Shown here piece after piece: positions 1-42,034 of a stretch of DNA of 42,034 bases. The number at the start of each line of letters is the position of its first letter. Position 1 is the first letter of the stretch. The notes beneath the pieces were generated by a model. That model saw nothing but the letters and a program-made list of their open reading frames with translations, was not told the origin of the DNA and did not search any database. The position numbers and the translations under genes were made by a program. Source of the DNA: Arenimonas sp. GDDSR-1 (lineage in GTDB: Bacteria; Pseudomonadota; Gammaproteobacteria; Xanthomonadales; Xanthomonadaceae); NCBI RefSeq assembly GCF_025980345.1, contig NZ_JAPDUI010000016.1:1-42034 (forward strand), in the 5' to 3' direction.

Positions 1-1
1 G

Positions 2-1042
2 CTGCGTCTGCCCGCCTACGATTACAACATGAGCCGGCTGATTGCCCTGAAGGACATGCTCCGCAAGCTGGATCGCATTGAACAGCTGCCGGATGCGATC
101 CTTCGGCTGGAAACCATCATGGCCGCACCGCTGCCTTGGAAACCTTGGGTAATGGTGCTGAGCGGCTTCGTGCTATCGGGCGCCATTGCGCTTTTGCTCG
201 GCGGTGCCTTGCCGGAAATGACGGCCGCCGGCCTCAATGGCATTATTTTCATCCTCGCATTACTTTATCTGGGCGCGCGTCCCGGCTTGGTGCCGATCAT
301 GCCGGTTTTGCTCTGCGCCATTGCCGCCATCGGCGCTTATCTCTTGAGCGTGCTGATTCCGCTCACCTCGCCATTTGTTGTCATTCTGGCCAGCATCGTG
401 CTGCTGCTGCCCGGTTTCACCATCACCATCGCCATGATCGAACTGGCAACCGGAAATCTGCTGGCCGGTACCGGACGCCTGTCCGGAGCCGCGATTCTCA
501 TGCTGCTGATGGGTGCCGGCGTCGCCATCGGTACTGGCATCGGCACCGAATGGATTCCTTACCGCACCCTGTCGGCGCTGGATAAACTTCCGGACTGGAC
601 CCTCTGGCCGGCCATCGCCCTGCTCGGCGGCACCCTGATGATCTTCCTGCAGGCGCCGCTTCGGTCACTGCACGTGATGATGGGCGCCTGCCTGCTGGCC
701 TTTGCCGTGGCCAGCAGCGTCGGCGCCGTGTTCGGACCGGTTGCAGGCGCCTTTACGGCCGCCTTCAGCGTGGCGCTCGCGGGTCAACTGTATCAGCGCT
801 TCAGCGGCGAGCCGGGTATTCTGGTGCAGATTCCCGGCCTGATCACGCTGGTGCCCGGCAGCGTCGGTTTCAAAGGCCTGCATGCCTTGATGGAACAGGA
901 CAATCTGGCCGGCATCAGCACCATCACCACGATGGCCACCACCGGCGCCGCCTTGGTGATTGGTACCCTGCTGGCCAACAGCATGGCCCTGTCGCGCTTC
1001 GCCCGCGGCGCTAAATCGGAAATCGACGAGGAACCGGCATGA
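2..1042 (+). CDS. ThrE-type threonine/serine exporter family protein, 5' end outside window
   Basis: Polytopic inner-membrane protein, open from the first bases of the window, so its N-terminus lies upstream; the frame reads LRLPAYDYNMSRL before the first internal ATG at 29. It shows about ten hydrophobic segments. The pattern fits the two-domain ThrE/YjjP-YjjB family (amino-acid efflux driven by the proton gradient): an LPGFTITIAMIEL stretch in the first membrane half and a second half ending with ITLVPGSVGFKGL. Substrate specificity cannot be read from sequence. Its stop overlaps the next start (ATGA at 1039-1042), so it is probably co-transcribed with the GST gene. The family assignment is from remembered motifs. 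Confidence 0.75.
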   Translation: MRLPAYDYNMSRLIALKDMLRKLDRIEQLPDAILRLETIMAAPLPWKPWVMVLSGFVLSGAIALLLGGALPEMTAAGLNGIIFILALLYLGARPGLVPIMPVLLCAIAAIGAYLLSVLIPLTSPFVVILASIVLLLPGFTITIAMIELATGNLLAGTGRLSGAAILMLLMGAGVAIGTGIGTEWIPYRTLSALDKLPDWTLWPAIALLGGTLMIFLQAPLRSLHVMMGACLLAFAVASSVGAVFGPVAGAFTAAFSVALAGQLYQRFSGEPGILVQIPGLITLVPGSVGFKGLHALMEQDNLAGISTITTMATTGAALVIGTLLANSMALSRFARGAKSEIDEEPA

Positions 1043-1728
1043 GCCACTACACCCTGTATATCGCCAACCGCAATTATTCGTCCTGGTCGCTCCGGCCCTG
1101 GCTGCTGATGACCGAACTGCGGATTCCCTTTACCGAAACCCTGGTGCCGTTCCAGGAATCCAACCATGCCACGTTCAGCCGCTTCTCGCCGAACGCGCGG
1201 GTGCCGTGCCTGCATGACGGCGACACGGTGGTTTGGGACTCGCTCGCCATCATCGAATACCTGGCCGAGTCGCATCCCGGGGTCTGGCCGCAACAACGCG
1301 TTGCAAGGGCATGGGCCCGCGCTGCGGCGGCGGAAATGCATTCCGGCTTCAGCGCATTGCGCAACCGGTGCTCGATGAACTGCGGACTGCGGCTGCGCCT
1401 GCACACCATGACGCCGGATCTGCAGGCGGATATTGAACGCTTGGATGCCCTCTGGCAGGACGGATTGAGCCGCTTCGGCGGACCGTTCCTGGCCGGTTCG
1501 GATTTCAGTGCAGCGGATGCCTTCTATGCCCCGGTGGCTTTCCGTATCCAGAGTTACGGCCTGCCCCTGAGCGAAGCCTCGCAGGGCTATGCACAGCGGC
1601 TTTTGGCGCTGGCCGGCATGCGTGACTGGTACGACAAGGCGCTGCAGGAGCCATGGCGCGAAACCGGTCACGAGCAGGAGATACTGGCGCAGGCCGAACT
1701 GCTGGCGGATCTGCGGATTCAGCCGTAA
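1039..1728 (+). CDS. glutathione S-transferase family protein
   Basis: 229 residues, the usual length for a cytosolic GST. The N-terminal thioredoxin-like domain carries NYSSWSLRPW (12-21), where a serine would be the catalytic residue, then VPCL (55-58) with the cis-proline, and D67-S68 followed by AIIEYLAE, the glutathione gamma-glutamyl contact. The helical C-terminal domain has FLAGSDFSAADAFYAPV, the N-capping-box region of the fold. Expected role is glutathione-dependent conjugation or reduction; the substrate is unknown. It overlaps the upstream exporter gene by four bases (ATGA), which fixes the start and suggests translational coupling. Confidence 0.85.
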   Translation: MSHYTLYIANRNYSSWSLRPWLLMTELRIPFTETLVPFQESNHATFSRFSPNARVPCLHDGDTVVWDSLAIIEYLAESHPGVWPQQRVARAWARAAAAEMHSGFSALRNRCSMNCGLRLRLHTMTPDLQADIERLDALWQDGLSRFGGPFLAGSDFSAADAFYAPVAFRIQSYGLPLSEASQGYAQRLLALAGMRDWYDKALQEPWRETGHEQEILAQAELLADLRIQP

Positions 1729-1797
1729 GCCAAACGATGCAGATCCGGCGGATTTACGCTAAGGTAAAGCCGTCCCCCCCTTACATTGGAGCACCCC

Positions 1798-2181
1798 GTG
1801 GAAGAAAACGCAGTGAAAGATCAAAACAACTGGGCCGGCGGCGTACATGTAGCCGCTTTCGTGCTGGCGCTGTTCACCTCCTGGTCGGCCGGTGTCGGTG
1901 GCATGATTGCCGCGTTCGTGGTCTGGCTGATGAAAAAGGACGAGTCGGCGTTCATCCGGACGCACGCCACGGAAGCCTTCAATTTCAATTTCAGCATGTT
2001 CCTGTACACGCTGATCGCGGTGTTCCTGACGGTCATGACTCTGGGCATCGGTCTGATTTTCGTCATTCCGGCGGCACTGGTGCTGGCCATCGTGTGGATC
2101 TGGTGCACCATCAAGGCCGCCATGGCCGGCTTCAACGGCCAGGAGTACCGCTATCCGTTCACCCTCCGCCTGCTGAACTGA
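1798..2181 (+). CDS. DUF4870 (Tic20-like) small membrane protein
   Basis: 127-residue membrane protein with three or four hydrophobic segments. It opens with a short polar stretch, then VHVAAFVLALF, GGMIAAFVVWLMKKDES, and HATEAFNFNFSMFLYTLI, the conserved 'H..EA.NF' signature of DUF4870 proteins. The function of the family is unknown. I chose the GTG start at 1798 because GGAG at 1788-1791 sits six bases upstream; an in-frame TTG at 1786 overlaps that site. It ends just before a strong terminator, so it is the last gene of its transcript. It lies 69 bases after the GST gene. Confidence 0.8.
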   Translation: MEENAVKDQNNWAGGVHVAAFVLALFTSWSAGVGGMIAAFVVWLMKKDESAFIRTHATEAFNFNFSMFLYTLIAVFLTVMTLGIGLIFVIPAALVLAIVWIWCTIKAAMAGFNGQEYRYPFTLRLLN

Positions 2182-2202
2182 GCATCACATCCGTTAAAGA
2201 AC

Positions 2203-2229
2203 AACGCCGGCGCAAGCCGGCGTTTTTTT
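2203..2229 (+). terminator. rho-independent terminator after the DUF4870 gene
   Basis: Perfect stem ACGCCGGC/GCCGGCGT (2204-2211 with 2216-2223), GCAA loop, then a run of seven T. The left flank is A-rich, so it may also stop transcripts arriving from the convergent zur gene. Confidence 0.9.
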
Positions 2230-2233
2230 GTGG

Positions 2234-2725
2234 TCAGACGCTATCGGCGGCCTGACAGCTTCGGCATAGCCCGTGCACCTCGAGCACCTGCGCACCCGGC
2301 GAAAAACCGAGCGCCTGCGCCTTGGCATCGAGCGATCTGGCGATGGATTCATCTTCAAGCTCGATGGCCGTATGACAGCGGTCGCAGATCAGGAACGGGA
2401 CGGTATGGCGGATGCTCGGGTGATGGCAGGCCACGAAGGCATTGATGGACGCCAGCCGGTGAATGAAGCCATTGGCCATCAGGAAATCCAGGGCACGGTA
2501 AACGGTCGGCGGTGCATTGGCCCCGACTTCCGAACGCATCTGCTCGAGAAGATCATAGGCCTTGATCGGCTTTCCGCTCCGGGCAATCAGACGGAGAACC
2601 TGCTCCCGGATCGGCGTCAGACGCAGCCCGCGTTCGGCGCAGGCGGCCTTGACGGCCTCCAGATACGCGCCGGCATCATGCACGTGATGGTGCGGATGCG
2701 TGCAGGCCGGCGCACTCGGGCTCAT
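2234..2725 (-). CDS. zur: Fur-family zinc uptake regulator, Zur-type
   Basis: 163-residue metalloregulator. It resembles E. coli Zur along its length: [12 protein letters not shown] (35-46), AYDLL (56-60), [12 protein letters not shown] (71-82) in the winged-helix domain, then C100-H101-H102, C114-DR-C117 and the Zur-typical GLC154-RS-C157. The two CxxC pairs would hold the structural zinc. An extra His-rich N-terminus (C8, H10, H12-H14, H16) could bind metal. Expected role is zinc-dependent repression of zinc uptake genes. Its ATG overlaps the gltX stop (ATGA, 2722-2725), so it is probably translated from the gltX message. No zinc transporter gene is visible nearby. Confidence 0.88.
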
Positions 2726-4128
2726 TGCGGCAGCGATCCAATGGCGGCATGCAAACGCGCCAGCGCGGTTTCCCGGCCACAGAGATACACGGTGTGGTCG
2801 ATCGATGGCGACGCCGTCGAGCCGGTGACCGCGACACGGATCGCCGGGCCGACTTTGCCCATGGCCAGATTCAGTTCCGCCAGGGTTCCGGCAAAGGCCT
2901 CATGCACGCCGCTCAGCGTCCAGTCCGGCAGGGCTTCCAGCTTTGCAGTGAACACGCCGAGCGGCTCGCGGACGGCCGCGGTAAGTTGTTTGGCCGCTGC
3001 GGCGGCGTCGATGTCGGCCTCGGTCAGCGGGCTGAACCAGCATTTGGCCTTCTCGGCCATTTCCTTTAAGGTATGGACACGGTCCCGCAGCGCCACGACC
3101 ACCTCGGCCGGATCGGGCCCCTTGGTCAGGTCATAGCCGGCGTTCTGCAGGTGCCAGACCAGGTGCTTGGCCACATCCGAGGGCGCATCGGTTTTCAGAT
3201 AATGCTGGTTGATCCAGTTCAGTTTGGCCGGATCCAGGCGCGAGGCCTTGGCATTGACGTCTTCGATTTTGAACAGATCGAACATTTCGGCGCGGCTGAA
3301 GATTTCCTGGTCGCCGTGCGACCAGCCCAGACGGACCAGATAGTTCAGCAAGGCATGCGGAAGATAGCCGTCATCGCGGTATTGCATGACGTTGGCCGCT
3401 CCATGCCGCTTCGAGAGCTTGGCGCCTTCCGGATCGAGAATCATCGGCATGTGCGCGAAACGCGGCATGAAATCGCCCAGGGCTTTGTAGATGTTGATCT
3501 GGCGCGGCGTGTTGTTGACGTGATCATCGCCGCGGATGACGTCGGTGATGCCCATGTCCAGATCGTCGACCACTACCGCGAAATTGTACGTGGCATAGCC
3601 GTCGGAACGGAAAATCACCAGATCATCGAGCTCGCTGTTGGAGAATTCAATCCGGCCCTTGATGCTGTCATCCCAGGCGACGGTGCCGTCCTGCGGATTG
3701 CGGAAACGGATGACCCGGTTCGGATCTTCACGGAACGGTGCGTTGGCATCGCGATAGGCGCCGTTGTAGCGCGGCTTTTCATTTTTTTCCAGCGCCTCAT
3801 TGCGCATCGCCTCGAGCTCGTCCTTGCTTTCATAGGCATAGTAGGCTTTGCCCTCGGCCACCAGCTGTTCAGCCACCTGTTTGTAGCGCTGCAACCGGTC
3901 GGTCTGATAGATCGGACCTTCGTTGTATTCCAGCCCGAGCCAGTCCATCGCATGCAGAATGGCATCCACCGCCGCCTGGGTGGAGCGTTCACGGTCGGTG
4001 TCTTCGATGCGCAGCACGAATATGCCCTGGCGCCGGCGGGCTTCGAGATAACAGTAAAGTGCGGTGCGGGCGCCGCCGATGTGCAGGAAGCCGGTAGGAC
4101 TCGGGGCGAAGCGGGTACGGCAGGTCAT
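2722..4128 (-). CDS. gltX: glutamate--tRNA ligase
   Basis: 468 residues, the normal size for bacterial GluRS. The class I signatures are present: HIGG at 16-19 (the HIGH box), preceded by [10 protein letters not shown], and KLSKR at 237-241 (the KMSKS loop). It charges tRNA-Glu with glutamate in the cytosol. The insertion region around residues 98-127, which holds zinc-binding cysteines in E. coli, has none here ([14 protein letters not shown] follows instead), so this is a zinc-free variant. Full length and the anticodon-binding C-terminus separate it from the short GluQ-RS paralogue. It is followed by zur with a four-base overlap and preceded by the Mur-ligase gene with a 39-base gap. Confidence 0.97.
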
Positions 4129-4155
4129 AGGAAGGCCAAAGGAAAAATCACCCTA

Positions 4156-4184
4156 ATTTTAACGGATTCAGACGTCCGCGTCAG
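4156..4184 (-). promoter_or_regulatory. candidate sigma-70 promoter for gltX
   Basis: On the minus strand CTGACG (4184-4179), a 17-base spacer, then TAAAAT (4161-4156). The -35 lies inside the 3' end of the Mur-ligase gene. This would let gltX-zur be transcribed apart from the cyanophycin genes. Called by eye from consensus matches (4/6 and 5/6). Confidence 0.45.
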
Positions 4185-5940
4185 AACGGTGCACCGCCGG
4201 CCAGTCCGGCAGCGCCCTGCCCGCCTGCCAATCCGCCGCCTGCATGGCATCCAGAAGCCCCTGAACGGCCTCGCGCTCGGCCAAGCCATGGACCGGCAGC
4301 GCCAGCACATCACCGGCGCGGGCCCAGAGCAGGATATCGCGCACGGCCTGGACTTCATCCAGCTGCACATGCACATCGTCGGCGGCGATGCCGTTCTGCA
4401 ACAGGGCGCTCTGCAGCAAGGCCGGCACCTCGCCCGGGGCGCGGCCGCGTTCATAGCCGGCCATTTCCTTCAGCACGACCTGCCCGGGAACATAGTGCGC
4501 CACGGTTTCCGCCAGCTTGACGATGTCGTCATTCTCCCGGTTTCCGGCCTGACCCAGCAGCACGGCCAAGCGACCTTCGCCCTGCAGGGCTTTGGCGATA
4601 TCCAGGAACCCGCGCAGTCCTTCCGGGTTGTGCGCATAATCCATCAAAACGCGGACATCGCCGAACTGCCAGGATTGCAGTCTTCCGGGATTGTCCTGAT
4701 GGCGCAGGCCGAAGGCTTGCAGGCAAGCGGCGATGGCCGAGGGCGTGAAGCCCAAAAGCGCCGCGGCCAATGCCGCGCCCGCGAGGTTATCCAGATTGTA
4801 GGCGGCCCTGCCGCCGAAACTGAGCGGCATGCTGCGGGTATCGCCGAAATCCTGCACGACGCCGTCCATCGCCAGCAGCAACCGGCCGTCCTCGATGCCG
4901 CAGGCCGGTGCGCCGGCGGTGCGCATTTCAGCCAGAACCGGATTATGCCAGTCGCGTGCAAACCAAGCCTTGGCGACTTCCAAAACCGTACCGTGCTTTA
5001 CCAGCATCGGATCGGCGGCATTCAACACCAGCACACCACCGGATTTCAGGCCGCGCGACACCGAGAGCTTGACCTGTGCAAGATCATCCAGCGTGAAAAC
5101 GCCATACTCGCCGAAGTGATCCTCGCTGACATTGGTGACCAGCGCGACATCAGCTTGGTCCGTGGCCAAACCCCGGCGCAACAGCCCGCCGCGTGCGGTC
5201 TCCAGAATGGCGGCCTGCACGCCCGGATGGCGCAGGGTCGCACGGGCACCGGCCGGTCCTGCGTAATCATCGGCTTCAATCAATTCGCCGTTGAAGAACA
5301 GCCCGTCGGTGCAATTATGGCCGCTGGCCAGACCCGAGGCCCGTGCCATGGCCGCGAGCAAACGGACGGTCGTGGTTTTGCCATTGGAGCCGGTCACCAT
5401 GGCCACCGGCAAGCGCTGCACGGGATCGGTCAGCGCGGCTTCCGGCATTTGAAAGCCGGCGCGCGGCCAGAGCCGTGTCTGCGCCCCGAAACCGATGCTG
5501 ATGCTGTCATCGTCCAGCAGTACCGGCCAACCGGTATCTTGCGCTGCCGCGCAAAAACGCATCAATGCCGGCTCGCATTCGGCCACGGCGGATTTCCGGA
5601 AAATACGGGCGGCGGCATCGACATCGCCGATCAGCGGAAACGCCGGGGCATGCATGTCGGCATCCCCGCACACCGTGGACCAGGCCCACTCGTTGATTTC
5701 CGTCGCGGTGAACAGCTGATCCATCGGCGCCGTAAAGGCCAAGGTGGCGCCCTTGGCGTGGCAGCGGCTGACGAAATCAGGCGACGCCCATCCCAGCAGT
5801 TCGGCCATGCCGGCCACGGCCTGCATCCATTGCTTGCATTGCACTTCGTCGATATCCGCGGCACGCGCCTCCAGCACCACGCCGGGCACGGCGAAATACA
5901 CATTCGGCCCGGTCAGCCGGCGTGAATCGGTAAAAGCCAT
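4168..5940 (-). CDS. stand-alone Mur-ligase protein related to cyanophycin synthetase, no ATP-grasp domain
   Basis: 590 residues, directly after cphA (11-base gap). The C-terminal 420 residues are a Mur-ligase unit: P-loop GSNGKTTT (184-191), LETARGGLLRRGLA (246-259, E247) and SEDHFGEYG with H275, followed by DYAHNPEGLRGF. These align closely with the matching motifs of the neighbouring CphA. The first 170 residues open with RLTGPNVYF, resembling the 'GPN.Y/W' start of CphA N domains, but there is no ATP-grasp domain between the two parts. In CphA the Mur-ligase half attaches arginine to aspartate side chains and the ATP-grasp half adds aspartate, so this protein could supply at most the ligase half-reaction. 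Substrate unknown. The start has only a weak ribosome-binding site. Confidence 0.8.
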   Translation of the reverse strand: MAFTDSRRLTGPNVYFAVPGVVLEARAADIDEVQCKQWMQAVAGMAELLGWASPDFVSRCHAKGATLAFTAPMDQLFTATEINEWAWSTVCGDADMHAPAFPLIGDVDAAARIFRKSAVAECEPALMRFCAAAQDTGWPVLLDDDSISIGFGAQTRLWPRAGFQMPEAALTDPVQRLPVAMVTGSNGKTTTVRLLAAMARASGLASGHNCTDGLFFNGELIEADDYAGPAGARATLRHPGVQAAILETARGGLLRRGLATDQADVALVTNVSEDHFGEYGVFTLDDLAQVKLSVSRGLKSGGVLVLNAADPMLVKHGTVLEVAKAWFARDWHNPVLAEMRTAGAPACGIEDGRLLLAMDGVVQDFGDTRSMPLSFGGRAAYNLDNLAGAALAAALLGFTPSAIAACLQAFGLRHQDNPGRLQSWQFGDVRVLMDYAHNPEGLRGFLDIAKALQGEGRLAVLLGQAGNRENDDIVKLAETVAHYVPGQVVLKEMAGYERGRAPGEVPALLQSALLQNGIAADDVHVQLDEVQAVRDILLWARAGDVLALPVHGLAEREAVQGLLDAMQAADWQAGRALPDWPAVHRSDADV

Positions 5941-5951
5941 CCGGCAGGAAC

Positions 5952-8762
5952 TCAGTCGTCCTGCTCGGGCAGAATGACGATGCCGCGTTCGTCACGCGCC
6001 ACGCCTTCGAACTCCGGCAACACGGCATCCACGTTGCGGTTAAGCCAGGACTCCATGGCGGCGTTGCTGTCGAGCACCTGTTTCTGGGCGGCCGCCTGCC
6101 GGCTCATCTCGCCGTCGGGATTGAATTTGGTGATCTGCTTCCAGCAGCGCGCCAGCGCGTCACCGAAGATCAGCAGCAGATCGCCGGTGGCGGCCATGCG
6201 CAGCGCGCTGTCGATGGCCTGCTGCTCGTCCGGAATGACATGGATGCGGGAGTCCTCGATGCCGTTGGCGCGCAGACGCGCCGCCAGCATGTTCGGCACC
6301 TCATCGCCGTCGCGGCCGCGCAGTCCGTCATCGCGCTTGAGCACGTAGGCATCGAATTTGCCGCTGACGGTATCGGCGATGTCCAGGATGTCCTCGTCGC
6401 GGCGGTCGCCCGGGGCGGCCAGCACCACCAGACGGCGGTTCTGCACATCCATGCGCTGCACCAGATCGGTCATCACGCCGACCGCGTGGGCATTGTGGCC
6501 GTAGTCCAGAATGACTTTGAACGGATGCTCGGAGAACACATTCATGCGTCCCGGCGCCTGGAAGAAGCTGGTATCGAAGGTGCGCAGACCCTGACGGATC
6601 GCGTCCAGACCGACGCCCAGCGAAAACGCCATGGCTGCGGCGAACATCGCATTCTGCACATTGTGCATGGCCTTGCCTTCCAGCGTGGCCGGCACCAGGT
6701 GCGTCCACATCAGCGGGATGTGGCTGCCTTTGTCGTAAAGGGTGATCATCTGGCCGTTGACGCCGGCCTCAAGCGCACACGCGCGGCCGCCGGCACGGAT
6801 GTGTTCGCGCACCAGGCTGTGATCGGGATTCATGGTGACGTAGCAGATCACCTTGGCATCGGTGTAGCCGGACATCTTCAGGACGTTGGCATCGTCGGCA
6901 TTGAGCACCGCGCAGTCCTGGGCGACCTCCACCACGATGCGCTTGACTTCAGCCAGCTGCTCCAGGGTATCGATGCCTTTCAGACCCAGATGATCAGCCT
7001 GCACATTGAGTACGGCACCGACATTGCAGTTGCGTACGCCCATGCCTGAGCGCAGCAGCCCGCCGCGCGCGGTTTCCAGAACGGCCAGATCGATTTTCGG
7101 ATCCGACAGCACCATGCGCGCCGATACCGGACCGGTCATGTCGCCCTCGATGGTGCGCTGGCCGTCGATGTAGACGCCGTCGGTGCTGGTCATGCCCGGC
7201 GTGTAGCCGGCCATCTTGCAGATGTGCGCCAGCATGCGGCTGGTGGTGGTCTTGCCGTTGGTGCCGGTGATGGCGGCAATCGGCACCCGTGACGGCGTAC
7301 CTGCCGGGAACAGCATGTCGATGACCGGACCTGCGGCATCGCGGGGCGTGCCTTCGCTGGGTGCCACATGCATGCGGAACCCGGGCGCGGCATTCACCTC
7401 GCAAATGCCGCCGCCGATCTCGCGGTAGGACTCGGCGATGTTCTTGCTGAGGAAATCGACGCCGCCCACGTCCAGACCGATGGCCCGGATGGCGCGCACG
7501 GCCATGTCGCGGTTATCGGGATGGATGATGTCGGTGACATCGGTGGCGGTACCGCCGGTCGACAGATTGGCGGTCGAACGCAGCGGCACGATCCGGCCGG
7601 CTTCCGGAACCGATTCCGCGGTAAGCTCCTGGCGCGCCAGCATCATGTCGGCCTGCGCATCCAGTTCGATGCGGGTCAGCACCTTCTCATGACCGACGCC
7701 ACGGCGCGGATCGGCATTGACCTGATCAACCAGCTGGGCAACGGTGTGTACGCCATCGCCGATGACCTGGCCGGGCGTGCGCTTGGTGGCCGCGACCAAT
7801 TCGCCATTGACCACCAGCAGGCGGTGATCATCACCTTCAAGAAAGGTCTCGACGATGACGGAACGCGAATGTTCCTTGGCGGCCTGGAAGCCGAGCGCGA
7901 CTTCCTCGTCGGTTTGCAGGCCGATGGAGATGCCGCGGCCGTGATTGCCGTTGTAGGGTTTGGTCACCACCGGGAAGCCGATCTTGCGTGCGGCTTCGAT
8001 GGCGCGGTCCTGATGCTGGACCAGAATCTGGCGGGGCACCGGCAATCCGAGTCCGGCCAGAATCTTGTTGGTTTCTTCCTTATCGGAAGCCAGCTCGACG
8101 GCGATATAGGATGTTTTTCCGGTAATGGTGGCCTGGATGCGCTGCTGATATTTGCCGTGACCCAATTGAACCAGCGACTGTTCGTTCAGGCGAACCCACG
8201 GAATGTTGCGTTCTTCGGCGGCGCGCACGAGGGACGCCGTGGACGGCCCCAGGGCGCGCTTCTGGGCGAAGCGGATGAAGGCATCGCGGGCATCCGGCCA
8301 GCTCCAGTCCGCCGATACGCCGCGCACTTCCGCCAATTCTTCCGGCAACAGTGAACCGAGCAGTTTCAAGGCCAGCTCGCCGGCCTCGATGCCCTCTTCG
8401 CGCTGCGCATATTCATAGACCACCGAATACACCCCGGGACGGCCGGGGATCGAACGCGTGCGGCCGAACGTCACATCTTCGCCGGCCATGTTCTGCAGCT
8501 CGATGGCGACATGTTCGAGCACATGGCCCAGCCAGGTGCCTTCATCTTCCTGCATGCGCCGGATGAAGCCGCCGGGCTCCTTGTAGGAACAGCCATGCTG
8601 CTTCAGCTCCGGCAGCGCCGCCACCAGGGCATCGACGAACGCCGGTCCCAGACGGCCGGTAGGCCATTGCTCGAGGATACCGAGGTCGAGCTCGAGGCGG
8701 ATGACCGGAAAATGGGCGTACTGTGAGGGACCGACGAAAACCGAACGAGCCGTGATGCGCAT
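5952..8762 (-). CDS. cphA: cyanophycin synthetase
   Basis: 936 residues, the usual CphA1 size. It makes the storage polymer multi-L-arginyl-poly-L-aspartate from Asp, Arg and ATP. The N domain (1-160) contains GHVLEHVAIELQ (79-90), an H-x3-EH-x3-E array like the metal site described in some CphA1 N domains. The ATP-grasp domain (about 215-485) has TKPYNGNHGRGISIG and ends in CEVNAAPGFRMH. The Mur-ligase domain starts with the P-loop ITGTNGKTTT (498-507) and has LETARGGLLRSGMG. I chose the ATG at 8762 because MRITARSVFVGPSQY matches the family start and AGAGGA lies seven bases upstream, overlapping the cphB stop. The frame stays open for 38 more codons upstream, inside cphB. Confidence 0.96.
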   Translation of the reverse strand: MRITARSVFVGPSQYAHFPVIRLELDLGILEQWPTGRLGPAFVDALVAALPELKQHGCSYKEPGGFIRRMQEDEGTWLGHVLEHVAIELQNMAGEDVTFGRTRSIPGRPGVYSVVYEYAQREEGIEAGELALKLLGSLLPEELAEVRGVSADWSWPDARDAFIRFAQKRALGPSTASLVRAAEERNIPWVRLNEQSLVQLGHGKYQQRIQATITGKTSYIAVELASDKEETNKILAGLGLPVPRQILVQHQDRAIEAARKIGFPVVTKPYNGNHGRGISIGLQTDEEVALGFQAAKEHSRSVIVETFLEGDDHRLLVVNGELVAATKRTPGQVIGDGVHTVAQLVDQVNADPRRGVGHEKVLTRIELDAQADMMLARQELTAESVPEAGRIVPLRSTANLSTGGTATDVTDIIHPDNRDMAVRAIRAIGLDVGGVDFLSKNIAESYREIGGGICEVNAAPGFRMHVAPSEGTPRDAAGPVIDMLFPAGTPSRVPIAAITGTNGKTTTSRMLAHICKMAGYTPGMTSTDGVYIDGQRTIEGDMTGPVSARMVLSDPKIDLAVLETARGGLLRSGMGVRNCNVGAVLNVQADHLGLKGIDTLEQLAEVKRIVVEVAQDCAVLNADDANVLKMSGYTDAKVICYVTMNPDHSLVREHIRAGGRACALEAGVNGQMITLYDKGSHIPLMWTHLVPATLEGKAMHNVQNAMFAAAMAFSLGVGLDAIRQGLRTFDTSFFQAPGRMNVFSEHPFKVILDYGHNAHAVGVMTDLVQRMDVQNRRLVVLAAPGDRRDEDILDIADTVSGKFDAYVLKRDDGLRGRDGDEVPNMLAARLRANGIEDSRIHVIPDEQQAIDSALRMAATGDLLLIFGDALARCWKQITKFNPDGEMSRQAAAQKQVLDSNAAMESWLNRNVDAVLPEFEGVARDERGIVILPEQDD

Positions 8763-8773
8763 GACGTAATCCT

Positions 8774-9616
8774 CTATTTTTTGACGGTCACCAGCGTGCC
8801 GGGAGAGGCCACGCGGGTATGCAGATTGAAGGTGCTGCCGGCAACCAGAATGTGGATACGCAGGCCGAGCATGCATACCGGCTGCCCTTCGTCGACCTGA
8901 TCCATCGATGAAAACGACAGTTCGGAGGCATCGACCACGGTCACGCCACCCGACCCGCCCACTTCCAGTACGTTTTCCGGACTGATGAACGCGGCGGAAT
9001 CCTCATCCAGCCCGATGCCGATGGCGAAAGGGTTGTAAGCCAAGGCCGCGGTCAGACGCCCGAGACGGTCGCGCTGCCGGAAATGCTGGTCGATGACGAA
9101 GCGGTTGGTCAGACCGAGTCCCGGCGCCAGGCGGACATTGCCGGCAACCGGCGTCGAACCTTCCTCGCCGAAGGCGATCATGTGTTCGCTCAGGAAACTC
9201 GCACCGGCACTGGTTCCGCAGATATGCACACCGCGGGCATTGAGCTCACGCAGGCGTTTGGCCACCGGCGTACCGCCGAGCAGTGTCGCCAGCCGCAATT
9301 GACTGCCGCCGGTCAGAAACACGCCGGTGACGCCATCGAATACCGCCAGACGTGCGGGATCGGACGCATCGCTGCGCTGTTCGAAATCCACGGATACCGC
9401 CGATTTGGCACCGAGCGCGCTGAAAATGCGTTCGTATTTCGGCCCGGTTTCAAGCAGGCGGCTGGCGGTCGGAATGATGGCGATACGGGCTTTCTTGCCG
9501 CCGCATAATTCAACGAAGCGGCTGAGGATCTGCGGGTTGTTTTCCTTGACTTCGGCACCGCCGACGGGAATGATCCAACCGCGCGACTTGCCTTTGGGGG
9601 GACGACTGGGACACAT
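8774..9616 (-). CDS. cphB: cyanophycinase
   Basis: 280 residues from the ATG at 9616, close to the length of cyanobacterial CphB. It is a serine peptidase (family S51) that cleaves cyanophycin to beta-Asp-Arg dipeptides. Visible landmarks are WIIPVGGAEVKE near the start, FLTGGSQLRL, the nucleophile elbow GTSAGASFLSEHMIA, and the metal/substrate-side stretch VIDQHFRQRDRLGRL. The frame is open further upstream (to 9715), but alignment with known CphB and the promoter predicted at 9687-9715 favour 9616. The ribosome-binding site is weak for this start. First gene of the cluster; its TAG stop overlaps the cphA ribosome-binding site, so breakdown and synthesis enzymes are probably co-expressed. 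Confidence 0.93.
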   Translation of the reverse strand: MCPSRPPKGKSRGWIIPVGGAEVKENNPQILSRFVELCGGKKARIAIIPTASRLLETGPKYERIFSALGAKSAVSVDFEQRSDASDPARLAVFDGVTGVFLTGGSQLRLATLLGGTPVAKRLRELNARGVHICGTSAGASFLSEHMIAFGEEGSTPVAGNVRLAPGLGLTNRFVIDQHFRQRDRLGRLTAALAYNPFAIGIGLDEDSAAFISPENVLEVGGSGGVTVVDASELSFSSMDQVDEGQPVCMLGLRIHILVAGSTFNLHTRVASPGTLVTVKK

Positions 9617-9686
9617 GCGGGAAAGGACTCCATTGTTTTTGTTCGAATGCGCCAGCCAAAACAGGTTAAGACCGCCACGAACAGCC

Positions 9687-9715
9687 ATTATTGCCGAAAA
9701 ATCAGGGCTTGGCAC
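9687..9715 (-). promoter_or_regulatory. candidate sigma-70 promoter of the cphB-cphA operon
   Basis: Minus-strand GTGCCA (9715-9710), a 17-base spacer, AATAAT (9692-9687). Matches are 4/6 and 5/6. The predicted transcript would begin near 9680, which excludes the two upstream in-frame starts of cphB and supports the start at 9616. Confidence 0.45.
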
Positions 9716-9867
9716 GGCTTATCTGAAGCGCCCGAGGGCACTGCAGGATGCTTTTATGGCATAGTGTTGGCTGAAATCAACGCTCCGGAACACCCGCTCA
9801 TGGCCGTAAACTCCCCCTCAACTCCGGCAATGGCCGGATATCGGCCCTGCCTTCGGGCGGTTCGGAC

Positions 9868-10323
9868 ATGAGCACCGTGAATGTGCGGATGGCCACCCCT
9901 TCCGATCTGCGCGATTTGGCCGAGCTGTTCGACGGCTACCGCCAGTTTTACCGGCAACCGGCCGACCTCGAGCGTGCCCGCGACTTCATCGAAGAGCGCC
10001 TGGCGCGCAACGATTCCTGGATCCTGGTCGCCCAGCGCGGCGAGTCCTTGGTCGGCTTCAGCCAGCTGTATCCGAGCTTCAGTTCGACCCACACCAGCCG
10101 CATTGCCATTCTCAATGATCTGTTCGTGGCCGAGCCGGCACGGCGCTCCGGTGTAGCTGCTGCCCTGCTGCTGGCTTCGCAGGACCTCGGCCGTAAGCTC
10201 GGACTCAGCGCCCTGGAGCTTTCAACCGCCATCGATAATACCGGCGCCCAGGCGCTGTACCGGAAACATGGCTGGATCCGGGATACCGAATTCCATGTGT
10301 TCAGCCGTTCGCTTTCGGACTGA
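9868..10323 (+). CDS. GNAT family N-acetyltransferase
   Basis: 151 residues, a single GNAT domain. The acetyl-CoA binding motif A is LNDLFVAEPARRSGVAAALL, with the R/Q-x-x-G-x-A signature at R92-G95-A97. Motif B is ALELSTAIDNTGAQALYRKHGW, the typical end of the fold. The acceptor substrate cannot be predicted. The ATG at 9868 follows poor ribosome-binding sequence; GCGG lies about seven bases upstream. The next gene starts three bases after its stop, so it heads an operon. It is divergent from cphB, separated by 251 bases that hold the cphB promoter and, apart from a doubtful 23-codon frame, nothing else recognised. Confidence 0.88.
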   Translation: MSTVNVRMATPSDLRDLAELFDGYRQFYRQPADLERARDFIEERLARNDSWILVAQRGESLVGFSQLYPSFSSTHTSRIAILNDLFVAEPARRSGVAAALLLASQDLGRKLGLSALELSTAIDNTGAQALYRKHGWIRDTEFHVFSRSLSD

Positions 10324-10326
10324 GCC

Positions 10327-10797
10327 ATGAAGAAATGGGCGCTGATTGCCGTATTCGGATTCGCGGTTTTCGTGCTTGGCCGTTACAGCGCCACCGAATC
10401 GCCGCAGACCTCCGGCCCCACCCGTGTCACCGCGCAATCCGCAGCGCCTCTGCCCGCAGCAACCGGTGCCGACAGCATTGCCGAAGCTTACAACCGGCGC
10501 CTGCATGACGTCCCGGTCCAGGCCGAGGGCCGCGTCGTGAAAGTGTTGCCGGATGACAAGCAAGGCAGCCGGCATCAGCGGTTCCTGCTCGATACCGGCC
10601 ACGGCCATACCGTGCTGATTGCACACAACATCGATCTGGCACCCCGGATTGACGCCCTGGCGCCGGGCGACAGGGTCGCCTTCAAAGGCGAATATGTCTG
10701 GAATGACAAGGGTGGCGTCGTGCATTGGACCCACCGGGATCCGGACGGACGGCATCCGGGCGGCTGGCTGCAACACGCGGGACGGACTTACCAGTAA
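10327..10797 (+). CDS. DUF3465 exported or membrane-anchored protein
   Basis: 156 residues. The N-terminus has a basic start and one hydrophobic segment (residues 4-20, ALIAVFGFAVFVLG), then a Ser/Pro/Ala-rich linker to about residue 48, so the rest is probably periplasmic. The C-terminal 100 residues show the DUF3465 pattern: GRVVKVLPDD, RHQRFLLDTGHGHTVLIAHNID and GEYVWNDKGGVVHWTHRDP. The fold is thought to be OB-like; the function of the family is unknown. It starts three bases after the GNAT stop and lies 34 bases before the cyclophilin gene. Confidence 0.8.
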   Translation: MKKWALIAVFGFAVFVLGRYSATESPQTSGPTRVTAQSAAPLPAATGADSIAEAYNRRLHDVPVQAEGRVVKVLPDDKQGSRHQRFLLDTGHGHTVLIAHNIDLAPRIDALAPGDRVAFKGEYVWNDKGGVVHWTHRDPDGRHPGGWLQHAGRTYQ

Positions 10798-10831
10798 GCC
10801 CGGGCATGCCGCAATGCTTTAAACTAGACCC

Positions 10832-11494
10832 ATGAAACGCCCTCTACCGACCGTCGCCATTCTGCTGTTCGTACTCAGCGCCTGCGGCAAACAGCCCGCC
10901 CAAGTCAGCCAGGAAGTCGCCATTCCCGGTGTCGAGGCGGCAGGTGAACGCACCCTCCAGGAAGTGGCGATTGCCGATTATCCGAAGGTCGTACTGAGCA
11001 CCGATGCCGGGGAGGTCGTCATTGAACTGTATGAGGACAAAGCACCGCTGACGGTGCGCAACTTCATGGCTTATGTTGAAGCGGGCCATTACGACAATAC
11101 CGTTTTTCATCGCGTCATCGGCAATCTGCTGGTGCAAGGTGGTGCCTACACGCCGGACTACCGCCTCAAACCGGACCGCGGCTTCATCCGCAGCGAAGCC
11201 AACAACGGTCTGCGCAACCTGCGCGGCACGGTAACCGCGGCACGCCGTGCCAACGATCCGAATTCTGCCGGCGCGCAGTTTTTCATCAATGTCGTCGACA
11301 ATCCGCAATTCGATTTCGTCTCGGCGGCCGATGCAAAGAGCCAGGGATATACCGTTTTCGGCCATGTCGTCGAGGGCATGGAGGTCATTGACGGCATGCG
11401 CAATGCGAAAGTCGGCCCGCGCGCCGGCATCGGTGATGCCACGCCGGTCAAACCCATCATCATCCGTCAGATCCGGGCCGCGAAAACGCCGTGA
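10832..11494 (+). CDS. cyclophilin-type peptidyl-prolyl cis-trans isomerase, lipoprotein
   Basis: 220 residues. The signal peptide ends in a lipobox LSAC (15-18), so the mature protein is a lipid-anchored periplasmic protein. The cyclophilin domain fills residues 50-215: VVIELYEDKAPLTVRNF, FHRVIGNLLVQGG with the catalytic arginine of FHR, and GAQFFINVVDN. It would speed prolyl isomerisation of exported proteins. FHRVIGNLLVQGG lacks the usual proline-glycine-phenylalanine of 'FHRVIPGFMIQGG', a mild deviation. Its stop overlaps the lpxH start (GTGA at 11491-11494). Confidence 0.93.
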   Translation: MKRPLPTVAILLFVLSACGKQPAQVSQEVAIPGVEAAGERTLQEVAIADYPKVVLSTDAGEVVIELYEDKAPLTVRNFMAYVEAGHYDNTVFHRVIGNLLVQGGAYTPDYRLKPDRGFIRSEANNGLRNLRGTVTAARRANDPNSAGAQFFINVVDNPQFDFVSAADAKSQGYTVFGHVVEGMEVIDGMRNAKVGPRAGIGDATPVKPIIIRQIRAAKTP

Positions 11495-12231
11495 GTCAGA
11501 TTTTCATTTCCGATCTTCATTTGGATGCGGCGCGTCCGGAGACCACCGCGCAGTTTCTCGAGCTGCTGGCCGGCCAATGCCGCAGTATCGAAGCACTGTA
11601 CATCCTCGGCGATCTTTATGAAGCCTGGATTGGTGACGACGAGGACAGCGCACTTGCGCTCCAGACGCAGCGGGCTCTCGCTGCCTGCAGCGCCAGCGGC
11701 ACCCGTATTTTCGTGCAACGCGGCAACCGCGACTTCCTGCTCGGCCCGGCCTTTGCCGAACGCATCGGCGCGCAGTTATTGCCCGACTACGCGGTCATTT
11801 CCTGTGCCGGCGAACCCACCCTCTTGATGCATGGTGATCTGCTGTGCACCGAAGACCGCGAGTATCTCGCTTTCCGCAATCAGGTCCGTAATCCCGTGTG
11901 GCAACAGCATTTTCTGGCGCAACCGCTTGCGGCACGCCGTGCCTTTGCTGAACAGGCTCGGCAAGCCAGCCAAAACCGGCAACAGGGCCTGAAAGATACC
12001 CGTCAACTCGAAACCATCACCGATGTCTCGTCAGATGCGGTACTGGCGACGATGCGCCGCTACGGGGTCAAACGGCTGATTCACGGCCATACCCATCGAC
12101 CGTCACGGCATGCACTGGCCATCGACGGTGTAGCTGCCGAACGCATCGTTCTGGGGGACTGGTATACCCAGAGTTCGCATCTTGCCGCGGACGGCAATAC
12201 CCTCAACCTGCATTATTTGCCAGCACCGTAA
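11491..12231 (+). CDS. lpxH: UDP-2,3-diacylglucosamine diphosphatase
   Basis: 246 residues, matching the LpxH size. It hydrolyses UDP-2,3-diacylglucosamine to lipid X and UMP, the fourth step of lipid A synthesis, at the inner-membrane surface. The calcineurin-like metal ligands are all visible: D8 and H10 in SDLHLD, D41 in GDLYEAW, N79 in RGNRDF, H114 in LMHGD, and H198/H200 in HGHTHRP. It starts at GTG 11491, overlapping the cyclophilin stop. Its 3' end overlaps the convergent DUF455 pseudogene by 29 bases and no terminator is seen. A pairing of cyclophilin and lpxH genes is seen in other gammaproteobacteria. Confidence 0.96.
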   Translation: MSQIFISDLHLDAARPETTAQFLELLAGQCRSIEALYILGDLYEAWIGDDEDSALALQTQRALAACSASGTRIFVQRGNRDFLLGPAFAERIGAQLLPDYAVISCAGEPTLLMHGDLLCTEDREYLAFRNQVRNPVWQQHFLAQPLAARRAFAEQARQASQNRQQGLKDTRQLETITDVSSDAVLATMRRYGVKRLIHGHTHRPSRHALAIDGVAAERIVLGDWYTQSSHLAADGNTLNLHYLPAP

Positions 12232-12987
12232 TGCCGTGCATCTCGCCGGAAGTGAAACCGGCAAGGCGACGCGCTTCGGCATTGTAAGGTCCGCGCAAAG
12301 CACCGCGACCGACATCCTTCAGCAACTCCAGAAAAGTGCTTTCCGGATCACAGCCACGCGCCTGGCAGCAGAAGTTGAACCAGCGCGTGCCGATGGCGAC
12401 ATGGCCGACCTCTTCCCGCAGAATGATTTCAAGCACCGCCACTGATTCACCATCACCGGTCTGGGCAAGCTTGGCGATCATGCCCGGGGTCACATCCAGT
12501 CCGCGGGCCTCAAGCAGACGCGGCACCAGGGCCATGCGTGCCAGGCAGTCCTGACGGGTTCGCAATGCCATTTCCCACAGGCCGTCATGGGCCGCGAAAT
12601 CACCGTAGGCGTAGCCCATTGCAGCGAGACGGTTCTGCAGCAAGCGGAAATGCCGCGCTTCGTCGGTGGCCACGCTGATCCAATCGGTATAGAACCCGGC
12701 CGGCATGTCCGGAAAGCGCTGTACCGCGTCGCAGGCCAGATCGATGGCGTTGAATTCGATATGGGCAATGGCATGCGAAGCAGACTGCGCTTGGGCAAGG
12801 ATTTCGGCGGGACCAGTTCCGGCCGTCCCGGACGTCCCGGCCGCATGACATCCTCGCCTTGCGCCGAAACATCGATTCGGACACCCTGCTCTGCGGCCGC
12901 CATCAGCGCATCCGCCGCCGCAAGCTTGGTTTCGACCGAATCCGCCTTCAGCACATTGCGGGCCAAAAGGCGCAGATCGGCATCCAT
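12203..12987 (-). pseudogene. DUF455 ferritin-like protein gene, broken by a frameshift
   Basis: Two adjacent frames together spell a DUF455 (ferritin-like, di-iron) protein. The first starts at ATG 12987 with MDADLRLLARNVLKADSVET and runs through RPELVPPKSLPKRSL. The second resumes at about 12778 with HAIAHIEFNAIDL, DEARHFRLL, YGDFAAHDGLWEMA and REEVGHVAIGTRWF, carrying the E/H metal ligands. The junction lies at 12774-12792. Relatives have some eight more residues between KRSL and HAIAHIEF, so a small deletion of 3n+1 bases fits. Neither fragment alone would be functional: the first runs out of frame to 12490. It sits five bases after purF. A sequencing or assembly error is possible. Confidence 0.8.
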
Positions 12988-12992
12988 GCGGC

Positions 12993-14456
12993 TTAGCCTG
13001 ACTTGGCTTTCGCAGCGTCGCTGCGCGCCTGTTCCAGTTTCTCGAAATAGCCGGGCTCGATGCCGGTGATGTATTCCCCGGTGAAACAGGACGAGTCGAA
13101 ATCCGCCACTTTGTGTTTCGGGCCGGATACGGCATCTTCCAGATCGGCGATGTCCTGATAAATCAGCCAATCGCAGCCGAGCAGTTGCTGGATTTCGGCT
13201 TCGGAGCGGCCATGCGCGACCAGTTCCGAGGCGGCCGGCATGTCGATGCCGTAGACATTCGGAAAACGAACCGGCGGCGCGGCCGAAGCCAGGTAAACCT
13301 TTCGTGCACCCGCTTCGCGCGCCATCTGCACGATCTGCTGCGAAGTCGTGCCGCGCACGATCGAGTCATCGACCAGCAGCACCACCCGGTCCTTGAACTC
13401 GAGCGGAATCGGATTGAGCTTGCGCTTGACCGACTGCACGCGCTGGCTCTGCCCGGGCATGATGAAGGTACGTCCGATGTAGCGGTTCTTGATGAATCCC
13501 TCGCGGTACTTCACGCCCAGCAGGCTGGCGATTTCCAGCGCGGCGTCGCGCGAGGTATCCGGAATCGGAATCACGGTATCGATGTCATGATCCGGACGCA
13601 GACGCAGGATTTTCTCGCCGAGTTTGACGCCCATGCGCATGCGCGCCTTGTGCACGGAGATGTCATCCATCATCGAATCCGGACGGGCGAAATAAACGAA
13701 CTCGAAGATACAGGGGGTGTGTTTGCGCCCGGGCGCCGCCTGATGCGTGAACAGCTGGCCGTCATCGGTGATGACCACGGCTTCGCCGGGGGCGATGTCG
13801 CGCAGGCGGGTGAAGCCGAGGATATCCAGCGCCACCGACTCGGAGGCGACCGCATATTCATCGGTCAACAGGGTTTCGCGCTTGCCAAGCACCAGCGGAC
13901 GGATGCCATTGGGATCACGGAAGGCCAGCAGCCCCAGGCCCATCACCGTGGCGACCACGGAATAGCCGCCGGAGACGCGGCGGTGAACGCCCTCGACCGC
14001 TTTCAACGCGGACTGGGGGCTCAAGGCGCCCTGCTCCAGCAGCTCGTGGGCCAGTACGTTCAGCAATACTTCCGAATCGGACTGGGTATTGATGTGCCGG
14101 TGATCCTGCTCGGAAACTTCACGGCGCAGGGTTTCGGTGTTGGTCAGATTGCCGTTGTGCGCCAGCGACAGGCCGAACGGCGCATTGGCATAGAACGGTT
14201 GCGCCTCATCGCTGCCGGACGAGCCGGCGGTCGGATAGCGGCAGTGTCCGATGCCGACATGGCCGCGCAGACGGGCCATCTGCTGTGGGCCGAATACATC
14301 GCTGACCAGCCCGTTGCCTTTATGCAGATTGATGCGTTGTCCGGACACAGTGGCGATGCCGGCCGCATCCTGACCCCGGTGCTGCAGCACGGTGAGGCCG
14401 TCATACAGCGCCGCGGCAACATCCGTGGTACCGACAATTCCGAGTATTCCGCACAT
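12993..14456 (-). CDS. purF: amidophosphoribosyltransferase
   Basis: 487 residues. It catalyses the first committed step of purine synthesis: PRPP plus glutamine to 5-phosphoribosylamine. The N-terminal glutaminase domain begins MCGILGIVG with Cys2 as nucleophile after Met removal, then [22 protein letters not shown] and LAHNGNLTN. The phosphoribosyltransferase domain has the PRPP loop [14 protein letters not shown] with D363-D364. The start is fixed by Cys2. It lies 11 bases after the SPOR-protein gene; the cvpA gene that usually sits between them in relatives is absent. Purine-repressor operators were not seen. Confidence 0.98.
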
Positions 14457-14467
14457 AAAAAGCCTTT

Positions 14468-15331
14468 TTAGGGATGCTTGACCACGATGCCGTCGATGCC
14501 GGTTTTCTGCTTGACCGCCGCCAACAGGGCCGTGGCGGCCTCGCGGCTGTGCTCCGGACCGATCCGCACCCGGTAACGGCGGCCGGAGTCGGTATCAACC
14601 GGCTGAATGAAGCTGGCGAAGCCGGCAGCGCGGGCTTTGTCCCGCAGCGCCTGTGCCGCCGGTTCACTGGCAGGCGCGCCGATCTGCACGGCAAAGCCCT
14701 TGGCGTCGTCTGCAGGTTCGGGTTTCAGCACGGGCTTCTCGACCGCAGGCACGCTGGCGGGCTTTGCCGCTGCAACGGCAGGAGTAACGACGGGAGCAAC
14801 ATCCGCCGTCTTGACGGGCGCAGGCGCAGTTGTCGCCGGAGGCGCTGCATCCATGGCCACCACGGTACCGCCGGAAACTACGGCCGTGCTGCGCAGGCGC
14901 GCGGCTTCGGCCAACTCGCGGCTGTCATAGGGCCCGATGCGGACGCGGAAACGCTGGCCATTGCTTTGAATCAGCGGCACCAGTTTCTGGGCTTTCAAGC
15001 CTTCGGCAATGGATTTGGCCTGGGCTTCATCACTGGCGTTGATGATTACGGCATATTGACCGGCGGCAACGGCAGCCTCATCGGCAACCGGAATCGGCTC
15101 GAGACTGGGAGTTTCGGGATCCGGCACCGGAGTCGCGGCGGCGGGTTGGTCGAGCGGAATGTCGATGGTCTTGATGCCATCGGCATCCGGCTCATCCGGA
15201 ATTTTCAGCGAAACATCGGCGCTGTCCGGATCGCGCACATCGGGGCTACGGAGCAGCATCGGCACGAAGATGAGGGCGAGTGCCGCCAATACGACGGCGC
15301 CGATCAGGCGTTGCTTCAACGGTGCTTCCAT
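14468..15331 (-). CDS. DedD-like SPOR-domain membrane protein with two SPOR repeats
   Basis: 287 residues. A short cytoplasmic start, one transmembrane segment (about 9-27, [19 protein letters not shown]), and an acidic, proline-rich periplasmic linker are followed by two SPOR domains: about 88-150 ([14 protein letters not shown]...[15 protein letters not shown]) and about 213-287 ([12 protein letters not shown]...[15 protein letters not shown]). SPOR domains bind denuded glycan strands at the septum, so a role in cell division is expected. An Ala/Pro/Val-rich linker joins the repeats. E. coli DedD has one SPOR domain; two make this copy unusual. It lies between folC (24-base gap) and purF, as dedD does in E. 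coli. Confidence 0.88.
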
Positions 15332-15355
15332 GTGAACCTCCGGTGGAAGCGGTAA

Positions 15356-16627
15356 TTATACTCCGACTGCCTCCGGCTGCGGGAGGCGCATCACCGCTTC
15401 CAGGGTATGGAATGAGCCGAATACCAGAATGCGCTGTCCGTTGCTTTCGGCCAATGCCGCGGCATAGGCGGCGGCGACATCGGCGTGGATCCGGAAATCC
15501 GCACCCGGCAGTCCTGCTGCGGACAGCCGTTCCTGCCAGTCCTGTACCGACAACGCCCTGTCGGCCGGCTCGGCCATGACACCGACATGCCAAAAGCCGA
15601 TATACGGCGCGAGCCGGACCAGCATTCCGGCGATATCCTTGTCCTTCAGAGCGCTGAATACCGCCACGGTCGGTTTCGGATGCATCTGCAACCATGTTTC
15701 CAGTTGCGCGACGGACTGGGGATTATGGGCCACATCCAGAATCACTTCCGGATCGGTCCGCCAGCGTTGCAATCGACCGGTCACCGTCGCCGACGCCACG
15801 CCCTGTGCCCAGGCGGTTTCGGCAATGGTCAAGGATGAGGCGCGCAAAGCCGCAATGGCACAGGCCGCATTCTGGATCTGTGCGGGAGCCTGCAACTGCG
15901 GATACGGCAACTCCAGACTGAACCCGGGTTCGCGCCAGACCCAATGGGTATCGAAACGGTCGATCAGATAATCACTGTAGGCACGGACACAATAAACCCC
16001 GTTTTCGTAGGCATGGCGGAGCACTGAAGATGGCGGGTCTTTTTCGCCCAGAATGCAGGGCCGTCCGGGACGCATGATGCCGGCCTTCTCGAAACCGATG
16101 CTTTCACGGTCATTGCCGAGATAGGCCTGATGATCGAGATCGACGGTGGTGATGACTGCGATATCGGCATCGAGGATGTTGACCGCATCCAAGCGGCCGC
16201 CCAGACCGACTTCAAGGATGGCCAGATCCAACCCGGCACGGGCAAACAGTACTAGGGCCGCCAAAGCGCCGAACTCGAAATAGGTCAGGGCGATGTCCGC
16301 ACGTGCCGCCTCGATGGCCTCAAAGGCACTCACCAACTCGGCATCGGAGACCTCCGTGCCATCGATGCGGATCCGTTCGTTGTAGCGCAGCAGATGCGGT
16401 GAGGTGAAAGCGCCGGTCCGGTGCCCGGATGCCCGCGCAATCGCTTCGATGTAGGCGACCGTGGATCCTTTGCCGTTGGTGCCGGCCACCGTGATGACCG
16501 GACAGGGCAGAAGGAGTAGATTCAAACGCTCCGCCACCGCGCGCACACGCTCCAGACCCATCGCGATGGCCTGCGGATGGGTGCCGAGCTGGTACTCCAG
16601 CCATTGGTCGAGCGTTCGTGTCTTCAC
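15356..16627 (-). CDS. folC: bifunctional dihydrofolate synthase / folylpolyglutamate synthase
   Basis: 423 residues. It adds glutamate to dihydropteroate and to reduced folates. Mur-ligase-like P-loop VAGTNGKGST (47-56), then TSPHLLRYNERIRIDG, EVGLGGRLDAVN and VDLDHQAYLG, the folate and metal-binding regions; C-terminal LDVAHNPQSV marks the glutamate-binding domain. The start is GTG 16627, overlapping the TGA of the histidine phosphatase gene (GTGA). It is upstream of the SPOR gene and purF, an arrangement shared with other gammaproteobacteria that links one-carbon and purine metabolism. Confidence 0.97.
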   Translation of the reverse strand: MKTRTLDQWLEYQLGTHPQAIAMGLERVRAVAERLNLLLLPCPVITVAGTNGKGSTVAYIEAIARASGHRTGAFTSPHLLRYNERIRIDGTEVSDAELVSAFEAIEAARADIALTYFEFGALAALVLFARAGLDLAILEVGLGGRLDAVNILDADIAVITTVDLDHQAYLGNDRESIGFEKAGIMRPGRPCILGEKDPPSSVLRHAYENGVYCVRAYSDYLIDRFDTHWVWREPGFSLELPYPQLQAPAQIQNAACAIAALRASSLTIAETAWAQGVASATVTGRLQRWRTDPEVILDVAHNPQSVAQLETWLQMHPKPTVAVFSALKDKDIAGMLVRLAPYIGFWHVGVMAEPADRALSVQDWQERLSAAGLPGADFRIHADVAAAYAAALAESNGQRILVFGSFHTLEAVMRLPQPEAVGV

Positions 16628-17268
16628 AGGGCGCGGTGCAATGCCTCGCCGAACAGCGGCGTATGGTGTTGGCAGTCATTCAAGCGCACCACGGCCAGAT
16701 TGTCCACATCATCACCTTCCAGCAGATTGAGCGTGGTCGGCGCCTGCCGGAACGACCACAGGCGGTCGAGGCCCAGACCGAGAATGCGGCACAGCAGGAC
16801 GCGGTTGACCGCATCATGCGCCACAATCAGCAAGGTGTCGTCCGCACCGAGACCCTCGCAAGCGGCGGCAAGGCCTTCCCAGGCCCGGTCCAGCACCTGC
16901 TGCAGATTCTCGCCCTGCGGCATCTGCACGGTCTGCGGCGCTTCCCGCCAAGCCTGGAAGGTGACCGGATCGCGCTCGGCGATTTCCTGGGCCAACAGCC
17001 CTTCCCAGTCGCCATGGGCGATTTCCTGCAGGCGCGGGTCGATCTGGAGCATGTGTTTCCGGCTTTCGCCGAGCGCCGCTTCGGCGGTGCTGCGGGCGCG
17101 CGCCAACTGCGAACTGACGGCCCGGGTGATGCTCACATCACGCAGGCGTTCCCCCAGCTTGGCGGCCTGGGCTTGTCCGATGTCGGAAAGCGGTATATCG
17201 ATTTGACCCTGATAACGGCCGGCGGCGTTCCAGGGGGTTTCGCCGTGACGGGCAAGAATGATTTTCAT
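16624..17268 (-). CDS. histidine phosphatase family protein (phosphoglycerate mutase-like)
   Basis: 214 residues from ATG 17268. The start is set by MKIILARHGETPWN, the classic RHG motif with catalytic H8; the frame stays open upstream but into serA. Other signature parts are GRYQGQIDIPLSDIGQAQA, SSQLARARSTAEA, and the second catalytic histidine in LLIVAHDAVNRVLL. The family includes cofactor-dependent mutases and CobC-like phosphatases; the substrate here is unknown, although the position directly after serA (10-base gap) would suit a phosphoserine or phosphoglycerate phosphatase. It overlaps folC by four bases. Confidence 0.9.
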   Translation of the reverse strand: MKIILARHGETPWNAAGRYQGQIDIPLSDIGQAQAAKLGERLRDVSITRAVSSQLARARSTAEAALGESRKHMLQIDPRLQEIAHGDWEGLLAQEIAERDPVTFQAWREAPQTVQMPQGENLQQVLDRAWEGLAAACEGLGADDTLLIVAHDAVNRVLLCRILGLGLDRLWSFRQAPTTLNLLEGDDVDNLAVVRLNDCQHHTPLFGEALHRAL

Positions 17269-17278
17269 CCGGGCCGCC

Positions 17279-18841
17279 TCAGAACATTTCCAGGGACACG
17301 ATGCCCGGGATGGTGCGTAACCCGGCCACTTGCGCCTGCGAGACTTCGCGGTCGACGGTGATGGCCGCAATCGCATGGCCATCGCCGGTGGCACCGAGTG
17401 AGAAATTGATGATATTGATGCCGGCCGCGCCCAGATTCGAGCCCAACAGACCGATCACGCCCGGACGGTCTTCGTTTTTCATCAACAGGATGTGCGCACC
17501 CGGATCGAAATCGAGTTCGACGCCGTCCAATCGGACCACCCGCGGTCCGCGGTGCAGGGTGGCTTCGATGATGCGTCGGCCCTGTTCGCCGGCCACTTCA
17601 ATGCGCAGCAGTCGGTCGAAACCGTCGCCATCGCCGCCGAGGGTTTCCGAAACCTTAAGACCGCGGGCGGCCGCCTCGCTCAAAGCATTGACCGGGGTCA
17701 CCCGGCCGGACGCCGTGCCCAGCATGGCGGCCACCAGAAGGCGGCTGAGCGGCCGGGTATCCAGTGCTTCGGTGCGGCCGGCATAAGTGATATGCAGACT
17801 GCTGGCTGCCGGGACCAGACGATTGGCCAGTTTGCCCAGTTCGGTCATCAGCGGCATCCACGGCCCGACTTCCTTGGCCGCCTCGGCGCTGAGCGGCGGC
17901 AGATTGACGCAGCCGGCCACGGCGCCGGTTTTCAGGAAATCGATCATCTGCCGCGCAAGAATGGTGCTGACCGCCTGCTGCGCTTCCGAGGTCGATGCGC
18001 CCAGATGCGGGGTCAGAATCAGTTTCGGGTGTGCCCGCAGCGGCGAATCCTTCTGCAGCGGCTCGGTCACGAAAGTATCAAGCGCAGCGCCGGCCAGATG
18101 ACCTTCATTAAGCACGGTAATCAGTGCTTCTTCATCCACCAGGCCGCCGCGGGCGGCATTGATCAGATAGGCGCCTTTGCGCATCTTGCGCATCTGCGCC
18201 TCACCGATGATGTTGGTGGTTTCCTTGGTGCGCGGAATATGCAGGGTGATGATGTCGGCCCAGGCCAACAGTTCATCGAGTGTCTTCATCGGCACGCTCA
18301 TGCGGCCGGAGGCGGAGGCCGGCAGGAATGGGTCATACGCCGCTACTTCCATGCCGATGCCGGCGGCTTTGCGCGCCACGGTCGCCCCGATACGGCCCAG
18401 GCCGATGACACCCAGGCGCTTGCCTTCCAGTTCGAAGCCGGTCAGCCCGTTTTTCGGCCATTCGCCGGCTTTCATCCCGGCATCGGCCTTGGGCACATGG
18501 CGAGCCATGGAAAACAGCAGGGACACCGCATGTTCGGCAGCCGCCAGCGTATTGCCGTCCGGGGCATTCATCACCGCGATACCACGGGCGGTGGCGGCTT
18601 CGACATCGATGGTGTCGACGCCGGCGCCGGCACGGCCGATGACCTTCAAATGCGCCGCATGCTGCAGGGATTCTGCGCTAATCAGGGTCGCCGAGCGCAC
18701 CATGATGCCGTCGAAGTCTTTCAGTTTCTCGGCCAATACGGCCGGATCTTTGATGGGGTCACTGGTTTCAACGGTGAAACCGGCTTCTTTGAACAGGGTC
18801 AGGCCATCGGCGTGGATGCCGTCACAAGCGAGGATTTTCAT
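17279..18841 (-). CDS. serA: D-3-phosphoglycerate dehydrogenase, long form with ASB and ACT domains
   Basis: 520 residues, the long type with an intervening ASB domain (about 330-440) and a C-terminal ACT domain (about 450-520, HILLMKNEDRPGVIGLLG). It oxidises 3-phosphoglycerate to phosphohydroxypyruvate, opening serine synthesis. NAD-binding GVIGLGRIG (144-152), catalytic R231 in NAARGGLVDEEA, E260 and H279 in LTPHLGAST. The ACT domain suggests serine feedback. A GGAG lies eight bases before ATG 18841. Upstream, a 264-base leader holds a long-range stem that may regulate it. It probably heads the serA-phosphatase-folC-SPOR-purF run. Confidence 0.97.
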   Translation of the reverse strand: MKILACDGIHADGLTLFKEAGFTVETSDPIKDPAVLAEKLKDFDGIMVRSATLISAESLQHAAHLKVIGRAGAGVDTIDVEAATARGIAVMNAPDGNTLAAAEHAVSLLFSMARHVPKADAGMKAGEWPKNGLTGFELEGKRLGVIGLGRIGATVARKAAGIGMEVAAYDPFLPASASGRMSVPMKTLDELLAWADIITLHIPRTKETTNIIGEAQMRKMRKGAYLINAARGGLVDEEALITVLNEGHLAGAALDTFVTEPLQKDSPLRAHPKLILTPHLGASTSEAQQAVSTILARQMIDFLKTGAVAGCVNLPPLSAEAAKEVGPWMPLMTELGKLANRLVPAASSLHITYAGRTEALDTRPLSRLLVAAMLGTASGRVTPVNALSEAAARGLKVSETLGGDGDGFDRLLRIEVAGEQGRRIIEATLHRGPRVVRLDGVELDFDPGAHILLMKNEDRPGVIGLLGSNLGAAGINIINFSLGATGDGHAIAAITVDREVSQAQVAGLRTIPGIVSLEMF

Positions 18842-18890
18842 GGGAGCTCCAAGGGGGTTGATTCAAGGCGGAAAATTGTGCGCCAGAACC

Positions 18891-18986
18891 CCATGCGTGG
18901 AGTCGGAAGAATAACGATGTATACGGGCTACCGTGGTTGCCTGAAGCAACCGCAGAGGCCAGGAGACGGGGCGTCATACGCATGGG
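18891..18986 (-). ncRNA. candidate structured RNA leader of serA
   Basis: In RNA orientation toward serA, CCCATGCGT (18986-18978) pairs with ACGCATGGG (18899-18891), a perfect 9-bp closing stem. Inside it is an imperfect hairpin with apical GGTTGC/GCAACC (18951-18946 with 18940-18935) and a TTCAG loop, extended by CTG/CGG and GGC/GCC pairs across small internal loops. A closed 96-base unit with two nested helices is more than expected by chance in a 264-base gap. The strand and function are not proven; the serA side is assumed because it is the nearest start. No match to a riboswitch class I know. Confidence 0.4.
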
Positions 18987-19105
18987 AGTCCTGTACCAAT
19001 TCCATTTCAGGCTAACAAACCCGCGGGGATTTGCCAAGTGGTTTTATCAGGCCTCGATTGAATAATGACGCCAATATTCAAATTTTTGCACAGAAATTCA
19101 TAGAG

Positions 19106-20992
19106 TTAGATAGAAACATGCACGCCCAGCTCCACGAGGCGGTCATCTGGAATGCCGAAATACACCGTTGCGGGCGTTGCATTGCGCGACATGAACAGAA
19201 AAAGCTTGTCACGCCAAAGTGCCATGCCCTGATTGGCACGTGCGTTGAGCGCCTCGCGGCTGGCGAAAAACGTGGTATTCATCGAATCAATTTTCGGACC
19301 CGGAAGCTGCCACGACTCAAGGGCTTTCGGTACGTTCGGGTCTTCCATGTACCCGAAACGAAGGTTCAGCCGTGAAAAGCCATTGCCAAGATCGGCATAA
19401 GACACGCGCTCGTCACTCTCAGCCCGCGGAACAGCCAGTGTTTCAACGCTCAAGATGACGTTTCTTTCATGCAAAACCTTGTTATGTTTGAGGTTATGCA
19501 GAAAAGCCGGCGGTAGGTAGTCGTTGGATGGCGTCAGGAATACTGCTGTTCCTGATACGCGTTGCGGCGGATCCGCCATTACGCTACGCACAAAGTGTTC
19601 GATCCGGAGACTGTCCCGGTTCACCTGCTGACGCACCAATTCCCGACCACGGCGCCAAGTGCGCATCACTGCAAATACCAAGGCCCCGATCAATAGCGGG
19701 AACCATGCACCCTCCATGAATTTAACCAGATTGGCGCTCAGGAAAGCCATATCTATCAGGATGAACGCAAGTGCCGACACCCAGAGAATGAACGATGGAA
19801 CCCGCCAGCGTTCTGAGGCCAGCACGATAATCAGTACGGTGGTGATCAACATTGTTCCGGTAACGGAGACGCCATATGCGATGCCAAGAGCACCAGACGA
19901 CCCGAAGCCTATTACGACGGCCATGACAGCAAACAACACAGCGCGGTTCACCCATGGGATATACACATGGCTGATTTCGTCAGTCGAGGTGTGAATGATA
20001 TGCATACGTGGCAAATATCCCAGCTGGATAGCCTGGCGCACAACTGAGAAAGTCCCGGAAATGAGTGCCTGAGAAGCAATTACAGTCGCCAGCGTGGCAA
20101 GCACGATCATTGGATACTGGAACCATCCGGGAACCAGCAAATAGAAAGGGCTGCTAACCGCATCGGGGTTTGAAAGAATCAGTGCGCCCTGACCGAAATA
20201 GTTGAGTAGCAAACACGGTAATACCAGACCAAGCCAGGCCAGCTTGATCGGGTGGCGTCCAAAATGGCCCATATCGGCATAAAGCGCCTCGCCTCCGGTA
20301 ATCGCCAAGACCACGGCGCCGAGAGCCAGCCAGGCCAATGCGCCGTGGTGGATGAAAAAATTAACTGCCCAGATGGGATTCAATGCCTCTAGTACCGAAG
20401 GGTCTTTGAGAAGCTGTGCTGCGCCGGTCGCGCCTATCGCCAAGAACCAGAGCACGGTGATTGGTCCGAATAGTTTTCCGACACGGGCCACGCCATGGCT
20501 TTGTATTGAAAACAACAGCAACAGGACCACGATAGTTGCGGGAATGATGTATTCAGACAGTTGCGGCGCAACTACACCGAGCCCTTCGATGGCGGATAAC
20601 ACCGAAATGGCCGGCGTCAAAACGCCGTCGCCGAAAAAAAGTGCCGTCCCGAAGATTCCCAGTATCCCCAGCCCATACGAAAGCGACGATGAAATTGGAA
20701 GGCTTCGCTGCACCACGGCCATCAGGGCAAGTATCCCGCCTTCACCCCGGTTATCCGCGCGCATCACGATGAAAACGTACTTGAAGGTGATGACTAGAAT
20801 CAATGACCAGAAAACAAGAGACAGGACACCCAAGACATTTCCAGGGTCCGGATTCAATCCGTAGGATTTGCTGAATGCCTGCTGCAAGGCATATAAAGGA
20901 CTTGTGCCGATATCCCCGAAAACAATGCCGACAGCACCAATAACCAATGGAAAGATTCGTTTGTTGTTGTTTGTTTGTGAGGTCTTGCTCAT
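19106..20992 (-). CDS. kup: Kup-type low-affinity potassium transporter
   Basis: 628 residues, the usual Kup/HAK/KT size: about twelve transmembrane segments in the first 440 residues and a cytosolic C-terminal domain. The family signature GDIGTSPLYAL (26-36) is followed by FKYVFIVMRADNRGEGGILAL. It imports K+ with protons across the inner membrane. Codon use is noticeably more A/T-rich than in the flanking genes, and the same holds for the divergent kinase-regulator pair, which suggests the block 19.1-23.4 kb has a separate origin. The first residues (MSKTSQTNNNK) are polar. The shared 192-base gap with the kinase gene probably holds both promoters. Confidence 0.97.
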   Translation of the reverse strand: MSKTSQTNNNKRIFPLVIGAVGIVFGDIGTSPLYALQQAFSKSYGLNPDPGNVLGVLSLVFWSLILVITFKYVFIVMRADNRGEGGILALMAVVQRSLPISSSLSYGLGILGIFGTALFFGDGVLTPAISVLSAIEGLGVVAPQLSEYIIPATIVVLLLLFSIQSHGVARVGKLFGPITVLWFLAIGATGAAQLLKDPSVLEALNPIWAVNFFIHHGALAWLALGAVVLAITGGEALYADMGHFGRHPIKLAWLGLVLPCLLLNYFGQGALILSNPDAVSSPFYLLVPGWFQYPMIVLATLATVIASQALISGTFSVVRQAIQLGYLPRMHIIHTSTDEISHVYIPWVNRAVLFAVMAVVIGFGSSGALGIAYGVSVTGTMLITTVLIIVLASERWRVPSFILWVSALAFILIDMAFLSANLVKFMEGAWFPLLIGALVFAVMRTWRRGRELVRQQVNRDSLRIEHFVRSVMADPPQRVSGTAVFLTPSNDYLPPAFLHNLKHNKVLHERNVILSVETLAVPRAESDERVSYADLGNGFSRLNLRFGYMEDPNVPKALESWQLPGPKIDSMNTTFFASREALNARANQGMALWRDKLFLFMSRNATPATVYFGIPDDRLVELGVHVSI

Positions 20993-21087
20993 AAATCCAT
21001 TAATCCTAAATGCCGGCGCGGCAAATGCGCTCTGGTGCAGGCATTATGCAAAAGATTGTCGCGATCAGAGGCGCGCTCAATACACTT

Positions 21088-21104
21088 TTTACGGACAATT
21101 TACG
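21088..21104 (+). promoter_or_regulatory. candidate response-regulator operator between kup and the kinase gene
   Basis: Direct repeat TTTACG (21088-21093 and 21099-21104) with an 11-base period, one helical turn. OmpR/PhoB-type regulators such as KdpE bind tandem half-sites of this spacing. A TATACG hexamer at 21120-21125 could be the -10, with the second repeat in the -35 position. Inferred from spacing and context only. Confidence 0.35.
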
Positions 21105-21184
21105 CAGAGTTGGGCACAATATACGGGTTGTTTTCAAAGCCCAACCATTTAAATCGGAATTCCAGATATTGCTCTGCCATCGCG

Positions 21185-22732
21185 ATGAACTATCAGAACA
21201 ACGAAGTAACGATTGAATACTCCGGTCTCGCGAGAGAAACCGGTTATGCCACGGGAGCGTGCGCGTTAGCGGTACTGGTCGGCATGGTCGCCGAAAGAAC
21301 GGTTCAGTTCGATGACCTCTCACTCATATTCATCACTGCGGTAATTTTCGTTTCAACACGCTCACGCATGTCCGTAGCGGTTTATTCCGCGATTCTGTGC
21401 TTTCTTTTCTATAACTATTTCTTCATACATCCCCGCTATAGTTTTCTCATTACCGCCTCCAAAGGCATGGTGACGGTCGGGACGTTTCTGGTGGCGGCGC
21501 TTATCTGCGGACGTCTCGCCAATAAACTGCGGACCCAGATTATTCTGCTGCGATCGGCCAATGCCCAGGCATCTGCATTGAAGACATTCGGACAGCGGCT
21601 TACTTCAGCAGCAGACGAAAGTGAAGCCATGCGGGCAGCAAAGAATGCGCTACGTGATGCTCTCGAGGCCGAAGTCGTCATGTTCAGCGTCGATGAATTA
21701 AGCGGTGAAATTCATGAACAACGCGATGAGCCCGCGAACACGCGCTTCGATCCGTCATTACAGTCATCGGCTTTGGCTTGCCTGCATGCAAAGCAGGACG
21801 GCCGCACAAATGAAATGCGCGACCTGTCCTGGCACTGTCAGGCGGTTTCGCTGCATAGCCGCAATCTGGGGATAGCCTGCTTTCGACAAACTACCGCCAT
21901 GCCGCAAATACCGCAGGGCAAGGCGCAGATGGTCGATGCGATGCTGCGCGATCTTGCGCAGGCGCTGGCGCGCGCAAGACTGGTCCGCCAACTCGAAGAT
22001 GCCCGCGTCCAGGCTGAATCCGAACGCCTGCGCGCCGCTTTGCTATCTTCGGTATCCCATGATTTGCGCTCGCCACTATCGACCATCATCGGCAGTGCGG
22101 AAAGCTTAAGCGCGTATCGGGACAATCTAACTACGGAAGATCAATTGGCATTGGCACGCGACATTCACAGCGAAGGCCAGAGACTGGACCGCTACATTCA
22201 GAACCTTCTCGACATGACACGAGTCGGCCATGGCGCTCTGGCTATAACGCGCGAGTGGATAGGTCTTGACGAAATCTTCGGCGCAGTACTGGCAAGGATG
22301 CGTAAATTCCATCCATCCGCTACCGTTAATCTGGATTCACCGTCTCCCGTGCCGCTGCTTTATGTGCATTCCGCGCTGATTGAACAGGCTCTGTTCAATG
22401 TGCTCGATAATGCCGTAAAGTTTTCGCCTTTCGATGAACCCGTTACCATTCGCGCAAGCTGGACGCAGGACCAAATAAAAATAGACATCTGCGATCTCGG
22501 CATCGGCATTCCCGAGTCGGACAGGACGATGATATTTGACCGTTTCCATACATCCGGCCGAAGCAATCGAAGCGGCGGCGGAACCGGACTTGGCTTGACG
22601 ATATGCCAGGGCATCGTAACCGCCCATAAGGGCACCGTCGTGGCTTTGCCGGGCGAACACGGCATAGGCACGATCATACGTATAACATTGCCATTGGAAG
22701 CCATGCCTACCGATTCGATCCGGGAGGAATGA
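21185..22732 (+). CDS. KdpD-like sensor histidine kinase lacking the KdpD N-terminal domains
   Basis: 515 residues from ATG 21185 (MNYQNNEV). It matches the C-terminal half of KdpD: a DUF4118 four-helix membrane domain (about 17-120) with YNYFFIHPRYSFLI, a GAF-like region (about 130-260), HisKA with SSVSHDLRSPLSTIIGSAE (phospho-acceptor H292) and HATPase with VLDNAVKFSP, DLGIGIPE and GGGTGLGLTIC. The roughly 370-residue KdpD-sensor and USP-like part of E. coli KdpD is missing. The frame is open 50 codons upstream, but that stretch has no family similarity. The ribosome-binding site is poor. It overlaps the regulator gene (TGATG) and is divergent from kup, so K+ or osmotic sensing is likely. 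Confidence 0.88.
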   Translation: MNYQNNEVTIEYSGLARETGYATGACALAVLVGMVAERTVQFDDLSLIFITAVIFVSTRSRMSVAVYSAILCFLFYNYFFIHPRYSFLITASKGMVTVGTFLVAALICGRLANKLRTQIILLRSANAQASALKTFGQRLTSAADESEAMRAAKNALRDALEAEVVMFSVDELSGEIHEQRDEPANTRFDPSLQSSALACLHAKQDGRTNEMRDLSWHCQAVSLHSRNLGIACFRQTTAMPQIPQGKAQMVDAMLRDLAQALARARLVRQLEDARVQAESERLRAALLSSVSHDLRSPLSTIIGSAESLSAYRDNLTTEDQLALARDIHSEGQRLDRYIQNLLDMTRVGHGALAITREWIGLDEIFGAVLARMRKFHPSATVNLDSPSPVPLLYVHSALIEQALFNVLDNAVKFSPFDEPVTIRASWTQDQIKIDICDLGIGIPESDRTMIFDRFHTSGRSNRSGGGTGLGLTICQGIVTAHKGTVVALPGEHGIGTIIRITLPLEAMPTDSIREE

Positions 22733-23433
22733 TGCAGAACCCGAAGGAAATGCGCATCTTGATCGTCGATGATGAACCGCAGATCCGGCGGTTCCTCGGA
22801 ATCAGTCTGCGCGCACAAGGCTATAAGGTCATCGAGGCCGAAAACGGGCATTCCGGGCTGGAGCTGCTGGCAACCAACGGCGCGGATTTGGTGATACTCG
22901 ACCTGGGACTTCCTGATCTTGATGGACTCGACGTCCTACGCGAGATGCGTGCCTGGTCTGGAACTCCGATCGTGGTGTTGTCAGTGCGTTCTACGGAGCC
23001 CGAAAAGGTCCTGGCGCTTGATGCGGGCGCGAACGATTATGTCACCAAACCTTTTGGCGTGCAGGAGTTATCGGCACGCATTCGGGCGCTGCTTCGTTTG
23101 CAGGCCGTCAACGATGCCCCGACGGTTTTCGATGACGGAGTTCTTCGCATCGATCTCGGGCATCGCTCGATAACACGGTACGGAGAGGCGGTCACTCTCA
23201 GCCGCAAAGAATGGGCAATGCTCGCTTTGTTGATTAAACATAGCGGCCGGGTCATCACGCAACCGCAAATTTTGCGGGAACTTTGGGGGCCTACACACCA
23301 GGAAGATACCCACTATCTCCGGATCCTTGTTGCAAAGTTGCGTACAAAACTCGGAGATGATGCTTCATCACCGAAATATATCTACACGGAGGCTGGGGTC
23401 GGCTTAAAGTTCATCCCGGAACTTATTCGATAA
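22732..23433 (+). CDS. KdpE-like OmpR-family response regulator
   Basis: 233 residues. Receiver domain: D13-D14, phospho-acceptor D57 in LVILDLGLPDLDG, S84 in the switch position (VVLSVRS) and K106 in YVTKPFG. The winged-helix effector domain has LSRKEWAMLALLIKHSGRVIT and TEAGVGLKF, as in KdpE/OmpR. The ATG at 22732 follows GGAGGA at 22723-22728 and overlaps the kinase stop as TGATG; an ATG at 22729 is too close to that site and another at 22750 is possible. It would receive phosphate from the adjacent kinase and may control kup. No kdpFABC genes are in the window. Confidence 0.92.
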   Translation: MQNPKEMRILIVDDEPQIRRFLGISLRAQGYKVIEAENGHSGLELLATNGADLVILDLGLPDLDGLDVLREMRAWSGTPIVVLSVRSTEPEKVLALDAGANDYVTKPFGVQELSARIRALLRLQAVNDAPTVFDDGVLRIDLGHRSITRYGEAVTLSRKEWAMLALLIKHSGRVITQPQILRELWGPTHQEDTHYLRILVAKLRTKLGDDASSPKYIYTEAGVGLKFIPELIR

Positions 23434-23551
23434 GTTGCTGATTTTTAAAATAGGGCCGAGAGATTACTTCCGGCATATCGCCTTAAAAGGTCAAAAAGCG
23501 TATGCTCGGAGTGCATTTTTGCCCCTACCCCCACCTTCTGCTGGAGTTTTC

Positions 23552-25636
23552 GTGAACAAGTCCTTGAAACTGCTGTCATTGAGCGTCGCAGTCGCGCTCA
23601 GCCTGTCTGCCTGCAAAAAAGAACAACCGGCCGCCGCCGATGCCGGAGCCGACACGCTCAGCATCGACATGAGCAAACTGCCGAAACTGCCCGCTTTTGC
23701 CGTGGCCGATCTCGACACCACCGTTTCCGCCTGCACCGACCTCAACCAGTACGTCAACGGCAAGTGGCTGGCCGCCAATCCGGTGCCGTCCGACAAAACC
23801 TCCTGGGGCAGCTTCGAAATGCTCGGCGAGTATTCGCTGGCCGTACAGAAACAGATCGTGGAAGCCGCCGCTGCCGCCAAAGCCGCGAATGGCACGGTTG
23901 AGCAGAAGCTCGGCGATATCTACGCGCTGGGCAACGATGAAGCCAAGCTCAATGCCGACGGCGTGGCTCCGGTTAAGCCGCTGCTGGCTGAAATCGACGC
24001 CATCAAAGACGGCGCCGCACTGGCTGCATACCTGCGCAGCAGTTATGCCAAAGGCAATCAATCGGTTTTCTCCTTCGGTCCTTATGAAGACTTCAAGGAC
24101 GCGAAGAACGTCATCGCCTACGCCTTCGAGGGCGGTCTGTCCTTGCCGGAAAAAGCCTACTATCTGGAGCCGCAGTACCAGGACAAACGCGATGCCTTCC
24201 TGGCCCATGTCGAGCGCATGCTGGTTCTGGGCGGCGCGGATGCCGCCGCGGCGAAGACCCAGGCCGCCACCGTACTGGCCTTTGAAACCCGTCTGGCCAA
24301 AGCCTCGCTGTCACCGATCGAATCGCGCGATCCGGCCAATCAATATCACTTCGTCAGCATGGCCGAAGCCGACAAAGCATCCCCGAATTTCTCCTGGAGT
24401 GAATTCTTCAAGGCCCAGGGGCTCGGCGATGTCAAAGGCTTCTCGCTCTCGCAACCCAAGTTCTTTGCCGAAATGGACCGCATGATCGCCGAGGTTCCGG
24501 CCGCCGATTGGCAGGCCTACCTGCGTTATCAGACCCTGTCCGGCGCCGCGCCGTATCTGTCCGATGCACTGAGCAACGAGAATTTCGCGTTCTATCGCAC
24601 CGCCCTGCGCGGCCAGAAAGAACAGAAGCCGCGTTGGAAGCGCGTTCTGGATACCGTCAATGGCACCATGGGCGAAGCACTCGGCCAGGTCTATGTGGAA
24701 GAAACCTTCCCGGAATCTTCGAAGAAACAGATGCAGGAACTGGTCGGCAATTTGAGCAAGGCACTTAAGACCCGCCTCGAGAACCTGGAGTGGATGAGCG
24801 CCGAAACCAAGGAAAAAGCACTGGCCAAATGGGCCACCTTCGATCCGAAAATCGGCTATCCGGACAAATGGCGTGATTACAGCGGCCTGAAAATCGACCG
24901 CAGCAAAAGCTATCTGGAAAACGTCCTGGCCGCCCAGGCTTTCGAGAACGCCTATCAGATGGGCAAAATCGGCAAGCCGGCCGACCGCACCGAATGGGGC
25001 ATGACGCCGCAGACGGTCAACGCCTATTACAACCCGACCAAGAACGAAATCGTGTTCCCGGCCGCCATCCTGCAGCCGCCGTTCTTCGATCCGAAAGCCG
25101 ATCCGGCCATCAACTACGGTGGCATCGGCGCGGTCATCGGCCATGAAATGCTGCACGGCTACGACGACCAGGGCAGCCAGTTCGACAAGGACGGCAACAA
25201 TGTCAATTGGTGGACCGAAGCCGATCTGAAGAACTTCCAGGCCCGTACCGGCAAGTTGGTGGCCCAGTTCGACGATTACGTCGCGATTGACGGCCTGCAT
25301 GTCAAAGGCCAGCTCACGCTCGGCGAGAACATCGCCGATGTCGGCGGCCTGAAAGTCGCTTACGATGCCCTGCAGCTGGAACTGGCCAATAAGAAAGTCG
25401 CGGCCATCGACGGTTTCAGCCAGGACCAGCGTTTCTTCATGAACTGGGCCACGGTCTGGCGCCGCAATTTCACGCCGGATGAGCTGAAAGTGCGCCTGAA
25501 TACCGATCCGCACGCGCCGGCGAATTTCCGCGCCATCGGTGCGCCCTCGAACATGGACAGTTTCGCGGCGGCGTTCAGCTGCAAAGCCGGCGATGCCATG
25601 GTGCGTCCGGCCGACAAGAAAGTTTCCATCTGGTAA
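23552..25636 (+). CDS. M13 (neprilysin-like) zinc metallopeptidase, lipoprotein
   Basis: 694 residues, full length for family M13. It starts at GTG 23552 with GGAG five bases upstream; the open frame reaches back to 23435 without family similarity. Signal peptide and lipobox LSAC with C21 make it a lipid-anchored periplasmic or surface protease. The zinc site is H531-E-M-L-H535 with the third ligand E592 in GENIADVGG. NAYYNPTKNEIVFPAAILQPPFF and the C-terminal ...KKVSIW are typical of the family. Its substrates are small peptides. It is followed by a strong terminator and stands alone. Confidence 0.96.
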   Translation: MNKSLKLLSLSVAVALSLSACKKEQPAAADAGADTLSIDMSKLPKLPAFAVADLDTTVSACTDLNQYVNGKWLAANPVPSDKTSWGSFEMLGEYSLAVQKQIVEAAAAAKAANGTVEQKLGDIYALGNDEAKLNADGVAPVKPLLAEIDAIKDGAALAAYLRSSYAKGNQSVFSFGPYEDFKDAKNVIAYAFEGGLSLPEKAYYLEPQYQDKRDAFLAHVERMLVLGGADAAAAKTQAATVLAFETRLAKASLSPIESRDPANQYHFVSMAEADKASPNFSWSEFFKAQGLGDVKGFSLSQPKFFAEMDRMIAEVPAADWQAYLRYQTLSGAAPYLSDALSNENFAFYRTALRGQKEQKPRWKRVLDTVNGTMGEALGQVYVEETFPESSKKQMQELVGNLSKALKTRLENLEWMSAETKEKALAKWATFDPKIGYPDKWRDYSGLKIDRSKSYLENVLAAQAFENAYQMGKIGKPADRTEWGMTPQTVNAYYNPTKNEIVFPAAILQPPFFDPKADPAINYGGIGAVIGHEMLHGYDDQGSQFDKDGNNVNWWTEADLKNFQARTGKLVAQFDDYVAIDGLHVKGQLTLGENIADVGGLKVAYDALQLELANKKVAAIDGFSQDQRFFMNWATVWRRNFTPDELKVRLNTDPHAPANFRAIGAPSNMDSFAAAFSCKAGDAMVRPADKKVSIW

Positions 25637-25654
25637 GCGCTTTTGTTTTCCCGG

Positions 25655-25680
25655 AAAAACCCCGCTTCGGCGGGGTTTTT
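25655..25680 (+). terminator. rho-independent terminator after the M13 peptidase gene
   Basis: Stem CCCCGC/GCGGGG (25660-25665 with 25670-25675) on a TTCG loop, flanked by five A and five T, so it can act in both directions. Confidence 0.92.
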
Positions 25681-25682
25681 CT

Positions 25683-25711
25683 TTGCGCTGCAAGGGCAGA
25701 GCCAGTACAAT
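25683..25711 (+). promoter_or_regulatory. candidate promoter of the RapA-like gene, possibly giving a leaderless message
   Basis: TTGCGC (25683-25688), a 17-base spacer, TACAAT (25706-25711). The predicted transcription start falls at 25717-25719, on the ATG at 25718. No ribosome-binding site precedes that ATG, which fits leaderless translation. Confidence 0.45.
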
Positions 25712-25717
25712 GCGCCG

Positions 25718-26686
25718 ATGCCGAATATCATGCCCGGACAACGATGGATCAGCAGTGCCGAGCCCGAACTGGGACTCGGTACGATTCTCAGGGCAGACGC
25801 CCGGCAATCCGACATCATCTTCACCGGTTGCGGCGAACTCAAGCATTTCACCCATGCCGCTTCACCCCTGCTGCGCGTGCGCTTCGCGCCCGGTGACTGC
25901 CTGCACATGGATGGCGCTGCACGCCGCGTGGATGCGGTGACCGAAGATGCGGGCGGCACCCTGAACTACCACTGTGACGCGGATATTCTGCATGAAGGCA
26001 GCATCGATCCCGAGCAGCCTCATCTCCCGTCTGCGCTGCGCCTGCTGGTCGGCCAATACGATGCCGCCTATCTGTTCGAACTGCGCCGCCGTGCCCTGCA
26101 GGCCGGTTTTCTGGACCAGGAAGCTTTCGAACTTTTTGCCATGGCCCTGCTCGGTCACTTCGGTTGCCGGTTCACACCGGTCTCGGAACATGTATTTCTG
26201 CTTGATGCCGGAACCTCCGGGCTGGACCCGGGATTTGACAAAGGCACGCCCTGCCGTTTTGGCAGCGATGAAGGCAGTGAGGCGGGACATTTCATCCACG
26301 GCGGTCATCCACTCATGCAGGAAGCCCTCGAACGCTTTCTGCAAAGCCGTGCCGGTTGCGCGAGCTTCCTGATTGATGACACCCTGCCCGCACGCAGTGC
26401 CGTGCTGGAATCGGTATTCCGAAGCACCGAGGGTGCCGTGTCCCTGTTAGCGCTGGATGTACGGGGCAATCTCCTGACCGCCTACGCCCCGAACGAGCAG
26501 GCGGTATTCCGCTCGCGCGACAGCGGTATTGAGCTCAAGCCGTTCATGCGTAGCCTGACGCAGATCTACCCGCTACTGTTGGAAAGCAGCCTGGAACACG
26601 CCGCGGCAACCGATGCCGGAACATTGGAAGCGCTACGGCTGGTGGTCGGCGCCGAGTTTGCCTTGTTCGGCAAAAAGAACCGTTAA
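25718..26686 (+). CDS. RapA-like protein without the SWI2/SNF2 ATPase core
   Basis: 322 residues. The first 125 residues follow the RapA N-terminal domain: PGQRWISSAEPELGLGTIL (6-24), then VRFAPGDCLHMDG and a run ending near LFELRRRAL. From about 135 onward it follows the RapA C-terminal region (E. coli RapA: FAMNLFDIIG, then HPLIRNGLD): ELFAMALLGHFG, VFLLDAG, FIHGGHPLMQEALERFLQS, and the end EALRLVV, which matches the last residues of RapA (DALRLIV). The 500-plus residues of helicase-type ATPase that lie between these parts in E. coli RapA (968 residues) are absent: there is no Walker A and no DEAH motif. The join is in frame and ordered. It may bind RNA polymerase without ATP-driven remodelling; this is inference. 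It overlaps the rhomboid stop by four bases. Confidence 0.78.
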   Translation: MPNIMPGQRWISSAEPELGLGTILRADARQSDIIFTGCGELKHFTHAASPLLRVRFAPGDCLHMDGAARRVDAVTEDAGGTLNYHCDADILHEGSIDPEQPHLPSALRLLVGQYDAAYLFELRRRALQAGFLDQEAFELFAMALLGHFGCRFTPVSEHVFLLDAGTSGLDPGFDKGTPCRFGSDEGSEAGHFIHGGHPLMQEALERFLQSRAGCASFLIDDTLPARSAVLESVFRSTEGAVSLLALDVRGNLLTAYAPNEQAVFRSRDSGIELKPFMRSLTQIYPLLLESSLEHAAATDAGTLEALRLVVGAEFALFGKKNR

Positions 26687-27339
26687 ACGCCCCAAGGGCC
26701 TTTGCGTTTTCGGGTAAACGGGGCTTGGCCGCGCCAGTAGCGGATCAGCAGCCAGCCGAACAGCATGCCGCCCAAATGGGCGAAGTGGGCGATGCCGCCG
26801 GCCGTGCCGGTCACCCCCATCAGCAGGGACAGTGCACCGAACACGATGACCAGCGTGCGTGCCGACATCGGAATCGGCGGAATCAGCAGCATCACGCGTT
26901 CACGCGGAAACAGCATCCCGTAAGCAAGCAGAAGTCCATAGATGCCGCCGGAGGCCCCGATGGTGGGGCCCGCCGTTTCCGGCATCCAGGCCATGAACGC
27001 CAGCTGGCAGATGCCGGCACCGGCCACGCAGACCAGAAAGAAGGTCAGGTAGCGGCGAGCGCCCCAGACCTCTTCCAGCCGGCTTCCGAACTGATACAGG
27101 GCGATACCGTTGAAGAACAGATGCCCGAAGCCGGTCGGATCATGCATGAATCCGTAAGTCAGCAGCTGCCAGGGCTGGAAACCCATGCTGACCGGCAAAC
27201 CGTCACTGCCGGTTCCGACCATGATCTCACCGAACGGCCAGAGCATGAACGGCATCAGCGCATCGCCGAGGAACTGCTGCGCCAGATAGACCAGGGCAAT
27301 GATCCAGAGCAGATTACGGGTCACTTTCGGTAAATGCAT
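26683..27339 (-). CDS. rhomboid family intramembrane serine protease
   Basis: 218 residues with about six transmembrane segments. The catalytic serine is S130 in TIGASGGIYGLLLAYGML and the histidine is H188 in GIAHFAHLGGMLFGW; HLFFNG (73-78) supplies the family's conserved His/Asn stretch. It would cleave transmembrane substrates in the inner membrane. The basic C-terminal tail (RKRKG) is cytosolic. It converges with the RapA-like gene, their stop codons overlapping by four bases, and lies 42 bases after the alkyltransferase-like gene, whose operon it may share. Confidence 0.93.
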   Translation of the reverse strand: MHLPKVTRNLLWIIALVYLAQQFLGDALMPFMLWPFGEIMVGTGSDGLPVSMGFQPWQLLTYGFMHDPTGFGHLFFNGIALYQFGSRLEEVWGARRYLTFFLVCVAGAGICQLAFMAWMPETAGPTIGASGGIYGLLLAYGMLFPRERVMLLIPPIPMSARTLVIVFGALSLLMGVTGTAGGIAHFAHLGGMLFGWLLIRYWRGQAPFTRKRKGPWGV

Positions 27340-27381
27340 GGCGGTATCTTCAGGAATGGAATCCCATGATACCCGATTGAC

Positions 27382-27711
27382 TCAATCCGGCGCCCACAGC
27401 AACGTGTCCAGATCGAGGCCGCGCTTGGGCATTTTCACCCGCCCCGCACGGACCGCGACGCCCTCGGCACGCAGGCGCGCGGCCTGCTCGAGGAACATCG
27501 GCGAGCCTTCGGGGAAGGCGATTTTCCCGGAGGAAAGCAAAACCCGGTGCCAGGGCAGATCCGGCGCCCCGGAGGTGGAAAGAATCCGTGCGACCAGCCG
27601 GGCGCAGCCGGGAAAACCGGCCTTGGCCGCAATGGTGCCGTAAGACCACACACTGCCGTGGGGCAGCGTACGGATGACCGCAAGAATCCGGTCCTGCCTA
27701 GATTCCGACAC
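27382..27711 (-). CDS. alkyltransferase-like DNA-binding protein (ATL)
   Basis: 109 residues, the size of ATL proteins. It has the MGMT fold with the active-site cysteine replaced by tryptophan: PWHRVLLSSG (53-62, W54) where O6-alkylguanine transferases have PCHR. YGTIA (24-28) and GCARLVARIL (35-44, arginine finger R38) keep the DNA-binding and base-flipping elements. ATL proteins bind O6-alkylguanine and mark it for nucleotide-excision repair without transferring the alkyl group. It starts at GTG 27711 and overlaps the end of the phosphate transporter gene by 14 bases. Confidence 0.93.
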   Translation of the reverse strand: MSESRQDRILAVIRTLPHGSVWSYGTIAAKAGFPGCARLVARILSTSGAPDLPWHRVLLSSGKIAFPEGSPMFLEQAARLRAEGVAVRAGRVKMPKRGLDLDTLLWAPD

Positions 27712-28828
27712 CGTAATGCACCAGCAGACGGACCAGACCGTAAGCGATGCCGCCCGCGGCCGGGATGGTCAGGATCCAGGCCCAGATGATGCGTTCGATG
27801 ACCGAGAACTTCAGTGCACGCGGATTTTTGGCGAAGCCGACGCCCATGATGGCGGTCGAGATGCTGTGGGTGGTCGACACCGGCATGCCGAAATGCGCGG
27901 CCACGGTGAGAATGGTCGCGGAACTGGTTTCGGCGGCAAATCCATTGATCGGATGCAGTTTGACCATTTTATGGCCGAGCGTCTTGATGATGCGCCAGCC
28001 ACCCATGGCGGTACCGGCCGCCATGACCGTGGCACAGGTGAATACGATCCAGGTGTCGATATCCTTTTCACCGCCGCCGGGATGCAGGAAGGCCAGCCAG
28101 TCCGGCAGGTTATCGAGGGTTCCGGCCGTCTGCGCACCGAACAGCGCAAGCGCGATGATACCCATGGTTTTCTGGGCGTCATTGGTGCCGTGCGCGAAAC
28201 CCATGTAGGCAGCGCTGGCAATCTGGGCCTTGCCGAACACGGCGTTGATCCAACGCGGGCGGGAAATCCGTGCCAACCAGCCTCCGGCGGAATTCATCGA
28301 ACTGATGACCGCCATCAACAGCCCCATCAACAGCATGCCGAGCAGGAAACCGGCCATGGGCGAGGTGATCATCGGGATGACCACTTTCCAGAGCAGGCCG
28401 GCGTTCTTGGTCCAATTCTCGCCGATATCCGACCAGATCAACGCATGCCAGTTGTTGTCGGCCGCGGCCAAAGCCGCGCCGCACAGGCCGCCGATCAGGG
28501 CATGGCTCGACGACGACGGCAGACCGCGCCACCAGGTGATCAGATTCCAGATGATGCCGCCGGTCAGGGCGCAGATCAGCACCTGCGAACTGACATTGAC
28601 CACATCGGTATCGATCAGGCCGGAAGAAATCGTCTTGGCCACGGCCGTGCCCGCCAGGGCGCCGATCAGGTTCATCACCGCCGCCAGCATGACTGCCTGG
28701 GTCGGGTTCAGCACTTTGGTGGCGACCACCGTGGCGATCGAATTGGCGGTGTCATGGAAGCCGTTGATGAATTCGAACACCAATGCCGTCATGATCACCA
28801 GCAGCAGAAGCACCAGTGCGAAATCCAT
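27698..28828 (-). CDS. pit: PiT-family inorganic phosphate transporter
   Basis: 376 residues with about ten transmembrane segments. The PiT signature occurs twice, as in the family's internal duplication: NGFHDTANSIATVVAT (22-37) and GFAHGTNDAQKTMGIIAL, together with LPSSSSHALIGGL and MPVSTTHSISTAIMG. It carries phosphate with a metal cation or proton across the inner membrane. It is 10 bases after the DUF47 gene; GAGGA seven bases before the ATG overlaps that gene's stop. The short length lacks the large central cytosolic loop of E. coli PitA. Confidence 0.96.
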   Translation of the reverse strand: MDFALVLLLLVIMTALVFEFINGFHDTANSIATVVATKVLNPTQAVMLAAVMNLIGALAGTAVAKTISSGLIDTDVVNVSSQVLICALTGGIIWNLITWWRGLPSSSSHALIGGLCGAALAAADNNWHALIWSDIGENWTKNAGLLWKVVIPMITSPMAGFLLGMLLMGLLMAVISSMNSAGGWLARISRPRWINAVFGKAQIASAAYMGFAHGTNDAQKTMGIIALALFGAQTAGTLDNLPDWLAFLHPGGGEKDIDTWIVFTCATVMAAGTAMGGWRIIKTLGHKMVKLHPINGFAAETSSATILTVAAHFGMPVSTTHSISTAIMGVGFAKNPRALKFSVIERIIWAWILTIPAAGGIAYGLVRLLVHYGVGI

Positions 28829-28838
28829 TGCGGCGTCC

Positions 28839-29468
28839 TCAGGAGTTCTTCAGGATGATGTGGTGCACGACATTGCCGGCATCGCGGCAGCGGTCGATGG
28901 CTTTTTCCAGCATTTCGAACAGATCCTTGAGAATCATGTAGCGCATCGGATCGGTTTCATTCTGGTAGGCATCCCGGTAGAGCTCCAGGATCAGCCTGTC
29001 GGCCTCGGCTTCGATGGCCTGCATCTTGTCGTTCAGGCGCTTGCTGGTTTCGATATTCATGCCTTTGCGTAGCTGGCCGACCATGTCTTCGAGCACTTCG
29101 CAGCTCTGCTCCAGCATCTTGGCGCGCGGAATGAAGTCGACATCGCCGAGACGGTGCGAGGCCAGGGTGAACCGTTCCGCGAACTTTTCGATGACTTTGG
29201 GGATTTTGTACAGCACATTCGACAGTTCTTCGATATCCTCGCGCTCCAGGGCGGTCACGAACGTGTTGACCAACTCCTGGCTGATCTGGCCGGCTAAGTC
29301 CTTTTCACGCTGGCGGGCCAACTTGAATTTTTCCAGTGAGCGCTGCGGTGCAGGCGTGGCCAGAAGCTCAGCGAGAGCGTGCGTGCTTTCCCGGGCTGCT
29401 GAAGCGCTCGCCTCCAGAAGTCCGTAGAATTTATCGCCTTTGCCGAAAATGGTTTGCAGGGAAAACAT
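28839..29468 (-). CDS. DUF47 (PhoU-like) phosphate transport accessory protein
   Basis: 209 residues, all-helical, charged and without membrane segments: a PhoU-like helical bundle of the DUF47 family (Pit accessory protein). FGKGDKFYGLLEASA at the N-terminus and EAEADRLILELYRDAYQNETDPMRY towards the end are family-like. It is expected to regulate the neighbouring PiT transporter in the cytosol. AGGAG lies six bases before ATG 29468. First gene of the DUF47-pit-ATL(-rhomboid) run. Confidence 0.92.
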   Translation of the reverse strand: MFSLQTIFGKGDKFYGLLEASASAARESTHALAELLATPAPQRSLEKFKLARQREKDLAGQISQELVNTFVTALEREDIEELSNVLYKIPKVIEKFAERFTLASHRLGDVDFIPRAKMLEQSCEVLEDMVGQLRKGMNIETSKRLNDKMQAIEAEADRLILELYRDAYQNETDPMRYMILKDLFEMLEKAIDRCRDAGNVVHHIILKNS

Positions 29469-29502
29469 GGCGCGCTCCTGAACAAGGGATTAACTTGGCA
29501 TT

Positions 29503-29533
29503 ATTGTAGGACAAAAGCAGGGGAATATTACAA
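29503..29533 (-). promoter_or_regulatory. candidate promoter of the DUF47-pit operon
   Basis: Minus-strand TTGTAA (29533-29528), a long 19-base spacer, TACAAT (29508-29503). The -35 lies inside the left arm of the palindrome at 29521-29548, so a protein on the palindrome would compete with or assist polymerase. Confidence 0.4.
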
Positions 29534-29548
29534 TTTTGTAATATTCCC
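29521..29548. repeat. perfect 28-bp inverted repeat, operator candidate
   Basis: Arms GGGAATATTACAA (29521-29533) and its exact complement (29536-29548) separated by TT. A two-base centre is too tight for a full RNA hairpin, and no T run follows, so a DNA site for a dimeric regulator is more likely than a terminator. It sits in the 141-base gap between the DUF47-pit operon and the divergent CBS/CorC gene and could serve both. The cognate regulator is unknown. Confidence 0.7.
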
Positions 29549-29609
29549 GGCAACAGGGCGCTATGCCATAAGGTATGCTATCCACTGCATCCGGAATCGT
29601 CAGATATCC

Positions 29610-30917
29610 ATGTTTGAAATCGCCATCGTCATCCTGCTGGTCCTGCTGAACGGGTTTTTCGCCCTTTCGGAAATGGCCGTGGTGACTTCACGCAAATCCC
29701 GGCTGAAACAACTGGCACAGGATTCCAAGCGTGCCAAGGCCGCCCTGGAGCTCTCGGAACACCCGGAAAGCTTCCTGTCGGCGGTTCAGGTCTGGATTAC
29801 CCTGCTCGGCCTGCTGACCGGTTATTTCGGCGGCGAATCGCTGGCGGATCGGATTCAACCGGCCTTGGCGCATATCCCGCTGCTGGAGCCGTATGCCCAT
29901 GCCATTGCCTACGCGCTGAGCTTTGGCGGCATCCTCTATATCTCGGTCGTGCTCGGCGAGCTCCTGCCGAAGCGCCTCGGCACCCTGCATTCCGAGAAAG
30001 TCGCGGTCATGGTCGCCATCCCGATGCGGATCCTGGCCACCATCGCGCGGCCGGCCGTGGTCGTTCTGGCCGGAAGCACCCGCTTCCTGATGCGCCTGCT
30101 CGGGCTGGATAACCGCGCCGAGGATAAAGTCACTGACGAGGAAATCCGCCATCTGGTCGCGGAAAGCCACGAACAGGGCATGATCGACGCCGACGAACGC
30201 AACATGCTCAACCGTGTGCTGCGTCTGGGTGACCGCACGGCGGAATCGCTGATGACGCCGCGCACCCTGATCATCTGGCTGGATGCCGACGCCAGCCTGG
30301 AAGAAAACCAAACGACCCTGCGCGAGCATCCTTACAGCCGCTACCCGGTGTTCGACAAGGACGACAGCAATGTGCTCGGCGTGCTGGAGTCGAAAACCCT
30401 GGTCGGCCGCGAGGCGCGCAGCAACGGCGAATTGTTCGGCGTACTGCGCCCTGCCCTGTTCGTGTCCGAATCGACCAATGCCCTGCGCCTGCTGGAAATT
30501 TTCCGGGAAGAGCAGCAGACCCTGGCTTTGGTGGTCGATGAATACGGCGACATCCTCGGCATGGTCACCGTCAATGACCTGATCGGCGCCGTGCTCGGAC
30601 GCATCCAGGGCATGGAAGATGCCGAAGACGAGGCATTGATCGTTACGCGCGAGGACGGTTCCTGGCTTGTTGACGGCCGCCTTGCCATCGAGGAACTCCG
30701 GGAACTGTTGAATGTGCAGGTGCTTCCCGGCGAGGACGACAATGATTTCACCACGGTCGCCGGCATGGTCATCGCGCACTTCGGCCGGATACCGCACACC
30801 GGCGAGATTTTCGAGTTCGGCGCGTGGCGGGTGGAGGTCATCGATCTCGACGGCGCCCGGATCGACAAGCTTCTGATCGGCCGTAAACCGGCAGCCGACG
30901 CCGCATTCGACCAGTAA
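29610..30917 (+). CDS. CNNM/CorC-type (DUF21-CBS-CorC_HlyC) membrane protein
   Basis: 435 residues. DUF21 membrane domain (1-190): MFEIAIVILLVLLNGFFALSEMAVVTSRKSRL, and LSFGGILYISVVLGELLPKRLG. A CBS pair (about 200-330) includes MTPRTLIIWLDAD and TLALVVDEYGDILGMVTVNDL. The C-terminal CorC_HlyC domain covers about 345-425 (GSWLVDGRLAIEELRELL). The family is linked to Mg2+/Co2+ efflux; older names call it haemolysin-like, without good evidence. The ATG at 29610 begins the family-conserved sequence; an upstream open frame to 29454 crosses the promoter region and was not used. ExoD starts four bases after its stop. Confidence 0.92.
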   Translation: MFEIAIVILLVLLNGFFALSEMAVVTSRKSRLKQLAQDSKRAKAALELSEHPESFLSAVQVWITLLGLLTGYFGGESLADRIQPALAHIPLLEPYAHAIAYALSFGGILYISVVLGELLPKRLGTLHSEKVAVMVAIPMRILATIARPAVVVLAGSTRFLMRLLGLDNRAEDKVTDEEIRHLVAESHEQGMIDADERNMLNRVLRLGDRTAESLMTPRTLIIWLDADASLEENQTTLREHPYSRYPVFDKDDSNVLGVLESKTLVGREARSNGELFGVLRPALFVSESTNALRLLEIFREEQQTLALVVDEYGDILGMVTVNDLIGAVLGRIQGMEDAEDEALIVTREDGSWLVDGRLAIEELRELLNVQVLPGEDDNDFTTVAGMVIAHFGRIPHTGEIFEFGAWRVEVIDLDGARIDKLLIGRKPAADAAFDQ

Positions 30918-30921
30918 TGCC

Positions 30922-31533
30922 ATGAGCCATGAAATCAGCACCCGCGTCCTTCTGCAGCAGCTGGCCGATGGCAGTCCGGACGACGAGCTGACGCTCGAGC
31001 AGCTGCTGGACAGCTTCCGCCACCGCAGCTACGGTCTGTTCCTGATGCTGGTGCTGATTCCGGTGTTCATTCCGATTCCCGCCGGCCAGGGGGCGCTCAG
31101 CGGCCTGCTGACCACCCTGATCGGGGCACAGATGCTCTGGCAGATGGAGCATCCCTGGGTACCGCGGTTCATCGGCCGCAAAACATTCAAGCGCGTACAC
31201 ATCATCAATTTCCAGAAACATTTCGACCGCTGGCTCGGCTATATCGAAAGACTCTGCAAGCCGCGGTATGAATACGCCTTCGATCACGCCTGGGCGCGCG
31301 CCTTCAGCGGCCTGCTGCTGGTGATTCTGGGCATTCTGCTGGCCCTGCCGATCCTGGGCACCAACTATCCGTTCGGCGCCATCATTCTGGCCTACAGCCT
31401 GGGCTTCATCGAACGCGACGGCATTCTGCTCGGACTGGGCTGGATTCTGGGTCTGATTGAAATCGTCGCGGCCGTGGTGTTCTCCAGCCTGCTGATCGAA
31501 CTGACCCAGAAATTCATCGCCTACTTCACCTGA
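30922..31533 (+). CDS. ExoD-family membrane protein
   Basis: 203 residues. A polar N-terminus (TLEQLLDSFRHRSYG) precedes hydrophobic segments with LMLVLIPVFIPIPAGQGALSGLLTTLIGAQML, the ExoD (PF06055) pattern, then two or three more membrane spans (LLLVILGILLALPILGTNYPFGAIILAYSLG). ExoD was named from exopolysaccharide and alkali phenotypes in rhizobia; the molecular role is unknown. It is probably translated with the CBS/CorC gene. The 3' end overlaps trmJ (convergent) by 13 bases. Confidence 0.88.
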   Translation: MSHEISTRVLLQQLADGSPDDELTLEQLLDSFRHRSYGLFLMLVLIPVFIPIPAGQGALSGLLTTLIGAQMLWQMEHPWVPRFIGRKTFKRVHIINFQKHFDRWLGYIERLCKPRYEYAFDHAWARAFSGLLLVILGILLALPILGTNYPFGAIILAYSLGFIERDGILLGLGWILGLIEIVAAVVFSSLLIELTQKFIAYFT

Positions 31534-32276
31534 CGCAGCAGCCTCTGCGCATCCGAGAGCAGACCCCGGATGATTTTAATTTCGCGCTCATCCATCCGTG
31601 CCCGCAGAAACAGCCGGCGCAGACGCTGATTGATCATGTCGGGCGAGCGCCCTTTGTGGAAATCGATTTCATCCATGAATTCACCCAGGTGCGCGAACAG
31701 ACGTTCGAGCTGGTCGATGCTGGCCGGTTCGGCTTCCGCCATTAGCGGGGCTTTGGCCGGCAACTGGCCGAGTTCAAGACGGCGCAGGCGGATTTCATAG
31801 CTGAGCACCTGCACCGCCGAGGCCAGATTCAGGGAGGCGTAATCCGGATTGCAGGGAATGAAGACGCGGCCATGGCAGCGCATCAGCTCATCGTTTTCAA
31901 GGCCGGTCCGCTCGCGCCCGAACAGCAGTGCCGCCTGGCCGCCATCTGCGGTGTGCTCCAGCAAGGCCGCAGCGGCCTCGCGCGGCGTGTGTTCCGGCAG
32001 ACTGATGGCGCGGTCACGGGCGGTGGTTCCCAAGGCGAATCGGCAGCCCTGCAGGGCCTCGTCCAGACTGGCCACGACCCGTGCCTGTTGCACGATATCC
32101 TCGGCGCCGGCCGCCAGGGCATTGGCTTCCGGATCCGGAAAGCGCCGCGGTGCCACCAGCACCAGGTGGTTCAGTCCCATGGTTTTCATGGCGCGCGCCG
32201 CCGAGCCGATATTGCCGGGATGCTGGGTACCGACCAGCACGATGCGGATGGGATCAATCGGAACCATGGTCGGCAT
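31521..32276 (-). CDS. trmJ: tRNA (cytidine/uridine-2'-O-)-methyltransferase TrmJ
   Basis: 251 residues from ATG 32276; ATG 32267 is an equally possible start and the frame is open to 32306. It methylates the ribose of position 32 in several tRNAs using SAM. The SPOUT fold shows IRIVLVGTQHPGNIGSAARAMKTMGL near the start, then the knot motifs ALLFGRERTGLENDEL and NLASAVQVLSYEIRLR. The C-terminal third is helical (dimer and tRNA binding). It is divergent from suhB, the same arrangement as in E. coli, which supports the assignment. Confidence 0.93.
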   Translation of the reverse strand: MPTMVPIDPIRIVLVGTQHPGNIGSAARAMKTMGLNHLVLVAPRRFPDPEANALAAGAEDIVQQARVVASLDEALQGCRFALGTTARDRAISLPEHTPREAAAALLEHTADGGQAALLFGRERTGLENDELMRCHGRVFIPCNPDYASLNLASAVQVLSYEIRLRRLELGQLPAKAPLMAEAEPASIDQLERLFAHLGEFMDEIDFHKGRSPDMINQRLRRLFLRARMDEREIKIIRGLLSDAQRLLRQVK

Positions 32277-32313
32277 TTTCCGGTCTGGTGGATGAATGGG
32301 GACCACGGCGGCA

Positions 32314-32343
32314 TTCCAGCCGGGCGGCGGTTTGAGGTATGAT
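32314..32343 (+). promoter_or_regulatory. candidate suhB promoter
   Basis: TTCCAG (32314-32319), an 18-base spacer, TATGAT (32338-32343). This gives a leader of roughly 55 bases before the suhB ATG. Confidence 0.5.
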
Positions 32344-32354
32344 AGACGCGGTGT

Positions 32355-32378
32355 TGCTCGACAGCATCCTGTTCTTAT
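32355..32378 (+). promoter_or_regulatory. boxB/boxA-like elements in the suhB leader
   Basis: A small hairpin TGCT-CGAC-AGCA (32355-32366) is followed by TGTTCTTAT (32370-32378), which matches boxA (TGCTCTTTA) at 6 of 9 positions. In E. coli, suhB is autoregulated through Nus factors and a boxA in its leader. The order boxB-boxA fits, but the matches are short. Confidence 0.3.
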
Positions 32379-32403
32379 TCCAACTTAGCCAAGGGTAGTC
32401 CCC

Positions 32404-33204
32404 ATGCAGAATCCCGTCATCACCGTGATGGTGAAAGCCGCACGCCAGGCCGGCACGGTCATTTTACGCCATATGAACAAGCTCGACAGCTTGAACGTGT
32501 TCGAGAAGACCAAACAGGACTACGCCAGCGAAGTGGACTCCCTCGCCGAGGCCGAAATCATCAAAGAACTCAAACGCGCCTACCCGCAGGCGGCCTTCCT
32601 GTGCGAGGAATCCGGCGCCATGGGCAAAGGCAAGCAGACCTTCGTGATCGACCCGCTTGATGGCACTTCCAATTTCCTGCACGGCATTCCGCATTACTGC
32701 GTGTCAATCGCGCTGGTGGAAAACGGCGAGCCGATCGAGGCGGTCATCTACGACCCGATCAAGAACGAGCTGTTCACCGCCAGCAAGGGCAAAGGCGCCC
32801 TGCTCAATGACCGCAAAATCCGGGTCACCGACCGCAAGGATCTGTCCGGCGCCCTGGTCATCACCGGCACCCCGCCGCGTGACCGCGGCCGCATCGGTCC
32901 GCATCTGGACTTCTGCAAGGCCCTGCTGAGCACCGCCGAGGACATCCGGCGTACCGGTTCGGCGGCGCTGGATCTGGCCTATGTGGCCTGCGGCCGCAGC
33001 GATGCCTACTTCGAATCCGGCATCAAAGCCTGGGACGTGGCCGGCGGCATGTTGCTGGTGCGCGAAGCCGGCGGACGTGTTTCCGACTTCAAGGGCCGCG
33101 GCGAGCGCATTCTCGACGCCGGCAACATCGTGGCCGGCAATGTCCGCATCAACCCGATGCTGCAGGCGGCCATCGCGCAATCGGAATACGGCAAGAGTTT
33201 CTGA
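32404..33204 (+). CDS. suhB: inositol monophosphatase / Nus-complex factor SuhB
   Basis: 266 residues, E. coli SuhB size. Mg-dependent phosphatase motifs: E69 in CEES, D83-P-L-D86-GTSNF (83-91), and [15 protein letters not shown] with D211. It hydrolyses inositol monophosphate; in E. coli it also joins the Nus antitermination complex that acts on rRNA transcription. It is divergent from trmJ as in E. coli. It is followed 23 bases later by a bidirectional terminator shared with the SecDF operon end. Confidence 0.96.
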
Positions 33205-33226
33205 GCCGGTTCGGTTCGATGCCACT

Positions 33227-33253
33227 AAAAAACCCCGCCTTGGCGGGGTTTTT
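33227..33253. terminator. bidirectional rho-independent terminator between suhB and secF
   Basis: Stem CCCCGC/GGGGCG-complement (33233-33238 with 33243-33248 pairing as CCCCGC/GCGGGG) closed by CTTG, with six A on the left and five T on the right, serving the two convergent operons. Confidence 0.9.
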
Positions 33254-33273
33254 CATGCATCCGTTTCCGGCAA

Positions 33274-34206
33274 TTACGGACGGGCGTTCAAGGCTTCCTC
33301 ATCCCGCGCTTTCGGCATCAGGTCCTGCTTGGTGACGCCGAGCAGCAGCAGCAGCGGACAGGCCACGAAGATCGAGGACAGGGTACCGATGACGATACCG
33401 AGAATCTGGGATTCGGCCATACCCTTGAGCGAATCGCCGCCGAAGAAATACAGGGCGAGCACGGTCAACAGAGCCACGAACGAGGTGATGATGGTGCGTG
33501 ACAGGGTCTGGTTGACCGATCGGTTCATGACTTCGAACGGCGACAGCTTGTGCAGGGTCTTGAAGTTCTCGCGGACGCGGTCGAACACCACGATGGTGTC
33601 GTTGATCGAATAGCCCATGACCGACAGCACACCGGCGAGCACGGCCAGATCGAATTCATGTCCGGTCAGCGCAAACCAGCCGGCGACCAATACCACGTCG
33701 TGCAGGGTGGTGATGATGGCGGCGACCGCGAATTTGAATTCGAAACGGATCCAGACATAGGCCAGAAAGCCGATGACCACGAAAATCAGGGCCTGCAGAC
33801 CGCTCTCGGCGAGTTCCTTGCCGACCTGCGGTCCGACGTAGTAATAGTCGCGCAGGGTTGCGGGGTTGTCCGCGCTCTGAACGGCGGCAACGACGGTTGA
33901 ACCGTCGATGCGCTTGCCGCTTTCCTGGGCCTGCATGCGGATCACCACCTCATTGGACGAGCCGATGACGCGCACCTGGGTGCCCTTGAAGCCGGCCTGT
34001 TCCAGTTTTCCGCGGAGCGCACCGACATCCACCGGCTGGCTGAACTGGACTTCGGTTTCGTAGCCGCCGGTGAAATCAAGGGCGAAATTGAAGCCCTTGA
34101 ACACCATGCCGCCGATGGCGATGAACATGACGATGGCGGCAAACGCCAGCGAAATGAGGCGCAGGCGCATGAAGTTGATATTGCTGTTCGGGGGGAAGAG
34201 TTCCAC
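33274..34206 (-). CDS. secF: protein translocase subunit SecF
   Basis: 310 residues. Six transmembrane segments with a periplasmic domain (about 40-135) after the first. Motifs: LDFTGGYETEVQF (43-55), VMGYSINDTIVVFDRVREN in TM4 with the conserved Asp of the proton path, and NQTLSRTIITS. With SecD it uses the proton gradient to help pull proteins through SecYEG. It starts at GTG 34206 with AGGAG nearby, 16 bases after secD. It is the last gene of the queA-tgt-yajC-secD-secF operon. Confidence 0.97.
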   Translation of the reverse strand: MELFPPNSNINFMRLRLISLAFAAIVMFIAIGGMVFKGFNFALDFTGGYETEVQFSQPVDVGALRGKLEQAGFKGTQVRVIGSSNEVVIRMQAQESGKRIDGSTVVAAVQSADNPATLRDYYYVGPQVGKELAESGLQALIFVVIGFLAYVWIRFEFKFAVAAIITTLHDVVLVAGWFALTGHEFDLAVLAGVLSVMGYSINDTIVVFDRVRENFKTLHKLSPFEVMNRSVNQTLSRTIITSFVALLTVLALYFFGGDSLKGMAESQILGIVIGTLSSIFVACPLLLLLGVTKQDLMPKARDEEALNARP

Positions 34207-34222
34207 TGTAATGCTCCTGCGA

Positions 34223-36097
34223 TCAGACCGAAACCGTCTTCAGCTTGCGCCGGCGGCCGTAGATCAGGGTGGCGATGGCCCGCGACACGGTCACGGCCGT
34301 GAACATCGAGGTGACGATGCCGATGATGAGGGTGATGCCGAAGCCGCGGATCGGGCCGGCGCCGAAGGCCGCCATCGCGATGCCGCCGAGAAGCGCGGTC
34401 AAGTTGGCATCGGCGATGGTGCCGCTGGCCTTGTCATAACCCGCCGCGATGCTCGCCAGTGGCGTATTGCCGATGCGCAGCTCTTCCCGGATGCGTTCAT
34501 TGATCAGCACGTTGGCGTCAACGGACATACCGACGGTCAATGCGATACCGGCAAAACCGGGCAAGGTCAGGGTGGCGCCGAACATCGACATCACCGCGAC
34601 CACCAGCAGCAGGTTCAGCACCAGTGCCAGGTTGGTGATCAGACCGAACATCTTGTAGTAGATGACGAAGAAGATGAGCACGAACACGAACGAGAACAGT
34701 ACGGCTTTTACACCGCGCTCCACGTTCTCGGCACCGAGGGTCGGGCCGATGACTCGCTCCTGGGCGAAATCCATCGGTGCCGCCAGCGCGCCCGACTTCA
34801 ATTGCTTGGAAAGGCGGTCGGCTTCCTGCGGATCCAGACCGGTGGTCTGGAAATCCTTGCCGAACACGCCCTGGATTGTGGCATAGTTGATCACGTCTTC
34901 AATGATCTTGATGCTGCGCACTTCGACGCCGTCGACCTTGCGGGTCTCCGGGATGCGTTCGACGTAGACCACGGCCATGCTCTTGCCAACGTTATCCAAG
35001 GTATGGTTGAACATGCGTTTGCCGCCGGCTGTATTGAGCTTGATGCTCACCATCGGCTGGCCGTTTTCGGGATTGGTGCCCGGCGTGGCATCGACCAGCT
35101 GGTCACCGGAAACGATGACGCGGCGCGACAGCAGGATCGGGATGCGGCTGCCGTCGGGATTGGTCTCACGCATGTAGTACAGGCGCGCTTCGGCCGGCAC
35201 GATGCCGGAGCGCTGCGCCTCGGCGGCGGCGGCCATGTCGCCAATCATGGCGCGGTATTCCAGAGTCGCGGTTGCGCCGATGATGTCCTTGGCTTCCGCG
35301 GTATCCTGCACGCCGGGCAACTGCACGATGATGCGGTTGCTGCCTTGGCGCTGGATGACCGGCTCGGAAACCCCCAGGGAATCGATGCGGTTGCGCAGCG
35401 TATTGATGTTCTGGTCAACGGCACCGTCGGCAATCGACTTGGCTTCCGACGGAATCATGCTGACATTCATGCCAAAGCCCTGCGCTGCGGGCAAATCCAC
35501 TGCGGCAAGGGTCAGGAAGTTCTTCCCCAACAGGGATCGGGCTTTGTTGCGGTCGGCTTCGGAGGCGAACGTGACCCGTATGCCTTGGGGCGTAGAACTC
35601 ACGTCATAGCCGGAGATCTTGTCTTCGCGCAGTGCCGCCCGGATTTCCTCGGCGTAGGCATTGGTGCGTTTGTCGAGTGCGGCCTGCTGATCGACCTGCA
35701 TCAGGAAGTGCACGCCGCCCTGCAGATCGAGACCGAGGGTCATCGGCTTGGCACCCACGGCACTCAGCCAGGCCGGAACCGTGGAAGCCAGGTTCAATGC
35801 CGCCGTGTAACGCGCCCCGAGTTCCGGCCGGATGATATCGGCGGCCTTGATCTGGTCTTCGGGATTGGCCAGACGGACCATGACGTCGCCGTTTTCGACG
35901 GCGACCCCGACCGGGCGGATGCCGTTGCGCTTGAGCAGGGCTTCGATCCGGCCGGGAAGACCGGTTTCGAGCTGACCGCGGCTGACGCTGATCTGCACCG
36001 CGGGCTGCTGCGGGTAGATGTTGGGGAGGGAGTAGATGACGCTCGCAATCAATACCGCTGCGATGAGAGCGTACTTCCATTTCGGAAATTCAAGCAT
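34223..36097 (-). CDS. secD: protein translocase subunit SecD
   Basis: 624 residues. First transmembrane segment at about 9-27, a large periplasmic region with TLGLDLQGGVHFLMQVD (120-136) and the P1 domain, then five more transmembrane segments with GMSVDANVLINERIREEL in TM4. The membrane half is homologous to SecF. It works with SecF and YajC after SecA-driven export. The gap to yajC is 36 bases. Confidence 0.98.
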   Translation of the reverse strand: MLEFPKWKYALIAAVLIASVIYSLPNIYPQQPAVQISVSRGQLETGLPGRIEALLKRNGIRPVGVAVENGDVMVRLANPEDQIKAADIIRPELGARYTAALNLASTVPAWLSAVGAKPMTLGLDLQGGVHFLMQVDQQAALDKRTNAYAEEIRAALREDKISGYDVSSTPQGIRVTFASEADRNKARSLLGKNFLTLAAVDLPAAQGFGMNVSMIPSEAKSIADGAVDQNINTLRNRIDSLGVSEPVIQRQGSNRIIVQLPGVQDTAEAKDIIGATATLEYRAMIGDMAAAAEAQRSGIVPAEARLYYMRETNPDGSRIPILLSRRVIVSGDQLVDATPGTNPENGQPMVSIKLNTAGGKRMFNHTLDNVGKSMAVVYVERIPETRKVDGVEVRSIKIIEDVINYATIQGVFGKDFQTTGLDPQEADRLSKQLKSGALAAPMDFAQERVIGPTLGAENVERGVKAVLFSFVFVLIFFVIYYKMFGLITNLALVLNLLLVVAVMSMFGATLTLPGFAGIALTVGMSVDANVLINERIREELRIGNTPLASIAAGYDKASGTIADANLTALLGGIAMAAFGAGPIRGFGITLIIGIVTSMFTAVTVSRAIATLIYGRRRKLKTVSV

Positions 36098-36133
36098 GAC
36101 GGAACCCGAGGCCGAACGGCCTTCAACGAGGAA

Positions 36134-36472
36134 TTAAGCGGACTTCAGGCTGCCCTTGGGCAACACCGCGGTGATGGCGTTCTTCTGCACTTTGATAACG
36201 ACGCCGTTGGCGATTTCGATGCCGACGAAGTGTTCGCCGAGGTCTTCGACCCGCCCGGCAATGCCGCCGGCGGCAACCACTTCATCGCCTTTCGACAGAC
36301 CGGCCAGCAAGGCGCGGTGTTCCTTGGCGCGCTTCATCTGCGGGCGGATGGCCATGAAATAGAACACGGCGAAGAACAGCACCATCATCACCAGCAGCGA
36401 CATCGGGCTGCCCTGTTGGGCGGGGGCGGCCTGGGCGGCGGCCGGCGAAATGATCAAATCGAGCAGGGACAT
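36134..36472 (-). CDS. yajC: preprotein translocase accessory protein YajC
   Basis: 112 residues from ATG 36472; the open frame upstream to 36604 has no family similarity. One transmembrane segment (about 24-42, SLLVMMVLFFAVFYFMAI) follows an Ala/Gln-rich start, then the signature RPQMKRAKEHRALLAGLSKGDEVV and the beta-strand domain AGGIAGRVEDLGEHFVGIEI. It associates with SecDF. It lies between tgt (70-base gap) and secD, the common gammaproteobacterial order. Confidence 0.96.
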   Translation of the reverse strand: MSLLDLIISPAAAQAAPAQQGSPMSLLVMMVLFFAVFYFMAIRPQMKRAKEHRALLAGLSKGDEVVAAGGIAGRVEDLGEHFVGIEIANGVVIKVQKNAITAVLPKGSLKSA

Positions 36473-36542
36473 ACGGTAAATCCTTGATTGAATGCGAAAC
36501 AATGGGCAATTATGACATAACTGGGTACGGCCAGCGGGCTTT

Positions 36543-38686
<2,144 letters not shown>

Positions 38687-38744
38687 AAGGCTCCAAATCA
38701 GGCGCTTATTGTAGCCTAAGCCATTGATTTTCCCCTACAGGGGG

Positions 38745-38773
38745 TTACGGGGCGAAAACCCGCATGATAAAAT
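38745..38773 (+). promoter_or_regulatory. candidate sigma-70 promoter of the class III aminotransferase gene
   Basis: TTACGG (38745-38750), a 17-base spacer, TAAAAT (38768-38773). The start codon is at 38813 with GGAG at 38803-38806. Confidence 0.55.
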
Positions 38774-38812
38774 CGCGTTTTGCCAATGGCTGTCTGTCAG
38801 CCGGAGTACCCG

Positions 38813-40312
38813 ATGAGCATTCTGGACACCCTTACCCCCCTGCGCAGCCGTACCGGTGCCGTTCGCACCCAAGGCCTCGATGACGCTACCCTGCTTCGCC
38901 TGTCGGCTCAGTACCCGGATCTGTTGACCGCCGCCGAACGCGCCGCCGCCGCATACCCGGCATTGGCCGCGGAATTTCCGGAACTGATGGATGCCGACGA
39001 GCAGGTCCAGATCGATGCCACCCAGGCCGGCTTCGTGAACTTCTACCCGGACGATGCCATCAACCCCTATGTGGCGATCGCCGCCTGCGGCCCCTGGGTC
39101 ATCACCCTGAAAGGCCGGGTGCTGCACGATTCCGGCGGTTACGGCATGCTGGGTTTCGGTCACACCCCGCAACCGGTCATCGATGCCATGGCCAAGCCGC
39201 AGGTCATGGCCAACATCATGTCGCCGAGCCTGTCGCAGCTGCGCGTGGTGCAGGCACTGCGTGCCGAAATCGGCCACCGCCGCGGCGGCTGCCCGTATGC
39301 CAAATTCCTGACCCTGAACTCCGGCTCGGAGTCGGTGTCCCTGGCCGGCCGCATCGCCGACACCAACACCAAACTGATGACCGATCCGAACGGCCGCCAC
39401 GCCGGCAAACGGGTCAAGCGCATCGCCGTGCAGGGCGCCTTCCATGGCCGCACCGAACTGCCGGCCCTGTATTCGGATTCCTCGCGCAAAACCTACCTGC
39501 AGCATCTGGCCAGCTACCGCCATCACAACGATCAGCTGATCACCATCGAGCCCTACTCCATCGAAGGCCTCAAGCAGGCCTTTGCCGATGCCGATGCCAA
39601 TGGCTGGTACATCGAAGCCATGTTCCTCGAACCGGTCATGGGCGAAGGCGATCCCGGCCGCGCAGTACCGCCGGAGTTCTACGCCGTTGCCCGCGAACTG
39701 ACCGCCGCACACGGCACCTTCCTGCTGGTCGACTCCATCCAGGCCGGTCTGCGTGCGCATGGCGTGCTGTCCATCGTCGACTATCCGGGCTTTGAACACC
39801 TGGAAGCGCCGGACATGGAAACCTATTCGAAAGCACTCAACGGCGGCCAGTACCCGCTCTCGGTGCTGGCGGTGAATGAGCGCGCCGCCAAGATCTATGC
39901 CAAAGGCACCTACGGCAACACCATGACCACCAATCCGCGTGCCATGGATATCGCCACCACCGTGCTGCGTTCGCTGACCCCGGAAATCCGCGCCAATGTC
40001 CGCGACAAAGGCAAGGAAGCCCTCGAAAAACTCAATATCCTGAAAAACGAACTCGGCGGTTTGATCACCAAAGTCCAGGGCACCGGTCTGCTGTTCAGCT
40101 GCGAACTCGATGCCGCCTTCAAATGCTACGGTGCCGGCTCCACCGAAGAGTTCATGCGCGAACGCGGGATCGGCGTGATTCATGGCGGCACCAACTCGCT
40201 GCGTTTCACCCCGCACTTCGCGATCACCAGCGCCGAACTGGATCTGGTCATCGAACATATCCGCTTCGCACTGCTCAATGGTCCGCGCCGGAAAGAAGCC
40301 GCCGCGGCCTGA
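38813..40312 (+). CDS. class III PLP-dependent aminotransferase
   Basis: 499 residues, longer than typical class III enzymes (about 430). The fold-type I landmarks are there but altered: LTLNSGSESVSLAGRIA binds the cofactor phosphate, D307 in LLVDSIQAGLRAHG takes the place of the usual DEIQTG, and the Schiff-base lysine is likely K340 in TYSKALNGGQYPLSVLA, where most have KG..GG.PLGA. The glutamine-for-usual-residue changes mark a separate subgroup; lysine or omega-amino-acid transamination is possible but not shown. The first 90 residues (DDATLLRLSAQYPDLL...) form an extra helical cap. It stands alone between a good promoter and a terminator. Synonymous codons look strongly biased (GCC, CTG, CGC), hinting at high expression. 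Confidence 0.85.
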   Translation: MSILDTLTPLRSRTGAVRTQGLDDATLLRLSAQYPDLLTAAERAAAAYPALAAEFPELMDADEQVQIDATQAGFVNFYPDDAINPYVAIAACGPWVITLKGRVLHDSGGYGMLGFGHTPQPVIDAMAKPQVMANIMSPSLSQLRVVQALRAEIGHRRGGCPYAKFLTLNSGSESVSLAGRIADTNTKLMTDPNGRHAGKRVKRIAVQGAFHGRTELPALYSDSSRKTYLQHLASYRHHNDQLITIEPYSIEGLKQAFADADANGWYIEAMFLEPVMGEGDPGRAVPPEFYAVARELTAAHGTFLLVDSIQAGLRAHGVLSIVDYPGFEHLEAPDMETYSKALNGGQYPLSVLAVNERAAKIYAKGTYGNTMTTNPRAMDIATTVLRSLTPEIRANVRDKGKEALEKLNILKNELGGLITKVQGTGLLFSCELDAAFKCYGAGSTEEFMRERGIGVIHGGTNSLRFTPHFAITSAELDLVIEHIRFALLNGPRRKEAAAA

Positions 40313-40335
40313 TTCAACGCCATTGCGACATTCCG

Positions 40336-40362
40336 AAAAAACCGCCGCAAGGCGGTTTTTTT
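40336..40362 (+). terminator. rho-independent terminator after the aminotransferase gene
   Basis: Stem ACCGCC/GGCGGT on a GCAA loop (40341-40346 with 40351-40356), flanked by five A on the left and T on the right through 40362. Confidence 0.92.
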
Positions 40363-40448
40363 CGTTGCCGGAACCCCTGATTTCCGCTTGAACGTGCTTG
40401 CTTTTGAAACTGAATGCAGCATTAACCAATAACAACGAAGCTGAACCA

Positions 40449-40478
40449 TTTACAAGGCCCGCACCGCAGCAGTAGACT
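40449..40478 (+). promoter_or_regulatory. candidate promoter of the cyclase-type membrane protein gene
   Basis: TTTACA (40449-40454), an 18-base spacer, TAGACT (40473-40478). The remainder of the 40363-40545 gap shows nothing else recognisable. Confidence 0.45.
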
Positions 40479-40545
40479 CGCTTCAACACGCAGGGGAAGG
40501 CGTGTATGCAGAATTCATGCAATTGTCAGCAAAGGGGAGCGAACG

Positions 40546-41331
40546 ATGGGAAAACCCACTTTTTTCAGCGAGATGAAACGCCGGCAGATTTACCGCGGCG
40601 GTGTGATGTACATCGTGGCCGGATGGGTCATGGTGCAGGTCGCGACCAGCGTGTTCCCCTATTTCAATGTGCCGCCGTGGGCGGTGCGTTATCTCGTTGT
40701 TTCGATTCTGCTCGGTTTCCCGGTTTCACTCGTCTGCCTGTGGATGTTCGAAAGCGTGGATCCCAATGATCCCGAGAAACATCTGCACGACCGCCGGCAA
40801 AGCCGGGAAGAAAGCGCTTCGCTGACCAAGATGATGGAAGCCGAGCGTGCGCAGCGGCAGAAAGACAATCAGGAACTGATTGCGGCACTGGCACAGCTCA
40901 AGGCCGGCGGCCCCGAAGCACCGGCAGTCGCCGCGCCGGCTGCGGCAGCATCCATCCCGGCCGCGCAGCCGGCGCCTGAACCGGCGCCAAGCGCGCCGCC
41001 GCGGAAACGCAAAAGCCTGATGACCATGTTCGCCACCGCATTCGCCATCGCCTTGGTCCTGGCCGGCATCTGGATTCTGTTGGGTCCGAAAGACGCCCAT
41101 CAGGCCTCGGCGGTCACCGGCGAAATCACCCAGAAGTATGTTGCGCCGGGCTTTGCCCAGGTCGAGAGCATGGGCGTGGCGCTATTGACTCCGCTTCTGG
41201 ACAAGCTCGGCATACCGATTGCACCGCAGCGGGTCTTCACGGCTCTGCTGGTGCTGTTTTCCCTGATGGTACTTCGCGATCTGTACCGCCAGATCAAGCA
41301 GTCCGCACGCCGCCGGGCGCAGGCGCCCTGA
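40546..41331 (+). CDS. membrane protein with the N-terminal domain of cyclase/TolB-type signalling proteins, no effector domain
   Basis: 261 residues. The first 65 residues (FFSEMKRRQIYRGGVMYIVAGWVMVQVATSVFPYF split over several motifs, then PPWAVRYLVVSILLGFPVSLVCLWMFE) match the two-helix membrane module that opens many adenylate-cyclase, TPR and TolB-like proteins of Lysobacterales. A charged coiled-coil-like stretch (about 80-120), an Ala/Pro linker (about 120-150), a basic patch RKRK, another transmembrane segment (about 160-180) and a last one near 235-250 follow. No catalytic domain is visible. GGGGAG lies six bases before ATG 40546. Function unknown. Confidence 0.7.
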   Translation: MGKPTFFSEMKRRQIYRGGVMYIVAGWVMVQVATSVFPYFNVPPWAVRYLVVSILLGFPVSLVCLWMFESVDPNDPEKHLHDRRQSREESASLTKMMEAERAQRQKDNQELIAALAQLKAGGPEAPAVAAPAAAASIPAAQPAPEPAPSAPPRKRKSLMTMFATAFAIALVLAGIWILLGPKDAHQASAVTGEITQKYVAPGFAQVESMGVALLTPLLDKLGIPIAPQRVFTALLVLFSLMVLRDLYRQIKQSARRRAQAP

Positions 41332-41334
41332 CCC

Positions 41335-41660
41335 TTATTGGAAGCGGGGAATCTGCGCGCTGATGGAACCGACGATGGCGAACGCCGCCATCACGATCAT
41401 CGGCAGCCAGGTCAGCACCATGCCCCAGAACCGGCCTTTGGAATAGCCGGCATTGTGGCTCACGCCCCAGGCATGGATGATGCGCGAGAACAGGAACGTG
41501 CCGCCGAGCACATGGATCAGATAAGGCGGAAATCCGGTCAGTTCCAGCGAGCCCAAGAGAATCAAGGCCAGCGGCATGTATTCGGTGGCATTGGCATGAC
41601 GCGCACGGCAAGCAGGATGACCAGCAGCGTGCAGAACCCGGCATACATCATTGAAATCAT
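41335..41660 (-). pseudogene. MAPEG family protein gene, broken by an internal deletion
   Basis: ATG 41660 with AAGGAG seven bases upstream begins ISMMYAGFCTLLVILLAVRV, the first MAPEG helix. The rest continues in another frame from about 41600: HANATEYMPLALILLGSLEL, LIHVLGGTFLFSRIIHAWGVS, KGRFWGMVLTWLPM. Relatives have about 25 residues between AVRV and HANATEY (the loop with 'R...GHGG...L..AIR'), so a deletion of 3n+1 bases fits, at 41597-41606. MAPEG proteins are four-helix membrane enzymes acting on glutathione or lipid substrates. Its ribosome-binding site overlaps the stop of the MBL gene. A sequencing error cannot be excluded. Confidence 0.75.
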
Positions 41661-41671
41661 GGCATTGCTCC

Positions 41672-42034
41672 TTAAAGGGGATGGGCCAACCAGACGGCTT
41701 GGGCATCGGTGGTGGTGTAACGGCCTTTATCATCGCGCACCAGGCGCGCCACGGCAAACTCGGCATCATGGGTGAAGAACAGCTGCACATTGCGGGCATG
41801 CATATCGGCCAGAAAAGGCGCCTTTTCATCGATGACCAGTTCAGCATTGCGGTCGTAGCCCATGGTGATCGGCAAATGGACCCAGGCTCTGCCGGGAATC
41901 AAGTCCGCGCAGAACACCACGCTCTCCGAACTGCCGCGGATTTCGGCCAACAGAAGACCGGGCGTGTGGCCATCGGAATGATGAAAGTGCACGGCATCGC
42001 CCAATGTCGGCGTGGTATCCCCGGACACCAGTTC
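41672..42034 (-). CDS. MBL-fold metallo-hydrolase, C-terminal part (5' end beyond window)
   Basis: At least 120 residues, open to the right edge of the window, so the N-terminus with the HxHxDH motif is missing. The visible part has VHFHHSDGHTPGLLLAEI, holding the third zinc histidine, VVFCADLIPG with the bridging aspartate, and LFFTHDAEFA with the last histidine: the MBL layout. The family includes lactonases, glyoxalases and beta-lactamases; the substrate is unknown. It is upstream of the MAPEG pseudogene, its TAA overlapping that gene's ribosome-binding site. Confidence 0.85.
   Translation of the reverse strand, partial: ELVSGDTTPTLGDAVHFHHSDGHTPGLLLAEIRGSSESVVFCADLIPGRAWVHLPITMGYDRNAELVIDEKAPFLADMHARNVQLFFTHDAEFAVARLVRDDKGRYTTTDAQAVWLAHPL

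Follow-up and report, generated by a model that had tools for sequence, protein, structure and literature searches.

RapA (HepA), the Swi2/Snf2 ATPase that recycles RNA polymerase, is an abundant partner of this enzyme and its mechanism is disputed; it is seen either as a guardian of the clamp that is indifferent to ATP or as an ATP-driven remover of stuck polymerase. According to PMC8666675, E. coli RapA cuts the nonspecific DNA binding of the core polymerase ~2.5-fold, with ATP having no effect, and the N-terminal domain (NTD), beside the zinc-binding domain of the polymerase, is proposed to close the clamp. The same paper assigns this stage of transcription also to HelD, a polymerase recycling NTPase of Gram-positive bacteria. 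The contacts of E. coli RapA given in PMC8501970 are L216, V217, L220, R226, L229, I540, and I541 with the flap tip, R502, R524, E527, and R545 with alpha/beta, and E14 (to H80 of beta') and D744 with the zinc-binding domain; there, deletion of the NTD led to no noticeable change in polymerase binding, which was also no more than slightly reduced when the zinc-binding domain was removed. Here we describe a RapA without a motor, which also sets it apart from HelD, since the latter by description possesses one and contacts other sites of the polymerase. No description of a motor-free RapA was found among the titles and abstract beginnings of the open-access papers searched.

The window, the whole stretch of 42,034 nucleotides of Arenimonas sp. 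GDDSR-1 DNA that was analysed, contains an uninterrupted frame at 25718-26686 (+), which translates into 322 residues plus stop, as the preliminary description had claimed. The open reading frame, the family matches, the synteny and an AlphaFold2 model identify the product as a RapA orthologue without the whole Swi2/Snf2 ATPase. Its first subdomain, NTD-A (residues 6-57, 25733-25888 (+)), is matched by Tudor_1_RapA (PF18339) at residues 6-54 with an E-value of 1.8e-13, above the Pfam cut-off. NTD-B, the second Tudor-like subdomain (residues 58-108, 25889-26041 (+)), is diverged and was placed from the strands at residues 61-92 of the model. It is followed by the junction (residues ~131-136, 26108-26125 (+), approximate boundaries from the alignment) and, at 26126-26683 (+), by the remaining spacer and a trimmed C-terminal domain with a group-specific tail at its end, as delimited by Pfam and the alignment. 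RapA_C matches residues 137-237 with an E-value of 3.2e-4 and 20.3 bits, below the Pfam cut-off of 26.8, and the same region also aligns with full-length relatives. The likeness to RapA that had been noted at both ends is thus borne out, clearly at the N-terminus and at a sub-cut-off level at the C-terminus. The PDB chains of RapA match the protein with E-values of 9.7e-15 to 2.3e-14, and PRK04914, the NCBIfam equivalog model for RapA, with 1.5e-22 and 79.7 bits, far under its cut-off of 576 bits. The absence of the motor had also been recognized correctly: neither a Walker A, DExH or QxxGRxxR motif nor a Pfam match to the SNF2 ATPase core is present in the window protein.

RapA was matched in 38 of 61 genomes (that of the window and 60 relatives), among them all 27 of the genus Arenimonas. 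In 21 of these 27, two separate end matches lie far apart, as expected of full-length RapA, while in the other six a single match spans both ends. These six motorless genomes are that of the window (G000; 89 contigs, 91% complete), four metagenome-assembled genomes (MAGs; G001, G024, G007, and G014) and the isolate Arenimonas maotaiensis CGMCC 1.12726 (G006; 20 contigs, 100% complete), in which the gene is located within an 816 kb contig. Their sizes are 1.5-2.2 Mb, several being incomplete, compared with 2.3-4.3 Mb for the other 21. The motorless proteins diverge down to 47% identity; Tudor_1_RapA was detected in all six, RapA_C in four (E 0.01) and PF18337, the family of NTD-B, in one. As a separate observation, rapA is not one clean frame in four of the other 21 genomes: it is broken by a frame change or stop in G017 (locus L039), G016 (L041), and G011 (G011:C117), and lies over two contigs in G026.

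In a sample of 299 genomes of the order, 131 had a RapA match and only the window's genome spanned both ends among the matches listed; the matching genomes of this draw did not include the remaining five motorless ones. Among the matches listed for a class sample of 369 genomes, 108 of them with a match, it was again the only one to span both ends. In six genomes of the class sample, the match to the N-terminus lies within a shorter frame, of 161 (G505), 493 (G419), 637 (G558), 698 (G685), and 811 residues (G431), and in G659 of 346 residues beside a copy of 970. The best 80 of 133 confirmed loci in genome contigs comprise five short ones, 73 with frames of more than 900 residues, one that runs off the contig end and one that stops at 506 residues. 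None of 30 pattern matches in viral contigs was confirmed, the partial matches in four phage and 13 plasmid records do not reach a coverage of 80%, and PHROGs gave no match at an E-value of 1. One record of 1595 bases labelled Cyanobacteria phage AS-1 (DQ115825.1) shows 29% identity to residues 140-314 at positions 905-1492, which is possibly host DNA. Within the genomes searched, motorless RapA is real, conserved and limited to one clade.

The position of the gene was compared with that of rapA in 15 of the 21 other Arenimonas genomes. A rhomboid gene lies downstream of rapA in all six motorless and all 15 other loci, and an M13-type peptidase upstream in four of the six and in all 15; of the two exceptions, G024 shows a weak match to only the last 48 residues (E 0.011), and another gene precedes rapA in G014. 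The genes that recur farther downstream, as far as the contigs extend and not in every locus, are those for an alkyltransferase-like protein, PiT, DUF47, a CBS protein, and ExoD. The shared position and neighbours indicate that the motorless gene is rapA itself after an internal loss. In unrooted trees of the flanking genes the six split from the rest with FastTree supports of 0.997 with and 0.914 without G014, and UFBoot values of 96 and 81; a tree built from the shared RapA columns and including outgroups unites them in a clade with a UFBoot of 100. In the first flanking-gene tree, the full-length G018 had nested among the six as the neighbour of G006 (support 0.995), with a branch length of 1.9. 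G018 contributed a short stretch with paralogue-like matches (28% identity for M13, 45% for rhomboid) and groups with the full-length G015, G020, and G021 in the RapA tree; it was dropped, and the second version of the tree also omitted G023, G009, and G014. The branching order of G006 and G014 has a support of 46. Since the six group together, a single ancestral loss of the motor is the simplest explanation.

In this scenario, one in-frame deletion would have taken out the Swi2/Snf2 ATPase, ~575 residues in E. coli numbering, and both ends of RapA would have been retained as a single protein under a promoter of its own. The motorless protein shares with RapA the order of its N- and C-terminal parts and largely retains the sequence of NTD-A, whereas the ATPase core and part of the spacer are missing. 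In the alignment, residues ~131-136 occupy the place of E. coli residues ~136-712, which comprise the ATPase core plus the beginning of the spacer, and we infer that the protein cannot translocate. The C-terminal domain has also lost two smaller pieces, of ~13 and ~54 alignment columns, which had been missed in the preliminary description. All listed contacts with the flap tip and alpha/beta (E. coli residues 216-229 and 502-545) fall within the lost part, while E14 corresponds to E15 of the motorless protein and is invariant in all six. D744, the spacer contact, has no counterpart in the six, nor in full-length Arenimonas RapA. Compared with 13 full-length proteins of the genus, from which G016 and G017 were excluded because of their broken frames, 32 distinct positions are invariant in the six and differ from the commonest residue of the relatives, ten listed in the N-terminal part and 23 in the C-terminal part, with residue 132 in both.

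The preliminary description had considered a competitor of full RapA, which does not fit these genomes: a second RapA match was found in none of the six (the window's genome being 91% complete), and neither was an SNF2 motor elsewhere. PF00176, searched in the six and in four full-length genomes, gave one match in each of five motorless genomes, four of them above the Pfam cut-off, and none in G001. The matches in G000 and G006 are RecG, and those in G024, G014, and G007 score much like these two RecG genes with the mfd model (all five 316-361 bits), so a motor encoded elsewhere was rejected. As rpoB and rpoC are themselves undetected in G000, G001, and G014, the assemblies have gaps and absence from them is weak evidence; it is strongest in G006.

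Upstream of the gene, the promoter-like sequence TTGCGC-N17-TACAAT was located by script at 25683-25711 (+), with the start codon 6 bases after the second box. It occurs once in the whole window, in all six motorless loci, and in none of the 15 other rapA loci, which distinguishes the motorless gene from rapA, and both boxes and their spacing are kept despite protein identities as low as 47%. As to the good promoter claimed in the preliminary description, a consensus promoter scan yielded nothing upstream of the gene at its threshold, but the conserved sequence is present in all six loci. With only 6-7 bases between the second box and the ATG across the six loci, the sequence suggests a leaderless mRNA, with transcription starting from the ATG. 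In 12 of the 15 other loci rapA starts at most ~25 bases from the end of the M13-family match; the gap is ~130-190 bases in G025, G017, and G015.

AlphaFold2 predicts a compact fold for motorless RapA, confidently in one of two models. The window protein was modelled with a mean pLDDT of 93.9 and a pTM of 0.90 from 60 sequences, six short ones and 54 fragments from 27 of 73 full-length loci, so that this good model leans on the fold of the full-length protein. The A. maotaiensis protein, modelled from the six short sequences alone, reached a mean pLDDT of 62.4 and a pTM of 0.55. In a Foldseek search of the PDB with the predicted structure, RapA entries lead with low whole-chain TM-scores of 0.29-0.40, so that the relative placing of the two ends is a prediction, and nothing convincing was found among viral models. 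Spt5 KOW domains were also matched, though weakly, at E-values of 0.003 and higher; these are alike as small beta domains on transcription complexes, but their architecture differs and the matches are not significant at an E-value of 0.001.

Two explanations would make the motorless gene an artefact or a mere remnant. An assembly collapse could have deleted the central stretch, and four of the six genomes are MAGs; however, the same junction, at the resolution of the alignment, is present in six separate assemblies, including the 816 kb contig of the isolate CGMCC 1.12726, which makes this explanation extremely improbable. A decaying remnant that is in frame by chance is unlikely. RapA may be lost often in the family, as eight of ten genomes of other genera have no match, and the gene evolves faster than most of its neighbours: in the close pairs measured, dN/dS is 0.03-0.08 for M13, rhomboid, PiT, and DUF47, while the MGMT-like and CBS genes (0.15-0.23) are similar to the motorless gene. 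Yet the frame is open in all six lineages, with no indels among the three close sequences, the promoter is conserved, and dN/dS by the Nei-Gojobori method is 0.159 (G000-G001), 0.131 (G001-G024), and 0.187 (G000-G024). The bootstrap 95% ranges of these pairs lie within 0.076-0.266, and the maxima over 2000 bootstraps each are 0.295, 0.297, and 0.328. By segment, the values range from 0 to 0.37, the highest in NTD-B, with some segments under loose constraint, which counts against the accessory-factor reading below; the remaining 12 motorless pairs are saturated or at 0.16-0.38. Seven pairs of full-length relatives gave 0.137-0.226 for the whole gene. The motorless gene is therefore under purifying selection much like full-length RapA, in agreement with the earlier view of a stable gene, and the kept ends probably have a job that is independent of the motor. 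The stem branch of the six carries 1.2-1.5 substitutions per site in the retained RapA columns compared with ~0.11-0.12 in the flanking proteins, a contrast that is only indicative of a burst of change followed by constraint, because retained RapA columns evolve faster in general.

As to what this job may be, we tentatively favour an ATP-independent accessory factor of RNA polymerase that would bind through the beta' zinc-binding domain. The role of an RNA polymerase-binding factor, suggested in the preliminary description, is made plausible by the single retained E14/E15 contact. The protein would still visit the core polymerase with its N-terminal Tudor-like domain at the zinc-binding domain and would retain the ATP-independent half of the job of RapA, holding the clamp of the free core and preventing nonspecific DNA binding, while the ATP-driven removal of stuck polymerase would be left to Mfd and other factors. 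Three of the motorless genomes yielded rpoC and rpoB, and in these neither the beta' zinc-binding span nor the flap tip has changed; K66 and H80 were placed in this span by what we take to be the E. coli numbering. In the rpoC of the same three genomes (L135, L138, L141), a threonine is located just after the span, compared with an alanine in ten others. Considering the lost contacts and the deletion effects reported for E. coli, binding by the remaining part may be weak or even absent, and a 2025 study cited in PMC12448304 reportedly finds, by its title, that RapA opens the clamp, which counts against the clamp-closing view. The main rival, a doubtful one to our mind, is a protein that has left RNA polymerase and was repurposed, e.g., for RNA or DNA binding by its tandem Tudor/KOW-like domains. 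The loss of the flap-tip and alpha/beta contacts speaks for repurposing, as do the 32 group-specific invariant positions, several of which recur in outgroups or E. coli, the weak Spt5 KOW matches and the long stem branch, which would also fit a change of partner. Against it stands the best conserved segment, around PGQRWxSxAEPELGLGT, which contains the counterpart of E14 and is common to full-length RapA. It is less probable still than decay that the protein acts on another motor of the polymerase, for instance by partnering with Mfd or regulating it; an autoregulatory role towards an ATPase has been ascribed to the NTD of E. coli RapA, and Mfd is present in all six genomes, but there is no direct sign of a link, and Mfd, found in all eight genomes tested, says nothing specific as it is equally present in the two full-length relatives among them.

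Should the accessory-factor reading hold, motorless RapA could represent, in a formulation that we hold with slightly more reserve, a natural separation-of-function variant that discarded the motor and remained an ATP-free guardian holding the core via the beta' zinc-binding domain. In that case, the passive activity of RapA would by itself be reason enough for an entire clade to retain the protein. With its motor gone and the rest under selection, the clade provides a natural experiment on the mechanism of RapA, and a small protein for tests; it is also a case of an ATPase turning into a stable motor-free factor.

Two further genes of the window deserve mention. The histidine kinase encoded at 21035-22732 has only DUF4118, a domain typical of KdpD, together with HisKA and HATPase_c, no N-terminal KdpD domain being reported. 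The short alkyltransferase-like protein at 27382-27711 (-) contains a PWHR motif in place of PCHR, presumably the expected catalytic motif at this site, and may therefore be a non-enzymatic ATL protein.
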